From Desulfovulcanus ferrireducens (GTDB lineage Bacteria; Desulfobacterota; Desulfovibrionia; Desulfovibrionales; Desulfonatronovibrionaceae): a stretch of DNA of 64,000 nt. Positions within the stretch are counted from its first letter, which is position 1. Each line of letters begins with the position of its first letter. This document shows positions 1-64,000 of the stretch, in pieces. The stretch spans positions 1-64,000 of the forward strand of contig NZ_JAGUQP010000011.1 in assembly GCF_018704065.1 (NCBI RefSeq), read 5' to 3'. Made by a program: the position numbers and the translations under genes. The notes beneath the pieces are model-generated. The model made no database searches. It worked only from the letters and a program-made list of their open reading frames with translations, and was not told where the DNA came from.

Positions 1-36
1 TTTGTAATGCATTTCAGAAAATGCACTCTTCATTTG
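1..36 (-). repeat. Family C repeat fragment at window edge
   Basis: The first 20 bases are the exact reverse complement of a segment at about 16590-16609, which belongs to the MITE-like family C best seen at 19284-19597. Only the edge of a copy is in the window, so its full extent is unknown. Positions 37-178, between this and the end of the MsbA-like gene, show only a small hairpin near 145-160 and no convincing terminator. Confidence 0.45.
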
Positions 37-178
37 TGTAGTAACTTGAGGATGTTAATCGTGTCAGAAAGTTGAGTAAGTGTAGTTGCGGTGTTATTTT
101 TAAATGGTGTACCCCGCAGCTTCTACCTCCTATCTTTAGGAGCGCAAGAGACCTTAAGCATTTGCGATTAGTTACAAA

Positions 179-1966
179 TTAACCATTACCTTCACACGTT
201 GAACTCATATTTTCATTAAATTGCATCTCATAGAGACGTTTATATAGGGAACACGTTTGTAAAAGCTCATCGTGGGTACCCTCACCGATGATTTTTCCCT
301 TGAACATGACAATGATCCTGTCCGCTGAAAGGACAGTTGACAACCGGTGGGCAATAACTATGCTTGTCCGCTTGCGCATGAGATTGTCCAGTGCCTTTTG
401 TACTATGCGTTCAGACTCTGTATCCAGGGCGCTGGTGGCTTCGTCCAGAATAAGCAGCGGAGGATTTTTTAAAAGAGCTCTAGCTATGGTGAGCCTTTGT
501 TTTTGTCCACCAGAGAGTTTGACTCCTCTCTCGCCAATAACAGTGTCATATTTTTCAGGCAGTTCCATAATAAAATCGTGTGCGTAGGCTGCTTTGGCCG
601 CAGCAATAATCTTGTCTTCCGTCACCCCGGCAAGTCCATAGGCGATGTTTTCTCTAATGCTGCAGTTGAATAAAAAGTTGTCTTGTGAGACTATGCCCAT
701 AAATAGGCGCAAGCTTGCCAGGGTATATCTTTCTATGGGATGGCCGTTAAGAATTATTTCTCCCTGTTGATGGCAGTAAAAGCGGGGCAAAAGATGAACC
801 AAGGTAGTTTTTCCTGAACCGCTCGGGCCGACAATAGCGACCTTTTCGCCTTGTTTAATTTTTAGGCTTACGTTGTCCACAGCTGGGGTGCTACATCCGT
901 TGTAACTAAAGGTGACATTTTTAAGGATTAATTCTTGGAAAGGCGGTTTAAGGGTTAAATTGCCGGATTTTTCTGTTTGAAGCTCTTTGCTGTCAAGAAC
1001 TTGAAAGACTCTTTCTGCTCCTGCCAGAGCTTTCTGGATGTTCAGGTTGGCGCTGTTCAATTTTTTTATGGGATCATAGAGCATAATGAGGGCTGTCATG
1101 AATGAAAAAAAGGTACCTGGGGTGGATTTTCCGGCAATGACCAGGCTGCCTCCGTACCAGACAACGATCCCAGCGCCTAATGCTCCGATTAGCTCCATAA
1201 CAGGGGAGGACAACTCATTATATTTTATTTCCTTGATAGCAATTTTAACCAGCCTTGAATTTTCCTGATTAAACTTTTTTTCTTCCTTTTTTTCCGTGGC
1301 AAAGGCTTTGACCACTTTTATACCACTAAAAATTTCCTGCAAGAAAGAAGCAATATCAGACACTTTACTCTGGTTCTTGCGCCCCAGTTTGCGTAATTTT
1401 TTACCAAAATAGATAAATGGATAAATAGCCAGAGGCAGGACCAGGATAGAGATAGAAGCCAGGTAAGGGTCGCGGTAAAAGACAACAAATAACAGGCCCA
1501 GCATGGTCAAAATTTGCCTGGTAAGCATGACTATACTAGGCAGACTGGTTCGGATTAAGGTAACATCACTAAGGATTCTGGACATGAGCATGCCGGTTTG
1601 GTTGTCGTCAAAGAAGTTTACAGGCAGGGAGATAATTTTGGAATGCAGTTCATTGCGAAGGCGTTCCAGCACTTTTAAACCACAATAATTCATCTCATAA
1701 TTTTGTAAAAATCTGAACACTCCCTTGACGATAAAGACGATAATTAAAAGAATGGGGATGTACATAAGAGCTTGTTTGTCTTTTTTGATAAAAATGTCGT
1801 CCAGGGCAGGTTTGACCAGAAAGGCTGCAGCAGCTGAACATGCAGCCACTATGGACATGGAGACAATTGATATGAAGATTCTCAGCTTATATGGTTTAAA
1901 GTAGCCTAGACATCTCTTGAGTAATTTAAGGCTGTTTACGTTAGACCAGTCAGATTTTAGCTTCAT
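179..1966 (-). CDS. msbA: MsbA-type lipid/oligosaccharide ABC flippase
   Basis: An ABC half-transporter of 595 residues, probably flipping lipid A-core or a lipid-linked glycan across the inner membrane. The N-terminal half (about 25-320) is a six-helix membrane domain. The C-terminal ATPase carries Walker A GPSGSGKTT, Q-loop IVSQDNFLF, signature LSGGQKQR, Walker B LLILDEATSALD and the H-loop IAHRLST. The frame is open to 2029, but ATG at 1964-1966 is preceded by GAGGGG four bases upstream, directly after the stop of the upstream deacetylase, so I start it there. It is the last gene of the minus-strand operon. MsbA is inferred from architecture and LPS context; another exporter of the same family cannot be excluded. 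Confidence 0.85.
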   Translation of the reverse strand: MKLKSDWSNVNSLKLLKRCLGYFKPYKLRIFISIVSMSIVAACSAAAAFLVKPALDDIFIKKDKQALMYIPILLIIVFIVKGVFRFLQNYEMNYCGLKVLERLRNELHSKIISLPVNFFDDNQTGMLMSRILSDVTLIRTSLPSIVMLTRQILTMLGLLFVVFYRDPYLASISILVLPLAIYPFIYFGKKLRKLGRKNQSKVSDIASFLQEIFSGIKVVKAFATEKKEEKKFNQENSRLVKIAIKEIKYNELSSPVMELIGALGAGIVVWYGGSLVIAGKSTPGTFFSFMTALIMLYDPIKKLNSANLNIQKALAGAERVFQVLDSKELQTEKSGNLTLKPPFQELILKNVTFSYNGCSTPAVDNVSLKIKQGEKVAIVGPSGSGKTTLVHLLPRFYCHQQGEIILNGHPIERYTLASLRLFMGIVSQDNFLFNCSIRENIAYGLAGVTEDKIIAAAKAAYAHDFIMELPEKYDTVIGERGVKLSGGQKQRLTIARALLKNPPLLILDEATSALDTESERIVQKALDNLMRKRTSIVIAHRLSTVLSADRIIVMFKGKIIGEGTHDELLQTCSLYKRLYEMQFNENMSSTCEGNG

Positions 1967-1973
1967 TTTCCCC

Positions 1974-3053
1974 TCATTTATGATCTTTTTTGCGGAAAAA
2001 TTTGAAAAAGATTCTGGAGCCCAGCGCATTGGCGTGCATATACAATCTTGTTTTAAGCCATTTGTGGTCTTTTTTGCGACCTATTCCTATCCTGTGGATT
2101 CTGAATGGATCTGTGCCTGGACCATTGTAATATCTTTCCAGACTAAAAGCGCCGGCAAATCCAGTCTCTTTAAGGGCGGTCAAGGATAATTTATCGTAGT
2201 GTCCCCAAGGCCAGCAAAATAGTTGCAGGTTGGATTTATTGATTTCCCTGATTGTTTCATAAGAGCGCTTAAAATCACTCAGGCAAAATTTATATCTCTC
2301 TTCGTCTGAGCGTGGTCTAAAATGCATTCCGCCTGCCTGAAAAATTTTGCCTTTTTGATGCAAATTAAAATGATCATCCGTTGAATTTTGAACGTTGAAC
2401 CTTGAACGTTGAACTTTGAATGTTGAACCTTGAACATTTTCTACGGGCCAGTAGCCATTGTAAACATAGGCGCTACCAATTTCGAAGACAGGGTACTCTG
2501 GTCGGGGTTCTTTATAGATGCCATAGATGGACCAGTGTCCACCCTGGCTTAATGTACTCACCAGCTTTGTGTTTTTAAAGCATCCCTGATGTCTTGCTGA
2601 ATGAGCATAAATTTCCATCCCAAAGTCTTGCATAGCTGATTTTAATTCACCTAAATTCATAAATTGAGAGTAATCTTTGTCTCTCAATGCCTTGCGAAAG
2701 GAGTCGGATAATTTGTCTAGTTTTGTAATGTTATTAGGGTCTCTGGCTGGCCCCTCATCAATAAAGTCTGTTATTGTGAAAAATACACCTCGCATATTTT
2801 CTTTGGCCAGAAGCGGGATGGTGTGCACCCAATTACTGATATGGCAATCATCAAAAGTAAGGACAATATATTTGCCATCCAGTTTTTTTTGGCCCGTCAA
2901 AATGGCATACAAATGACTCGCAGTAATGGTTTGAAAGCCAAGTTCTTTGATAGTTGCCAGATGTTTTTTAAATGTCTCCAGGTTATGTCCACCAGGAGTA
3001 CCCATGTCATGGTAGCATAAAACAGGTATGCTGCGGATTATTCTATCCAACAT
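1974..3053 (-). CDS. Polysaccharide deacetylase (NodB fold)
   Basis: Of 359 residues, it has the metal-site signatures of carbohydrate esterase family 4: TFDD near residue 83 (after a YHDMG segment at about 14) and HSARH (the HSxxH metal motif) near residue 160, with a late FCWPWGHYD segment. It probably removes N-acetyl groups from a cell-surface or lipid-linked sugar. No signal peptide is evident, so the substrate may be cytoplasmic. Residues of about 204-223 are encoded by a tandem TTGAAC-type heptad repeat and read FKVQRSRFNVQ, which looks foreign to the family. The gene overlaps the upstream glycosyltransferase by 11 nt and is followed 8 nt later by the MsbA-like gene. The exact substrate is unknown. 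Confidence 0.85.
   Translation of the reverse strand: MLDRIIRSIPVLCYHDMGTPGGHNLETFKKHLATIKELGFQTITASHLYAILTGQKKLDGKYIVLTFDDCHISNWVHTIPLLAKENMRGVFFTITDFIDEGPARDPNNITKLDKLSDSFRKALRDKDYSQFMNLGELKSAMQDFGMEIYAHSARHQGCFKNTKLVSTLSQGGHWSIYGIYKEPRPEYPVFEIGSAYVYNGYWPVENVQGSTFKVQRSRFNVQNSTDDHFNLHQKGKIFQAGGMHFRPRSDEERYKFCLSDFKRSYETIREINKSNLQLFCWPWGHYDKLSLTALKETGFAGAFSLERYYNGPGTDPFRIHRIGIGRKKDHKWLKTRLYMHANALGSRIFFKFFRKKDHK
2384..2440. repeat. TTGAACN heptad tract (family E) inside the deacetylase gene
   Basis: About eight tandem near-copies of a 7-base word (TTGAACG, TTGAACC, TTGAACT, TTGAATG) lie in the middle of the deacetylase coding sequence. Because three heptads make 21 bases, the insertion keeps the frame and yields a periodic F-x-V-Q-type peptide. 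A weaker version overlaps the start of the beta-barrel gene near 25555-25590. Confidence 0.8.
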
Positions 3054-4119
3054 GTGTATTGTCTCTTTTTGAGATCAGGTTTCGGTATAAATTTTCCAGG
3101 GCCCTTGCTTTTGTTTGGGGCAAAAAAAGTTTTTTTAACGACAAACTTTTTTGTCGCAAAGAGTTCCTGAGAGCTGGAGAGGAGATAAGTTGTTTAAGGT
3201 GATGGGTCAATTGTTTGCTATCCCCCGCGGGGAATAAAAGCCCATTGCCTTCCAGAACCTCCGGGATACCTCCTACATTTGACGCCACAATTGGAAGCCC
3301 GAAATGGGTTGCCTCCAAAAGTGTGTTGGGCATGCTTTCACTAAAAGATGGTATGCAAAAAATATCAAAGAGTTGTAAATAATCAGCGATGTTTTCTTGA
3401 TGCCCCAGGATATGAGTGAAGGTATGGATATTTAATTGATGACAAACAGGAAGCCATTTTTTTGTAGTTCCCCCAATAATTATCAGCTCAAAATTGGTGT
3501 CATCTAATCTTGCTATAGCCTGTAAGAGTACATCAATTCCCTTGTTTGGTGAGTCTCCACTTATTGTGCCTATGATCACCTTTTTTTTGTTAATTCCAAG
3601 TTTTTTTAGAATAACATCAGGTGGGTTGGCCGGAAGGACTCTTTGAGGAGGTAGACAATTATAAATAACTTTGACTTTTTTTCTTGGCACACCAATGCTG
3701 GTCAGCTTTTTAGCACAAGCGTGTGAATTGGCAGTAAAACAATCAATGCCTGGTGACCAGTAGGGAAGTGGGTTGTTTGGCCTGAATACAACCCCTCGAT
3801 GAGCAAGGGATAGGAAATGATATTTTTTTTTAAAGAGCAAGCTCCACCAGGAAATTTTTTTTACGGCCTTATTGTGGAAGGCATGGACAATGTCTGGTTG
3901 AAATTTTTGTACAGTGTCTAAAAAGGTTTTTTTCCACAAATTTGCCTTACCAGGAAGTTCTATCCAGTCTATATCAGGACCTTTATCAATGATACTCGAC
4001 TTGGATGGGACAACAAAAATAATTTCATGGCCCAACTTTTGAAGTTCCTGGGCACTGTATAATGCTTGCCTTGTGCCGCCACTGCTTGTTTGAGATGATG
4101 AAAAAAATATTATTTTCAC
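3043..4119 (-). CDS. Glycosyltransferase family 4
   Basis: A 358-residue GT-B retaining glycosyltransferase. The N-terminal Rossmann half contains SSGGTRQALYSAQEL, and the C-terminal half carries the donor-binding E-x7-E region, SESMPNTLLEATHFG, followed by LPIVASNVGGIPEVLEG. It probably adds one sugar to the LPS core or O-chain on the cytoplasmic face. It overlaps the deacetylase start by 11 nt, so the two are almost certainly co-transcribed. Donor and acceptor cannot be read from the sequence. Confidence 0.88.
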   Translation of the reverse strand: MKIIFFSSSQTSSGGTRQALYSAQELQKLGHEIIFVVPSKSSIIDKGPDIDWIELPGKANLWKKTFLDTVQKFQPDIVHAFHNKAVKKISWWSLLFKKKYHFLSLAHRGVVFRPNNPLPYWSPGIDCFTANSHACAKKLTSIGVPRKKVKVIYNCLPPQRVLPANPPDVILKKLGINKKKVIIGTISGDSPNKGIDVLLQAIARLDDTNFELIIIGGTTKKWLPVCHQLNIHTFTHILGHQENIADYLQLFDIFCIPSFSESMPNTLLEATHFGLPIVASNVGGIPEVLEGNGLLFPAGDSKQLTHHLKQLISSPALRNSLRQKSLSLKKLFLPQTKARALENLYRNLISKRDNTHVG

Positions 4120-4350
4120 TGTTTCTTAACTTTTATTCTTATGCAAAATCTTTTTTGTCCCGTTGTTTTTTAAGACAATCTTACTTTTTTATTGGTTTAT
4201 ATCCAGATCTCGCAAGATGCATATCAGGAATTTTTTTGGTATCTGTTAGTATATTTTAGTCGTTTTATTTTTCTTGTTGCTACAGACTTAAAATTAGACG
4301 CTTCTTGCTTTGTAGTTTTGATTAGAATTTTTTTTAATTTTAAATATGAA
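4120..4350. other. AT-rich intergenic gap
   Basis: The 231 bases between two minus-strand glycosyltransferases are very AT-rich with many T runs. I see no RNA gene, no strong hairpin terminator and no convincing coding frame. This gap and the compositional change to its right suggest that the next gene was inserted into the operon. Confidence 0.4.
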
Positions 4351-5307
4351 TTATAAAGAGAATATTTTTTTGATTTTTTTTATTGCGTTTAGTGAAATAT
4401 TAGTTAAATCAATTCTTCCAGAAAAAATATTAGTTATAATAGATTTTAGGTCGTCGTTATCTTTACAAAGAAATCCATCATAACCATCAGATATTAATTC
4501 ATTGTTAAACCCGACATTACTCGCGATTCCAATTAATCCGTTCGCCATATATTGGATTAACTTGAATCCGCACTTGCCTTTCGTGTATTCATTGTTTGGT
4601 AAAGGCATTAAACCAATATGACATTCTTTTAGAAGTTTTTCTTCCGTAATAATAGACCATTTATGGTATAAAAACTTAAATTTAAAATAATCATTGTTTA
4701 TATTGTCTAAGTTTGAACATATTATTATATTAAAATTAAATTTGCATTGTAATTTAGCTAAACTGTTCTCCCATATTTTTAGATAATTTAAGTTGTATTT
4801 AGTACCTATCCATAATATATTAATTTTACTTAACGTGAATTCTTTTTTGTCGCGGTTCAGTGTGGGTGGTTCATAAGGAGTAGGAAGTATTTTAATCTTC
4901 GTCTTGGTATACTTTTTTAAAAAACTATAAAGATAGCTATTTCCACATAACACCAAGTCGATATTATCAGCCAGTCTTTTTATTTTGGCAATTTTTTTTT
5001 GTTTAATTTTTTCGCCCAGGTTTAAGTTTGTTTTGGTCCAAATAGCGTCATCAAAGTCAAATACAATTGTTTTGAAGAAGCTTTTAAATAAAATAATGTC
5101 AAACATACTTGGTATTTTTTTTTGTATAAAAAGTATATCTGCATTAAAATTGCGAATACAAATTTTTAGCTTTTGAAAAAATTTTTTAGGATAACGCACT
5201 GCAAAAATATCAATACCATCCCGGTTGAATAAATCTAGGTATTGGAAAACTCTAAATCTTGAGCTAGGATGATTCCTATCGCCTTGTGTTAAAAAAACTA
5301 TTTTCAT
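4351..5307 (-). CDS. Glycosyltransferase, GT4-like, strongly AT-rich
   Basis: Of 318 residues, it opens with MKIVFLTQGDRNHPSSRFRV, a start typical of a GT4 subgroup, and has a conserved FDFDDAIW segment near residue 84. A C-terminal nucleotide-sugar site is suggested by KLIQYMANGLIGIASNVGFNNELI. It is rich in Lys, Ile and Asn and much more AT-rich than its neighbours, and it is set apart by AT-rich gaps on both sides, which suggests recent acquisition. An A27 homopolymer lies on the coding strand about 80-110 bases upstream of the start. The sugar specificity is unknown. Confidence 0.8.
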   Translation of the reverse strand: MKIVFLTQGDRNHPSSRFRVFQYLDLFNRDGIDIFAVRYPKKFFQKLKICIRNFNADILFIQKKIPSMFDIILFKSFFKTIVFDFDDAIWTKTNLNLGEKIKQKKIAKIKRLADNIDLVLCGNSYLYSFLKKYTKTKIKILPTPYEPPTLNRDKKEFTLSKINILWIGTKYNLNYLKIWENSLAKLQCKFNFNIIICSNLDNINNDYFKFKFLYHKWSIITEEKLLKECHIGLMPLPNNEYTKGKCGFKLIQYMANGLIGIASNVGFNNELISDGYDGFLCKDNDDLKSIITNIFSGRIDLTNISLNAIKKIKKIFSL

Positions 5308-5573
<266 letters not shown>

Positions 5574-6818
5574 TTAATTTCCATTTTCTTCTCGTTGAAT
5601 TAAAGTACATCCTCCCAAAACAACCCCTATAATCGACATGGCCATGCCAAGCCACCATGTTCTAAAGTAGTTATGGGCGCTGAATGCCGTCATTAGGTAA
5701 CCAGCATAGGAAGACCAGAAAAAAATAATTAAAAAATAATTATGATAGTCATATTCTAATAATAATCTTATCTTTTTTAAAGACCAGAGGAGGTTTCCAA
5801 ACAAAAATAACATGAGCAATGTGAAGCCTATGATGCCACCTTCTGCAAGAAATTGGCAATAAATATTATGAGGATGCGGTATCTGGTTAGAGTTTTTTTG
5901 GTGTATGATACCAAGTTTATTGAATGCATTTGGATAAGTATTAAAGCCTGAACCAAATACAGGATAGTGAGTAAAGATCTTCAGGGCAGTATGCCACAAC
6001 TCGAGTCTGGGAGCCGAAGATAGAGTTTTAATGTTAATTCTGTCAGGCCCAAAGATTAGTATTGAGGCTACAAATAATAATAACACGATGGTTTTTTTGA
6101 AATTCCAGCCATATCTTATATAAATAAAAGCGATAATGGCGATGAAGAAACCAAACCAACCACTTCTTGCTTTTGCTCCATGTAATAAAAAAATCGGAGG
6201 AATTAGCAAAATTAGATAGATAATAAAGGCAACAGTTATGCGACAATAGTTTTTAATGATAAAATAAGAGCCTGCTGCAATGGGCACGATTAAAGACATC
6301 AAATTTCCAACTCTAGGTGTGGAAAGTGAGCCAGTTAATCTCCCCCAATCGGACAATTTGGTTCCTTGAACTAGATCATAACCCAGGATAGCTTGAAAGA
6401 CGCCATCTAGACCTTCATAAAATCCCATTATGGCAAATGCTACTACAAGTACTTGTAAATCTTTAGGAGAGCGTATAAATTCTATACCTGCGAAGATTAA
6501 TATAAAACCTTTATACAAATTGTGAGATATAGCATACCATGATTCGTGGACATTTATGCTGACAAAAAAAGAGTTTACGATTAAGTATAATATAAATATA
6601 AAGTATATCCATTTAAGTTTCCACTTTTTTAGGTTGCTTGTTCTATAATTTGTTGAGTAGTAAAAAAATAAGCCTATGGCAGCTCCACATGATCCAATTT
6701 CTCTAAATGCTATGCCCAATGGAAAAAAAAGTATATAAAATACAAAAAAGAATCGCATTAAGCGATATGAAATTGTGGCAATGTTATCCTTAACAGAAAG
6801 ATTATTATACATGATCAT
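5574..6818 (-). CDS. O-antigen ligase/polymerase (Wzy_C/WaaL family)
   Basis: A 414-residue polytopic inner-membrane protein with about ten to twelve hydrophobic helices. Between late helices lies a large periplasmic loop containing HPHNIYCQFLAEGG (near residues 311-324), the histidine-bearing signature of the O-antigen ligase/polymerase superfamily. WaaL joins O-chains to lipid A-core, whereas Wzy polymerises repeat units; the motif alone does not separate the two. Position in an operon with a flippase and core-type transferases favours a ligase. It is 45 bases downstream of the GT4 gene that ends at 6864. Confidence 0.8.
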   Translation of the reverse strand: MIMYNNLSVKDNIATISYRLMRFFFVFYILFFPLGIAFREIGSCGAAIGLFFYYSTNYRTSNLKKWKLKWIYFIFILYLIVNSFFVSINVHESWYAISHNLYKGFILIFAGIEFIRSPKDLQVLVVAFAIMGFYEGLDGVFQAILGYDLVQGTKLSDWGRLTGSLSTPRVGNLMSLIVPIAAGSYFIIKNYCRITVAFIIYLILLIPPIFLLHGAKARSGWFGFFIAIIAFIYIRYGWNFKKTIVLLLFVASILIFGPDRINIKTLSSAPRLELWHTALKIFTHYPVFGSGFNTYPNAFNKLGIIHQKNSNQIPHPHNIYCQFLAEGGIIGFTLLMLFLFGNLLWSLKKIRLLLEYDYHNYFLIIFFWSSYAGYLMTAFSAHNYFRTWWLGMAMSIIGVVLGGCTLIQREENGN

Positions 6819-6863
6819 TTTTTAAAGACTCTCTGGATTTTGATTGCGTGTTTAATCATAGTG

Positions 6864-7916
6864 TTACGAAGGTATATAATTCTCAAGTTCAGTTATCTTT
6901 ATTTGAAAGTTAATTTTTTTATAAGATGTATCCCAAACTATTTTTTTGATTTTTAAAATGTCATAATCTGTCATTTTTAAGACTGTTCTGATAATCTGCT
7001 CAAATTCTTTTTTTCTGGCTGAATAGGGGAGTAGAAATTCTTGCATTCCATCAGGCCACACCTCTTTCACTCCCCCAACATCCCTGGCAATGGGAACCAG
7101 CCTCTCGGCCATCGCTTCCAGTAAAGAGTTAGGCAGACCCTCACTGTATGATGGCAAAAGAAAAATATCTGTCTGTCTTAAAAGTTTACGCACGTCCTTT
7201 TGAAATCCATGCCAGGTAATTCTATCTTGCAGACCAAGGGTTTGGGCGAGTTGTTTTAATTCATTTTCTATTTTGCCTGTGCCAACAATATGATAATGAA
7301 AATCATACCCTCGTTTTTTTAATCTACTAAACGCATATAAAACATCTTTATGTCCTTTATCCGGATTGAGTTGGCTTGTAGAAATAAACTGGAGAGGCCG
7401 ATGTACTTTGTTTGGCGGCTCTGGTGATGGTTCTTTGCCCGTGAGGATCACTGTTATCTCTTCTGGTTTGAGAAATGGCAGGTTTTTGAGTAGGCCATTT
7501 TTAATATACTCACAGGGCACAAGGATTCTGGGTTTAATCCAGAAATGCATAAGTTTGACATTCCACTTATTTTTCATGTCTCCGGGAAGGCCTACCCTGT
7601 GGATTACCGGAATATTCAGAAGCCTTGCTGCTACTCCGGCAGTGCGCATATCCTTGCCAACATTAACTAAAACCCTTTCTATTTTATTTTTTTTAAAAAA
7701 ACTGCAAAATTTATATATAGTTATGGGGTTAAAATCCGGGCCAAAATTTATAGCCCATGTATTTAGACCTAAATCAGCAGCCTTTTCCACAAACGGGCCT
7801 TTTCGGGCGATAATCGTAGAGTTATGGCCTAGCTTCTTTAACCCCAGAGCGACTTCCAGAGTCCAGGTTTTCACTCCTCCCCATTTATGTGTTGAATTTA
7901 CAAAGGCCAAATTCAT
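6864..7916 (-). CDS. Glycosyltransferase family 4
   Basis: The 350 residues form two Rossmann-like halves. The start MNLAFVNSTHKWGGVKTWTL is typical of GT4. The donor-binding part has PSYSEGLPNSLLEAMAERL and PIARDVGGVKEVW, preceded by HGFQKDVRKLLRQTDIFLLP. It probably acts in LPS core or O-chain assembly in the cytoplasm. Its ATG at 7914-7916 overlaps the stop of the upstream transferase (ATGA, 4 nt), showing translational coupling. The sugar is unknown. Confidence 0.88.
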   Translation of the reverse strand: MNLAFVNSTHKWGGVKTWTLEVALGLKKLGHNSTIIARKGPFVEKAADLGLNTWAINFGPDFNPITIYKFCSFFKKNKIERVLVNVGKDMRTAGVAARLLNIPVIHRVGLPGDMKNKWNVKLMHFWIKPRILVPCEYIKNGLLKNLPFLKPEEITVILTGKEPSPEPPNKVHRPLQFISTSQLNPDKGHKDVLYAFSRLKKRGYDFHYHIVGTGKIENELKQLAQTLGLQDRITWHGFQKDVRKLLRQTDIFLLPSYSEGLPNSLLEAMAERLVPIARDVGGVKEVWPDGMQEFLLPYSARKKEFEQIIRTVLKMTDYDILKIKKIVWDTSYKKINFQIKITELENYIPS

Positions 7917-9016
7917 TGGGCTAATGAACTATATAAATTTAATGTTTTATTGAGCATATTCTCAATGGAGAATTCATTGCCGAATTTTTCTAAACTGCAA
8001 GGCGGTAGAAAAATGGCTGCATTAAGGTTGTCCGCAGGATTTTTTTGGTCATCAATAAATTTAATTCGTGAATAATATTCATTAATTTCCTTTATTGGTT
8101 CACTTGGTCTTGCTAATACTGGCAGACCAAAAGCGCATGCCTCTAAAACAACTCCTGGCATACCTTCAGCAAAAGGTTCAGAAGTAAACAATAAGCAATC
8201 AAGAATCCGATAATAGTCGGAAATATTCTTCTTTTCTCCTAAAAAAAGAATGTGTTTAGTTAATTTGTTTTCGCGAACATATTTTTGCCAGGGCTCTAGA
8301 TTCCCTCCTCCAATGATGAGAAATTTGAACTGCTCTTTATTTTGTTTTAGGGTTTCCTGGGCAAACTTGATAAAGAAGTTTACCCCCTTTCCCTTGGCTA
8401 TGCGACCAATGAAGCCAACAAGTTTTTGGTTTGCATGGTCAAGATACTTCTTTTTTAAGTGGATTTTGACATCTGTAGAAGTCGGCAACTCAAAGCCATT
8501 ATGGATGATCACGAGTTTATTTTTAGGCAGTTTTGTGTTTTTTTGGAAGTAATTTAAAGATTGTTTCGACACAAAGATTATTTTATGGGTGAATAGTTTA
8601 TGAATTATTTTTTCCTCAAAAATTTGTTTTTTTCTATGTAATTTTTTTCGGGCATACCAGTGTAGGTGGCATAAATGTACCTGTCCAATCCGCACCGGTA
8701 CCTTAGCTAAAGCCGCTGCTAATATCCCGGAAATGTTCCCTCCTAAAGAATGAGTATGCACTATTTTTGCGTTATACTTTTTGAATAAGCGGGACATTTT
8801 ATAAATTCCAACCGGGTCCCATTTTCCTTTTAAGGGGATAAAATGGGTCTTAACCCCCAGAGAGGCTAACTCGTCAAAAAATATACCCTTATCTTTATAA
8901 GTAACTACATGGACGTCATAATAGGGCAAAAGACGGGGTAGAAGGGAACGCAGTCTTCTTTGGACTCCTCCAATATTTAAGTTGTTTGTTACTCTAAAAA
9001 GAACTGGTTTCGTCAT
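7913..9016 (-). CDS. Glycosyltransferase family 4
   Basis: A 367-residue GT4 enzyme. The N-terminus VTNNLNIGGVQRRLRSLLP carries the acceptor-side glycine loop. The C-terminal half has GFIGRIAKGKGVNFF and the E-x7-E site FAEGMPGVVLEACAFGLPVLAR. It overlaps both neighbours by 4 nt (larB upstream, GT4 downstream), so it sits inside a tightly coupled operon. It probably adds a sugar to the LPS core. Donor and acceptor are not deducible. Confidence 0.88.
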   Translation of the reverse strand: MTKPVLFRVTNNLNIGGVQRRLRSLLPRLLPYYDVHVVTYKDKGIFFDELASLGVKTHFIPLKGKWDPVGIYKMSRLFKKYNAKIVHTHSLGGNISGILAAALAKVPVRIGQVHLCHLHWYARKKLHRKKQIFEEKIIHKLFTHKIIFVSKQSLNYFQKNTKLPKNKLVIIHNGFELPTSTDVKIHLKKKYLDHANQKLVGFIGRIAKGKGVNFFIKFAQETLKQNKEQFKFLIIGGGNLEPWQKYVRENKLTKHILFLGEKKNISDYYRILDCLLFTSEPFAEGMPGVVLEACAFGLPVLARPSEPIKEINEYYSRIKFIDDQKNPADNLNAAIFLPPCSLEKFGNEFSIENMLNKTLNLYSSLAQ

Positions 9017-9777
9017 TGGTTTTTAATTATTTTTTTTGCTAAACAGGCGGCCCCAAAACCATTATCAATATTAACTATGGCTAGACCTGGGGTACAGCTG
9101 TTGAGCATAGCAAGCATCGGTGCCAGGCCGTTAAAATTGGTTCCATATCCTACGGATGTGGGCACGCCTATAATTGGTTTATCTGTAAGTCCACCCAAAA
9201 CAGAAGGCAGGGCCCCTTCCATCCCGGCAACTACGATTAAAATTTTGGCCTGATTTATTTGGGGCATAAAAGAGACTACCCTGTGCAGTCCGGCCACGCC
9301 TACATCGGAAATGAGGCCAACATTTAAGTCCAAGAATTTTGCCGTTGCATAGGCCTCCAGGGCAATAGACAGGTCAGCCCCTCCGGCGGAAATGATCAAT
9401 AAGTCGCCTTCCTCTGGCCATGGTTCATCTAATTCAATCTCTTTACCCAGGATAAATATACGGGGCAGGTCAAAATATTTACTGCCCGCAAATTTTTTCG
9501 CAAGTTTATGTCCGTGCTCTTTGGAGACCTTGGTAGCCAGGGCTGGTTTTTTTTTCGTGGCCAAGGCGGTTATGGCTGTCTCAAGCTGAAGCAGGTTTTT
9601 CCCCTGGCCAAAAATTGCTTCGCCAATACCTGTACGCAAGCCCCGTTGATGATCGATTTTCAGGCCATGACTTAAGGTTTCGTATGGCTGTAAAGAAATT
9701 TCAGTGCAAGCCTCTGAAATTGATTTTTGGCCGGAGGCCACTTGCTTAAGAAGTGATAAGAGGTCTGATTTTAACAT
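9013..9777 (-). CDS. larB: LarB, nickel-pincer cofactor carboxylase/hydrolase
   Basis: Of 254 residues, it matches the LarB family (formerly called CpmA or AIR carboxylase-like). The C-terminal PurE-like domain (about 110-254) includes SAGGADLSIALEAYATAKF, DVGVAGLHR and VAGMEGALPSVLGGL. In characterised systems LarB carboxylates nicotinic acid adenine dinucleotide and releases AMP, the first step to the nickel-pincer nucleotide of lactate racemase. LarC, LarE and LarA are not in this window. It is the first gene of the polysaccharide operon, and its stop overlaps the next start by 4 nt, so it may be co-transcribed with glycan genes although no functional link is obvious. Confidence 0.88.
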   Translation of the reverse strand: MLKSDLLSLLKQVASGQKSISEACTEISLQPYETLSHGLKIDHQRGLRTGIGEAIFGQGKNLLQLETAITALATKKKPALATKVSKEHGHKLAKKFAGSKYFDLPRIFILGKEIELDEPWPEEGDLLIISAGGADLSIALEAYATAKFLDLNVGLISDVGVAGLHRVVSFMPQINQAKILIVVAGMEGALPSVLGGLTDKPIIGVPTSVGYGTNFNGLAPMLAMLNSCTPGLAIVNIDNGFGAACLAKKIIKNQ

Positions 9778-10293
9778 TTTTCCAATTTTTTGCCATTCAA
9801 CCCTTCATGGGGAAGCGTATTTAATTTGCTGCTTCGCCAAGAATTTTTATTTAGCCGCAAACATACACAGACAAACGCAGAGTTTAACAAGGAGGGGTCA
9901 GCATTGCAGCATTTCAATTTCTATATTAAATGTCGAGTCAAGAAGTGTTTATGTAGGGTCCAAGGCTATCTCATCTAATTTTAAAGAATAATCTCGCGCA
10001 AAGACGCCAAGGAAAAGACATTTTTGTTCGGCTTGAGTTCCAAGCCGAACAAAAACCCCTCGGCCCGAAGGGCCGAAAGGCTTTGATCTGGGTTTAGTCT
10101 AAAGCCAGATCAAAAAACTTTGCACCTTGGCGGCTTGGCGCGAGGTTTTCTCTTAAACCTGATGTCGGAGCACTATTAACAGGCGCTTCTTTGATGGGCA
10201 AGTCTTAAACAGCAACAAAACTCCATCCTGAACCCAACAAACTCAAAATGCCGGGATTGCAATTGTCCTTCAATAAGTTTATGGGCAAAGGCT
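9778..10293. other. Intergenic region between divergent operons with repeats
   Basis: This gap separates the leftward larB operon from the rightward sigma-54 activator, so promoters for both should lie here; I could not assign either convincingly. It holds a family A element (9964-10150) and, at about 9853-9885, a decayed end resembling the family B terminal repeat (AGCCGCAAAC...CACAGACAAACGCAGA). Small frames crossing it are artefacts of the repeats. Confidence 0.55.
9964..10150 (+). repeat. Family A palindromic element, copy A1
   Basis: Ends form a long imperfect inverted repeat (CTCGCGCAAAGACGCC at the left, GGCGGCTTGGCGCGAG at the right). Inside are three hairpins in series: a perfect 15-bp stem with loop AGTTC at 10021-10055, CGGCCC-GAA-GGGCCG at 10061-10075, and a ten-pair stem starting TTTGATCTGG at 10082-10114. 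Relative to copy A2 at 21413, the third stem differs by a paired change (GATCTGG/CCAGATC against GAGCTGG/CCAGCTC), so structure rather than bare sequence is conserved. The outer right arm seen in A2 is missing here. Confidence 0.85.
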
Positions 10294-11673
10294 ATGGCCG
10301 AGAAAACTATTTTGTTTATTTCCCGTGCAGATCAGGTCACGCCGCTGTTCGCTCAATTTAAGGAACATGGCCTGGGAGTTATTATGAGCGACTCCTTGTC
10401 TAGCGCACTCAAGGTTATTGAACAGAAGAAACCGGTTTTGATTTTTTCTCAAGTGAGACTGCCAGGATACAGGATTGAGGACTTGCTGCATAAAATATCA
10501 GGGCTAAATTATAAAGTTGATGTAGTTGCATTTACCGAACAAGGCTCGGCGAGTGAAGCCAAGAGGATTTTGGAGTTAGGGGCCAAGGATTATTGGCTTA
10601 CTCCTTTAATCTGGGATAAGATAAAGGCCATTTTACCTCAGAAAAAGTCTCGAGCGACAAAAGATATTCGTCCAAAAAGTACGGCAAAATTTGAAATAAT
10701 CGGCGAACATCCAAGCATAAAAAATGTTTTGGCCTTGGCCCGTAGAGTTGCTAACTCGAAGGCGACCGTGCTTATTTCTGGAGAGTCCGGCACAGGTAAA
10801 GAGTTGTTTGCCCGGTACCTGCATTATCAAAGTTCCAGGGCAGAGATGCCATTTGTAGCCATAAATTGCGCGGCCCTGCCTGAACATCTTTTGGAAAGTG
10901 AGCTTTTTGGGCATGAAAAGGGAGCCTTTACTGGCGCCATTAGCCGTAAGCTGGGGAAGTTTGAGCTGGCCAGTGGAGGAACCATCCTTTTGGATGAGAT
11001 TACAGAAATGGACATGTCTTTGCAGGCAAAGTTGCTTAGAGTTTTGCAGGAAAATGAAATCGACCGGGTGGGAGGAACAGAGACTATCAAGGTAGATGTA
11101 CGTGTGCTAGCCACTACCAATAGAGATGTAGAGGAATGCGTGCAAAAAAAAGAGTTCAGGCAGGATCTTTTTTATCGTTTAAATGTGATCCCGTTGAAGC
11201 TTCCTCCTCTAAGGGAGAGAGGCAGTGATGTTTTGTTGTTAGCCGAATATTTTGTGCGTAAATTTTGTCGAGAGTATGGCGTGTCTCCTCTAGAGTTTTC
11301 TGAACAGGCCAAAAAATGGCTCATGGATTATGATTGGCCGGGCAATGTGCGTGAATTGCAAAATCTTATGGAAAGGGCGGTACTTTTGGCCGGAAAAGGA
11401 AAGATTGAAGTCAAGCACTTTCTGCTGGAAGGCGAAGAGTGGCCTGATGAGATATGTTTAGAGGAAAAGAAACCACCTATAGAGAAACAAGATTTTTCAG
11501 AAAAAAATGATGAAGTTTTGCCTTTGCACGAGATGGAAAAGAGGATGATTCTAAAAAGCTTGCAAAAAACCGGTGGAAACAGGACGCAGGCCTCGGAACT
11601 ACTCGGTATTTCAGTGCGCACATTACGTAATAAGCTGAATGAATATCGCAAACAGGGCTTGGTTATCCCTTAA
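10294..11673 (+). CDS. NtrC-family sigma-54 activator with degenerate receiver
   Basis: 459 residues in three parts. The N-terminal CheY-like domain (1-118) has the usual phosphoacceptor Asp replaced: the strand reads LIFSQVRLPG where LLDxRLPG would be expected, so classical phosphorylation is unlikely. The AAA+ domain (about 137-370) has Walker A GESGTGKE, the sigma-54 contact loop GAFTGA near 210, Walker B GTILLDEI and the arginine-finger region FRQDLFYRLNVIPL. The C-terminal Fis-type helix-turn-helix (about 420-455) includes GGNRTQASELLGISVRTLRN. That HTH resembles FlbD/FlrC-type regulators of late flagellar genes, but no flagellar gene is in the window, so its target is unknown. Confidence 0.88.
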   Translation: MAEKTILFISRADQVTPLFAQFKEHGLGVIMSDSLSSALKVIEQKKPVLIFSQVRLPGYRIEDLLHKISGLNYKVDVVAFTEQGSASEAKRILELGAKDYWLTPLIWDKIKAILPQKKSRATKDIRPKSTAKFEIIGEHPSIKNVLALARRVANSKATVLISGESGTGKELFARYLHYQSSRAEMPFVAINCAALPEHLLESELFGHEKGAFTGAISRKLGKFELASGGTILLDEITEMDMSLQAKLLRVLQENEIDRVGGTETIKVDVRVLATTNRDVEECVQKKEFRQDLFYRLNVIPLKLPPLRERGSDVLLLAEYFVRKFCREYGVSPLEFSEQAKKWLMDYDWPGNVRELQNLMERAVLLAGKGKIEVKHFLLEGEEWPDEICLEEKKPPIEKQDFSEKNDEVLPLHEMEKRMILKSLQKTGGNRTQASELLGISVRTLRNKLNEYRKQGLVIP

Positions 11674-11678
11674 CTCTC

Positions 11679-12515
11679 TTGATTAGCAAAATGCTCGATG
11701 CTTCTAAACCTCATGACAAGTCACTTTTTCTGGAGAAGGAGATAGATTCTTCTTTTGTGGCCCGGAAAAGGCTTTTTATCGGCCTGATTACAGGCACATC
11801 CATTTTAATCTGTATATCTTTGGTCCTACTTTGGATTATTCCCTATGTAGGCTTAAAGAATATTCACCCTTTGGCCCCTTGGATTTTAGGTTTTCTGGTT
11901 TTAGGCCTGATTGTCTTTATTGCCTGGGCCTCTTTGGGGCTGATCATAAATATCCTCCTGGGTAAAAATATTTTCTTTTCGCAAAAATTGCGCGGCTTAT
12001 CCATAAAGTTTTTTTTACCTTTGATGACATTACTTGGTCGGCTGCTCGGTATCCCGAAACAAAAAGTGCGCGCTTCTTTTATCAAGGTAAATAACGAACT
12101 GGTAAGCGCTGAGCATAAACAATACGCTTCAAATGATGTGCTCATGCTCATGCCTCATTGCTTGCAAAGCAGTTCGTGCAAGATCAGGCTGACCTACGAT
12201 ATCTTCAACTGTAAACGTTGCGGTAAATGTCCCATTGCCGGATTGTTGGATTTAAGTGAAAAATATGGGGTCAAGCTGGCTATTGCTACCGGCGGGACCA
12301 TTGCCAGGCGAATAGTTGTTCAGGCCAGGCCAAAATTTATTATTGCTGTGGCCTGTGAACGGGATTTGGCCAGTGGTATTCAAGATACTTATCCTATCCC
12401 TGTTTATGGCATCCTCAATCTAAGACCCAGTGGCCCGTGCATAGATACACTGGTCCTTCTTGACCATGTGCAGTGGGTTTTAAACAAGTTTGTCCTGCCC
12501 TTGTCTAAAAGATGA
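11679..12515 (+). CDS. DUF116 membrane protein with cysteine cluster
   Basis: A 278-residue DUF116 family protein. Two hydrophobic helices lie at about 32-58 and 68-97. The C-terminal domain has a Cys-rich motif, PHCLQSSSCK followed by CKRCGKC (about 160-185), that could bind a metal or Fe-S cluster, and later ACERDLASGI. The function is not established. It begins 6 nt after the activator, apparently at TTG 11679 (ATG at 11691 is an alternative), and ends in a 4-nt overlap with rsmB. From memory, DUF116 beside rsmB is a recurring arrangement in Desulfovibrio-like genomes and suggests a link to translation or RNA modification. Confidence 0.8.
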   Translation: MISKMLDASKPHDKSLFLEKEIDSSFVARKRLFIGLITGTSILICISLVLLWIIPYVGLKNIHPLAPWILGFLVLGLIVFIAWASLGLIINILLGKNIFFSQKLRGLSIKFFLPLMTLLGRLLGIPKQKVRASFIKVNNELVSAEHKQYASNDVLMLMPHCLQSSSCKIRLTYDIFNCKRCGKCPIAGLLDLSEKYGVKLAIATGGTIARRIVVQARPKFIIAVACERDLASGIQDTYPIPVYGILNLRPSGPCIDTLVLLDHVQWVLNKFVLPLSKR

Positions 12516-13795
12516 AGCCAACAAACGCACGCCAGCTGGCCCTAAAAATCCTGTCTCAAGTACTAAACAGTCGCAGGGAACTGCAAGCTAGCCTGGATGA
12601 ACATTTGAGAAAAGTAGCCAGAGATGAAGACAAGGGGCTGATAACTGAGCTTTGTTATGGATACTTGCGTTTGAAAGGTCGTGTTGACCATCTCCTTTCC
12701 CTCTATCTTAAGACTCCGGAAAAGTTGCCCCCAAAAGTAAGGTTAATTTTGGGGCTGGCTGGTTATGAACTCTTGTTTTTAAAAATCCCTGCTTATGCGT
12801 CCGTGTCCTGGGCTGTGGCAGCTGTAAAAAAAGGTTTCGGGCAGGGACTGGCTAATGTGGCCAATGCGGTACTACGCAAGCTATCCAGGTTGGATGCTCA
12901 TGATGAGAGGCTGTTTAGGCAGGATAATCCACCAAGAAATATTTTTTTGTCCAGATATTACTCTTGTCCGGAGTGGATTGTTAATCTGTGGCTGAAAGCC
13001 TATGGTCAGGAATTTACCCGGAATATTCTGGAGCAAAGTATTGCCAAACCGCCTCTGGGTATCAGGATTGACGCTGACGCCAGTGAATTCTTTTCCTGGA
13101 GTGAATTTCTCACAGAGGCAGCAGACGTGATTTTAGCTCATCACCCTCCTATTGTAGCCTTGCGCCAACTCAACCATTCAACCAATCAACTACTCAACCA
13201 CATAACTTATTCCAGGCAAAGTTATGCTGGCCAGGAGGTTATTTTAGAGCTTGATCCCAAAAGCTGGCCAGAGCCCATCTGGGATGCCTGTGCAGGTCGG
13301 GGAGGAAAAACATTTCTCTTGCATAGGCTGGGGCGCAAGGTGCTAGCCAGTGATGTGCATTTGGGCCGGATCAAAGGATTAAAGGGTGAAGCCAGGCGTT
13401 TAAAGTCAACTTTCCCCTATTTTGTGGGGTCTAGTTTTTATCCTCCACTGAAGATACGCCCGTCAACAATTTTGCTCGATGTGCCTTGCTCAGGTCTTGG
13501 GGTCTTAAGCCGTCGGCCAGATATTAAGTGGAAAAGAAAGCCAAAAGATATTCAAAAGGTTATATCGGTTCAGTCCAGAATGCTTAAATGTGCTGCCAGC
13601 CTTCTACCTCGAGGTGGAGAGCTTATCTATGTTACCTGTACCTTGAATCCAGATGAAAACGAGGAACAAATCAAAAGGCTGGTTAAAGAAAACAAATCCT
13701 TGCAACTTATACGGACCTTTCAAACCGATGAGCAAAAGGGGCTAAAGGAGTTCTTTTTTGGAGCAAGGCTTAGGAAGAAGAAGTTAGGAGATTAG
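12512..13795 (+). CDS. rsmB: 16S rRNA m5C967 methyltransferase RsmB
   Basis: 427 residues. The N-terminal NusB-like RNA-binding domain (about 1-140) precedes a Rossmann methyltransferase domain: SAM motif DACAGRGGKTFLL (usually AAPGGKT), the catalytic PCSG in LDVPCSGLGVLSRRPD, and the second cysteine in VTCTLNPDENEEQ. It should methylate C967 of 16S rRNA. Residues of about 220-235 (LNHSTNQLLNHITYS) are encoded by a simple CAACCA-type repeat, and the C-terminal RKKKLGD and stop lie in a GGAAGTTAG tract, so two repeat types have entered this essential-type gene without breaking the frame. It is translationally coupled to the DUF116 gene. Confidence 0.87.
   Translation: MKPTNARQLALKILSQVLNSRRELQASLDEHLRKVARDEDKGLITELCYGYLRLKGRVDHLLSLYLKTPEKLPPKVRLILGLAGYELLFLKIPAYASVSWAVAAVKKGFGQGLANVANAVLRKLSRLDAHDERLFRQDNPPRNIFLSRYYSCPEWIVNLWLKAYGQEFTRNILEQSIAKPPLGIRIDADASEFFSWSEFLTEAADVILAHHPPIVALRQLNHSTNQLLNHITYSRQSYAGQEVILELDPKSWPEPIWDACAGRGGKTFLLHRLGRKVLASDVHLGRIKGLKGEARRLKSTFPYFVGSSFYPPLKIRPSTILLDVPCSGLGVLSRRPDIKWKRKPKDIQKVISVQSRMLKCAASLLPRGGELIYVTCTLNPDENEEQIKRLVKENKSLQLIRTFQTDEQKGLKEFFFGARLRKKKLGD
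13168..13203. repeat. CAACCA-type low-complexity tract (family F) inside rsmB
   Basis: Five near-copies of a 7-9 base word (CTCAACCATT, CAACCAAT, CAACTACT, CAACCACA) occur in frame within the region joining the RNA-binding and catalytic domains of RsmB. A related tract of the same style lies in non-coding DNA near 21765-21795. It looks like an insertion tolerated at a domain linker. Confidence 0.65.
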
Positions 13796-13817
13796 GAAGT
13801 TGGGAAGTTAGGAAGGT
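13776..13817. repeat. GGAAGTTAGG tract (family D) across the rsmB 3' end
   Basis: Repeated words GGAAG, AAGTTAGG, AAGTTGGG span the last codons of rsmB and the short gap before the convergent cobD-cobQ gene. The same words recur at 15340-15402, 60163-60275, 60641-60690 (inverted) and 62694-62845, so this is a dispersed family. Confidence 0.7.
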
Positions 13818-13823
13818 AACTGC

Positions 13824-16454
13824 CTAAGCTCCCAGCAAAGAGTAAATTTTATCCAGGTCTAAATTCTGGCGGACGATATCTGCCAGGCGTTCTAAAGCAG
13901 GCTCCAGATCATAGTGGCTCTGGATGTGTTTTAGAGGGGAGAGTCCTTTTTGGGCTCTTACTTTGTCCAGCCAAAACCGCCGAAATGCATCACTGTCAAA
14001 GATGCCATGAACATAAGTGCCCCAGATACTTCTGTTTTTTAAACCATAACCTAATGGTTTCTGCTCGTTACTAACGATGACAGGATTCAGATTGGCTAGG
14101 GGGTGGCTTTTTCCGTGATGGATTTCATAGCCTTTGATGGGGATTTTATTTTCGTACCATACGCCTTGGACCTGAGAGAGGGTTTTTTCCGGTGACAGGA
14201 CAGTTATAATTGGAAGTAAGTTTAGTCCAGGTATTTCAGCTTTGTCAGACTCAATCTTGTGCGGATCTTTAATCTTTGTCCCCAGCATTTGAAAACCACC
14301 GCAAATACCGACCAGCTCTTTTTTCTCATCAAGAGTGAAATCTAAAATAGCCTGCACAAACCCCTTGTCCTGTAAGAATTTAAGATCAGCAAAGACATTT
14401 TTGCTGCCCGGCAGGATAAGGGCGTCCATCTGTTTTATATCTGTTGCAGATTTTAAAATGATTACCTCTGAGTCAGGTTCAAGGTAGAGGGGATCAATAT
14501 CATTGAAATTAGAAATGTGTGGAAGGTCCACGACTCCTATGACTACTTTGTCTGCACACTTTGTCCTGCCTTGTCGGGAAAGGCTGAGCTTATCTTTGAA
14601 GCTTACGGAATCTTCCTCCGGCAGACCCAGCCTGTCAATATAAGGGACAATGCCCAGGAAAGGCTTGCCTGTTGATAGTGAGCAAAAGTCCAATGCGTGC
14701 TTCAGCAAGTCTTTTTGCCCGCGAAATTTATTGATGACCAGGCCACAGATTAAATCCTGCTCCCATTTGTCAAGAAGGGCCAGAGTGCCCACAAAAGAGG
14801 CAAATATACCTCCTCTGTCTATATCTCCGACAAGCAAGACCTTGGCCTCAGCGTATCTGGCCATACACATGTTTACTATGTCGTGGCTTTTTAAGTTAAT
14901 TTCAGCCGGGCTTCCCGCTCCTTCTAAAATTATAATTTCAAATTCGCTGGCCAGTTGGTCAAATGCGTCTTGTGCTGCCCGGAAGGCTTTTGGCTTGAAC
15001 CGGATATATTCGTTGACATTCATATTGCCTACAGGCTTGCCCATGACAATAATCTGGGACCCTGTTTCAGAATTGGGTTTGAGCAAAACAGGGTTCATGC
15101 GCACATCCGGGTCCAGGCGACAGGCCTGTGCCTGGACTACCTGGGCTCTGCCCATCTCCAACCCTTCCCGGGTGACAAACGAATTCAGAGACATGTTTTG
15201 GGCCTTAAACGGGGCAACTTTAAAGCCATCCTGAAGAAAAATTCGTCCCAGGGCAGCAGCAAGGATACTTTTGCCGGCATTGGAACTGGTCCCCTGGACC
15301 ATGATCGCTTTTGCTTTTCTTTTTTGGTGACGGATCCGTTGTGAAGTCGGGAAGTTGGGAAGGTTGGAGGTTGGGAAGATGAGAGCATGAGAAGATGAGA
15401 GATCAGATAAGATAGATTTCAAGCTTTTGACCAGGGCCTGGTTTTGTTCAGGCGTTTTTATTGCCAGGCGGAAAAATTTAGAGCCCAACCCCTTAAAGTT
15501 GGTACATGTGCGGATAAGAATTTTTTGAGGCAGTAATTTTTCGGCCAGGTAGGTAGAGGCAAGGTTCTTTTTATTGAGTTTGACCAGGATAAAATTGGCT
15601 TGGCCAGGGAAAATCGTCAGTTCTGGGAGCTCTTTTAGATCCGAGATAAATTTTTCCTTGAATTCGGGCAGAGTTTTATGGGTCTGGCGAACGAAGTTTT
15701 GGTCATTCAAGGCACCAGCAGCAATTTTTTGGGCCAGGAAGTTAACCGACCAGGGTGGAAGAAAATTTTCTATTTTTCGGGCAAGTGGTTTGCGGGCGAT
15801 GGCCAGTCCAACCCTTAGACCTGGTAGCGCAAAAAATTTGGTCAAAGAGATAATCGTGACTACATTGGGCAGGGAGAATAAAAACATGCGCGAAATGGAC
15901 GGCGCAAAATCTGCAAAGGCCTCGTCGACAACAAAAAAACTTTGGGGATGATTTTGGGCCAGGCTGGCTAGCTTTTGGGCAGGGATTGTCTGCCCTGTGG
16001 GATTGTTGGGTTGCCCAAGGAAGACCAGGGCCGGCTCTTTTAGAGATTGTTCCAGCTCCTGCAAATCCAGTTGAAAATCATTTTCCTCTTTCAGGTAGAT
16101 ATATTTTATCCCTAGTCCATATATATCTGCTATACGTTCATATTCTACGTAAGAAGGTACCGGGATAACGGCCTGGCGTACAGGGAATAATCTGGGTACC
16201 ACAGAGAGTATCTCTGATGCCCCATTACCTACAACAATTTCTTCTGGGCTAACCCCGTAAAAACTAGCTGCGCTTTGTTTGAGTTCCAGGTTGTGGGGGT
16301 CTGGATAATGGGCGATTTGCCATAAATTTTCAGCCATCATCTGGCCAACCCATTCTGGCGGGCCAAGAGGATTGATGCTGGCGGAAAAGTCTAAAATTTC
16401 CTGAGGCGAACAACCAATCCGCTTGGCTGCCGCCCAGATATTTCCTCCGTGCAT
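13824..16454 (-). CDS. cobD-cobQ: Fused CobD (threonine-P decarboxylase) and CobQ (cobyric acid synthase)
   Basis: 876 residues, two cobalamin enzymes in one frame. Residues 1 to about 355 are a PLP aminotransferase-fold L-threonine-O-3-phosphate decarboxylase: MHGGN start, LGQPNNPTG, and PLP lysine in SLTKFFALPGLRVG; it would supply aminopropanol phosphate. Residues from about 385 are CobQ, which amidates cobyrinate side chains: P-loop VQGTSSNAGKS, glutaminase nucleophile in CGGFQMLG, and the histidine in GTYVHGIFD. The junction (about 355-385, reading SSHALIFPTSNLPNFPTSQR) is encoded by a family D repeat tract. It converges on rsmB. I see no cobalamin riboswitch upstream. Either half could also be read as a separate gene if CobQ restarts at the Met near 15300. 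Confidence 0.88.
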   Translation of the reverse strand: MHGGNIWAAAKRIGCSPQEILDFSASINPLGPPEWVGQMMAENLWQIAHYPDPHNLELKQSAASFYGVSPEEIVVGNGASEILSVVPRLFPVRQAVIPVPSYVEYERIADIYGLGIKYIYLKEENDFQLDLQELEQSLKEPALVFLGQPNNPTGQTIPAQKLASLAQNHPQSFFVVDEAFADFAPSISRMFLFSLPNVVTIISLTKFFALPGLRVGLAIARKPLARKIENFLPPWSVNFLAQKIAAGALNDQNFVRQTHKTLPEFKEKFISDLKELPELTIFPGQANFILVKLNKKNLASTYLAEKLLPQKILIRTCTNFKGLGSKFFRLAIKTPEQNQALVKSLKSILSDLSSSHALIFPTSNLPNFPTSQRIRHQKRKAKAIMVQGTSSNAGKSILAAALGRIFLQDGFKVAPFKAQNMSLNSFVTREGLEMGRAQVVQAQACRLDPDVRMNPVLLKPNSETGSQIIVMGKPVGNMNVNEYIRFKPKAFRAAQDAFDQLASEFEIIILEGAGSPAEINLKSHDIVNMCMARYAEAKVLLVGDIDRGGIFASFVGTLALLDKWEQDLICGLVINKFRGQKDLLKHALDFCSLSTGKPFLGIVPYIDRLGLPEEDSVSFKDKLSLSRQGRTKCADKVVIGVVDLPHISNFNDIDPLYLEPDSEVIILKSATDIKQMDALILPGSKNVFADLKFLQDKGFVQAILDFTLDEKKELVGICGGFQMLGTKIKDPHKIESDKAEIPGLNLLPIITVLSPEKTLSQVQGVWYENKIPIKGYEIHHGKSHPLANLNPVIVSNEQKPLGYGLKNRSIWGTYVHGIFDSDAFRRFWLDKVRAQKGLSPLKHIQSHYDLEPALERLADIVRQNLDLDKIYSLLGA
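15340..15402. repeat. Family D tract forming the CobD-CobQ linker
   Basis: Plus-strand words GAAGTCGGGAAGTTGGGAAG, GGTTGGAGG and GAAGATGAGAG repeat across the exact boundary of the two enzyme domains. On the coding strand they give Pro/Ser/Asn-rich residues absent from either family, so the linker is repeat-derived. Confidence 0.8.
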
Positions 16455-16573
16455 AGAAATACAGTGTAGGGCTTAAAGGTTAGGGTATCAAGTCAAACTC
16501 GTTTCGATTTAAACACAACAATTCGTTTGACGCAACTTTAGAGCCAGTGGCTGAACCCTATGCTTATCCGCTG

Positions 16574-16622
16574 GTTGAAAGTGTTGGTTTCTGAAATGCA
16601 TTACAAAAGGCTTGGGTAAACC
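16574..16622 (+). repeat. Family C fragment, copy C2
   Basis: The segment starting TTGAAAGTGTTGGTTTCTG matches one terminal arm of the 19284-19597 element (about 85 percent over 48 bases by eye) and shares 20 exact bases with the window's left edge. It directly abuts the family B element, as though one inserted next to the other. Confidence 0.7.
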
Positions 16623-16635
16623 ATCTAATGCACTT

Positions 16636-16890
16636 TTTAACCGCAGACCCACGCAGACTAACGCAGACATTCTTGTTCGGCAGACGTTGCCGAACAAAAA
16701 CCTGACGGCCTTTCAGGCCGTGGTTAAGGTTAGTAACTATTAGTTTCCAGGTGTGCTGATAGCCGTATCCGATACGACAAGAATCGAAACTCAAATATCC
16801 TTCCCGGCCTTTCAGGCCGGGACAGCAGCGCGACCGGCAAGTCGCAGGACGCGCTTGTCTGCGTCCATCTGCGTGGGTCTGCGGTTAAAA
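16636..16890 (-). repeat. Family B palindromic element, copy B1 (inverted)
   Basis: About 255 bases bounded by inverted repeats that begin TTTTAACCGCAGAC and continue with tandem ACGCAGAC words. Between them are the four family hairpins, here in reverse order: TTGTTCGGCA...TGCCGAACAA first, then the GGCCTTTCAGGCC stems, then the GACTT-loop hairpin. All other B copies in the window run in the opposite orientation. Confidence 0.9.
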
Positions 16891-16907
16891 TATGAGCTTT
16901 TATAAAT

Positions 16908-16936
16908 AAAAAGGCCGGAACTTGTCCGGCCTTTTT
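16908..16936 (-). terminator. Rho-independent terminator of groESL
   Basis: GGCCGGA (16913-16919) pairs with TCCGGCC (16925-16931), flanked by A5 and T5, so it can act in both directions. It lies 36 bases beyond the groEL stop on the minus strand. Confidence 0.88.
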
Positions 16937-16972
16937 CGGTATCTTTGTTTATTTTGTTTATATAGTTTTATA

Positions 16973-18616
<1,644 letters not shown>

Positions 18617-18635
18617 TTAATATTTTGTTGTTGCT

Positions 18636-18926
18636 TTAGCTTTCGATGATAGCCAAAATATCGTCTTCGCGCATTACCAGATGTTCAACACCATCAATTT
18701 TGACTTCAGTGCCGGCATATTTGTTGAATAAGATTTTATCCCCTGCCTTGACGCTCATAGGGATGGTTTTGCCATCATCGGCTATTTTGCCAGGGCCTAC
18801 AGCAACAACTTCACCCTTGATGGGCTTTTCTTTTGCAGTATCAGGAATGATGATTCCACCTTTGGTTACTTCCTCTTCTTCCAAACGTTTAACCAGAACA
18901 CGATCGTGTAAAGGTTTTAAGTTCAT
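18636..18926 (-). CDS. groS: Co-chaperonin GroES
   Basis: 96 residues beginning [19 protein letters not shown], with the mobile loop around [18 protein letters not shown] that contacts GroEL and the typical end [12 protein letters not shown]. The frame extends five residues upstream, but GGAGGTG eight bases before the ATG at 18924-18926 decides the start. It is the first gene of the groESL operon. It caps the GroEL folding chamber. Confidence 0.97.
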
Positions 18927-18980
18927 GCTATTCACCTCCATTTGAGTTTTAAAATTTCCTGTTCCTCAAAGTCGTCCCGC

Positions 18981-19009
18981 CATATAAACATCGTATTAGC
19001 ACTCGTCAA
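18981..19009 (-). promoter_or_regulatory. Sigma-70 promoter of groESL
   Basis: On the minus strand, TTGACG (19004-19009) and TATATG (18981-18986) are spaced by 17 bases. The -35 box lies within the CIRCE spacer, so HrcA bound at CIRCE would occlude it. Position relative to groES (about 55 bases) is consistent. Confidence 0.8.
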
Positions 19010-19022
19010 GAGTGAGTGCTAA
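18996..19022. promoter_or_regulatory. CIRCE operator (HrcA binding site)
   Basis: A perfect 9-9-9 inverted repeat: TTAGCACTC, nine-base spacer, GAGTGCTAA. This is the canonical HrcA operator of heat-shock operons. HrcA itself is not in the window. Confidence 0.98.
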
Positions 19023-19663
19023 TAAAATTTTAAAATTTTTTCTTGATGAGAAAAATTGCCAAAGTTATTAGGTGGTTATGTAATTGGGAGTTTGAGTAGA
19101 CAAGCAAGGAACGTGGGAGGAATGGCGTTAAAAAGAATAGTTTTCAAGCTCCGGGAAATAACGATTTTTCGCAAAATTTTGACAAAACCTAAAGTTTTGG
19201 GCAGCTAGTTTGGTTGGGTACTAAATAATAACGAGATGATGCACAAGGAAAAGTTTTGTTTTTGTAAAAAATTATTCATTCTTACAGGGTCTGTGGCCAA
19301 ACCCTTTTACTGATTAGGTTCTTTCAGTCTTGGTTTCTTTCATGCTGGTGCAAAGGCTTGGACATGTTCTCAAAACTTGCTTGCGGCCAGAGTATAATGG
19401 GATACTTTGGGTTATCGAATATTCTTTTAATGAAGGATAGTCTATGTAAAATTTCGCAAAATGTTTAACCCATTCCCCCGATGCTCTGTTTTTTCCGCAA
19501 GCTTCATCAAGATGGGTTACCCAAGCCATTTGCAATGCACTTCACAAACCAAGACTTTCAATTAGGGGGTAGGATGTGGGTTGGCCACAGGCTCTATAGT
19601 CAAGAGTCTTTTTGACCCACCTTTAGTCCTCGGCACTAAGAAATTAAGGCAGGAGATATAATT
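19023..19663. other. Non-coding region between groES and serS
   Basis: 641 bases. The left part (19023-19283) shows no gene. The right part is occupied by a MITE-like element (19284-19597). The serS ribosome site AGGAG lies at about 19650. A 73-codon minus-strand frame inside the element has no recognisable homology and is probably non-coding. Confidence 0.5.
19284..19597. mobile_element. MITE-like element, family C (copy C1)
   Basis: About 314 bases with imperfect terminal inverted repeats of about 75-80 bases. The left end has CTGTGGCCAAACCC and GTCTTGGTTT; the right end, read on the minus strand, has CTGTGGCCAACCC and GTCTTGGTTT, each followed by a TGCAAA-GGCTTGG block. There is no transposase. 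One arm recurs at 16574-16622 and at the window's left edge. I call it a miniature inverted-repeat element on structure only. Confidence 0.65.
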
Positions 19664-20950
19664 ATGCTGGATATTAGGTTTATTCGGAAAAATTTTGATT
19701 TGGTTGTGAAAGCACTACAACAGAGAAATTCCAGTCTGGACCTTGCAGAGTATCAAGATCTGGATAATAAGCGCAGGACTCTGCTGCAAGAGGTTGAAGC
19801 CTTAAAAATGGAGCGTAACAGGGCTTCGGAGCAGGTGGCCAGGATGAAAAAGCAGGGCCAGGACCCCGGTGATCTTTTTGCCGAACTTGGCCGCTTGTCG
19901 CAGAAGATCAAAGAGTTGGACAAGCAACTAAAGCAGGTTGAAGAAGAAGTTCAGGAGTGGATTTTGTCCATTCCGAATATACCCCACGAAAGTGTGCCCG
20001 TGGGCAAAGATGAGCAGGACAATAAAGAGGAGAAAAAATGGGGAGACAAGCCCTCGTTTGATTTTGCGCCCAAAGAACACTGGGAAATCGGGGTCAGTTT
20101 GGGCGGGCTGGATTTTGATCGCGCAGCCAAGATAACCGGCTCTAGATTTGCCCTTTATTGGGGCTGGGCAGCTCGTTTAGAGCGGGCATTGATTAATTTT
20201 ATGCTTGATGTGCAGACTAATGAAAACGGTTACACAGAAGTCTTGCCTCCTGTTATTGTTAATCGTGCAAGCATGACAGCAACCGGGCAGTTGCCTAAAT
20301 TTGAGCAGGACTTGTTCAAACTAGAAAACTGGGATTATTATTTAATTCCTACGGCTGAAGTGCCTGTGACCAATATCCATCGAAATGAAGTTTTGGAGGA
20401 AAAGGATCTACCCTTGGCCTATGTCGCCTATACTCCCTGTTTTCGTTCTGAGGCCGGTTCATATGGCAAGGACACCAAAGGTATTATCAGACAGCATCAA
20501 TTTAACAAGATAGAGTTGGTCCGCTTTGTCCATCCTGATAACTCCTATCAGGAATTAGAAACTTTGCTCGGACATGCGGAAAGTATTTTGCAGAAACTGA
20601 AACTACATTATCGGGTGGTCACGCTATGTACCGGAGACTTAGGCTTTTCCGCTGCCAAGACCTACGACATAGAAGTCTGGCTGCCCGGCCAGGGCAAGTA
20701 TAGAGAGATATCTTCATGTTCCAATTTTGAAGATTTTCAGGCCAGGCGGGCCAATATCAAGTTTAAACCCAAGAACAGTAAAAAAGCCCGTTTTGTCCAC
20801 ACCTTAAATGGCTCTGGATTGGCTGTGGGCAGGACCATGGTGGCAATCCTTGAAAATTATCAGCAAGCCGATGGTAGCGTGCTTGTTCCGGAAGTGCTAC
20901 GGCCATATTTGGGTGGATTGGAAAAAATTGAGCCCAAAAAAGAAAAATAA
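19664..20950 (+). CDS. serS: Seryl-tRNA synthetase
   Basis: 428 residues. An N-terminal coiled-coil arm (about 30-105, heptad-rich [18 protein letters not shown]) precedes the class II catalytic core: motif 2 in [20 protein letters not shown] and motif 3 in [18 protein letters not shown]. It charges tRNA-Ser with serine in the cytoplasm. The start [12 protein letters not shown] and the AGGAG ribosome site are standard. A tRNA-Lys gene with its own likely promoter follows 47 bases later. Confidence 0.98.
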
Positions 20951-20952
20951 TC

Positions 20953-20981
20953 TTGACATTTTCATTGGAGAGCAATAAAGA
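20953..20981 (+). promoter_or_regulatory. Possible promoter of the tRNA pair
   Basis: Perfect -35 TTGACA (20953-20958) is followed after 17 bases by the weak -10 TAAAGA (20976-20981). It begins just after the serS stop and would start transcription about 10 bases before tRNA-Lys. Confidence 0.5.
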
Positions 20982-20997
20982 GGTTTCTTCTTTGGTT

Positions 20998-21073
20998 GGG
21001 CCGTTAACTCAGTCGGTAGAGTATCTGCCTTTTAAGCAGAGAGTCGCAGGTTCGATCCCTGCACGGCCCACCA
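20998..21073 (+). tRNA. tRNA-Lys (TTT)
   Basis: Acceptor GGGCCGT pairs with ACGGCCC, the anticodon stem TCTGC/GCAGA holds loop CTTTTAA (anticodon TTT at 21031-21033), the T-arm is GCAGGTTCGATCCCTGC, and CCA is encoded. Confidence 0.97.
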
Positions 21074-21095
21074 TTTTTTATGTCCCCCTTTTAAT

Positions 21096-21171
21096 GTCCC
21101 CATCGTCTAGTGGCCTAGGACGCCGGCCTCTCACGCCGGTAACGGGGGTTCAAATCCCCCTGGGGACGCCA
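21096..21171 (+). tRNA. tRNA-Glu (CTC)
   Basis: Acceptor GTCCCCA pairs with TGGGGAC, anticodon stem CCGGC/GCCGG encloses loop CTCTCAC (anticodon CTC at 21130-21132), the T-arm is GGGGGTTCAAATCCCCC, discriminator G, and CCA is encoded. It lies 22 bases after tRNA-Lys, probably in one transcript. Confidence 0.96.
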
Positions 21172-21246
21172 AGAAAATCAAATAGATAGAAGATAATCCA
21201 AAAAGGCCAAAGTAAAAGTTGGCACTTTTGGTTGGAAAATAATTCT

Positions 21247-21278
21247 AAGCCTCTAACCACCAGGTTAGAGGCTTTTTT
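21247..21278 (+). terminator. Rho-independent terminator after the tRNA pair
   Basis: AAGCCTCTAACC and GGTTAGAGGCTT form a 12-bp stem with a four-base ACCA loop, ending in six T. Confidence 0.92.
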
Positions 21279-21412
21279 ATGTCAAATAAGAGCTTACACC
21301 TACTTTTAATCTAGCCATTAAACCCCTTTTCCTGAGCATAGTCCGGGAGCTTTCTTGGTATTGTATAGCCCAACTCCCAACTCGGGCGGCCAGCAAGAAC
21401 CTCTGTGCCTCA

Positions 21413-21655
21413 GGGCCATCTCATCTAACTTTAAAGAATAATTTCGCGCCAAGCCGCAAAGACGCCAAGGAAAAGAGATTTTTTGTTCAGCTTGAGTTCC
21501 AAGCCGAACAAAAGCCCCTCGGCCCGAAGGGCCGAAAGCCCTTGAGCTGGGTTTAATCTAAAGCCAGCTCAAAAAAACTTTGCGTCTTTGCGGCATGGCG
21601 CGAGGTAGTATTTTTTAACATATTGAAAGTATAGCACAGTTAGATGAGATAGCCC
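21413..21655 (+). repeat. Family A palindromic element, copy A2 (complete)
   Basis: Outer arms GGGCCATCTCATCTAACT and AGTTAGATGAGATAGCCC are inverted, enclosing a second inverted pair (TTCGCGCCAAGCCGCAAAG, CTTTGCGGCATGGCGCGAG). Inside are three hairpins as in A1: TTGTTCAGCTTG with loop AGTTC, CGGCCCGAAGGGCCG, and TTGAGCTGG...CCAGCTCAA. The whole could fold as one long stem with a three-hairpin head. Confidence 0.88.
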
Positions 21656-22290
21656 TTCTGTGTCTCCGCGTCTATTGCGACCAACGTGAGCGGGCAAGAG
21701 ATTCAAAAATTAGCTGGGAAAGCGTCAGTGCTCCTAGTCGGATACGCCCGGCTAAATTTCTATTCACCTACTCAACCTCTCACCTACTCCCCTTACTAAA
21801 CCAAAGTGCAGCCATCGGCTGCGCCCACGAATGCATCTCCCATGCCCTGAGTCTTTAGAGTCGACTCCCTCTCTTCCTTCCATTTGGGTTTGAGTATTTC
21901 ATTTCGCTTTTTGCCAGTATGAAGAGAGCAAATTAGTTTTGGCCTGACAATCGCTGAATTTTACAAAAAAAGATGCAAAATCGAGTTATTTTTCAAATGA
22001 AACAAGCTAAATTTAAAATTTAATAATTTTTCAGACAGGACAATGAAAGTAGTGTTTGCTCAATTTTTTTTCAAGTTGATCGCCTAATATTTTATCAATT
22101 TTTTTAAAGCTTCAAGAACAAATTTATCTTAAATTGCAAGGCATATTTTTTTTAGTTTGATTTTATCAATTTATGACTATGTAGTTGATATTCATTATAA
22201 AAATGTGATAAAAAGGCTAAGATAAATTCCAAAAAAATAATTTTATTTAATTTTTTAAAAAATTATTATTGAATTAGGCGTTGTTATTAA

Positions 22291-22305
22291 TACACTATTA
22301 GTGTA
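22291..22305. promoter_or_regulatory. Perfect palindrome upstream of the SLBB export gene
   Basis: TACACTA-T-TAGTGTA, a 7-bp dyad with a one-base centre, lies about 185 bases before the SLBB start in very AT-rich DNA, with a TATAAT-like box at about 22348-22353. It could be a repressor operator. No regulator is identified. Confidence 0.35.
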
Positions 22306-22476
22306 GTCTTAATTTTTTAAAATATACTTGCTTGTATTGAAATAATTTATAATGCATTAACTGCACATAATTTATCATATTTTTTGACGAAAGGAGAGGG
22401 CTTTAATAGTCGGAGACTCCACTTGTTTCTTAGGCCCGCTAATGTCTCGCTGTTAAATAGTGAAGGAGAGAACTAT

Positions 22477-25398
22477 ATGACAAAATATTTTTTTGGTTTG
22501 TGTTGCCTTGTTTATTATTCGCTGGCAGGGGGGTTGTACGCCTTTCAAACTCCTGGAACGGTTGTTTTAGACGGAAGCGGATCTGTCCTCCGGGCAGGAG
22601 TGCAGCAGGCAAGTGCTTCCATGCAAGGGCCTTCTGGCTCTCTTCCTCTTACAGGGCAGCAACTCCTTGGAACCTTTACTCCTGCTCAGCAGCAGGTCAT
22701 TAAGCAGAAAGTGCAAGAACAAGGTGGGGGACTTACCCCAGAGGCTGTAGATGCAATAAAAAATAATCCTGAATTTAAGGGATTAAAGCCGGCCGAAGTT
22801 GAAGAAGGGAAAAGATTGATTGAGTCTCTGGAGAAGAAAGGTCAAAAACAGCAACCCTCACAAACTCCGGATGTGAATGGAAAAAAGATCGATGATGTTG
22901 TTTCTCTTTTTCGACAATATCTAACGAACAAGACAGGTGTCTTAAAGGTCAGCACCGAGTTAAGGCCATTTGGGTACAATCTTTTTCAGCATGGCCTTGC
23001 CAAGCCTATACCTGCCCAGCCTGTGGCCCCTGATTATATTATAGGTCCCGGAGATGAGGTCCAGGTTTTTGTCTGGGGACGGATCAACACGCAATACACC
23101 CTGCGTGTTGGCGCGGATGGACGAATTATGTTTCCACAAATCGGTCCGTTAACAGTTGCCGGCATGCGTTATGAGCAGATGGAAAAATTTCTTGTCAAGC
23201 AGGCTACCAGGATTACCGGGACAGACGTGGCTATTACTCTCTCCAGGCTGCATCAATTTCAGGTTTTTGTACTGGGTGAAGTACAAAGGCCCGGTCCATA
23301 TAATCTTACAGCTATGACCACTATGCTGGATGCCCTGATAGCGGCTGGCGGGTCAACAGGGCGCGGCTCCCTGAGAAAAATTTCTTTAAAAAGGGAAAAT
23401 GAAACCATAAGTGTGTTAGACTTATATGATTTGCTCCTTGATGGAGATAAAAGCAAGGATAGGCGACTTAGAAATGGAGACATTGTTTTTGTGCCCTTGG
23501 CTGGCCCTCTGGTGGGTATTGCTGGCAATGTCAGAAGGCCCGGCATTTATGAACTCAAGCAAGAGACAAACCTGGTCGAGGCTTTAGAGTTGGCCGGTGC
23601 CTTAACGCCTGTGGCCTGGAAACAGATGATTCAGGTGGAAAGGGCTGAGAAGCACGCATGGAAAAAGGTAGTGGATATAAATGCCAGGGATTTGAAAAAT
23701 TTAAAAGAACTTTCCATGCAGGATGGGGATTTGATTAAAGTATTTTCCATTATTCCTGAGACAGCCAACAGGGTTGAGCTCTATGGCAATGTTTTGCGGC
23801 CCGGCACATATGCCTGGCATCCAGGCCTGACCTTACGTGAGATAATCAAAGGTCCTGAGAGCCTGCAGCCTGACAGCTGTTTTGATTATGCGTTGATTAA
23901 AAGGGCTGTTCAGCCAACAGGAGGAGTAAAGCTTGTCCCTTTTAATCTGGCCCGGATTGTTCTGGCAAAGGGGGCGGATTTAGAGCTCCAGCCCCTTGAC
24001 CGGATATATGTTTTTTCCAAGTGGTTTTTTGAATCCAAGCCAACTGTTGTCATCAAAGGTAAGGTGCGAAAGCCAGGAACATATCAAATCCCTGAAAAGG
24101 GTTTTCGCATCAAGGATTTGATTTTGCAGTCAGGTGGGTTGGCAAAAGATGCCTACTTAGAAAAGGCAGAGCTTTATCGTATAGACAAAAAACAAAGAAA
24201 AAAATCGTTAGTATTATTTGATTTAAAAAAGGCATTACTGGGCGTCCAAGAACATAATCTACTTTTAAAGGACGGGGATCAGATTGTTGTTCACTCTATA
24301 TCAGAGTATATGCCAGAACAGACAGTGACTATTTATGGGGAAGTGAACAAGCCTGGCACATATCCTTTTGTGGAGGGGATGACAGTTAAAGACCTGGTTT
24401 TTGCCGGGGGCAATGTTAAAGATTCTGCTTACTTAAAGGAAGGAGAAGTATTTTCTTATAAAATCATCAACAATACCCTGGCAGAGTATGAGCATCGGGT
24501 TATAAATCTTGAGCTGGCATTTAGTGATGAACCTCAGCACAATATTCTACTTCATCCGTATGATAAGATTTTTATCAAAAAGATAGCTGATTGGGGCAGA
24601 GAAAAATACGTAGAGATTGAAGGGGAAGTTATTTTTCCTGGCAAATATTTAATTAAAAAAGGCGAAAGGTTGTCATCTTTAATCAAGCGTGCAGGTGGTT
24701 TCACCAAAAACGCTTACCTGAGAGGCGCTCTTTTTACTAGAGAACGGGTGCGTAAGTTGCAGCAAAAACGCCTCAATGAGATGGTCGATAAGCTGGAACA
24801 GGAATTATTATCCGCGGGCAGTGCTAAAACTTCCACTGCTCTTACGGGTGATGAGTCAAAGATTTATCTGCAAGAGAGCAAAATAAATGAGAAATTTCTG
24901 GCCAGGCTCAGGGAAGTAAAGGCCAAAGGTAGGCTGGTTATAGACATAAAACCTTTAGCAGAATTTAAAGATTACTCGGATGATGTGGAACTAGAAGACG
25001 GAGATAAGCTCAATATTCCACAAAATCCGGCGACCGTGCAGGTTCTTGGCGCGGTGTATAATCAAACAGCTTTTATCTTCCGGCATGGGAAAAAGATATC
25101 CGGTTATATTGATTTGGCAGGAGGATACTCCCAAAACGCGGACAAAGACGCGACTTATATTCTCAAAGCAGATGGCAGCGCTGTAAGACCGCATAAAGGC
25201 CTCACCTGGGGATTCCAGTGGAATGAACGCTTAAATCGCTGGGAGCGCTCGCATCGTTTCAACATTGAACCGGGAGATACCATTATAGTGCCGGAAAAAT
25301 TGGACCGCATCGCCTGGCTCAGATCAACAAAAGACATTACACAAATCCTCTTTCAGCTCGCCGTAACAACAGGTGTGATTATGACGACATTATTTTAA
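22477..25398 (+). CDS. Giant SLBB-domain polysaccharide export protein (Wza-like)
   Basis: 973 residues from ATG 22477, chosen because GGAGAG lies seven bases upstream and a signal peptide follows (MTKYFFGLCCLVYYSLAGG). The poly-export domain starts near 180 (YIIGPGDEVQVFVWGRINTQ). Several SLBB repeats follow, each with a motif like VVIKGKVRKPGTY, VTIYGEVNKPGTY, VEIEGEVIFPGKY. The C-terminus ends in a hydrophobic helix (ILFQLAVTTGVIMTTLF). Wza-type proteins form the outer-membrane channel for capsule or exopolysaccharide; Wza itself is under 400 residues, so this is an extended form. It heads a block with a beta-barrel, a lipoprotein and a Wzz-like protein. Confidence 0.88.
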   Translation: MTKYFFGLCCLVYYSLAGGLYAFQTPGTVVLDGSGSVLRAGVQQASASMQGPSGSLPLTGQQLLGTFTPAQQQVIKQKVQEQGGGLTPEAVDAIKNNPEFKGLKPAEVEEGKRLIESLEKKGQKQQPSQTPDVNGKKIDDVVSLFRQYLTNKTGVLKVSTELRPFGYNLFQHGLAKPIPAQPVAPDYIIGPGDEVQVFVWGRINTQYTLRVGADGRIMFPQIGPLTVAGMRYEQMEKFLVKQATRITGTDVAITLSRLHQFQVFVLGEVQRPGPYNLTAMTTMLDALIAAGGSTGRGSLRKISLKRENETISVLDLYDLLLDGDKSKDRRLRNGDIVFVPLAGPLVGIAGNVRRPGIYELKQETNLVEALELAGALTPVAWKQMIQVERAEKHAWKKVVDINARDLKNLKELSMQDGDLIKVFSIIPETANRVELYGNVLRPGTYAWHPGLTLREIIKGPESLQPDSCFDYALIKRAVQPTGGVKLVPFNLARIVLAKGADLELQPLDRIYVFSKWFFESKPTVVIKGKVRKPGTYQIPEKGFRIKDLILQSGGLAKDAYLEKAELYRIDKKQRKKSLVLFDLKKALLGVQEHNLLLKDGDQIVVHSISEYMPEQTVTIYGEVNKPGTYPFVEGMTVKDLVFAGGNVKDSAYLKEGEVFSYKIINNTLAEYEHRVINLELAFSDEPQHNILLHPYDKIFIKKIADWGREKYVEIEGEVIFPGKYLIKKGERLSSLIKRAGGFTKNAYLRGALFTRERVRKLQQKRLNEMVDKLEQELLSAGSAKTSTALTGDESKIYLQESKINEKFLARLREVKAKGRLVIDIKPLAEFKDYSDDVELEDGDKLNIPQNPATVQVLGAVYNQTAFIFRHGKKISGYIDLAGGYSQNADKDATYILKADGSAVRPHKGLTWGFQWNERLNRWERSHRFNIEPGDTIIVPEKLDRIAWLRSTKDITQILFQLAVTTGVIMTTLF

Positions 25399-25486
25399 AC
25401 TGTTCGACGTGAAGATACCTCTGCGAAAAATTCAAATTTTGTGATTATGAATTCCAAAGCGGAAAATCGAAATTTTAGGGTGTTAA

Positions 25487-26674
25487 ATGCGGAATGCTGG
25501 ATGTTTCAGAGTACGATTGGTTACGGTTCTGTTAAACAACTTTAAATCGAAAGATAACGTCGAACTTCGAAGGTTGAGCGTTGAACTTATAATTTTGATA
25601 ACTTTATTTTTGTTAACTTTTAACAGAGCTGAGCTAAAGGCAGAGGAACTTCCTCTGTATCTCACTTATGCAGCAGATGATTTTCCTGCCTCAATGGTTT
25701 TGCCAAAAGGCCAGTTGGAATTAGACCTGCGGTATGCTTTTTTCAATGATGCTGTAGATGTGTTCGGTTTTAGAGAAAAGGAGAAGGATAAGCTGGCAGT
25801 GAGCAGCAATTTTTCCTTTGGGGATTATAGAGCATTAAGCCTTGGCGTACATTATGGCTTGACTCACCATTTGATGCTCTCTTTTGACTATGATTATCGT
25901 ACCCTTGGTTATCAGGGCGTGGACTTAAATTTCTCCGGCTTAAAGTTTTCAGCCAGATATTCTTTGAATGGCTGTTTTGCCGTGGATATAGGGGTAAAAT
26001 ATGATCAGACAAAGGACACCTCTGTCACAAATGTTGAATATATCAATTACTATTTGCATAAGTTCAAATCAAATTTAAATCTGGAAGTAGATAGTCAATA
26101 TGTGTGGTATGTTTTAACGTATCCTGATATGGTAGTTCGTTATGGCCTGCCTAAAACAGCAGAACCTGAATTGAGGATGGAAGATTTGCAGGACTATACA
26201 GGATACCTACGCTTTACGCTGGGCAAAGCGTGGGAAAAGTTTTATCCGAATATTTTTTTTGAATTTGGTTATACGCATATAGATACTAAAATGGATACTA
26301 ATTTAAAGGATATGATTCCGGATGGTTACAGGTCATATTTGCCTGACTTTCCTTTGGATATGTCAAGAGAGGAGAAATATATAAGTGCTGGTTTTTCTTT
26401 GTTCTTTCAGACTCCTTATGATACCATAACTCATATTGAATATACTTACATGTATCTTTTTAGGGATGCAGACATCAATTATGCTCCGAAAAATCAAATA
26501 ATTAGAGCGGGAATTGCTTATCTTTTGACCCAAAATATCATCCTGCATGTAGGTGGAACTTATCTTCACAGTCAATTTAACGGAGTTGTTCCGTTTTTAT
26601 ATAATAAATATACACAAACAACCTTTGATCATCCTTATGGTTGGGCAGAGGTGGGTGTGAGTTATCTTTTTTAG
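25487..26674 (+). CDS. Outer-membrane beta-barrel protein, unknown function
   Basis: 395 residues with a hydrophobic export segment (about 34-48, LIILITLFLLTF) ending near KAEE, then alternating polar/aromatic strands (LELDLRYAFF, LSLGVHYGLTHHLMLSFDYDY, GLKFSARYSL) and the terminal aromatic YLF expected of barrels recognised by the Bam machinery. AGGGTG precedes ATG 25487, giving an unusually long n-region; a TTG at 25574 would give a normal signal peptide. That n-region overlaps a weak TTGAAC-type repeat (25555-25590). Position directly after the SLBB protein suggests a role in polysaccharide export or anchoring. I do not recognise the family. Confidence 0.7.
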   Translation: MRNAGCFRVRLVTVLLNNFKSKDNVELRRLSVELIILITLFLLTFNRAELKAEELPLYLTYAADDFPASMVLPKGQLELDLRYAFFNDAVDVFGFREKEKDKLAVSSNFSFGDYRALSLGVHYGLTHHLMLSFDYDYRTLGYQGVDLNFSGLKFSARYSLNGCFAVDIGVKYDQTKDTSVTNVEYINYYLHKFKSNLNLEVDSQYVWYVLTYPDMVVRYGLPKTAEPELRMEDLQDYTGYLRFTLGKAWEKFYPNIFFEFGYTHIDTKMDTNLKDMIPDGYRSYLPDFPLDMSREEKYISAGFSLFFQTPYDTITHIEYTYMYLFRDADINYAPKNQIIRAGIAYLLTQNIILHVGGTYLHSQFNGVVPFLYNKYTQTTFDHPYGWAEVGVSYLF

Positions 26675-26835
26675 GCCTCATGTTAAGAGAATTTGACTTC
26701 GAGGAAATTGGAGAACTGCTAAGGTCGAAACGAATTTTTATATAGTTGGTGCTGGGTCGGCATATTTCAAAGAAACAACCTACGAAAGTCGAATAGGATA
26801 TAAGTGGCTAATCTGTTTAAAAAGGGGTTTTTAAG

Positions 26836-28290
26836 ATGAAAGGCTTGAAATTTTTGGCTTGGCTTTGTGCATGTGGTCTTATCTCTTTAACTGCTGCTTG
26901 CGGCGGGGGAGGTGGGGGCGAAGATGGCATAACGACTTCAACTCTAAGCGGTGGTCAGGTTATAGACGGCTATCTAAGTGGAGCAACTGTATGTGTTGAT
27001 TATGATAATGATGGTCAGTGTGATTCAGACACTCAAACAACCGACCAGAATGGAACTTATAATAGTTTTACTATTCCAACTACTTATTATGCAAATGCAA
27101 CATTATTGGCATTTGGCGGTTTCGATACCTCGACCAATCAAACTTTTGAGGGCGTACTGATGGCCCAGCCGGGTTCAAACAATATCACACCGTTGACCAC
27201 ACTTATTGCGGTAAATCCAGAAATTGAACAGTCTCTAACGGACTTGGGAGTTACTGCGGATGCTGATTATGTTTCAGGAAGTATTAATGGAGCTTATGTT
27301 CAGTTAGCCTTGATGGTTGCTTCGTCATTACAGGTCATGGCAACTACAACTAACATTAGCGATTCAGCAATTTTGGCTAAAGGTACTGAACAACTGGCGA
27401 ACGCGCTCAATGATAGTCTTAAAACTATATTTTCTAATAATAATGAACTGGCAGACATTAGTGATAGTGAAATGGGGGGTATTTTCGCCAATGCAACAAG
27501 AGATGGGCTTCAAGGATTAAATACTGCTACAGAAAATAATGAAGACTATAACACTCTCCTCAATATGAATGCAACATCGATTGCCAATTTAGACCTGACC
27601 TCCCAGTTTACAAATATAGCTAACGCCGTTGATCAAAATTCCACTGCCTTACTGGATACGCTCGTAACTAATTCTACAGCAATAACACAAGCTACTGAAA
27701 ATGCTACAGGTACAGTTGAAGAACAATCAGTAACATCATTTAGCTTTGATGCTGGTTCTGTTTCGTTGGCAGGAGCGTCGTTAGTATTAGATAACAGCAC
27801 AGGAAAGTGGACCAGTACTATTTCAAGTGCAACATTATCATCGAATAAACAGTTTGCAATTGATTTCTTACTTCAAGAATCTGCTGGGGCATTAAAAGAT
27901 TTTACCAATGTACGGTTTATTCTTCATATAAATGATACTGGTTCTAGCAGAGAGGCTACCGTGACATTGAGTGGGGTAAGTATAAGTGTAGATGGTGAAA
28001 ATATTACATCTCTTACAGTGGCAGGTGATGCTGGTTTACGTGTTCAAGGTACTGATTCTAATGGAAACCAGATTGATGTCACTTTTACAAATATTGAAGG
28101 AGATCAGTTGATACTAACAACCAGTACTCAGGTTACATACGATCTTTCAAAGATTGAGGACAAGATCGTCAATGAAACTCAAAGTAATGATGCGTTGCAT
28201 CAAATCTCTTACCCAGGCACTTATAATTTAATCATTTACTCGCCTGATTTGCCCATGGATACTATTGAGGCTAGTGTAACTGTAAATTAG
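26836..28290 (+). CDS. Secreted lipoprotein, unknown function
   Basis: 484 residues. A lipoprotein signal with lipobox LTAAC (Cys near residue 22) is followed by a Gly-rich linker. Then comes GGQVIDGYLSGATVCVDYDNDGQCD, a motif I associate with carboxypeptidase-regulatory-like or repeat lipoproteins of marine Gram-negatives. The rest is Thr/Asn/Ser-rich and low in charge, and the C-terminal part (about 295-480) looks beta-rich. No catalytic motif is visible. It lies between a beta-barrel and a Wzz-like protein, so a role at the cell surface with exported polysaccharide is plausible but unproven. Confidence 0.7.
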   Translation: MKGLKFLAWLCACGLISLTAACGGGGGGEDGITTSTLSGGQVIDGYLSGATVCVDYDNDGQCDSDTQTTDQNGTYNSFTIPTTYYANATLLAFGGFDTSTNQTFEGVLMAQPGSNNITPLTTLIAVNPEIEQSLTDLGVTADADYVSGSINGAYVQLALMVASSLQVMATTTNISDSAILAKGTEQLANALNDSLKTIFSNNNELADISDSEMGGIFANATRDGLQGLNTATENNEDYNTLLNMNATSIANLDLTSQFTNIANAVDQNSTALLDTLVTNSTAITQATENATGTVEEQSVTSFSFDAGSVSLAGASLVLDNSTGKWTSTISSATLSSNKQFAIDFLLQESAGALKDFTNVRFILHINDTGSSREATVTLSGVSISVDGENITSLTVAGDAGLRVQGTDSNGNQIDVTFTNIEGDQLILTTSTQVTYDLSKIEDKIVNETQSNDALHQISYPGTYNLIIYSPDLPMDTIEASVTVN

Positions 28291-28792
28291 CTACTTTGAT
28301 TAAATAATTAGTTTTTTATTTAAAAGAACAATCTTTCTCGGTTTTAACCGCAGACGCACGCAGACTGACGCAGACAAGTGCGCCCGGCGACTTGCCGGTC
28401 GCACTGCTGTCCCGGCCTTTCAGGCCGGGAAGGATAAAGAATATTAGAGTTTCGGCTCTTATTGTATCGGATACGGCTATCATCATACCCGGAAAGTAAT
28501 TGTTATTAAGCTTAACCACGGCCTGAAAGGCCGTCAGGTTTTTGTTCGGCAAAGTCTGCCGAACAAGAATTTCTGCGTGAGTCTGCGTGGGTCTGCGGTT
28601 AAAAATAAAATTTGGATTAAGGTTTAATAGGGTAAATGGGTAGATGAGAGAAAGTGTAGAAGGGGGTAGATGGCTATAGAGGTAAGTAAAGTGGCTTCTG
28701 CCCATTCTCCTTTCTACTCATCCTCTCATTCACTATAAAAATGATTGTTTCTGCGGTAAAATAAAGAAAATAAGAAAAAGGTAGGAAAAATA
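28291..28792. other. Intergenic region occupied by a family B element
   Basis: Besides element B2 (28342-28604), it holds a following GGATTAAGGTTTAA tail and simple GGGTAGATG-type repeats to about 28735. No gene is supported; a minus-strand frame here is made of repeat sequence. Confidence 0.55.
28342..28604 (+). repeat. Family B palindromic element, copy B2
   Basis: 263 bases. Terminal inverted repeats start TTTTAACCGCAGACGC. Hairpins in order: CCGGC-GACTT-GCCGG (28384-28398), CCCGGCC-TTTCA-GGCCGGG (28411-28429), ACGGCC-TGAAA-GGCCGT (28518-28534) and TTGTTCGGC-7-GCCGAACAA (28542-28566). The centre carries the conserved TATCGGATACGGCTATCAT. This is the reference copy for the family. Confidence 0.92.
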
Positions 28793-29827
28793 GTGCCGGA
28801 AAATCACAATGAACATACATCCTCTGGTGGACAAATGTCTTGCCCATACAATACCGGGGGGGCTTTTATGCCGCCTGTCCCGCCCGAGGAGACAGATTTT
28901 TATAGTTATTTTTTGATCTTGAAAAAAAGAAAACTAAGTATTTTCATTATTACCTTTTTAGGTCTTTTACTGGGTCTATATGTGGCTGTTTTCTCGCCCA
29001 ATATTTATCGCTCCACTGCCATTATCATTCCAACAGGAAATGGAAAAGGTTCGAATTTAGGGCCTCTGAGCGCATTGCGCGGTCTAGCTGGATTGAACAT
29101 GCCCGGCTCTGCAGGTACGTCAGAGATCATCACACTTTTGCAGACCAGACAATTGCGAGAAGTTTTAATCAAAGAATATGAGCTTTTGCCAGTGCTTTTT
29201 TTTGAAAGGTGGGATGAGGAAAAAAAAAGCTGGAAAAAGGGTGAAGAGGGTTTTTTATTGGACAATGTTCTGAAATTTCCTCGCCAATTCTTATCATATC
29301 TTGTGCAGAGGGCACGCTCTTTGCCTGCTGAGGCTGGAAAAGATAAAAAGAAAAATGATGGGCCTTCAGTAAATGATGGGATCAGGGCACTGAATAGTAT
29401 TTATAGTATTACTGAAGATAAGAGAGTTGGAACTATAAAAATATCTGCAGATTTCCATGACCCGGCAAAGGCAGCCTGGTTATCAAAAATACTTTTGCAG
29501 ACACTTAAGGACTACATGAGTTCAGAGGCTATAGTCACGGCCGAGAAAAATTTAGCTAACCTTCACCAAGAATTGCCCAGCACTACAGACCCACTTTTGC
29601 GTCAGAAATTGCAGACATTGATAGCGCAAAACTTGGAGCGCAAAGTCATGGCCAAGGTCAATCGTGAATTTGCCTTTAAAATCCTTGATCCTCCCTATGT
29701 GCCAGATCGTAAATTCAAACCAAAACGCAGTCAAATAGTCATGGTTAGATTGGTGGGCTCTCTTATTTTTGGCATATTTTTAGCTTTTTTCAGGGAATAT
29801 TTGCAATCAGTCCGTGAGCAACATTAA
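28793..29827 (+). CDS. Wzz-family polysaccharide chain-length determinant
   Basis: 344 residues from GTG 28793, with AGGTAGG upstream. A Pro-rich cytoplasmic N-terminus leads into YFLILKKRKLSIFIITFLGLLLG (first membrane helix, about 45-68), a periplasmic domain starting NIYRSTAIIIPTGNGKGS, and a second helix after PKRSQIVMVRLVGSLIFG (about 315-335), the usual Wzz topology. It lacks a BY-kinase domain. It would set chain length in a Wzy-type pathway, together with the SLBB exporter and the polymerase at 49421. Confidence 0.85.
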   Translation: MPENHNEHTSSGGQMSCPYNTGGAFMPPVPPEETDFYSYFLILKKRKLSIFIITFLGLLLGLYVAVFSPNIYRSTAIIIPTGNGKGSNLGPLSALRGLAGLNMPGSAGTSEIITLLQTRQLREVLIKEYELLPVLFFERWDEEKKSWKKGEEGFLLDNVLKFPRQFLSYLVQRARSLPAEAGKDKKKNDGPSVNDGIRALNSIYSITEDKRVGTIKISADFHDPAKAAWLSKILLQTLKDYMSSEAIVTAEKNLANLHQELPSTTDPLLRQKLQTLIAQNLERKVMAKVNREFAFKILDPPYVPDRKFKPKRSQIVMVRLVGSLIFGIFLAFFREYLQSVREQH

Positions 29828-29896
29828 AGCGCATTTTGATAGGAGCTGCGATTATTTGCATCCGATAACTGCACCTGCCATCAGTCCCCCCGCTCT

Positions 29897-30150
29897 TTTT
29901 AACCGCAGACTCATGCAGACGGAGGCAGACTATCGCTGCCAGCGACTTGCTGACAGCTCTGCTGTCCAGTCTTTTTAGGCAGAGAAGGATTTTTGAATTT
30001 CGACTCTGATCATATCGGATACGACTATCATCACGCCCGGAAAGCGATAGTTATTGATTCTAACCGGCCTTTTAGGCCGTCAGGTTTTTGTTCGGCAAAG
30101 TCTGCCGAACAAAAATGTCAGCGTTAGTCTGCGTGGGTCTGCGGTTAAAA
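29897..30150 (+). repeat. Family B palindromic element, copy B3
   Basis: 254 bases with the same ends (TTTTAACCGCAGACTCA, GTGGGTCTGCGGTTAAAA) and hairpin order as B2. The middle keeps CATATCGGATACGACTATCA. The left hairpins have drifted (CCAGCGACTTGCTGACA), while the right TTGTTCGGC hairpin is intact. It is followed by the shared GGATTAAGGTTTAAGGG tail. Confidence 0.88.
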
Positions 30151-30352
30151 ATAAAAGAGGATTAAGGTTTAAGGGTTAAGCAGGGGTAATTGAAATGTGC
30201 TGGAAAGAGTAGAGGGTATGATATTTTTGCATTTAGCACAGGATTTAGATTAGTTGTCGGATGTTGATTGTAGGCATCTAGAAGTAAATTACCCCTACCC
30301 CTTACTCCCTAATTCTTACCCCTTAAAAAGAGGTCTGCGGTTAAAAATAAAA
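30136..30352. mobile_element. Inserted low-complexity element with 21-bp target duplication
   Basis: A 21-base sequence starting GGTCTGCGG, the right end of element B3, occurs at 30136-30156 and identically at 30332-30352. The 175 bases between carry inverted low-complexity ends (GGGTTAAGCAGGGGTAATT and AATTACCCCTACCCCTTAC). This looks like a fossil insertion into B3 with duplication of the target. Confidence 0.6.
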
Positions 30353-30794
30353 TATGAAATTAGTGTTTTGAACCTGAATGATAATTCACATGACTACTAT
30401 TAATGCTAATGAATATAGGTTGTTATATTATAAGATATAAATATAAAGCCATAAAAGATAGCTGTATGAAAATAATAATGTTTACAATTTTAAAAAAATG
30501 ATTGACACGGGTAGTTTATTTAAATAGCTTTTGATGTGAAAATGAAAAAAAATTGTGATACATGGTGATTTATTAGTTATTTTTTGGGTTAACATAAAAA
30601 ATAATTGTATTAATATATATATCTTATAAAGTTTATAATTAGTACTAATTAGATATTAAATTAAATAATAGGAAATAAATAATTACAATTGTTATATGTA
30701 TATTGAGTCAAATAAATTTAAGACCAAGCTCTTATTTGATGAAATTGTCAGTATCATGGGGTTTTGACAAGCATAGTAAAGACAAGAAAAGAAA

Positions 30795-31433
30795 ATGAAA
30801 GATAATTCAATATCCAAAATTCAGCATTCAACATTACTATATTGGTATGATGGCTATATTAAGCGTGCAGAGAGAAATCGTTTGAACAATCACAAAAGTG
30901 GCTTGATTTGGTTTACTGGCCTATCAGCCTCTGGCAAATCTACCGTTGCCCATCTGGTGGAAAAAAAACTTTGGCAGCAAGGAATAAGAACATATGTGCT
31001 TGATGGCGATAATGTCCGCCATGGTCTTAATATTGATCTGGGGTTTGGTCGGGAGGATAGAAAGGAAAATCTTCGGCGGATTGTTGAAGTGTGCAAGCTT
31101 ATGGTTGATGCAGGGCTTGTAGTCTTAACGGCCTTTATTTCTCCATATAAAGAAGACCGGTCGTATGTGAAGAGTAAGTTAAAGGATGATTACATAGAAA
31201 TATATGTCAAATGTTCTGTTGAAGAGTGTGAACGCCGCGATCCAAAAGGGCTGTATAAAAAAGCCAGGGACGGAATTATAAAAAATTATACAGGAATTTC
31301 TGCTCCTTACGAGGATCCAGGAGCTCCGGACTTAGTTTTAGAAACAGAAAAGTTGGATATTGGGACGACGGTTGAAGTAGTCTTAGACTTTTTGAAAGGA
31401 AAAGACTTTTTGATTGATGAGTTTTATAGATGA
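30795..31433 (+). CDS. cysC: Adenylylsulfate kinase CysC
   Basis: 212 residues, APS kinase, which phosphorylates APS to PAPS with ATP. P-loop GLSASGKST (about 43-51), DGDNVRHGLNIDLGF, the FISPYKEDR segment and YVKCSVEECERRDPKGLY are all family hallmarks. The N-terminal SKIQHSTLLYW is atypical. No ATP sulfurylase adjoins it. In this setting PAPS most likely feeds a sulfotransferase such as the one at 42666-43529 rather than assimilation. It is preceded by a long AT-rich leader and followed after 61 bases by a GT9 gene. Confidence 0.95.
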   Translation: MKDNSISKIQHSTLLYWYDGYIKRAERNRLNNHKSGLIWFTGLSASGKSTVAHLVEKKLWQQGIRTYVLDGDNVRHGLNIDLGFGREDRKENLRRIVEVCKLMVDAGLVVLTAFISPYKEDRSYVKSKLKDDYIEIYVKCSVEECERRDPKGLYKKARDGIIKNYTGISAPYEDPGAPDLVLETEKLDIGTTVEVVLDFLKGKDFLIDEFYR

Positions 31434-31494
31434 TTGGTGATCGAGTTTCTGGGCAAGATAGAGGTGTCAGCACCCCCAAGACACACAATGCACA

Positions 31495-32619
31495 ATGAAA
31501 ATTAAATATCAAATGGTCAAAGTTAGTTATTCAACCATCAAAAGTTTTTTGAAAATTTTCAAATTCATTCTATTTTCGAGAGGCTTAAGTGGTTTTAATC
31601 CCAAAAAAATACTTGTTTTCAGAACGGGCAATTTTGGAGATACAATTTGTGCTATCCCAGCCTTGATAGCCATTAGGGAGAACTTTCCAGATTCAAAGAT
31701 CCATCTCCTTACTAGTCCTGGGCATAAAAATCTGGTGACTGCTAAAGATTTAATTGTGGAAGGTGACCTCGTTGATCGTATCATCATATATTATATAGGA
31801 GACGATAAAAAAGGACTTTTTAAAATTTTAAGAAAGGGAAAATATGAACTCTATATTGAACTTCCTCAGAATCTTGCAACATTAAAAGTTCTTTTTAGAA
31901 ATATGATATTTGCCAAATTATTGGGTGTAAGATATGGTTTTGGGTGGCATTTAAATACCTTAAGGTATTTTGAAAAATCACAAGCTAAATATATGATAAT
32001 AGATAATGAAAATGTAAGACTTCTAAAAATTTTAGAAGTTGAGAGATTAAAAGTCGACTTAAAAAGTCTTAAATATCGTTTCCCCACAAGTCAGGATATA
32101 ATATCTAAGGTAAAAAATTTGCTGTCCTCGTTAAATGGTTATTCCAAAATTGCCTTTGTCCCAGGCGCTAAGAGAGAAGCCAATCGTTGGCCTAAGGAGT
32201 ATTTTGTTCAGGTCGGGAAATATTTAATAAAAAATGATTATATGATAGTACTTCTTGGAGGGAATGGTGACAGAGAAGCCTGTGAAATGATTGGTCAGCA
32301 ATTGGGTAAAGGTGCTTTGTCTTTGGCCGGAAGAATTTCAGTTTTAGAATGTGCTGAAGTACTGAAAAGATGTGAGTTAACGATAAGTAATGATACAGGA
32401 ACAATGCATTTATCCTATGCTGTAGGGACAGCAGTAGTTGCTATATTTAGTGCTCGTGATTTTCCTTATAAATGGTATCCCCCGAATGAGAAGGGGGTTG
32501 TTTTACGTAAAGAAGTAGATTGTGCTATCTGTTTTAAAGAAAAATGCCAAGACCATAAATGTATGAAGTTAATAACACCTGAAGAGGTTATCGAAAAAGT
32601 TAACTTATTGCTACCGTGA
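31495..32619 (+). CDS. Glycosyltransferase family 9 (heptosyltransferase-like)
   Basis: 374 residues, GT-B fold. FRTGNFGDTICAIPALIAI near 40 is the N-terminal acceptor-side motif of GT9, and FVPGAKREANRWP plus NDTGTMHLSYAVGTAVVAIFS are the C-terminal donor-site motifs. GT9 enzymes move ADP-heptose or a related sugar to LPS core. A cysteine-rich tail (CAICFKEKCQDHKCMK) is common in the family. AT-rich like cysC, with which it probably forms an operon. Confidence 0.87.
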   Translation: MKIKYQMVKVSYSTIKSFLKIFKFILFSRGLSGFNPKKILVFRTGNFGDTICAIPALIAIRENFPDSKIHLLTSPGHKNLVTAKDLIVEGDLVDRIIIYYIGDDKKGLFKILRKGKYELYIELPQNLATLKVLFRNMIFAKLLGVRYGFGWHLNTLRYFEKSQAKYMIIDNENVRLLKILEVERLKVDLKSLKYRFPTSQDIISKVKNLLSSLNGYSKIAFVPGAKREANRWPKEYFVQVGKYLIKNDYMIVLLGGNGDREACEMIGQQLGKGALSLAGRISVLECAEVLKRCELTISNDTGTMHLSYAVGTAVVAIFSARDFPYKWYPPNEKGVVLRKEVDCAICFKEKCQDHKCMKLITPEEVIEKVNLLLP

Positions 32620-32773
32620 GTTGTCGGTACAATATTATATCTGTAGGTATGTTAACTTTCCACTTTTATTTTGTTTAGTTTTCAAATGAAGTGACATAAT
32701 TTAATAGATAACGATAAGATTATCATGACCATAGCAAGATTAAAAAAACAGAGGGATATGAGGGGTAATATAA

Positions 32774-32963
32774 GGTTTTGGATGCCTTTCCTGATATCGT
32801 AAAGAAGGTTCCAGAGACTAGGTATATTCTTATTGGATCAGGGGATGATTTAGGAAATATCCAACAGATATGTAAAAGAAAAGAATCTCGAAAAGATAGT
32901 AATCTATACAGGTTATGTCTACGATAAAGAATTACCAGATTACTATAATCCCTGTGATGTATG
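32774..32963 (+). pseudogene. Glycosyltransferase family 4 fragment
   Basis: Reads LDAFPDIVKKVPETRYILIG, then SGDDLGNIQQICK; after a frameshift near 32877 it continues EKNLEKIVIYTGYVYDKEL and PDYYNPCDV. That is the central donor-domain region of a GT4 enzyme. Both ends are missing, so it is a decayed remnant between the GT9 gene and wzm. Confidence 0.8.
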
Positions 32964-33044
32964 AGTCGTAGAGGTTAGTTGAGGATAAGCTGCGGAGGAT
33001 GATTGAATGGTATTGACCCATGACATACGGCGAAGGTTGAGAAC

Positions 33045-33917
33045 ATGAGCACCCAAGTATTTTCTATCCCTGAGGAGGTTTCTTCTCTCCCGGGGGAACG
33101 TGTCCTTGTTCTTGAGTCTGGCCGGACCGAAAAGAACTATTGGGCTGATCTCTGGCGCTATCGGGAACTGTTCCTGATTCTGGCCTGGCGCGATGTTGCG
33201 GTGCGTTACAAGCAGACGGTTATTGGGCTGGTCTGGGCCCTCCTGAGGCCTTTCTTGACCATGGTGGTATTCACTGTGATCTTTGGCCAAGTGGCCAGGC
33301 TGCCCAGCGATGGGAACTCGCCCTATGCCCTGATGGTTTTCGCCGCTATGCTGCCGTGGTCTTTCTTCTCAACATCGCTGAGTGAAGCCTCCAACAGCTT
33401 GATCGGTAACGAGAGGCTGATCAGCAAGGTCTACTTTCCCAGGCTGATTATACCTACAGCCACTGTGGTAACAGCCTTTGTCGATTTTCTGATCAGCTTC
33501 GTCATCCTGGTTGGGCTGATGTTCTATTACCGGTTCGCTCCGGGTTGGAACATGCTGCTATTGCCGTTCTTTATGCTGCTGGCCGTGATGGCCAGCCTAG
33601 GACCTGGCCTCTGGATCACCGCGTTGAATGTCAAGTACCGGGATTTTCGTTACATCATTCCTTTTATCGTACAGTTTGGCCTGTATGTCTCCCCGGTGGG
33701 TTTCAGCAGTAATGTGATTCCAGAACAATGGCGGCTGGTGTATAGCCTCAATCCCATGGTTGGAGTGATCGATGGCTTCCGCTGGTGCATCCTTGGCGGT
33801 GAGAGCCCGATCTACTGGCCCGGCTTCGCACTCAGTCTCGCCATCGTCGCCTTCTTTCTCTGGCTGGGTGTCTCCCGGTTCAGGAGGATGGAGAAGACGT
33901 TTGCGGACCTGATATAG
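33045..33917 (+). CDS. wzm: ABC-2 O-polysaccharide exporter permease
   Basis: 290 residues, six predicted membrane helices. The amphipathic start WRYRELFLILAWRDVAVRYK and QTVIGLVWALLRPFLTMVVF are typical of Wzm/RfbA-type ABC-2 permeases. With the Wzt ATPase 12 nt downstream it exports a completed O-polysaccharide or capsule on undecaprenyl diphosphate. Base composition turns GC-richer here than upstream, marking a new block. Confidence 0.93.
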   Translation: MSTQVFSIPEEVSSLPGERVLVLESGRTEKNYWADLWRYRELFLILAWRDVAVRYKQTVIGLVWALLRPFLTMVVFTVIFGQVARLPSDGNSPYALMVFAAMLPWSFFSTSLSEASNSLIGNERLISKVYFPRLIIPTATVVTAFVDFLISFVILVGLMFYYRFAPGWNMLLLPFFMLLAVMASLGPGLWITALNVKYRDFRYIIPFIVQFGLYVSPVGFSSNVIPEQWRLVYSLNPMVGVIDGFRWCILGGESPIYWPGFALSLAIVAFFLWLGVSRFRRMEKTFADLI

Positions 33918-33929
33918 GAGACGGAAGGC

Positions 33930-35237
33930 GTGAGCAATATTGTCATCAAAGCCGAAAACCTGGGCAAAAAATATATCATTGGCCATCAGGCCGAAAACGG
34001 GCGCTACATGGCCCTGCGGGATGTATTGATGCAGAACGTCCGCAGCTTCTGGTACAAGACCAAAGACCTGGTCCGAGGCAGGCCCATCATAAAGGGCGAC
34101 ACGCAGGAGGAGGTGTGGGCGCTCAAGGATGTGAGTTTTGAGATCCGGCAGGGAGAAGTGGTGGGTATCATCGGTCGCAACGGGGCCGGGAAAAGTACCC
34201 TTCTGAAGGTTCTGAGCCGCATCACTGAGCCTTCGGCGGGTCGGGTGACCATCAAGGGCCGGTTGGCCAGCCTTTTGGAGGTGGGTACCGGCTTTCATCC
34301 TGAGTTAACAGGTCGGGAGAACATTTACCTGAACGGCGCCATCTTAGGCATGACACGCCAGGATAGTAAACGCAAATTCGACGAGATCGTAGCCTTCGCC
34401 GAGGTGGAAAAATTCCTGGACACGCCGGTGAAGCGTTACTCCAGCGGTATGTATGTCCGCCTCGCCTTTGCTGTTGCCGCCCACCTGGAGCCGGAGATTC
34501 TGCTGGTGGATGAAGTGCTGGCGGTGGGAGATGCTGCGTTTCAGAAGAAGTGTCTGGGGAAGATGGGCGATGTAGCCAAGGAAGGGCGGACGGTATTATT
34601 TGTGAGCCATAATATGGGCATGATTACCTCGCTGTGTCCGAAGGCAATACTACTTGAGTCAGGGAGGCTTGTTACTCAAGGACCCGCGTCCGAGACCGTG
34701 CTAAATTACTACAACCGTGGACGTTTCTCGCCTCATGCCATGGATGACACCCGTGATGGTCGGAAGGTGGGCGACCATCTAGCCACGTTGCTCGAAGCGT
34801 GGGTGGAAGACATGGACGGCAACCCGACGTCGGAGGTGGACATTCGTTACCCGTTTAAAATCAAGATGCGTTATGCGTTGCATGAAAAAGTCCCCAAGCC
34901 GCCATATCCCAATTTTCATTTTTTTGACGCACGCGGTGAATATGCGTTTGTGACCAGCGGTAACAAGTTTGCGAGTTCTGGTACCGACGTGGGCACCTAT
35001 GTGGCGGAATGTATCGTACCTGGACATCTGCTTAACAACGGCACATATTTCATCGGTCTTGCGGTGACCTTTACCCATCAAGGAATACACGTGAGCTTTT
35101 ATGAGAAGGATGCGTTGTCAGTGAACGTGCGCGATCTTATCGACGAAACCCTTGATGACATTCGGAGTGGATACAGCGGTCCGATCCCAGGTCCTGTACG
35201 CCCAAAGTTGGAGTGGAGGATAAAAAAAGTTTCATGA
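33930..35237 (+). CDS. wzt: ABC exporter ATPase with glycan-binding C-terminus
   Basis: 435 residues from GTG 33930 (GGAGACGGAAGG upstream). The ATPase (about 1-250) has Walker [10 protein letters not shown], signature [14 protein letters not shown] and Walker [13 protein letters not shown]. The C-terminal part (about 265-425) is a beta-sandwich-like Wzt domain that in homologues recognises the capped end of the chain. That implies the exported glycan carries a terminal modification such as methyl. It is coupled to rfbF by an ATGA overlap. Confidence 0.93.
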
Positions 35238-36013
35238 AAGTCGTCATCCTTTGCGGCGGACTAGGCACCCGCCTTCGCGAAGAAACTGAGTTTCGACCAA
35301 AGTCAATGGTAAGCATTGGGAACCGTCCCATCCTATGGCATATTATGAAGAGCTACGCTCAATATGGACTTACTGAATTTATTCTTGCTCTGGGTTACAA
35401 AGGTGAAATAATTAAGGAGTATTTTTATCATTACGAAATTATGAACAACGATGTGACCATTGAGCTTGGTAGGCCCGAGCATCTTTGCCTTCATGACCGC
35501 CATAGTGAAATTGGATGGAAGATTACCCTCGCCAATACAGGAGAAAGAGCCTTAAAAGGGGCTCGTTTAAAGAAGGTTGAAAAATACATCTCTGATGAAA
35601 CTTTCATGCTAACTTATGGAGATGGCTTGGCTAATATAGACCTTAACACTCTCCTATCTTTTCACAAGAGTCACGGTAAGATTGCCACTGTAACGGGAGT
35701 AAACCCGGCGGCCCGATTCGGAGAATTGAAGATCAGTTGTAACCAGGTAACTGCCTTTTTTGAGAAGCCTAAAAACTCCGACAAGAATCTCATAAACGGA
35801 GGTTTTTTTGTCTTTAACAGGAAAATTTTCGATTATCTAACCACTGACGAAAACTGTGACTTGGAACATGGACCCCTTGAGGAAATCGCCCAAGAGGGAC
35901 AACTCATGGTTTATAAACACACAGGTTTTTGGGCCTGTATGGATACCGTGAGGGATATGGAATACTTAAATAAGATGTGGACAGAGGGCAAGGCTGCATG
36001 GAAGAACTGGTGA
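35234..36013 (+). CDS. rfbF: Glucose-1-phosphate cytidylyltransferase
   Basis: 259 residues from ATG 35234, overlapping the wzt stop as ATGA, with GGAGG upstream. [20 protein letters not shown] is the nucleotide-binding start, and YGDGLANI and [12 protein letters not shown] match RfbF. It makes CDP-glucose from CTP and glucose-1-phosphate, the first step to CDP-linked 6-deoxyhexoses. It overlaps rfbG by 16 nt. Confidence 0.95.
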
Positions 36014-37101
36014 ACCTGGGCAGCTTTTACAAAGGCAGACGTGTTTTCATCACAGGCCACACGGGCTTTAAGGGATCGTGGCTTTGTTTGTGGCTCCATA
36101 AACTTGGGGCCGAAGTTGTCGGCTATGCACTTGATCCACCTACGGACCCAAGCCTGTTTGAATTGTGCGGTGTTGATAAGCTTGTCCATTCCATCATCAG
36201 CGATGTCCGCGACCTTAAAGCCTTAAAACTAGCCATTTCGGAGGCGCGGCCTGAAATCGTCATCCATATGGCCGCCCAGCCCCTGGTTCGCGACTCATAC
36301 GCAAATCCAGTGGAAACCTATGAGATTAATGTCATGGGTACAGTGAACTTGCTTGAGGCAGTCAGAACGTGCCCTGAAATTCGAGCAGTTGTAAACATTA
36401 CTACGGACAAGTGCTACGAAAACCGCGAGTGGAACTGGGGCTACCGGGAGAACGAGCCTCTTGGCGGCTACGACCCCTATTCCAGCAGCAAGGCCTGTTC
36501 AGAACTTGTTACTTCTGCCTATCGCGACTCCTTTTTTAATCTTGAAAAGTTTGCTGTACACGGTGTGGCGCTTGCCTCGGCCCGGGCTGGTAACGTCATT
36601 GGAGGAGGAGACTGGGGGAAAGACCGTCTGCTTCCCGACTGTTTTCGTTCACTCCTTAGTGGGCGCAAAATACTGATAAGAAATCCTGAGGCAATAAGAC
36701 CCTGGCAGCATGTTCTTGAGCCCCTCAGCGGATATCTTCTACTGGCAAAAAGGCTCTATGAGAAGGGGCCGCTTTATGTGGGTGCTTGGAATTATGGTCC
36801 TTTCGATGATGATGCCAAACAGGTTGAGTGGCTTGTTCAAAGGATCTGCGATAAATGGGGGGATTCGGCAGGCTATGAGGTCACGCATGGGAACCATTCC
36901 CACGAAGCGCATTATTTGAAGTTGGATTGTTCAAAGGCCAAAGCGGTTCTTGATTGGCATCCGTGCTGGCGTTTGGAGACAGCCATAGATAAAGTTATGG
37001 AGTGGTATAAAGCTTATGGGGCCGGTGAGAACATAGAAGGTCTCAGGAATATCTGTTTTCAGCAGATTGAAGAATACTTAGCTTTACGCAGTAAAAGATA
37101 A
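35998..37101 (+). CDS. rfbG: CDP-glucose 4,6-dehydratase
   Basis: 367 residues from ATG 35998 (GTG at 35977 also possible). Extended SDR: TGHTGFKGSWLCLWL is the NAD site, TTDKCYEN and YDPYSSSKACSE hold the catalytic Thr/Asp/Lys and the YxxxK pair. It converts CDP-glucose to CDP-4-keto-6-deoxyglucose. No rfbH dehydrase for 3-deoxygenation is present, so the end product should keep its 3-position substituent. Confidence 0.95.
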   Translation: MEELVNLGSFYKGRRVFITGHTGFKGSWLCLWLHKLGAEVVGYALDPPTDPSLFELCGVDKLVHSIISDVRDLKALKLAISEARPEIVIHMAAQPLVRDSYANPVETYEINVMGTVNLLEAVRTCPEIRAVVNITTDKCYENREWNWGYRENEPLGGYDPYSSSKACSELVTSAYRDSFFNLEKFAVHGVALASARAGNVIGGGDWGKDRLLPDCFRSLLSGRKILIRNPEAIRPWQHVLEPLSGYLLLAKRLYEKGPLYVGAWNYGPFDDDAKQVEWLVQRICDKWGDSAGYEVTHGNHSHEAHYLKLDCSKAKAVLDWHPCWRLETAIDKVMEWYKAYGAGENIEGLRNICFQQIEEYLALRSKR

Positions 37102-37184
37102 ATATACATGGTATAAAGTATAACATTGGGGGGCAGAAATGTGGAAAGTGACCTTCCTCGAGATTTCGGATGAGGAAAAGACGC

Positions 37185-37772
37185 ATGCGATCTAAGGGCA
37201 TGGCAAGGGAAAATAACCGTTTTCATTTCCACCCTACACTTCTTGAAGGCCTCTATGTTGTGGAACTTATGCCCATCAAGGACCAAAGGGGTTTCTTCTG
37301 CCGTTTTTTTTGCGCAGAGGAATCTAAGGAGGTCGGATTTAACAAGTGTGTTGCCCAGATCAACCACAGCCATACCCTCAGGAAGGGCGCTGTTCGCGGT
37401 CTGCATTTTCAGTACCCGCCACATGTTGAAGCCAAGATTGTGAGTTGCCTCCGGGGCGAGGTCTTCGATGTCGCGGTGGATATCCGGAAGGGTTCCCCGA
37501 CCTTTTTGCGCTGGCACGGCGAAATTCTTTCCTTGGATAATAGAAAAAACCTTCTTATCCCCGAAGGGTTTGCCCATGGCTTCCAGGCGCTTACAGAGAA
37601 TTGCGAAATGATTTACCTTCACTCCGAACCGTTCCACGCGCAGGCTGAGGGTGGCCTCCATGTCAACGACCCAAGCCTTGGGATTGTATGGCCTGTTGAA
37701 TTGACGGAGATCTCTGAACGGGATTGCACTCATCCTTTCATCAGCCAGAATTTTGAGGGAATCACATTATGA
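37185..37772 (+). CDS. RmlC-like sugar nucleotide epimerase
   Basis: 195 residues if started at ATG 37185 (GAGGAAA seven bases upstream; ATG 37170 is also in frame). Cupin of the dTDP-4-keto-6-deoxyglucose 3,5-epimerase family: AVRGLHFQYPP holds the catalytic His, FAHGFQAL and VNDPSLGIVWP are family motifs, and SERD holds an Asp. The tyrosine pair usual after FAHGF (NYY or DYY) is replaced by Pro-Phe, so stereochemical outcome may differ. In this operon it should act on the CDP-4-keto sugar. It overlaps the next gene by 4 nt. Confidence 0.85.
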   Translation: MRSKGMARENNRFHFHPTLLEGLYVVELMPIKDQRGFFCRFFCAEESKEVGFNKCVAQINHSHTLRKGAVRGLHFQYPPHVEAKIVSCLRGEVFDVAVDIRKGSPTFLRWHGEILSLDNRKNLLIPEGFAHGFQALTENCEMIYLHSEPFHAQAEGGLHVNDPSLGIVWPVELTEISERDCTHPFISQNFEGITL

Positions 37773-38992
37773 AGTGCCGCCACTGCCATGCGTCACTCAA
37801 GCAGATCTTTTTGGACCTGGCTTTTGCGCCACCCTCCAATGCGTATCTTCAGGCCAGCGACCTGAGGAGGCCGGAGTTTTACTACCCGCTCAAAGTTTAC
37901 GTTTGTTCCCGGTGCTGGCTGGTTCAGACCGAAGACTGGGCCAGGCCCGAAGAGCTTTTCAGACCGGATTATGCCTATTTTTCGTCAATCTCGAGTAGCT
38001 GGCTGGCCCATGCCTCCCGCTATGCCAATATGATTATTCGCCGTCTGGGGTTGGGGCCCGAAAGCTTAGTCATCGAAGTGGGGGCAAACGACGGCTATCT
38101 GCTCAATAGTTTCGTGGCTTCAGGCATACCCTGTCTTGGCATCGAGCCAACAGAGGGCACTGCAGCAACTGCTGAAGCGCAAGGCGTACCTATACTCCGG
38201 GAATTCTTTGGCGAGGCCCTGGGCAAACGGCTTGCTTCGGAGAGAAGGCCGGCAGACCTGATTATCGGTAACAACGTGTATGCTCACGTTCCGGATATCA
38301 ACGACTTTACCGCCGGCCTCAAAGCCGCGCTTAAACCAGGCGGCACCATCACCCTGGAATTCCCGCACCTTATGCGGCTTATCGAACTCACTCAGTTCGA
38401 TACCATATACCACGAACATTTCTCGTATCTCTCGCTTTATACAGTCTGCCGTATTTTCTCCGGGGCCGGGTTACGGATCTTGGACGTGGAGGAGCTGCCC
38501 ACGCACGGCGGCAGCCTGCGGGTGTACGGCTGTCATGAAGATGACCAGCGCGAAGATTCGGCCGACGTGGCAAGGGTTTTGGCCGAAGAGAAGAAACAGG
38601 GTCTCCGCGAGCTATGTACCTATCAGGGGTTCCAGGCCCGCACCGACCGCGTCAAGGACGATTTTTTGGTCTTCCTCATTGAGCAGAAACGTCGCGGCAG
38701 ACTGGTTGTCGCTTACGGCGCTGCAGCCAAGGGCAACACCCTGCTCAACTATGCAGGCGTCAAGCAGGACCTTCTTCCCTACGTCTGCGATGCTGCTCCG
38801 TCCAAGCAGGGCAAGTTCCTTCCCGGGAGCCATATTCCAATCCTGCCGCCTGAAGCCCTAAAGGAGCACAAACCGGATGTCCTGCTCATTCTGCCCTGGA
38901 ATATAGCGCAAGAGGTCATGCAACAGAATGCCTTCATTCGCGAGTGGGATGGAAAGTTTGTGACGGCGGTGCCGAGTTTGAGAGAGATGTAA
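37769..38992 (+). CDS. Sugar C-methyltransferase (TylCIII/TcaB9-like)
   Basis: 407 residues. An N-terminal zinc site (CRHC at 3-6, CSRC near 50) is followed by a SAM-binding core (VIEVGANDGYLL near 111), the YHEHFSYLS motif whose Glu/His are proposed catalytic in TcaB9-type enzymes, and a C-terminal Rossmann-like domain (VVAYGAAAKGNTLLNY). These enzymes methylate C-3 of 4-keto-6-deoxy sugars. Directly after rfbF-rfbG-epimerase it points to a branched 3-C-methyl-6-deoxyhexose made on CDP. Overlaps of 4 nt before and 1 nt after. Confidence 0.87.
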   Translation: MKCRHCHASLKQIFLDLAFAPPSNAYLQASDLRRPEFYYPLKVYVCSRCWLVQTEDWARPEELFRPDYAYFSSISSSWLAHASRYANMIIRRLGLGPESLVIEVGANDGYLLNSFVASGIPCLGIEPTEGTAATAEAQGVPILREFFGEALGKRLASERRPADLIIGNNVYAHVPDINDFTAGLKAALKPGGTITLEFPHLMRLIELTQFDTIYHEHFSYLSLYTVCRIFSGAGLRILDVEELPTHGGSLRVYGCHEDDQREDSADVARVLAEEKKQGLRELCTYQGFQARTDRVKDDFLVFLIEQKRRGRLVVAYGAAAKGNTLLNYAGVKQDLLPYVCDAAPSKQGKFLPGSHIPILPPEALKEHKPDVLLILPWNIAQEVMQQNAFIREWDGKFVTAVPSLREM

Positions 38993-39840
38993 TGAAAATC
39001 GTGGTTACTGGAGCAACAGGATTTGTCGGCCGGCATCTTGTTCCGGAGTTGCTGGCTCATGGGCATAGCGTATTGGCCGTGGCCAAAGATATGGAAAGGG
39101 GGAAATCGATGCCATGGTTTGAGCAGGTAGAGTTTATCTCAATGGATTTGCATGATCCATTGCTTGAGCCAGAGAGCTTCTTGAGGGTTCCAGATGCTCT
39201 TGTCCACTTAGCCTGGCCAGGGTTACCCAACTATAAAGACCTCTTTCACTACGAGCAGAACCTGCCGGCAGCGTATCGTTTTATCAAAAAGATGGTAGCC
39301 GCCGGGGTCCAACAGGTTCTGGTAACCGGAACCTGTTTTGAATACGGCATGCAAAGTGGACCGCTATCCGAGGATTTGCCAACTCTGCCGGAAACTTCAT
39401 ACGGATTAGCGAAGGACACATTGCGCAAGTTCCTTCAAGAATTGCAAAAAGATTATCCGTTTACTCTACAGTGGGTTCGGCTATTTTACATGTATGGTGA
39501 GGGTCAAAATCCAAATAGCCTGTTGGCGCAACTGGCTCATGCCATTGAGCAAGGCCACGAGGTCTTCAATATGTCCAGTGGCGAGCAGTTGCGTGACTAT
39601 CTACCTGTGGAAGAAGTTGTCAGACGTTTGGCTCTTCTTGTAGAAGAGCCAGACATTAATGGGATTATTAATTGTTGTAGCGGGAAACCCATTTCCGTTC
39701 GCAGGTTGGTTGAAGAAAGTGTCAAGAAAAGAAAATCAAGCATCAGGCTTAATTTGGGTTATTATCCTTACCCTGATTACGAACCGATGGCCTTCTGGGG
39801 CGATGCCCCAAAACTCAACACTCTTTTGGAAAAGGCATGA
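38992..39840 (+). CDS. NAD-dependent sugar epimerase/4-ketoreductase
   Basis: 282 residues. The true start is ATG 38992, sharing its A with the stop of the methyltransferase. MKIVVTGATGFVGRHLVPEL is the Rossmann glycine motif, SYGLAKDTLRKFL the YxxxK catalytic pair. As the last sugar-nucleotide gene in the cassette it is the natural candidate for reducing the 4-keto group of the methylated sugar. The stereochemistry cannot be read. Confidence 0.85.
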   Translation: MKIVVTGATGFVGRHLVPELLAHGHSVLAVAKDMERGKSMPWFEQVEFISMDLHDPLLEPESFLRVPDALVHLAWPGLPNYKDLFHYEQNLPAAYRFIKKMVAAGVQQVLVTGTCFEYGMQSGPLSEDLPTLPETSYGLAKDTLRKFLQELQKDYPFTLQWVRLFYMYGEGQNPNSLLAQLAHAIEQGHEVFNMSSGEQLRDYLPVEEVVRRLALLVEEPDINGIINCCSGKPISVRRLVEESVKKRKSSIRLNLGYYPYPDYEPMAFWGDAPKLNTLLEKA

Positions 39841-39990
39841 ACGCGAACTATCTCGAAGAAGTACGTTTGCAGGCGGTGGTCCCAAGGTCACGTATCCACA
39901 CGGTGGAACAAAAAACGGCTTGAGCATAACGGCGAATGGAGACATCTGAAGACAACTTCATGTAATCAATTTCGGAGGTAGAATTTAAAA

Positions 39991-40746
39991 ATGGCGGACG
40001 ATCCAATCCAACTCTTTTTTGAAGAATGGCGGCAACAAGTGCTTTCATATGCTGGCAGCGATCTACAAAAGGCAGCTGACACATTTATGCAAGCCAGCGT
40101 GCAGCCAAAATATTCCTACAACTTTTCTTGGCTTGGTCGCCCGATTATCCAATACCCTCAAGACATCATTGCCATGCAGGAAATTATCTGGCGGGTAAAG
40201 CCGGATTTGATTATTGAAACAGGCATTGCCCACGGCGGATCGTTGATTTTCCATTCATCCATGCTGGAACTGAACGCGAACTGTGGCGGCCCCGAGGATG
40301 CGCAAGTGATTGGCATAGACATTGAAATCCGTCCGCACAATCGCAAGGCCATTGAGGCGCACCCCATGTTCCGGCGGATTTCAATGATTGAGGGATCGTC
40401 AACTGACAAAGGGACTGTCAATCAAGTGTATGATTTTGCAAAAAGCAAAAAAAATATTCTAGTCTGTCTGGACTCCATGCACACACACGACCATGTGCTC
40501 AAAGAGCTTGAGTTGTATTCCCGCCTGGTGACAAAAGGAAGCTACCTTGTCGTTTTTGATACCATCATCGAAGACATGCCTGCCGGTTTCTTCCCCGACC
40601 GCCCTTGGGACAAAGACAATAACCCCAAAATCGCTGTCTGGGAATTTTTGGAAACCAATAATCGCTTCGAAATCGATAAGGAGATTGAGAATAAATTACT
40701 CATTACTGTGGCTCCAGATGGCTATCTGAGATGTATAAAAGATTAA
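39991..40746 (+). CDS. CmcI/RhmT-family methyltransferase
   Basis: 251 residues of the cephalosporin hydroxylase (CmcI) family, despite the name mostly SAM-dependent O-methyltransferases of sugars. IIETGIAHGGSLIFHSSMLE (about 70-90) is the SAM site, IGIDIEIRPHN follows, and CLDSMHTHDHVLKELELYSRL holds metal-type ligands. GGAGG lies upstream. It may O-methylate the branched sugar or the chain terminus. A 150-base gap before it holds no recognisable gene. Confidence 0.82.
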   Translation: MADDPIQLFFEEWRQQVLSYAGSDLQKAADTFMQASVQPKYSYNFSWLGRPIIQYPQDIIAMQEIIWRVKPDLIIETGIAHGGSLIFHSSMLELNANCGGPEDAQVIGIDIEIRPHNRKAIEAHPMFRRISMIEGSSTDKGTVNQVYDFAKSKKNILVCLDSMHTHDHVLKELELYSRLVTKGSYLVVFDTIIEDMPAGFFPDRPWDKDNNPKIAVWEFLETNNRFEIDKEIENKLLITVAPDGYLRCIKD

Positions 40747-40952
40747 TCATGAGACGTATTCATATATTAGCTCTTTGGATTACACAATAATCCTTTACAG
40801 CCATATTTATTACCACCTTCTTTGGATGACAGGCTTCTTGAGGGGCGCATTCGTTATGCTGCACCTACCCCGTCAAATGTGGGAAAATTGCGCAGTAATT
40901 TGATAAAATTTTAGCATGAAAAGGTAAGCTAGGCATATTTAATAGAAAAAAT
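40747..40952. other. Short gap with no recognised gene
   Basis: About 200 bases ahead of the dead transposase. No RNA gene or terminator is evident; it may include the lost left end of the insertion sequence. Confidence 0.3.
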
Positions 40953-41564
40953 ATGGGTCATGTGGGAGAAAGTTTGGTAGCGGTACAGACAGTGAATGCA
41001 CCCCTTCTTGAGAATCATTTAGCTCGGTTTATATCTGAGACTAGTAGACACACTGGACAACGTCAGTTTTTGAGGAGTTGCCGAGCAAATGGCCAAGACA
41101 ACGCTGCCTACCATCCTGTGATGATGGTTAAGGTGCGAATATGCATGTGTAGGTATCCTTTCAAGTCGCAAGATAGCCGCGATGTTGGATGATGTGACCT
41201 TCAGGTGGCTTGGTGCTGGGAATTTTTCTGAGTTCAGAACAATTTCTTAATTTCGGCGTAGACATCTTGATGCGTTCTAGGGTCTTTTTACCCAGATGTT
41301 TTTATTGTGTAAGAGCTCTGGTTTGGTGAAGGCTTGGGTGGTTGCCTTAGACGGCACCAACCAAGGTAAGAAGACAATGCCAGTATATCCAGGAATCGGA
41401 CCTACAATCGTCTATGCCAGAAAGAGGATGACATTTATGGTGACATGCGTGATGACCTTCCACCAGAGCTTTCAGGCCGTAAATCCAGATTGAAGAAGGT
41501 TTAGGAGGTCAAGGCAAGGCTTGAAGTCGAAGCGGCGAAGCAAAAACAAAGAAAGAAATGGTAA
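40953..41564 (+). pseudogene. IS1182-family transposase remnant
   Basis: Broken across frames, it reads VNAPLLENHLARFISE, AYHPVMMVKV, SRKIAAMLDDVTFRWLGAGN, FSEFRTIS then stop, FRRRHLDAF, LLCKSSGLVKAWVVALDGTN and RDDLPPELSGRKSRLKKV then stop, EVKARLEVEAAKQ. That order (LPENHLARF, AYHP, SRKIE, FRRRHL, VALDGT) is the N-terminal half of IS1182-type transposases. The catalytic C-terminal half is missing, so it is inactive. Confidence 0.85.
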
Positions 41565-41661
41565 TGAACTTAAAAAGATAATTTTAAGACATATTCAATC
41601 AGTAGAGGAATAATCTGAATCTCAGGGCGATGTCCGCTCTCAAATGGAGAAACAGTAAGTT

Positions 41662-42531
41662 ATGCTTGATAAGCTATTAGTCAGTATTGGTATGCCAGTC
41701 TATAATGGTGAACGATATATCAGACGGGCCTTGGATTCGTTGTTAGCGCAGGATTATAAGAATTTTGAGCTGATTATTTCGGATAACGCTTCAGAGGATG
41801 CAACTCAGGAGATCTGCCTAGATTGTGCGGCAACGGATAGGAGAATTCGGTTCTATCGGAATGAAAAGAATATGGGGGCGGTGTGGAACTTCAATCGGGT
41901 ATTCAAGTTGTCAAATGGTAAGTATTTTATGTGGGCAGGAGATCATGACCTGTGGGATAAAACATTCATCAGCCAATGTGTAGAAATTTTGGAACGTGAG
42001 CCATCTGTTGTTCTGTGTTACTCACAGGCATTGTGGATGGATCTTAATGGTAAGCTGTTAGAAACCATACCTACACGTCTTGATACAAGGGGTTTGGATT
42101 GGATATCCCGGTTTCATGTTGTCCTTTGGGGCATTGGTTATGCTTACCAAATTTATGGTCTCATAAGATCAAGTGCATTAAGTCAGACATACCTTCATAG
42201 GAATACAATAGGGGCAGATGTCATTCTTCTGTCTGAGCTTTCCCTGTTAGGAGAATTTGCCTATGTGCCTGAGCCACTATTTCATGTTCGTAAGCTTGCG
42301 GACTTTGGAAGTTGGAATAAACTTGTTGAAAAGTTATTTGTAAATAAGCCTCTAACTAGATGGGCAGTCTATTCTTTAATTTGGCGACGATTTTATAAAC
42401 AGGTACGTATTGCTGTAAGACATTCCAACACTCTACTTGCGAGAATTGTTTTGATGTTATCTATATCTACTTGGATACTTGCAAAATATCGTGGGAGAAT
42501 ACGCGGACTTTTGAAGGCATCGAGAAAGTGA
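41662..42531 (+). CDS. Glycosyltransferase family 2
   Basis: 289 residues, GT-A fold. VSIGMPVYNGERYIRRALDS, ISDNASEDATQEIC and the metal site WAGDHD (near 92) place it in GT2. It transfers a sugar from a nucleotide donor in the cytoplasm, probably to the surface glycan. It follows the dead IS1182 remnant by about 100 bases. Substrate unknown. Confidence 0.87.
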   Translation: MLDKLLVSIGMPVYNGERYIRRALDSLLAQDYKNFELIISDNASEDATQEICLDCAATDRRIRFYRNEKNMGAVWNFNRVFKLSNGKYFMWAGDHDLWDKTFISQCVEILEREPSVVLCYSQALWMDLNGKLLETIPTRLDTRGLDWISRFHVVLWGIGYAYQIYGLIRSSALSQTYLHRNTIGADVILLSELSLLGEFAYVPEPLFHVRKLADFGSWNKLVEKLFVNKPLTRWAVYSLIWRRFYKQVRIAVRHSNTLLARIVLMLSISTWILAKYRGRIRGLLKASRK

Positions 42532-42634
42532 TTACGATGAAACTTTCGCTGTGCCCTTGGCCTCATACCTAATTCTCGTGTAAAATAGGAGGCTTCTATT
42601 CGATAATGCAAGCAGGAGGTGGTTCTATTTATAT

Positions 42635-42660
42635 TGGGTCCCAAAAACTGGACAGTTTTA
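42635..42660 (+). other. Possible IS3-type end remnant
   Basis: TGGGTCCCAAAAACTGGACA resembles terminal sequences of IS3-family elements; a similar TGGACCCCAAAATTT lies at 45741-45755 within the end of a GT2 gene. There is no transposase between them. The call is weak. Confidence 0.3.
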
Positions 42661-42665
42661 CTTAG

Positions 42666-43529
42666 ATGGAAGAGAGAATGGTGAACATGAATTCATACTT
42701 TAGGTTTAAAGAGAGATTAAGGGGAGTAAAGCGAAAGTTGGAGCATGGGTTATTAGCGCTTTTATCGCCTGACCTTCTCTTCTATATCATTTCCCATGAG
42801 CGATCTGGAACTCATTTTGTGATCAACACCATTCTAAGAAATATATATATTAGACAAGGTTGGCATAATATCGGTGAATGGTTTGGCTCTGATGATCCTA
42901 CGAACAGGTTTGCACACATTGATGAATTCAATCGCAAATGGGAGCAGACTTACAAACAAGCAGCGATTATTAAGAGTCACTGTGAACGGGATTTGTTCGA
43001 GGCCAGATACAGGAGAGCCAAAGTGATTTATGTGCTCCGTAATCCGAGGGACACATTGACATCATGGTTTTATTACCTAAATCGAGTTGAGTTTTACCAG
43101 TACAACCCACAAGTGCCTGATCACCGCTGCAAATCCTTTTCAGAATTCCTTCGAAGACCCATATCATCTTTCCTGAAGCACAGCTATTCGTTGCATGCCG
43201 ATTTTTCTAATGTGGCGGAACGGTGGGCTTCTCATGTTAGTGGCTGGCTCAAAGTAGCCGGCTCTGAACCCGATGTATTAGTGGTGCGTTATGAAGAATT
43301 GCATAGGGACTACAAGCCCGTCTTGAAAGAGGTGGCAAGTTTTCTCGGATTGCGATTGAGATTGCGGACACGACCAGTAAGTTTAAATGATGCATCTGCT
43401 ATCTTACCGCGCAAGGGTATCATAGGGGATTGGCTGAATGTGTTTTCGGAAGCCGATGAAGCATTCCTGCGGGAGGCGGTTGAAAAAGCAGGTATTAAGT
43501 GGGATAGGGTGATAGATAATGGTGGCTGA
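42666..43529 (+). CDS. PAPS-dependent sulfotransferase
   Basis: 287 residues (ATG 42678 is an alternative start). SHERSGTHF near 40 is the 5'-phosphosulfate loop, VIYVLRNPRDTLTSWFYY near 119 the 3'-phosphate site, and RKGIIGDWLNVFS near 251 the C-terminal RKGxxGDW signature of cytosolic-type sulfotransferases (PF00685). It should move sulfate from PAPS to a hydroxyl, here probably on the surface glycan or a lipid-linked precursor. CysC at 30795 can supply PAPS. Confidence 0.9.
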   Translation: MEERMVNMNSYFRFKERLRGVKRKLEHGLLALLSPDLLFYIISHERSGTHFVINTILRNIYIRQGWHNIGEWFGSDDPTNRFAHIDEFNRKWEQTYKQAAIIKSHCERDLFEARYRRAKVIYVLRNPRDTLTSWFYYLNRVEFYQYNPQVPDHRCKSFSEFLRRPISSFLKHSYSLHADFSNVAERWASHVSGWLKVAGSEPDVLVVRYEELHRDYKPVLKEVASFLGLRLRLRTRPVSLNDASAILPRKGIIGDWLNVFSEADEAFLREAVEKAGIKWDRVIDNGG

Positions 43530-43550
43530 AGCTGGTGGCCTGGTGAGTGA

Positions 43551-44816
43551 ATGATGATAGCATTATCTAAATCCGCCTTTCGAAGGGTAATATGTCAGCT
43601 TACTTTATCCATCGGGGAGCCTTTCTTCTGGCTAATGGGCATGCGCCGAAAGGGGCGAGAGATTGACCTGACGCAGGTCAAGCGGGTGCTGGTAGTGCGT
43701 CTTGATGAGATAGGCGATGTGGTGATGATGACGCCTTTTCTGAGGGAATTGAGGCGGAATTTGCCAGATGCCTGGATCACGTTGGTCGTAAAGCCTGGGG
43801 TTTACAATCTTACAGAGCACTGTCCTTACGTCAACGAGGTGCTGACATTTCACTGGCAGACATCCAGGTTATGGCGCCGTTTGGCATATCTTCGAATGGC
43901 GTTTCGAGATCTGTGGAGACGGCGCTTTCATCTGGTCATCCTTCCGCGATGGGGTGGTGGTTATTACCATGGTAGTGTAATCGCTTATCTAAGCGGTGCA
44001 CCCTGGCGGATGGGCTACTCAGAGAATGTCAGTGCACACAAGAAGCAGAACAACAGGGGCTTTGATCGGTTGCTGACCCATGGTCTGAAGGATACTAGTG
44101 TTAAGCACGAGGTGGAACATAACCTAGATGTGATTCGCTTCTTAGGCGGCAAAGTTCAAGACGATAGGCTGGAGTTGTGGTTTGGAGAGGAAGACGAGTT
44201 TTTTGCCGAGGAACTTTTGAGGAAGCATGGGGTGGAACTCAACGACCTGTTGGTCAGTCTGGCCCCAGGAGCAGGTGCGTCAAAGCGGCGTTGGCCTCTT
44301 TCTCGCTTTGCCGAGGTAGGCGTGTGTTTACAGGAAGAATACCATGCTCAATTTCTTATTGTTGGTGGACCAGAAGAGGAAGCTCTTGGAAGAGAGTTGC
44401 AGCAAGAACTGGGGGATGCTGTTATCAACACGGTTGGGCATACAACACTGCACCAGACTGCAGCGCTCTTAAAGCGCTGTAGGCTCTTTATTGGCAATGA
44501 TGCCGGGCCGATGCACATTGCAGCCGCAGTGGGCGTCCCTGTGGTTGAGATGTCCTGCCACCCTGAGACTGGGTCACTTCTCAGTGCAAATTCGCCTAAA
44601 CGTTTTGGGCCATGGTCTGGAAAGCATATGGTCATTCAACCCAAAGCCCCTCTCCCTCCCTGCGTGGACGAATGTGTCTCCGACCGCCCCCATTGCATTC
44701 TGGGCATCACGGTGGAGCAGGTCAAACAGGCCGTGGCCGAGCAGCTTGCCCGCCAGGGTGTTAAACCGTGCGTCAAAGCGTTAAACCCAAAGTTTACTAC
44801 CCACAATTCGCCATGA
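43551..44816 (+). CDS. Glycosyltransferase family 9 (heptosyltransferase-like)
   Basis: 421 residues. VLVVRLDEIGDVVMMTPFLREL (about 47-68) and SLAPGAGASKRRWP with GNDAGPMHIAAAVGVPVVEM are the GT9 motifs. A cysteine-bearing CVDECVSDRPHCILGI tail is typical. The last residues (KALNPKFTTHNSP) look like run-on sequence. It overlaps the next GT2 gene by ATGA. Likely adds heptose or a related sugar. Confidence 0.88.
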   Translation: MMIALSKSAFRRVICQLTLSIGEPFFWLMGMRRKGREIDLTQVKRVLVVRLDEIGDVVMMTPFLRELRRNLPDAWITLVVKPGVYNLTEHCPYVNEVLTFHWQTSRLWRRLAYLRMAFRDLWRRRFHLVILPRWGGGYYHGSVIAYLSGAPWRMGYSENVSAHKKQNNRGFDRLLTHGLKDTSVKHEVEHNLDVIRFLGGKVQDDRLELWFGEEDEFFAEELLRKHGVELNDLLVSLAPGAGASKRRWPLSRFAEVGVCLQEEYHAQFLIVGGPEEEALGRELQQELGDAVINTVGHTTLHQTAALLKRCRLFIGNDAGPMHIAAAVGVPVVEMSCHPETGSLLSANSPKRFGPWSGKHMVIQPKAPLPPCVDECVSDRPHCILGITVEQVKQAVAEQLARQGVKPCVKALNPKFTTHNSP

Positions 44817-45757
44817 CTATGCGCTGCCCAACCCTTAAAGAACTTCCTTCACCCCCGCCAGGCAAAACCGGCTGGCCGTGGACGGAAGAAAGTTCGCAAT
44901 TGCCAGATACAATGCCCGATGGCCGACTTTGGCCAAAGGTGAGTATTGTCACTCCAACTTTTAGTCAGGGTCAATTCCTTGAGGAAACGATTCGTTCCGT
45001 GCTTCTCCAGGGCTATCCAAACCTGGAATACATTATCATTGACGGCAGCAGTAGCGATAACTCTGTCGAGATCATTGAGAAGTACGACAGGTATCTGGCC
45101 TACTGGGTGAGCGAATCTGACAGGGGGCAGGGCCATGCAATAAGCAAAGGAATGCACCGGTTCAATGGTCAGATTGAAGCGTGGTTAAACTCCGATGACC
45201 GATATTTACCTGGATGCCTGCACCGCGTAGCGGCCAAGTTTGCGGCAAGACACGATTTCATTTATGGGAACCGCGTAGTATGGAATTCTGATGGAAAGGT
45301 CATTGGTCTTGAACGCCTCCCGAGATTCCATCCATATGCGTATGTGATTTACACTCAGCGGTCTCTCTTCCAGGAAGCCTGTTTTTGGAGTAAAAACCTG
45401 CGGCAATTAGTTGGATGGATTAACAAAGACCTGCGCTATAACCTAGACACGGATTGGTTTCGTCGACTTACGGAAAAATGTTCTAGACCATGCCATATCC
45501 CTGAATATATCGCGGGTTGCATAGAGCATGAGGGCAGGAAATCTGTGGAATGTGACGCTACAGGCAGGGCATTAAACCATGAAGAAGGAGAAAACCTCCT
45601 AAAGGAGTTTCTCAGAGAAAGAGGAATCTCACGGCTTCGTCATCTAGCTGGCTGGATTTGGTACGTGCCCTTGATGAGAATACAAATTGGGCAGTTTCCG
45701 TTGTCTTTCCCGAGGATAGAGACGATCAAAAAAATTATAATGGACCCCAAAATTTGA
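44813..45757 (+). CDS. Glycosyltransferase family 2
   Basis: 314 residues from ATG 44813 (ATGA overlap with the GT9). VSIVTPTFSQGQFLEETIRS, IDGSSSDNSVEIIE and the metal-binding LNSDD (near 124) define the GT2 catalytic domain. The last codons (IIMDPKI, TGGACCCCAAAATTT) resemble an insertion-sequence end, so the C-terminus may have been altered. A segment of this gene is duplicated at 45851-45936. Confidence 0.86.
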   Translation: MTMRCPTLKELPSPPPGKTGWPWTEESSQLPDTMPDGRLWPKVSIVTPTFSQGQFLEETIRSVLLQGYPNLEYIIIDGSSSDNSVEIIEKYDRYLAYWVSESDRGQGHAISKGMHRFNGQIEAWLNSDDRYLPGCLHRVAAKFAARHDFIYGNRVVWNSDGKVIGLERLPRFHPYAYVIYTQRSLFQEACFWSKNLRQLVGWINKDLRYNLDTDWFRRLTEKCSRPCHIPEYIAGCIEHEGRKSVECDATGRALNHEEGENLLKEFLRERGISRLRHLAGWIWYVPLMRIQIGQFPLSFPRIETIKKIIMDPKI

Positions 45758-45850
45758 ATCAGTAGTTATAAGCAAAAAAACTCATGTTATTTTAAGCCTG
45801 ACCAAGGGGCGACAAAGGGCACAGGGTTTATCCTTACCTGTTGAGGTATA

Positions 45851-45936
45851 CGATTTCATTTATGGGAACCGCGTAGTATGGATTTCTGATGGAAAGGTCG
45901 TTGGTCTTGAACTCCTACCGAGATTCCACCCGTATG
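45851..45936 (+). repeat. Partial duplicate of the upstream GT2 gene
   Basis: 86 bases match 45253-45338 inside the preceding GT2 gene with about six mismatches. It codes DFIYGNRVVW in the same sense but has no start or flanking gene. It is a remnant of a lost paralogue or of unequal recombination. Confidence 0.85.
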
Positions 45937-45947
45937 AGAAAATTTAG

Positions 45948-46661
45948 GTGTGTAACGTGAATGACCACAAGCCTAATCAAGATATAAATGAGATAAAGCG
46001 GATTTATTCTAATAGCGGCAATTTACCGCTTGTAAAGCTTCTTGATGACAATTCTGCAAGCATACTAGATGTAGGGTGTGGAGCTGGTGATAATGCCGCA
46101 CTGATAAAAGCATACCATCCTAATTGTAAAATATTTGGGATAACTCACTCGCTGCTAGAGGCAAGGTTGGCACTGGCCCATTTGGAACATTGCTGGGTGT
46201 TCGATATTGAAAAAATAGTCCCAGATGATTTGGCGGCGAAGTGTTTTGATGTAATGATCTTTTCGCATGTTTTGGAGCATCTTCGTGATCCGGCTACAGT
46301 TTTTGCCGTTTTCACTCAGATGTTGGTCAATGGAGGTACCGTATTAATAGCAGTGCCTAATGTGCTTTTCTGGCGCCAGAGAGTTAAGTTTATCATTGGG
46401 CAATTTGATTATGAATCAACAGGAACTATGGATGAGACACATCTTCGCTTTTTCACCTATTGGACGGCTGATCGCTTTCTCTTAGGAAAAGGTTCGAATT
46501 TATATGTAGAATATAAAGGTGCAAGTGGAAGTGTACCATTGTGGTTCTTGCGAAGATATCTTTTCCCCAAGAGCTTAAGTGAACGTATTGATAAGTGGGG
46601 ATGCAAACATTGGCCAAATCTTTTCGGGGGGCAGATTTTAATTAAAGCGGTTAAAAAATGA
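45948..46661 (+). CDS. Class I SAM methyltransferase
   Basis: 237 residues from GTG 45948 (GTG 45957 is also possible). ASILDVGCGAGDNAALIK near 39 is the SAM motif I, and FDVMIFSHVLEHLRDP the motif of type 11/12 methyltransferases. A hydrophobic C-terminus follows the core. It probably methylates a sugar or glycan intermediate. Target unknown. Confidence 0.82.
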   Translation: MCNVNDHKPNQDINEIKRIYSNSGNLPLVKLLDDNSASILDVGCGAGDNAALIKAYHPNCKIFGITHSLLEARLALAHLEHCWVFDIEKIVPDDLAAKCFDVMIFSHVLEHLRDPATVFAVFTQMLVNGGTVLIAVPNVLFWRQRVKFIIGQFDYESTGTMDETHLRFFTYWTADRFLLGKGSNLYVEYKGASGSVPLWFLRRYLFPKSLSERIDKWGCKHWPNLFGGQILIKAVKK

Positions 46662-46729
46662 ACGCAAATCTGGGAAAGGAAATAATGGAATAAAGTGTTC
46701 AGATTATATCCAAGGGAAGTATAAATAAT

Positions 46730-47947
46730 ATGAATATTCCTCTTCACATAAGTGTTGCATCCCACACACGATTTCATATGTTTGACCTTGCCGACCAGTT
46801 GGTCAGGCTTAAACAGGATGTGAGGCTCTATACAGGTTATCCAAGATGGAAAATACAGTCAGGACTGAGGGCCTTCGCTACTACTCATCCTCTCCTGACA
46901 CTGGTTCAAGCTGGCCTGCAGCGCATAGGCTTTCAGGACAAACGGACCAGGATAGCGGATTTTGTCCTGCGTGATTTCGGCCACTGGCTTGGTCAAGTTA
47001 TTAAGAGGTGTGATATCTTAGATGTCATTTCCGGGTGTGGGTTGGAAGGAGGACGATGGATTCAGCAAGAAGATGGTGCCTGGGTCTGTAACCGTGGATC
47101 GTCCCATATCCTTTTCCAAAAGACGAATCTGGAGGAAGAGCATACCAGATGGGGAGCTCCTCTCCCTTACTTTTCGCAGCGTGGCATAGAGAGGGAATTG
47201 ACAGAGTATCACGAGGCTGATGCTATCGCAGTGCCTTCAGAATTTGCTAAACGTACTTTCATTGAGCAGGGGATACAACCTGAGAAGATTTTTAAACTTC
47301 CCTATGGCGTAGACCTTTCCCTCTTTGCGCCAAAGCCTAAGCAGGATAGTAAATTTCGAGTCCTTTTTGTCGGTAGCTTTTCGATTAGGAAAGGAATCGG
47401 GTATCTTTTTGAGGCGATGAAGCCATTGGTGGAAAAAGGACACGCAGAACTCTGGCTGATCGGGAAGCCAGAGCCCGCTGCCAACAAAATTTTGGCCAGA
47501 TATAAGGACATCTTTACAGATATGGGAGCTCATCCACGAAAACATCTGGCGGATCTGTATAGCCAGGGCTCAGTTCTGGTACTCCCTTCCGTGGAGGAAG
47601 GTTTGGCACTTGTTCAAATACAAGCCATGGCATGCGGGGTTCCTGTAATCGCTACATATAATACAGGAGCAGAGGATTTGTTTGAGGATGGAAAGGAAGG
47701 ATTTATTGTACCTCCTCGTGAACCGATAGCTATTAAAGAACTGATTGAACGCTTGATTTGCAATCCAGAGCTTCAAAGGGGGATGGCGAAAGCTGCCTTG
47801 AATAGGGTAAAGTTTATGGGCGGGTGGGATACATATGGCAAGAAATGTTTGGCCATGTATAGGAAAGTATTAAGTTGTAAATGGGGTCACACGGACTGTT
47901 GTCGAGCGCATATTGATCCAGGCCCAAAAATCCCAAATTCAAATTAA
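46730..47947 (+). CDS. Glycosyltransferase family 4
   Basis: 405 residues. HISVASHTRFHMFDLADQL opens the acceptor half; FVGSFSIRKGIGYLFEAM and PSVEEGLALVQIQAMACGVPVIAT carry the donor-site E-x7-E. The C-terminal tail after the last helix (CKWGHTDCCRAHIDPGP) looks unstructured and may be run-on. The 226 bases after it show no gene. Confidence 0.87.
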   Translation: MNIPLHISVASHTRFHMFDLADQLVRLKQDVRLYTGYPRWKIQSGLRAFATTHPLLTLVQAGLQRIGFQDKRTRIADFVLRDFGHWLGQVIKRCDILDVISGCGLEGGRWIQQEDGAWVCNRGSSHILFQKTNLEEEHTRWGAPLPYFSQRGIERELTEYHEADAIAVPSEFAKRTFIEQGIQPEKIFKLPYGVDLSLFAPKPKQDSKFRVLFVGSFSIRKGIGYLFEAMKPLVEKGHAELWLIGKPEPAANKILARYKDIFTDMGAHPRKHLADLYSQGSVLVLPSVEEGLALVQIQAMACGVPVIATYNTGAEDLFEDGKEGFIVPPREPIAIKELIERLICNPELQRGMAKAALNRVKFMGGWDTYGKKCLAMYRKVLSCKWGHTDCCRAHIDPGPKIPNSN

Positions 47948-48173
47948 TGTGATCAGCCCACTTGGCCATCAAAAACAGTTCATGCCAAAAATTTTACTCA
48001 CGATGTTATTGTGTAGCCAACTTAAATATTTATACACTTTTCGTAAGCCATGAAGGGTTATTTTTGCCTGGATTGTTGCAACATTGAGAGCTGTTTTTTC
48101 TGTTTAGTGCTTCGTGAGATCAATAACTGAATATTCTGCACTCCAGCATATTGCAAACTAGTTGAAGAGCAGA

Positions 48174-49079
48174 ATGACTGCAAGATCAAAGGACGACATG
48201 ACTCCATTAATATCAGTCGTACTTGTAACCTATAATAGGGCACATGTGCTACCAATTACTATAGAAAGTATTTTAGCACAAACGCAGCATGATTTTGAGT
48301 TAATTATCTGTGATGATTGTTCATCAGACGGTACTCAAAAGATATGTGAGGAATACGCTGTTCAGGACAGGAGAATTCGCTACTTCCGCCAGCCCAGAAA
48401 TCTTAATATGCCAGCAAATCTCAATTTTGGGATCACTAAGGCGCGATCGGACTATGTAGCTAACCTCCATGATGGAGATATGTATCGAGAAGACCTGCTT
48501 GAAAAATGGTACGGGGCACTTAGGAAATACCCAAAAGCGGCCTTTGTCTTTAACGAATATCTAACGATTGATGCCAGCGGTAATATTGTCTGTCATTATC
48601 GAGAACCCTTGTCTGAACTGCTAAATGGGAGATATTTCCTTGAGAAAATAATGTTTAGTCGGTGGCAATTTGATTCTCCCGTCTGGGGAACAGTTATGGG
48701 AAGGAAATCTATGTATGAAAGTGTGGGCTTGTTTGATGAGCGCTTTGGTATGCTGGCTGATGTGGATATGTGGATGAAATTAGCATATAAGTATGACGTA
48801 TGTTATGTGAAAGAACCACTGATTCAACTACCATCACGTGATACTTTGCCAAGTGGTAATCCATTTTCTTATTTTAAAACCATGCAAACAATTGATCAGA
48901 TTTTTCTCGAGAATAGGAAACGACTGTATGCAAACGATCTCAGGCTGTTGTCGCTTGAGCTTTGCAGACATTATGTTTTCCGGGTGTTGAAAGGAATCTA
49001 TAGTATGTTCATATTTGCAAAGCGAGGCAATTTAAACGGGGCATTGGATTCACTATTGACATGTATAGGGCGTTTTTAA
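48174..49079 (+). CDS. Glycosyltransferase family 2
   Basis: 301 residues from ATG 48174 (TTG 48162 in frame). ISVVLVTYNRAHVLPITIES, ICDDCSSDGTQKICEEY and NLHDGDMYRED (metal site) identify GT2. MLADVDMWMKLAYKYDVCYV is the usual downstream substrate-loop region. Likely one step of repeat-unit assembly. Confidence 0.87.
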   Translation: MTARSKDDMTPLISVVLVTYNRAHVLPITIESILAQTQHDFELIICDDCSSDGTQKICEEYAVQDRRIRYFRQPRNLNMPANLNFGITKARSDYVANLHDGDMYREDLLEKWYGALRKYPKAAFVFNEYLTIDASGNIVCHYREPLSELLNGRYFLEKIMFSRWQFDSPVWGTVMGRKSMYESVGLFDERFGMLADVDMWMKLAYKYDVCYVKEPLIQLPSRDTLPSGNPFSYFKTMQTIDQIFLENRKRLYANDLRLLSLELCRHYVFRVLKGIYSMFIFAKRGNLNGALDSLLTCIGRF

Positions 49080-49119
49080 TTTTTCTAACTATCAACTAAT
49101 AGTTATGGTTATGGAGAGT

Positions 49120-49424
49120 TTGTGGTTCCTATGATTTCCAGTACCAGGATTAAAAATAAGATATTAGAAGCTTGGACTGCCAGTTGTGCGGTAGTAACCA
49201 CAACTTTTGGTGCCGAAGCTCTAGAAATCTAAAAAATCTAAACAAGGTAAAAATATTCTGATTGCCGCCTCTCCGGCTGATTTGCCTGAACAACTGATTA
49301 AACTGCTGACAGATAGAGAGCTCAAAGATCGTCTAGGGCAGAGGGGCGTAAAACGGTACTTGACCGTTATAGTTGGGCAAGCAAAAGTCTTCTCCTGAAA
49401 CAATACCTGAGAGAATTTTCATGA
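49120..49424 (+). pseudogene. C-terminal remnant of a glycosyltransferase family 4 gene
   Basis: Reads RIKNKILEAWTASCAVVTTT, FGAEALEI, then stops and frameshifts, then GKNILIAASPADLPEQLI, KLLTDRELKDRLGQRG and SWASKSLLLKQYLREFS. This is the E-x7-E end of a GT4 enzyme with its N-terminal 300 or so residues lost. Its stop codon overlaps the ATG of the polymerase at 49421, showing that an intact GT4 gene was once coupled to it. Confidence 0.85.
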
Positions 49425-50908
49425 CAGTACTCCAAAACAGCCAGTCAAGACGGACTGATACTAAATACTTACATATCGCAGTCGGGGCGTTCGGACTTGT
49501 CTTGGTCATGGTTTTAATGAGCAGTACAACGGTGGATCTAAACTCTACCGATTTGGCCGCCTGGTTCGGCTTTCTGGCTATATTGGCGATGACTCTGTGG
49601 GCTGTTTGGCGTGCACGTGGGCGAAGAGAAAACATCTGGGTGGAGCCATCTTCGCTGTTCATGCTTTTTTATTTCTTTCGCTACGGGATAGGATGTCTAA
49701 CTATCAACTATTGGGATCAGATTCCTTTTAATACTCCCGGGTTGGATAAGGCCATGCTGGTCAGCAAGCATAACCTAGTTTATGGATCGTTCCTCACCGT
49801 AGTAGGTGGGCTTGGATTGCTTGCTGGAACTTTAATCCCTGCCTTGCCTACGCGCTCTATCCTTCCCGCAATTCGTTGGCAAATTAGCTGGCCGAGGTTT
49901 TGGCAGCATTCGCTCATTTTTTTGCCTGTCACTATAGTATTACTGCTTATGGTTTCCCTCAGGCCACATTTGATTCCATTATCAGTTCGTTATATCGTCC
50001 TCCTCATAGCGGAGGTGGGCGGAATCGTGGCCTGTGTCGGCATAATCAGGTATCTTGATTCTGGTAGTTCTATGCAACGTAAGTGGCTATTATTATCTTT
50101 GACTTTCATTTTTTTGAGCGCACTTATCGGTGTTCCGGTAGGAATGCGTGGAAATGTGCTAAAGCCATTCTTCTTGTTATTTATTGCTTACACAGCCTTG
50201 CGTGGTCGGCTGCCCAAGAAAGCTCTGTTACTGCTTCTTCCTCTGGTAGTGTTTATTGTCTTTCCGTGGCTAACCCTGGTAAAAGAAGCACGCTTTTCTC
50301 CAAATCCGGTCAGTAGAGTTGAATATGCTACCCAAGAATTAGGCCAAATGAGCACCAGAGATAAGCTGGAATTGGCCTCTTGGACATTTGTAGGCCGATT
50401 TATGGCGGGACCCTCCCTTATTTCAAGATTCAGCAACTTTTACCCTCAGGTTATTCCCTATGCTGGCTGGAAACCCTTGCGAATCAGTTTAGAAATGAAT
50501 CTTCCCCGCTTGTTGTTTCCTTCTAAAGGGAATCCTGGCGCACTCCTTAACGAATATTCCCGTCGCGTGGGCATAATTGGAGAACGAGACTATGTTACAT
50601 CTGCGGTTTTTGACGCAATATCCGGGTATTACATCATGTTCGGACCTATAAGTTTGTTTCTCTTTTGCGTCTTACAAGGGTACCTGTTTCGAGTATTGTA
50701 TGATTGGCTGGTGGTGCGTTCATTTTGGGTATTCGGCGTTGTTATTTATCTCTATTTTTTCTGGTCTTCGCCTGATTTTTCGGCAATATTCGTACAAGTG
50801 CCCAGTCTCATACGATATCTGATGATTTCCATTCCCATCTGCTACTTCTTGTCCAGAAGCAACGCTGGAGGGGTATCTGGTCACCCTTCGACTCCTAATA
50901 TAACTTAA
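49421..50908 (+). CDS. Wzy-like O-antigen/repeat-unit polymerase
   Basis: 495 residues from ATG 49421 (GAGAG upstream). About twelve membrane helices, with a long periplasmic segment (about 270-390) containing RFSPNPVSRVEYA and FPSKGNPGALLNEYSRRVG. The family resembles oligosaccharide repeat-unit polymerases. It would polymerise lipid-linked repeats in the periplasm. Its partner flippase Wzx is not in the window. Confidence 0.75.
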   Translation: MTVLQNSQSRRTDTKYLHIAVGAFGLVLVMVLMSSTTVDLNSTDLAAWFGFLAILAMTLWAVWRARGRRENIWVEPSSLFMLFYFFRYGIGCLTINYWDQIPFNTPGLDKAMLVSKHNLVYGSFLTVVGGLGLLAGTLIPALPTRSILPAIRWQISWPRFWQHSLIFLPVTIVLLLMVSLRPHLIPLSVRYIVLLIAEVGGIVACVGIIRYLDSGSSMQRKWLLLSLTFIFLSALIGVPVGMRGNVLKPFFLLFIAYTALRGRLPKKALLLLLPLVVFIVFPWLTLVKEARFSPNPVSRVEYATQELGQMSTRDKLELASWTFVGRFMAGPSLISRFSNFYPQVIPYAGWKPLRISLEMNLPRLLFPSKGNPGALLNEYSRRVGIIGERDYVTSAVFDAISGYYIMFGPISLFLFCVLQGYLFRVLYDWLVVRSFWVFGVVIYLYFFWSSPDFSAIFVQVPSLIRYLMISIPICYFLSRSNAGGVSGHPSTPNIT

Positions 50909-50975
50909 GATCGTTTCTTTGCTCGGATTATTTATAATAACGATCCCAAAACCAGCAATGGCAGGGCTGTCTAGC

Positions 50976-52067
50976 ATGAAAATAATTTTTTTGGCGAATT
51001 TAGCGCATGGCAGTACCTCCATGCAACGGATGAAGGCTCTACAGAGATTGGGGCATTCTGTTATACCTTTGGATACTAAATATACAGGGCATTGGATATC
51101 GCGATATTTGCAACATCAGATCAACCGCATAGATTATCATCTTACCGATTGGCGTATTGATCCATGGCGTGTCAACAGTCGTCTGCTGACATTGCTCGAT
51201 AGAGAGCAAGACTATCAGGCTCTTTGGCTTGAACGTGCTTTGATGGTTCGGCCTGCCACGCTCAAAAAAATAGCCCAGAGGTGGCCTCATTTGGTGATTG
51301 CCGGCTATAGCCCTGATGATCAAATGAATCCGGCCAACCATAGCCGTATTTATTTGAAAAGCATACCACTTTATGATGTTCTCTTTACCAATAAAACTTT
51401 TAATGTATCCGATTTATATGATATTGGAGCGCGAAGTGTAGTATTTGTCAAAAATGGTTTTGACCCGGACACCCATCGCCCCGTACCACTAACCTCAGAA
51501 GAGCGGGAGAGATTTGGTGCTCAGGTTAGCTTTGTAGGAACCTTTGAACGTGAACGAGCGGAATACTTACGCATTATTGCCGAGATGAAGATTTGCACAA
51601 TTAAGGTATGGGGAAATGACTGGAACAAGATGAAGAATCCGGGAGCGCTTAAGTCATGCATCCAGGGGATAGCTGTTTATGGAGACGACTATGCCCGGGT
51701 TATTTGCGCCAGCAACATTAATCTCTGTTTCCTGCGTAAAGCTAACCGTGATCAAGTAACGACCCGTTCTGTAGAAATTCCTGCCTGTGGAGGCTTTATG
51801 CTGGCCGAGCGTACCGATGAGCACTTGGCCTTATTTGCTGAAGACCGTGAGGCAGCCTACTTTGTTTTTGTTGAAGAGATGAACGCAAAGGTAAAATATT
51901 ATTTGGAACATCCCAAAAAACGTCACGAAATCGCCAAGGCCGGTCGGCAACGTTGTCTCAATGCTGGATATAGCAACCTGGAGCTTATGAAGGGCATGGT
52001 AGAGATTCTCCAAGACGAGGCTAACCGAAAAAATGGGTCTTCTGTCAAAACCTTAAATCTAAATTGA
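50976..52067 (+). CDS. CgeB-like glycosyltransferase
   Basis: 363 residues from ATG 50976. MKIIFLANLAHGSTSMQRMK starts the GT-B fold. NINLCFLRKANRDQVTTRSV with EIPACGGFMLAERTDEHLAL is the CgeB/Glyco_trans_1_2 signature (R..E.pacGgfml). It probably adds a sugar to the surface polymer. It begins 67 bases after the polymerase. Confidence 0.83.
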   Translation: MKIIFLANLAHGSTSMQRMKALQRLGHSVIPLDTKYTGHWISRYLQHQINRIDYHLTDWRIDPWRVNSRLLTLLDREQDYQALWLERALMVRPATLKKIAQRWPHLVIAGYSPDDQMNPANHSRIYLKSIPLYDVLFTNKTFNVSDLYDIGARSVVFVKNGFDPDTHRPVPLTSEERERFGAQVSFVGTFERERAEYLRIIAEMKICTIKVWGNDWNKMKNPGALKSCIQGIAVYGDDYARVICASNINLCFLRKANRDQVTTRSVEIPACGGFMLAERTDEHLALFAEDREAAYFVFVEEMNAKVKYYLEHPKKRHEIAKAGRQRCLNAGYSNLELMKGMVEILQDEANRKNGSSVKTLNLN

Positions 52068-52089
52068 TCACTCAAGGAGAAGTCTGTTT

Positions 52090-53286
52090 ATGATGGCCGA
52101 TGCCAACCGAAAATCAATTAGGATGGCTGTTCTGACCAGCCATCCCATTCAATATCAGGCTCCTTTATTTCGCCGCTTGAGCCAAGTGCCGGGGTTGGCA
52201 CTGCGTGTTTTTTTCTGCTGGGACTTCGGGGTACGGGAAGGACGTGATCCCCAGTTCGGTCGCGCGTTCAAGTGGGACATTCCACTGCTGGAAGGGTATG
52301 ATTATGAATTTCTAAAAAATGTCTCCTCAGATCCCGGCACGCATTGGTACTACGGCTTAAAGAATATCGACGCTGTTGAACGTATATTGGCATATATGCC
52401 CGATGTTTGTTGGATCAATGGTTACTGCCATTGGACAGAACGACAAGTCCTTAAGCACCTTAAACGGCGAGGTGTACAGATACTTTTTCGCGGGGAGTCG
52501 AATTTTCTGGTGTCGCCTCCTTTGTGGAAGCGTATGATCAAATGGTTCTACTTAAGGTGGTGGTTTGCCAACGTAGATCGCTTTTTATGCATTGGCAGCC
52601 TTAATCGGGAATTTTACCTACATTATGGAGTAAGCGAAGAACATTTATTCCTGGCCCCTTACGCGGTGGACAACGATTTTTTTAGCGGGTGTTCCGAAAC
52701 AGCTCAAATTGAGGCTAGGAGATGGCGAGTTGATCTGGGGATAGCACCGGACACCACTGTAGTGCTATTTGCCGCCAAACTCATTCCTAAGAAAAGGCCA
52801 CTTGACCTGTTACGGGCTTTTGCCGGCTGCAGACATGTTAAACATGCGGTGCTTGTTTTTGTGGGCGATGGTGAGTTGAGAGATGACCTGATAAAAGAGG
52901 TGGAACGTTTGCGACTGACAGACAGGGTATACTTGTTGGGCTTTCAGAACCAGTCACGTATGCCCACCTGTTATGCGCTGGGAGACATAATGGTACTGCC
53001 ATCTATGATAGAACCTTGGGGGCTGGCAGTCAACGAGGCCATGAACCTTGCTCGTCCCATCATCGTTTCAACAAGGGTTGGAGCAGCTCCGGATCTGGTA
53101 GCTCCGGGAAAGGCGGGATGGATTTTCCCGGCTGGTGATTCAGAGGCACTTACACGGTGTCTTGACGAGGCCCTAGAGGACCGAAGGCGGTTGGTCTATA
53201 TGGGCATAGAGGCTAGGGAAAGAATTAAGCAGTGGGGAATTGACCAAACAGTCGAAGGCATCCTAAACGCTGTCAGATCCTTGTAG
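52090..53286 (+). CDS. Glycosyltransferase family 4
   Basis: 398 residues; AAGGAG precedes ATG 52090. MAVLTSHPIQYQAPLFRRL opens the acceptor half. FAAKLIPKKRPLDLLRAF and PSMIEPWGLAVNEAMNLARP hold the E-x7-E donor site. The gene is 22 bases after the CgeB-like transferase and 21 before a methyltransferase, so all three are probably co-transcribed. Confidence 0.88.
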   Translation: MMADANRKSIRMAVLTSHPIQYQAPLFRRLSQVPGLALRVFFCWDFGVREGRDPQFGRAFKWDIPLLEGYDYEFLKNVSSDPGTHWYYGLKNIDAVERILAYMPDVCWINGYCHWTERQVLKHLKRRGVQILFRGESNFLVSPPLWKRMIKWFYLRWWFANVDRFLCIGSLNREFYLHYGVSEEHLFLAPYAVDNDFFSGCSETAQIEARRWRVDLGIAPDTTVVLFAAKLIPKKRPLDLLRAFAGCRHVKHAVLVFVGDGELRDDLIKEVERLRLTDRVYLLGFQNQSRMPTCYALGDIMVLPSMIEPWGLAVNEAMNLARPIIVSTRVGAAPDLVAPGKAGWIFPAGDSEALTRCLDEALEDRRRLVYMGIEARERIKQWGIDQTVEGILNAVRSL

Positions 53287-53307
53287 GATTGTCTTCAAGG
53301 GGTAACC

Positions 53308-54066
53308 ATGAGGGTTTCTCGCCAGGCTCTTGACCGATGGATGGAACGCCATCAGATCGGTCCATTTGACCTTAGTTATGTTAACACTACTCTTGCCTTC
53401 TTGGAAGCTGTTGAGGCAGTTCTTCCTAAAGGCGCTGTTGTGCTTGATTTAGGGTGTGGCTGCCACGACCAACATGACAGGCGTGGGCGCTTTGCCCATC
53501 TGGTGAGCACGTTTTATGGTATTGATATAGAGCCTGGGGTCTACAGGAACAAAGGACTTGATTTAGCTTGTCGCGGTGATGTGTGTCATATCCCATTTAG
53601 AGACAAAATGTTTGATGTGGTTTACGCTGACTATGTAATGGAACACGTAGAGCGGCCGGATAAGGCTTTTTCGGAGGTATACCGTGTTCTTAAGCCAGGT
53701 GGCCATTTTGTCTTTCGCACCCCTAATTTTAAACACTATGTTCCCTTGGTGGCGAAAATGGCGCAAGGACGAATTTACAGAGCACTGTTGCGCCTGAGCG
53801 GTCGGGATGAGCAGGATTCTTTTCCGACCTATTTTCGAGCTAATACGCACCATCGTTTAGTTAAGTTGGCATACGATAGTGGTTTTAGAGTCGTTGGTAT
53901 TCAATTTGCCGATGGAGGACCTTTTTATCTTAAAAATTTTCTACCACTCTACACCCTTGGAATCTTGCATCAATGGTGTGTAAATAAGATCTCTTGTTTG
54001 AATCAATTTTGCGGGAATATCATAGGAACTTTCGTACGACCAGGGATAAAAGAAGAGGGACTATAG
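53308..54066 (+). CDS. Class I SAM methyltransferase
   Basis: 252 residues with AAGGGG upstream. AVVLDLGCGCHDQHDRRG near 45 is motif I, VYADYVMEHVERPDKAFSE and VLKPGGHFVFRTPN are motifs II-III of type 11 methyltransferases. It likely methylates a glycan or sugar. Target unknown. Confidence 0.83.
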   Translation: MRVSRQALDRWMERHQIGPFDLSYVNTTLAFLEAVEAVLPKGAVVLDLGCGCHDQHDRRGRFAHLVSTFYGIDIEPGVYRNKGLDLACRGDVCHIPFRDKMFDVVYADYVMEHVERPDKAFSEVYRVLKPGGHFVFRTPNFKHYVPLVAKMAQGRIYRALLRLSGRDEQDSFPTYFRANTHHRLVKLAYDSGFRVVGIQFADGGPFYLKNFLPLYTLGILHQWCVNKISCLNQFCGNIIGTFVRPGIKEEGL

Positions 54067-54138
54067 GTTTGAAGTAGTGTTGTTAAATCAGAAATTTTAT
54101 AGTCTCTATCTAAGTCGCCTGAGCTAAGGAACTCTAAC

Positions 54139-54909
54139 GTGGTCAAATCTGCCAAACAAAAAATCATTGAGAATTACTATGAAACAACCTCAGCGAGGTC
54201 CGGAAGTGGAAACACAGCCTATTATGAGCGTTGTGCCTCTCATCTGGCTCGCCGCTTGCAGAGGTGGCTTCCGAAAGATCCGGAGTGCACGGTCTTGGAC
54301 CTCGGATGTGGCCGTGGAGAATTGCTATACTTGTTGGAAAAACGCGGTTTTAATAATCTGACCGGTGTAAATCTCAGCAAAAAGGAACTTGAGCAAACCC
54401 GAAGATATACGAAAGCGGCGTACTATTGCCAAGACATATTGACCTTTTTACACGAGACGAAACTGACATTTGATTGGATTGGAGTCCTAAACATCTTAGA
54501 GCACCTGGATAGAGACACCCTGCTAAACGTTCTACAGGCCTCGGCCGCCCGATTACGGCCTGGAGGCGTGATTGTCGCCATGGTCCCGAATGCGATATCC
54601 CCGTTTGCAGCCGTAACGCGGTTTTGGGACATTACCCATGAATTGTCATTTACTCCTAATAATTTTCGTCAGTTGGCGCATCTATCCGGCCTCTCTCCGT
54701 GCATAGAGTTTAGAGAATGCAGCCCAAAGCCCCATGGGTTAAAAAGCCTTATTAGATGGATGGGTTGGCAATGTATAAGGGGTCTGATCCGATCCTATTT
54801 GCTGATTGAAACGGGAGATTCCAAAGGAGGCATTTATACAATGGATATGCTTGTGCGTTTGCATGTAGCCGAAGACTATGCGGTAGGCAAATGCACTACA
54901 CTAAGTTAG
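54139..54909 (+). CDS. Class I SAM methyltransferase
   Basis: 256 residues from GTG 54139 (AAGGA upstream). CTVLDLGCGRGELLYLLEKRG is motif I; IGVLNILEHLDRDTLLNVL and LRPGGVIVAMVPNAISPF follow. Similar in kind to the preceding methyltransferase but not a recent duplicate. A terminal methyl cap recognised by the Wzt C-terminus is one possible role for either enzyme. Confidence 0.83.
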   Translation: MVKSAKQKIIENYYETTSARSGSGNTAYYERCASHLARRLQRWLPKDPECTVLDLGCGRGELLYLLEKRGFNNLTGVNLSKKELEQTRRYTKAAYYCQDILTFLHETKLTFDWIGVLNILEHLDRDTLLNVLQASAARLRPGGVIVAMVPNAISPFAAVTRFWDITHELSFTPNNFRQLAHLSGLSPCIEFRECSPKPHGLKSLIRWMGWQCIRGLIRSYLLIETGDSKGGIYTMDMLVRLHVAEDYAVGKCTTLS

Positions 54910-55030
54910 CAACTATCGTGTCTCAAAATCACTTAAAAATCATTGACAAGTATGGAGCAAAGGGCGTTAGAAAAAAAATCAAGCTAATGCCTTTTTTACT
55001 CTCGACTTGTCTAATAATGATACAAAGTAA

Positions 55031-56212
55031 ATGAAACTTCTCTGTATAGTTCCAAGTTACTGGCCAGCTTTTCAGTTTGGTGGTCCAATATACTCTGTGC
55101 ATGGCTTGAATAAAGCTTTAGTTAAAAAGGGGGTTGATGTAACCGTCTATACGACGAATGTTGGTTTAAATGGAAAGGTTCCGGTTAATCAGGAAGTTGA
55201 TGTTGATGAGGTAAAGATCACTTACTTTGCATTTACAAAGTCTTTTGAGTTTATGGGTGCAACAGGATGGCAGTTTACTTGGCAGATGACGAGGGCTTTG
55301 AGAAATAATCTGAATAAGTTCGATTTAGTTCATATTGTAGCTGTGTGGAATTATCCTATAACGGCTGCAGCTCATTATTGCAAGAGATATAAAAAACCTT
55401 ACCTCATTTCTCCAAGAGGTCTTCTATATCCTTACACTACTGGCAAAAAATCTTGGAAAAAATGGCCATATTATCATCTTATGATAAAAAAGACCCTTAG
55501 GTGTGCCTCTGCCATTCACTACACCACAGAGGATGAAAAAGAGCTGTGTCACAGGTTTTTAGGGCTTAATAATCAAGCCGTTGTTGTGCCTAATGGACTG
55601 GAACTGCTGAAATTTGAAGCTCTCCCTCCAGGGGATGAATTTTTTAATACATATCCTCATCTTTCCGACAAAAGGCTTTTGCTTTATCTTGGCAGGATTA
55701 ATTGGAAAAAGGGACTTGATATATTGATAGAGGCTTTCTCTTATTTAGTAAAAAATCGTAAAGATGCTCACCTTGTTTTGGTAGGAGGGGACGACGGCGA
55801 CGGATATAAAGAGAAAATAGAAAGGCTGGTAAAAAAGTATGGAATTGAAAAGTATGTAACTTTTACAGGCATTCTCTCCGGGAGTAAGAAGCTGGCCGCA
55901 TATAGGGCGGTTGAAATTTTTATTCTTCCCTCCTATTCTGAAAATTTTGGCATGGTCGTTGTTGAGGCGATGGCCTGCGGATGTCCTGTAATAATAAGCA
56001 ACAGGGTGGGGATATACAGGGAAGTACAGCAGAGAGAGGCGGGCATGGTGATTGAACCTGAAGTGTCTGAGATTGTTAAGGCAGTTGAGCTTTTACTTGA
56101 TAATAAAGGCCTGAAAGAGCGAATAAGTGCTAATGGGTATGATTTAGTGAAAAGTCAATATGATATTGATAAGGTGGCAGAAAAGATGATTGGAGTTTAT
56201 GAATCTATGTGA
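55031..56212 (+). CDS. Glycosyltransferase family 4
   Basis: 393 residues. CIVPSYWPAFQFGGPIYSVH is a distinctive start of one GT4 subgroup; LYLGRINWKKGLDILIEAF and PSYSENFGMVVVEAMACGCP carry the donor site. More AT-rich than the genes before it. It is followed by a dead insertion sequence. Confidence 0.88.
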   Translation: MKLLCIVPSYWPAFQFGGPIYSVHGLNKALVKKGVDVTVYTTNVGLNGKVPVNQEVDVDEVKITYFAFTKSFEFMGATGWQFTWQMTRALRNNLNKFDLVHIVAVWNYPITAAAHYCKRYKKPYLISPRGLLYPYTTGKKSWKKWPYYHLMIKKTLRCASAIHYTTEDEKELCHRFLGLNNQAVVVPNGLELLKFEALPPGDEFFNTYPHLSDKRLLLYLGRINWKKGLDILIEAFSYLVKNRKDAHLVLVGGDDGDGYKEKIERLVKKYGIEKYVTFTGILSGSKKLAAYRAVEIFILPSYSENFGMVVVEAMACGCPVIISNRVGIYREVQQREAGMVIEPEVSEIVKAVELLLDNKGLKERISANGYDLVKSQYDIDKVAEKMIGVYESM

Positions 56213-56490
56213 TGAGTAAGTAATGTGGTTAAAGGATTTGGGTGGATCGAAATGAGACTAGAAGTACATGATTATTTGATGCTGGCTATGCGGAGTTTAA
56301 TGTTAATAAAGAAGCTTGCATCCTTGATTAAAAGTCAAAATTTGTTGATAGTAGAATTTTATAAGGATGGCTATTAACTGAGAGCGGCATAAACTTGGCT
56401 AAGAAAAATATAATGTTCGCTTTTTCCATCATGATTCCTATGATAAGAGATTATCGCGTCTATTATCCTACGTGTCTCCTCAGGATATGA
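56213..56490. other. Gap before the IS5 remnant
   Basis: No supported gene. It may contain the lost right end of the insertion sequence and small remnants of other genes, none recognisable. Confidence 0.3.
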
Positions 56491-57297
56491 TTAACTTAGT
56501 CGACTAAAAAGTCTTTCTTTGAGTAATTTTTCATTAAATTTTTGGTGAACCAGCCTAAAAAACTCAGAAATTTGAGCCTTGTTTTTTTTGAAATTATAAG
56601 CGGCTGATGGCATTAACGGGTTATAGTATCCCCCAGACTGCCTTTGAGAAAGTTTCTGGCTAAACGAAAATCAGACTTTAGATGCCCTATTACAGACTCA
56701 ATTCCTGCCCTTCTTCTAAATCTCTTTCGGGCTTTCTGCTTCTGGTAGGCTGTATCAGTTTCTTTGGGTAGCTTGGGAGTAAGGATTCTGGTTCCTTCTA
56801 CTATTGTTTTACCTTTAGCTACGGTCACAAATAGCCACTTTAGGGGCTCTGCCCACAAGATTCTTTAATTGGGACAATAAGTTGGGTAAGGTGTGACCAC
56901 CATAGGTATTTTCTTTAAAACTTATAGCACCAAATATGATTCCTGTAGTCTTGGTCATAGCCAGACATGTTTTGGAGCCAAATTTATATTTCTTATGCTC
57001 TTTGCCTTTGCTTATACAATAAACTTCGGGCTCATGGAGGATATAGATTTTATTCTTGTTTTTTCTTTTTTGATGATAAACCTTTTCAAAAAGCTCAATT
57101 TGTTCCTTGTATTTTGGGTAAACTTCTTAAGGCAGCTTATGTTTGATTTATCGAACTAGAATTCCGGTTATGGTCTTAATCCGTTCCCAGGGGATTTTTT
57201 TAGACAAAATAATCAAAGGATGTTTGGGATTAAGCTGATCCATTAAATCTGGATATAAAAAAACACGTTGTTTAATTTTAGGCATAGTAGTTTGCAT
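56491..57297 (-). pseudogene. IS5-family transposase remnant
   Basis: From ATG 57297 (AGGTGA upstream) it reads MPKIKQRVFLYPDLMDQLNP and LIILSKKIPWERIKTI, then stops and an internal deletion, then FEKVYHQKRKNKNKIYILHE, CISKGKEHKKYKFGSKTC, TTGIIFGAISFKENTYGGHT, and at 56858-56613 RRRAGIESVIGHLKSDFRLA before a further frameshift and FFRLVHQKFNEKLLKERLFS. This order is the IS5-type DDE transposase. At about 800 bases it is well short of a full gene and cannot be active. Confidence 0.87.
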
Positions 57298-57468
57298 AAA
57301 ATCACCTGCCTGATAATTAAAATTTCCGATCAGTTTTTTACATCAATTAACTATTTCCCGGTCGAGTATGTTATATTAAATTTAACATTTTCCCAATAAT
57401 TATCAGACAGTTAAATACTCTTTAAATGTCGATTAACTTAAAGAAAGCTTTCAGTTGTTAGGTGCTAT

Positions 57469-58392
57469 ATGCTTGAAGATATTACAATTATTGTTTTAAC
57501 TTTTAATGAGGAGAAAAATGCCCAGGCATGTTTAGATAGTATAAAAGGTGTTACCTCTAATATTTTTGTTGTTGATTCATTTTCCACAGATAAGACTCTG
57601 GAGATTTTGCATAATTACGACATAAAATATGTACAACATGAGTTTATAAGTTATTCTCAACAAAGAAATTGGGCGCAAAAAAATAATCCTTTTAATACTG
57701 AATGGGTTTTTCATTTAGATGCGGACGAGAGATTTACTGTTGAATTGAAATGCTGGCTAGAAAAAAAATTTAATAGAGATAAACAAAAGCTTGATGGCTT
57801 CATGTTTAGTAGAAGAACAGTTTTTTTAGGAAAATGGATACGCTTTGGGGGGCACTACCCATGTTATCATTTGAGATTATATCGTTCTTTATTGGGAGTA
57901 TGCGAGGATAAAGCATATGATCAGCATTTTGTGGTTAATGGTAAAGTAAAAAATATTAATGGTATAGATATAATAGATACTGTTACAACCGATATATCCT
58001 CATTTATTAACGCACATAATAAATGGGCAACAAATGAAGCAATAGAATTAGTTCTGCAAGAACAAAAAGGAGATATAACTGAGAATATTTTAGGTAATCC
58101 TATTGAAAAAAGAAGATGGTTAAAAAATAATTTATTTCAAAATGCTCCGCTTTTTTTAAGAAGTTTTATTTATTTTATTTATAGGTATTTCTTTAAGTTA
58201 GGCTTTTTAGATGGGAAAGAGGGTTTAATATTTCATATTTTACAAGGTTTTTGGTTTAGATTTTTAGTAGATGCTAAGGTTTATGAAATTTATACAAAAG
58301 CGGGGAAAGACCGGGAAATGATAAAAGATTATCTAAAAAGTGAATATCAAATAACTCTTGATAAAACTATTACAAACAGGAGCCAAAAATGA
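57469..58392 (+). CDS. Glycosyltransferase family 2, WaaE/KdtX-like
   Basis: 307 residues. ITIIVLTFNEEKNAQACLDS, VVDSFSTDKTLEIL and WVFHLDADERF (metal site) are typical of the LPS core beta-glycosyltransferase subgroup (WaaE/KdtX). GGHYPCYHLRLYR follows. Very AT-rich, and it overlaps the carbamoyltransferase start by ATGA although that gene is much less AT-rich. Confidence 0.86.
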   Translation: MLEDITIIVLTFNEEKNAQACLDSIKGVTSNIFVVDSFSTDKTLEILHNYDIKYVQHEFISYSQQRNWAQKNNPFNTEWVFHLDADERFTVELKCWLEKKFNRDKQKLDGFMFSRRTVFLGKWIRFGGHYPCYHLRLYRSLLGVCEDKAYDQHFVVNGKVKNINGIDIIDTVTTDISSFINAHNKWATNEAIELVLQEQKGDITENILGNPIEKRRWLKNNLFQNAPLFLRSFIYFIYRYFFKLGFLDGKEGLIFHILQGFWFRFLVDAKVYEIYTKAGKDREMIKDYLKSEYQITLDKTITNRSQK

Positions 58393-60164
58393 ACATCCTG
58401 GGTATTAACGCCTACCATGGCGATTCATCAGCTTGCATCATAGTTGATGGCAAGCTGATAGCTGCGGTTGAAGAAGAACGTTTTACAAGACAAAAACATT
58501 GGGCAGGTTTTCCTATTTTGGCAATTAAGAATTGCCTGAAGGAGGCAAACCTCAATATAAAGGACATAGACCATATCGCCATCAACCGTAATCCCAAGGC
58601 CAATTTTTTAAAAAAGGCTCTTTTTGCCTTCTCCAAACGCCCTTCACTAAAATTGGTCGCTGACCGTCTAAAAAACGCTTCCAGAATTAAAGATATCAAA
58701 GAGGTTTTTAGCCAAGAATTCGACATAGACAGTCAAAAGATAAAGGCTCAGGTGCATAATGTTGAACATCATGTCGCCCATCTGGGCAGTTCTTTTTTTG
58801 TCTCCCCTTTTAAGGATGCTGCTGTGGTTTCAGTAGATGGTTTTGGCGATTTTGTAGGAGCCATGTGGGGGATGGGCAAGGATAATAAAATTGAAGTTAA
58901 ACATCGTACTTTTTTCCCTCACTCTTTAGGGCTATTTTATTTAGCCATTACTCAATACTTAGGGTTCCCCAAATACGGCGATGAATATAAAGTCATGGGA
59001 TTAGCAGCCTATGGTGAGCCGGAGTTTATGGAAGAAATGGGAAAAGTATTAAGGGCTGCTGATGGTTCCCTTAATTTGCTAAATGGTTCTCTATTTGAGC
59101 TTGATCTGGATTTTTTTATCCACCATTCAGAAGGTGTCGCCATGACCTGGGATGATGGAGAGCCTGAAATGGGGACTGTTTTTTCAAAAAAAATGGAAGA
59201 TCTTCTGGGTCCAGCCAGAAGACATGGGGATGAGATAGGGCAGAGGGATAAAAACATAGCGGCTTCGCTTCAGAAAAGATATGAAGAGGTTTTTTTCCAC
59301 ATTTTAAATTTTGTATATGAAGAAACTAAGTGTCCCAACCTGGCTTTGGCCGGAGGCTGTGCCATGAATAGTTTGGCCAACGGCAAAATTTTCCACAATA
59401 GTCCTTTCAGGGATGTTTATATCCAGCCAGCGGCTGGAGATGCAGGCGGCGCCATTGGGGCAGCATATTATGTCTGGCATGAGGTTTTGGGTAAACCGCG
59501 TCAATTTGTTTTAGAAAAGCCATATTTGGGACCAGAGTTTCAGGACCATGAGATTAAGCAAGTTCTGGATAAGCATAGGACAGAATTTAAAAGTGAAGGA
59601 TGCAGTTTGGAAAAGATAGGGGATAAGGAGAAATTGTGCCGGATAACAGCTGGATTTATTGCTGAAGGCAAGGTGGTTGGTTGGTTCCAGGGAGGTATGG
59701 AGTGGGGACCAAGGGCCTTGGGCAATAGAAGTATAGTATGTGACCCACGCAGGACTGATATGAAAGACATCTTAAATTTGAAGATTAAGAGGCGAGAGTC
59801 TTTTCGACCTTTTGCGCCTTCCATACACCTTGAGGCTACCAACGAATATTTTGAAATAGATTATCCCGATCCTTTCATGCTCAAGGTTTACAAAATTAAA
59901 CCGGAAAAAAGAAAAGCTATTCCGGCTGTAACACATCTTGATGGGACAGGAAGGCTTCAGACAGTCAGGCAGGCGGATAACCCTCTCTATTGGCAGCTTA
60001 TAGAAGAATTTAGAAAAATTACCGGTGTTCCAGTAGTTTTAAATACCTCATTCAACGAAAACGAACCAATTGTATGTAACCCTGAAGAAGCTTTAAGTTG
60101 TTTTTTGAGAACAAAGATGGATGTGTTGGTGATGGGGAGTTATGTGGTGAAGAGGGGAGGCTAG
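58389..60164 (+). CDS. Carbamoyltransferase (NodU/CmcH family)
   Basis: 591 residues. MNILGINAYHGDSSACIIVD, the metal-binding HNVEHHVAHLGSSFF near 120, LALAGGCAMNSLANGK and the C-terminal EWGPRALGNRSIVCDPRR with VLNTSFNENEPIV identify the family. It forms carbamoyl adenylate from carbamoyl phosphate and ATP and carbamoylates a sugar hydroxyl. The last codons (VVKRGG) and stop run straight into a family D tract, so the C-terminus may be altered. Confidence 0.92.
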   Translation: MNILGINAYHGDSSACIIVDGKLIAAVEEERFTRQKHWAGFPILAIKNCLKEANLNIKDIDHIAINRNPKANFLKKALFAFSKRPSLKLVADRLKNASRIKDIKEVFSQEFDIDSQKIKAQVHNVEHHVAHLGSSFFVSPFKDAAVVSVDGFGDFVGAMWGMGKDNKIEVKHRTFFPHSLGLFYLAITQYLGFPKYGDEYKVMGLAAYGEPEFMEEMGKVLRAADGSLNLLNGSLFELDLDFFIHHSEGVAMTWDDGEPEMGTVFSKKMEDLLGPARRHGDEIGQRDKNIAASLQKRYEEVFFHILNFVYEETKCPNLALAGGCAMNSLANGKIFHNSPFRDVYIQPAAGDAGGAIGAAYYVWHEVLGKPRQFVLEKPYLGPEFQDHEIKQVLDKHRTEFKSEGCSLEKIGDKEKLCRITAGFIAEGKVVGWFQGGMEWGPRALGNRSIVCDPRRTDMKDILNLKIKRRESFRPFAPSIHLEATNEYFEIDYPDPFMLKVYKIKPEKRKAIPAVTHLDGTGRLQTVRQADNPLYWQLIEEFRKITGVPVVLNTSFNENEPIVCNPEEALSCFLRTKMDVLVMGSYVVKRGG

Positions 60165-60275
60165 GAAGGCAGGAAGATGAGAAGTTGGGAAGCTGGGAAG
60201 TTTTGTGAAGAGGATGTTGAGAAGATAAGAAGATGAGCAATTAAGAAAACAAGAGGATATGGAGAATGGGGAAGA
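60163..60275 (+). repeat. Family D tract before the four-helix-bundle remnant
   Basis: Words GGAAGATGAGAAG, TTGGGAAG, GAAGATAAGAAG repeat for about 110 bases, from the carbamoyltransferase stop to the ATG of the next frame. The inverse tract at 60641-60690 lies on its other side. Confidence 0.75.
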
Positions 60276-60640
60276 TAGGACATTTTAGAGAGCTGGAGGT
60301 TTATAAGAAAGCATTTTGTGCAGCGATGAGGATTTTTGAAATAACAAAGTCTTTTCCACAGGAAGAGAAGTATTCTCTTGTTGACCAAATTAGAAGAGCT
60401 ACAAGATCAGTATGTTCTAATATTGCTGAAGCATGGAGAAAAAGGAAATATATTGCAGTATTTCAAAATAAACTTACAGATGCTATGTAAGAGGCATCAG
60501 AGACGCAATGTTGGGTGGAATTTTGTCTTGCCTGTGATTATATTGATAAACTATTGTTTGATGAATTAGATTCTGAATATGAATCAATAATTCTGATGTT
60601 GAACTCTATGGAAAGAAATGCAGAAAAGTTTTGCTTTTAA
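60266..60640 (+). pseudogene. Four-helix-bundle (23S rRNA IVP/Avd-like) protein, interrupted
   Basis: ELEVYKKAFCAAMRIFEITK, DQIRRATRSVCSNIAEAW and then after an in-frame TAA at 60488-60490, EASETQCWVEFCLACDYID and ILMLNSMERNAEKF make one four-helix-bundle protein of PF05635 (23S rRNA intervening-sequence protein; Avd of diversity-generating retroelements has the same fold). A single stop interrupts an otherwise complete gene of about 124 codons. It is bracketed by D tracts in opposite orientations. Confidence 0.82.
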
Positions 60641-60690
60641 CTTCGTGGCTTCCTATCTTCACAACTTCTCAGCCGCCTATCTTCGGTTAA
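60641..60690 (-). repeat. Family D tract, inverted, after the four-helix-bundle remnant
   Basis: On the minus strand it reads GAAGATAGG..GAGAAGTTG..GAAGATAGGAAG, the same words as the tract at 60163-60275 on the plus strand. Confidence 0.7.
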
Positions 60691-60712
60691 GTTTGAGACT
60701 TATAGAGTTCAT

Positions 60713-61462
60713 ATGAAGATATCAATTATTACAGCCTGCTTTAATGCGGAGAAAACAATAAGGCACACAATAGAGTCTGTTCTTTCGCAGGGATATGATG
60801 ATATAGAATATATTGTAGTTGATGGTGCTTCTACAGATGGAACAATAGGCATTGTAAAACAGTATAAAAATCAGATTTCAAAAATAATTTCTGAGACAGA
60901 TAGCGGTATTTATGAAGCATTGAATAAAGGCGGTAAGCTTGCATCTGGTGATGTAATTGGTTTTCTTCATGCTGATGATATTTATGCGAACAAAAATGTT
61001 ATAGAAAATGTCACGCAATGTATAGAGGTTGAGCAGGTGGATAGTTGTTATGGCGACCTAGTTTATATTGATAATAAAAATCAAGGAAAGATAATAAGAT
61101 ATTGGAAATCATGTCCTTACCAAGAGGATTTATTACAAAAAGGATGGATGCCCCCGCATCCTACTTTTTTTGTAAAGAAGATTAGTTATGATAAATACGG
61201 ATATTTTAATACTGACTTAAAAATAGCCGCTGATTACGACCTGGTGCTTAGGTTTTTATATAAACATAGGATTTCTACTTACTATTTACCTGAAGTTTTA
61301 GTAAAAATGAGGGTAGGAGGGAAGAGTAATAGAAGTTTAAGAAACATTTTGCTAAAATCAAAGGAAGATTATCTGGCTCTTAAAGAGAATGGCGTTGGTG
61401 GCTTACATACCTTATTGTTAAAAAATATAATTAAGATACCGCAGTTTTTTAGGAGAGTTTGA
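60713..61462 (+). CDS. Glycosyltransferase family 2
   Basis: 249 residues. MKISIITACFNAEKTIRHTI, VVDGASTDGTIGIV, ETDSGIYEALNKGGKLASGD and LHADDIYANKNVIEN define a well-known GT2 subgroup of O-antigen clusters (WcaA/WfgS-like). Likely adds one sugar of a repeat unit. Confidence 0.9.
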   Translation: MKISIITACFNAEKTIRHTIESVLSQGYDDIEYIVVDGASTDGTIGIVKQYKNQISKIISETDSGIYEALNKGGKLASGDVIGFLHADDIYANKNVIENVTQCIEVEQVDSCYGDLVYIDNKNQGKIIRYWKSCPYQEDLLQKGWMPPHPTFFVKKISYDKYGYFNTDLKIAADYDLVLRFLYKHRISTYYLPEVLVKMRVGGKSNRSLRNILLKSKEDYLALKENGVGGLHTLLLKNIIKIPQFFRRV

Positions 61463-61823
61463 GGCGGTGCATGCGATAGCAGCCTTGCCATTTATGAAGC
61501 TTATATTTTAACCACAGACGCACGCAGATTTTTGAGGGTTAAGGATTAAGGATAAGGGGTAGGAATTAAGTGTTACGGGGTAGGGAAAGCTACTTTGTTT
61601 TCACCACAGACGCAGACAAGCGCCGTCCGGCGATTTTCCGGTCTCGCGGGGTGCATCCGCTAGTAGCGGGAAAATATTTTGAGTTTATTTTCGTATTGGA
61701 CAGGGCTATCAGCATACCTGAGCCCTTCCTGTGCTTAATTAAGGGCAAAAAAGAGGGTGTACTCGATTCTCATAGGCATTATAGATTGTTTTTGTAATTA
61801 ACTATACTTCATTGGGGGAGAAA
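61463..61823. other. Intergenic region with a broken family B element
   Basis: Between a GT2 gene and gmd. Apart from the degenerate B4 copy (61506-61720) it shows only GGTTAAGG-type low-complexity sequence. The gmd ribosome site GGGGGAG is at about 61814-61820. Confidence 0.5.
61506..61720 (+). repeat. Family B element, degenerate and interrupted (copy B4)
   Basis: A left end TTTTAACCACAGACGCACGC is interrupted by about 70 bases of GGTTAAGGATTAAGG-type sequence, after which CACCACAGACGCAGAC resumes the element. CCGGCGATTTTCCGG keeps the first hairpin in altered form; the rest is decayed. Confidence 0.65.
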
Positions 61824-63077
61824 GTGAATAAAGTTGCTTTGATAACAGGAATTACAGGACAAGATGGTGCATATCTTGCGGAGTTTTTGCTTAAAAAAGG
61901 TTATATAGTGCATGGAATAAAGAGAAGGGCGTCACTTTTTAATACTGACAGAGTTGATGCTCTTTATAAAGATCCGCATGAGGAGGATGTAAATTTTTTC
62001 TTACACTATGGGGACATGACTGATTCTACAAATTTAATAAGAATAATTCAGGAAGTGCAGCCTGACGAGATTTACAATCTGGCGGCTCAATCTCATGTAA
62101 AAGTTTCATTTGAAACTCCAGAATATACAGCAAATGCGGATGCTCTTGGAACCTTGAGGATATTAGAGGCAATTAGAATATTAAAAATGGAAGATAAGAC
62201 GAAGTTTTATCAGGCTTCTACCTCCGAACTTTATGGAAAAGTTCAGGAGATACCGCAAAATGAAAAGACGATGTTTTACCCAAGGAGCCCTTATGCCGCG
62301 GCTAAACTTTATGCTTATTGGATAACGGTAAATTATAGGGAAGCATATAATATGTTTGCCAGCAACGGGATTCTTTTTAACCACGAATCTCCTATTAGAG
62401 GAGAGACTTTTGTAACAAGGAAGATTACGCGGGCTACTGCAAGGATCAGGTTTGGGCTGCAGAAAAAGCTATATCTTGGAAACTTGGATGCAAAGAGAGA
62501 CTGGGGACATGCGAAAGATTATGTTGAGGGGATGTGGCTTATCGTGCAGCAGGATGAGCCTGATGATTTTGTTTTGGCAACCGGGGAGGCCCACTCTGTA
62601 AGAGAGTTTGTAGAATTGGCTTTCAGGGAAGTTGGGATAGAGATTGAGTGGATAGGTAAAGGAGTCCAGGAAAAGGGGGTTGTTCGGGGGATAAGAAGAT
62701 TGGAAGATGAGAAGTTAGGAAGATGGGAAGATGAGAGGGCTGGAAAAGAAGAAGATAAATTCTCGCGCCAAGACGCCAAGACGCCAAGGGGGGAAGAGGA
62801 GAAGCTACGAAGATGCGAAGTTAGGAAGACGGGAGATTGGAAAGGGATAAAAGAAGGGGATGTAGTGATAGAGATTGATCCGAGGTATTTTAGGCCGACA
62901 GAAGTAGATTTTCTTCTTGGTGATGCAACAAAGGCAAGAGAAAAGCTTGGCTGGAAACCAAAACATACTTTTGAGGAACTTGTTAGGGACATGGTTAGTG
63001 CTGATCTTGAGCTGGCTAAAAGAGAGTTGTATCTTAAAAATGGTGGTTATAAGTGTCGTAATAACTGTGAGGAGTGA
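61824..63077 (+). CDS. gmd: GDP-mannose 4,6-dehydratase with repeat-derived insertion
   Basis: 417 residues from GTG 61824, preceded by GGGGGAG (TTG 61812 in frame). [20 protein letters not shown] is the NADP site, [19 protein letters not shown] holds the catalytic Thr/Ser-Glu and [10 protein letters not shown] the Tyr-Lys. It makes GDP-4-keto-6-deoxymannose, precursor of rhamnose, fucose or perosamine on GDP. Between EKGVV and [20 protein letters not shown] lies an extra segment of roughly 50 residues ([39 protein letters not shown]) encoded by family D and family A repeat sequence. No fcl or other follow-up gene is in the window. Confidence 0.93.
62691..62848. repeat. Composite D-A-D repeat insertion inside gmd
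   Basis: GGAAGATGAGAAGTTAGG-type words (62701-62755) are followed by a family A end, CTCGCGCCAAGACGCCAAG (62762-62780), then more D words (62790-62845). The length preserves the frame. This is one repeat family nested in or joined to another inside a coding gene. Confidence 0.82.
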
Positions 63078-63102
63078 TGCTTGAGATAGAAAGAATATAA
63101 TT

Positions 63103-63323
63103 GTTAACCGCAGACTCACGCAGACGGACGCAGACGAGCCTTGCCAGCGACTTGCTGGCAAGGCTGGCGTACTGGCCCTTCGGGCCATGAATGAAATTTT
63201 TCCTGAGTGCAAAATGTTTGATGCAAATATAAGTATAATATCCTTGGCCGAAGCCAACAGTTTTTGTTTGGCAGGCCTTGCCGAAGAAAATGTCTGTGTA
63301 AGTCACGTGTGTCTGTGGGTAAA
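63103..63323 (+). repeat. Family B palindromic element, copy B5
   Basis: Left end GTTAACCGCAGACTCACGC, then an 11-bp stem GCCTTGCCAGC-GACTT-GCTGGCAAGGC (63138-63164), the TGGCCCTTCGGGCCA hairpin, and TTGTTTGGCAGG near the right end. The right terminal repeat is eroded (GTGTGTCTGTGGGTAAA). Its right end lies 5 bases before the start of the GxxExxY gene. Confidence 0.88.
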
Positions 63324-63328
63324 TAAAA

Positions 63329-63709
63329 ATGGATATTAATCAATTGACTTACGCAATCAACGGGGCCATTTTTGAAGTAAATAGAGTGCTTGGGCCTGGA
63401 TTTTTGGAGAAGGTTTATGAGAAGGCGCTGTTTATAGAGTTGAAGGAGCGTGGTTTTTACGTAATAGCACAAGCGCCGATTGGTATAAATTACAAGAGCC
63501 AATGCGTTGGCGAGTATATAGCGGATTTGTTGGTTGAAGATTGCGTGATTATAGAACTTAAGACTGTTGAGAGATTGGAAAAGATTCACGAAGCTCAACT
63601 TTTGAATTATTTGAAGGCAACAGGTCTGAAAGTCGGGTTATTGGTAAATTTTAAGTCTCCCAAGGTTGAGATAAAGCGTTTTGTTTTAGATCTGACCGAA
63701 AACCAGTGA
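63329..63709 (+). CDS. GxxExxY-family protein (PD-(D/E)XK fold)
   Basis: 126 residues. GFLEKVYEKALFIEL contains the family's GxxExxY motif (about 24-30). YIADLLVEDCVIIELKTVE has the D...ExK arrangement of PD-(D/E)XK nucleases, so a nuclease-like fold is expected, though no activity is established for the family to my knowledge. It is full length and intact. It lies between two direct copies of family B (B5 ends 5 bases before, B6 begins 3 bases after), and its leader is formed by the B5 end. No ribosome site of standard form is evident. Confidence 0.88.
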   Translation: MDINQLTYAINGAIFEVNRVLGPGFLEKVYEKALFIELKERGFYVIAQAPIGINYKSQCVGEYIADLLVEDCVIIELKTVERLEKIHEAQLLNYLKATGLKVGLLVNFKSPKVEIKRFVLDLTENQ

Positions 63710-63712
63710 TTA

Positions 63713-63960
63713 TTTTACCGCAGACTTACGCAGACAGACGCAGACAAGCCCTGCCAGCAGGGCTAAACTTCCAGCCTTTCAGGCCGGATGAGATATTTGA
63801 AGTTCGATTTTTATCGTATCAGATATGGTATTAGCTCAGGTTGGAAGTGATGCGTGTAAGTAAAGAGTCCTCTCGGCCCTTTTGGGCCGTCAGGTTTTTG
63901 TTCGGCAAGGTCTGCCGAACAAGAATGTCTGCGTTAGTCTGCGTGCGTCTGCGGTTGAAA
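63713..63960 (+). repeat. Family B palindromic element, copy B6
   Basis: 248 bases with ends TTTTACCGCAGACTTACGC and GTGCGTCTGCGGTTGAAA. The first hairpin is shortened (GCCCTGCCAGCAGGGC), CCAGCCTTTCAGGCCGG follows, CGGCCCTTTTGGGCCG replaces the CGGCCTGAAAGGCCG stem of B2 (paired change), and the TTGTTCGGC hairpin is intact. A GGATTA-rich tail follows to the window end. Confidence 0.9.
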
Positions 63961-64000
63961 ATATAAGGAGGATTACTGATTATGGATTACGGGGTAAGGA

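Follow-up and report, generated by a model that had tools for sequence, protein, structure and literature searches.

The window analyzed here, a stretch of 64,000 nucleotides from Desulfovulcanus ferrireducens (contig NZ_JAGUQP010000011.1), ends in a gene cluster in which a small gene of the GxxExxY family lies between two copies of a palindrome that is dispersed through the 2.59-Mb genome. Does the gene belong to the repeats that surround it, and do the two travel together? The answer we favor, at a probability of about 0.68, is that the gene forms the coding portion of a small mobile unit whose nuclease recognizes its own word, a heptamer repeated at the ends of the unit, and that the dispersed palindromes, called B elements below, are gene-less derivatives of such units.

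A GxxExxY Gene Between Two Dispersed Palindromes

The gene is an intact ORF of 126 aa (63329–63709, forward strand) that matches TIGR04256 (9.2e-45, 151.8 bits against a cut-off of 35) and PF13366, PDDEXK_3 (1.3e-42, 145.3 bits against a cut-off of 22), and no other Pfam family above cut-off. Five bases before it ends B5 (63103–63323, forward strand), an imperfect palindrome with a left arm AACCGCAGACtcACGCAGACggACGCAGAC (63106–63136), hairpins, and a degenerate right arm ending in GTGTGTCTGTGGGTAA; three bases after it begins B6 (63713–63961, forward strand), an intact palindromic element that has internal hairpins and an arm of three words at each end. Both copies are in direct orientation, and the end of B5 forms the gene's leader. 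This tight bracketing had been reported in a preliminary description of the DNA, and its coordinates hold. The neighbors are a GDP-mannose dehydratase gene on one side and a four-helix-bundle gene on the other. Given how rare the element is, we estimate the chance of any gene being this tightly bracketed on both sides at <1e-4.

As a single strand, B6 folds into one closed multibranched structure (folding z −10.5), and B5 folds less well (z −6.2). Strong folding, and a gene leader made of the end of B5, would suit a regulatory or RNA-level role, in which the repeats would be RNA processing sites or terminators, and a host gene for the nuclease would lie nearby by chance; this explanation is, however, largely contradicted and in our judgment very improbable, given the presence and absence of elements at orthologous sites, the discrete units in unrelated places (both described below), and an Rfam search of the repeats that returned nothing credible.

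A B element is an imperfect palindrome of ~250 bp composed of AACCGCAGACnnACGCAGACnnACGCAGAC, hairpins, and an inverted arm, with three CGCAGAC words at its ends. A search for the end motif that allowed three mismatches gives 26 occurrences genome-wide and no control matches, and the ~240-bp copies are mostly 80%–90% identical. Two of these dispersed palindromes are those that flank the GxxExxY gene; gene-less copies elsewhere in the window lie at 16635–16890 on the forward strand and at 28342–28604 and 29897–30150 on the reverse strand. The genome has only two GxxExxY genes, the intact one and a truncated one (C11:72628) that lies between inverted words differing from those of B. Because the arms and hairpins of B elements are common to gene-bearing units of the same clade, B elements are probably units without the gene. 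In the only congener (G001), a contig that stops 58 bases from the site of the copy B1 has no B element there, which is suggestive of an empty site.

Inverted Words Around GxxExxY Genes

We compared the flanks of 176 distinct GxxExxY genes for which both were at hand, collected by family search within the phylum and by protein similarity across many phyla; each upstream flank was compared with the reverse complement of its downstream counterpart, and the best match gave the score. The median score is 17.5, versus 9.0 for 284 control ORFs from the same loci (p = 6e-51), and it falls to 9.0 when flanks are swapped between GxxExxY genes. A score of at least 14 is reached by 125 of the 176 genes; a recognizable inverted flank is absent in the other 51. 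The arms, which lie a median 40 nt upstream of the start and 20 nt downstream of the stop, are mostly heptamers of the form CRCRRAN at 8–11-bp spacing, usually in three copies. The signal lies between flanks, as self-inverted repeats inside a single flank hardly separate GxxExxY genes from controls. Direct-repeat bracketing was rejected as a general rule: 11% of genes exceed the control 99th percentile for direct repeats, versus 36% for inverted ones.

Of 41 genes closely related to that of the window, 16 have word>gene<word without a second palindrome, the layout seen most often, and a minority (L086, L176, L177, and a few others) have a whole palindrome at one side or at both. The direct B–gene–B unit of the preliminary description is real at the window, which is a local composite of a unit between two whole B copies, but the usual unit has words, not two whole B copies, at its sides. 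Whole palindromes flank the gene on both sides at the window, in L086, L176, and L177, and in L035/L049. Such layouts are the expected trace of copying into a pre-existing palindrome, as would occur if the palindromes arose independently and a homing-like selfish nuclease gene cut existing ones and was copied in via repair. We consider homing improbable, in view of the prevalence of the simpler layout and of the units in unrelated places, which carry no palindrome past their own ends.

Words Follow Proteins

Word similarity correlates with protein identity (Mantel r 0.42, 0/1,000 permutations), and pairs from different phyla alone give r 0.20 (0/1,000, null maximum 0.192). On the protein tree, word base 7 changes nine times, against a mean of 53 and a minimum of 45 in 300 shuffles, and word bases 2, 4, and 5 likewise track the tree. 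CRCAGAC words stand on both sides of 25 of the 41 genes whose products are at least 60% identical to the window protein, compared with 0/135 of the others and 2/284 controls. Across 297 genomes, the triple word is found in seven of eight with a close protein and in 15 of 289 without (p = 3e-8). The pairing is far commoner than chance. We assign word recognition to the GxxExxY protein because word and protein co-vary across phyla. The suggestion of a nuclease action on the repeats gains from this co-evolution as far as recognition is concerned; its other part, that the nuclease mobilizes them, we infer.

A Predicted Cas4/RecB-Like Nuclease

A sequence search found no solved relative of the GxxExxY protein. 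The AlphaFold model of the 126-aa protein (pLDDT 93.8) has as its top PDB match 4ic1, titled SSO0001 (E 3.5e-4, TM 0.6), which we take to be a Cas4 protein; further matches after it are LHK-Exo (lambda-exonuclease-like), AddAB, and MGME1. The GFLEKVY and D...ExK motifs noted earlier are conserved in GxxExxY proteins, the latter as D66 and E76-x-K78, together with E27 and Q90-xxx-Y94. RecB/Cas4 families have the motif order E...D...ExK...QxxxY, which these residues fit. The window protein is accordingly predicted, from its modeled fold and motifs, to be a Cas4/RecB-like PD-(D/E)XK nuclease.

Three residues of helix 3–21, T7, N11, and N18, are spaced so as to lie on one face. T7 pairs with G at word base 5 in 63 of 65 cases, N18 with C at word base 7 in 19 of 19, and N11 with C in 17 of 18, correlations that are not significant after tree correction (for T7, four of six independent pairs agree and none oppose). 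A residue code linking helix and word is suggested by these pairings.

The protein matches no known transposase family in the TIGR04256, Pfam, and PDB comparisons. PADLOC and PHROGs gave weak matches only, which do not mark it as a defense or phage gene; no GxxExxY protein was found in phages (50,697 phages; IMG/VR), and the eight plasmid matches are distant, all of them on non-mobilizable plasmids.

Units at Different Sites

Gene-plus-repeat units of ~0.45 kb occur in unrelated surroundings and, like insertion sequences, have terminal inverted repeats around a single ORF and are found at different sites. In three pairs (L190/L194, L233/L195, and L101/L102), the sequences are 82%–90% alike only from −35 to −21 before the start to +29 to +37 after the stop; outside these limits the surroundings differ, with no palindrome beyond the units' own ends. 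Other sets (L193/L200/L198 and L076/L078) reflect vertical inheritance.

Presence and absence between species are seen at two orthologous sites. At one intergenic site, G154 has a CGCAAAG unit with its gene, and its sister species G117 has a gene-less CGCAGAT palindrome between flanks that match those of G154 at 96% and 90%. At another, G189 has a CGCAGAG gene-bearing unit and the G117 site has elements with other words. Neither G117 site is a clean empty site, since both hold elements with other words, so that the empty sites looked for are found as regards the gene and not as regards word elements in general. The proposal that gene and element travel together is supported by these sister-species sites without the gene and by the enriched pairing. 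An alignment of G117 with G154 over ~155 kb contains 14 clean indels of 50–1,200 bp, most of which are word-ended elements. A CACAGAG element in G117 (C1:367740) that is absent in G154 is flanked by 9-bp CAAGGCCAT repeats, but this target-site duplication is uncertain because the spot also holds a small inversion. No clear duplication accompanies a CGCAGAC/T element in G154 (C1:169204). A consistent length of target-site duplication is wanting in the two insertions compared.

It may be asked whether the gene moves anything. As a passenger or regulator, it would encode a nuclease that only trims, represses, or maintains palindromes moved by another enzyme. DNA-end processing, not integration, is usual for RecB/Cas4-like folds, a strand-transfer domain is missing from the GxxExxY protein, B copies are more numerous than the gene, and the polymorphism extends to word elements of other types. 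Set against this, the cross-phyla co-variation ties recognition to the GxxExxY protein, and the repeated unit includes the gene itself; we therefore think a mere passenger unlikely.

On the mobile-unit reading, each unit would comprise three heptamers phased at ~10 bp (here CGCAGAC), the PD-(D/E)XK nuclease gene, and an inverted copy of that array. The protein would bind its own heptamers, with one heptamer to each helical turn and perhaps by way of its N-terminal helix, and would cut at or near the element ends; host repair or recombination could then copy or move the unit, as well as the B elements, which have the same ends but no gene. The sequences themselves show the bracketing, the co-variation of word and protein, the discrete units in unrelated places, and their presence or absence between species; the binding, the cutting, and the route of movement we infer, and we know of no way for a lone 126-aa nuclease to integrate DNA.

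Comparison with Known Systems

We found no description of repeats around GxxExxY genes in the open-access literature, and a paper that mentions the name gives no function for the protein. Provisionally, GxxExxY units with matching words are a probable mobile-element family that we have not found described.

REP/REPIN repeats and RAYT usually comprise one gene per genome with palindromic repeats flanking it and many gene-less copies dispersed, the RAYT protein being an HUH/Y1 transposase that diversifies together with its repeats (PMC2817692, PMC3116915). The likeness is that dispersed palindromes share their ends with those beside the GxxExxY gene and that repeat and protein diversify together; the difference is that the protein here is a predicted Cas4/RecB-like PD-(D/E)XK protein, HUH/Y1 is absent, and the ends are phased heptamers, not tagged REP hairpins. 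The intervening sequences of 23S rRNA are ~0.4 kb long, with one small ORF (the S23 four-helix bundle) and inverted ends, and that of Coxiella has tandem heptamers directly before the ORF, reported upstream only (PMC4990558). They resemble GxxExxY units in having a small ORF and inverted ends, but S23 is unrelated to GxxExxY, and they are located in rRNA, whereas the window unit lies between protein genes.

MITEs and autonomous insertion sequences offer a further likeness, in that the ends of a gene-bearing unit recur on short copies without the gene; the GxxExxY unit differs in having neither a DDE, HUH, serine, or tyrosine recombinase nor a consistent target-site duplication. With Cas4, RecB, and lambda exonuclease the protein shares its fold and the motif order, but it is half their size, free-standing, and has its own repeats on both sides.

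Many environmental bacterial genomes contain dispersed words such as ACCACAGAGnCACAGAG or ACCGCGAATGAACGCGAAT. These are now tied to a specific protein family, the pairing of word and protein becomes predictable, and recognition can be tested with a single small protein and a DNA duplex. Should the nuclease alone drive movement, it would represent an enzyme class new to mobile DNA, and GxxExxY units would be among the smallest autonomous elements. A broader proposal, to which we give slightly less than even odds, is that these units form a phylum-crossing class of self-contained ~0.45-kb elements whose sole protein is a Cas4/RecB-like nuclease with a simple residue–base heptamer code, that four-helix-bundle genes independently share the layout, and that word-bracketed small genes are general and overlooked.

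Other Word-Bracketed Genes and Repeats

Directly after B6 (window 63983 onward), the four-helix-bundle gene (TIGR02436, C11:64038–64361; L336) lies between inverted words, GGATTACGGGGTAAG, that are its own. Of 28 such genes in relatives, 20 show this bracketing by words of their own, scoring at least 14 in a comparison made without a matched control set. In L270 (4488–7053), CRCAGAC palindromes stand in a tandem row around a gene 69% identical to that of the window; word elements do multiply locally.

Word arrays also occur within genes. At 62670–62850 in the window, an array of 8-bp words (GGAAGATGAGAAG...) and a CGCCAAG array lie in frame within the GDP-mannose 4,6-dehydratase gene, whose Pfam match is kept in two stretches. 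A similar array at 15326–15410 is in frame inside an 876-aa ORF that we presume to be a CobD-type aminotransferase fused to CobQ, the array lying near their junction.

Another dispersed palindrome, of ~300 bp with ends CTGTGGCC...GGCCACAG, lies at 19283–19601 and recurs about ten times elsewhere in the genome. It is absent at the orthologous site of the congener G001, and a relative of it interrupts the truncated GxxExxY gene. Two structured repeats that are 93% identical, at 10021–10117 and 21480–21576, adjoin inverted GCGCCAAG/CGCAAAG words.
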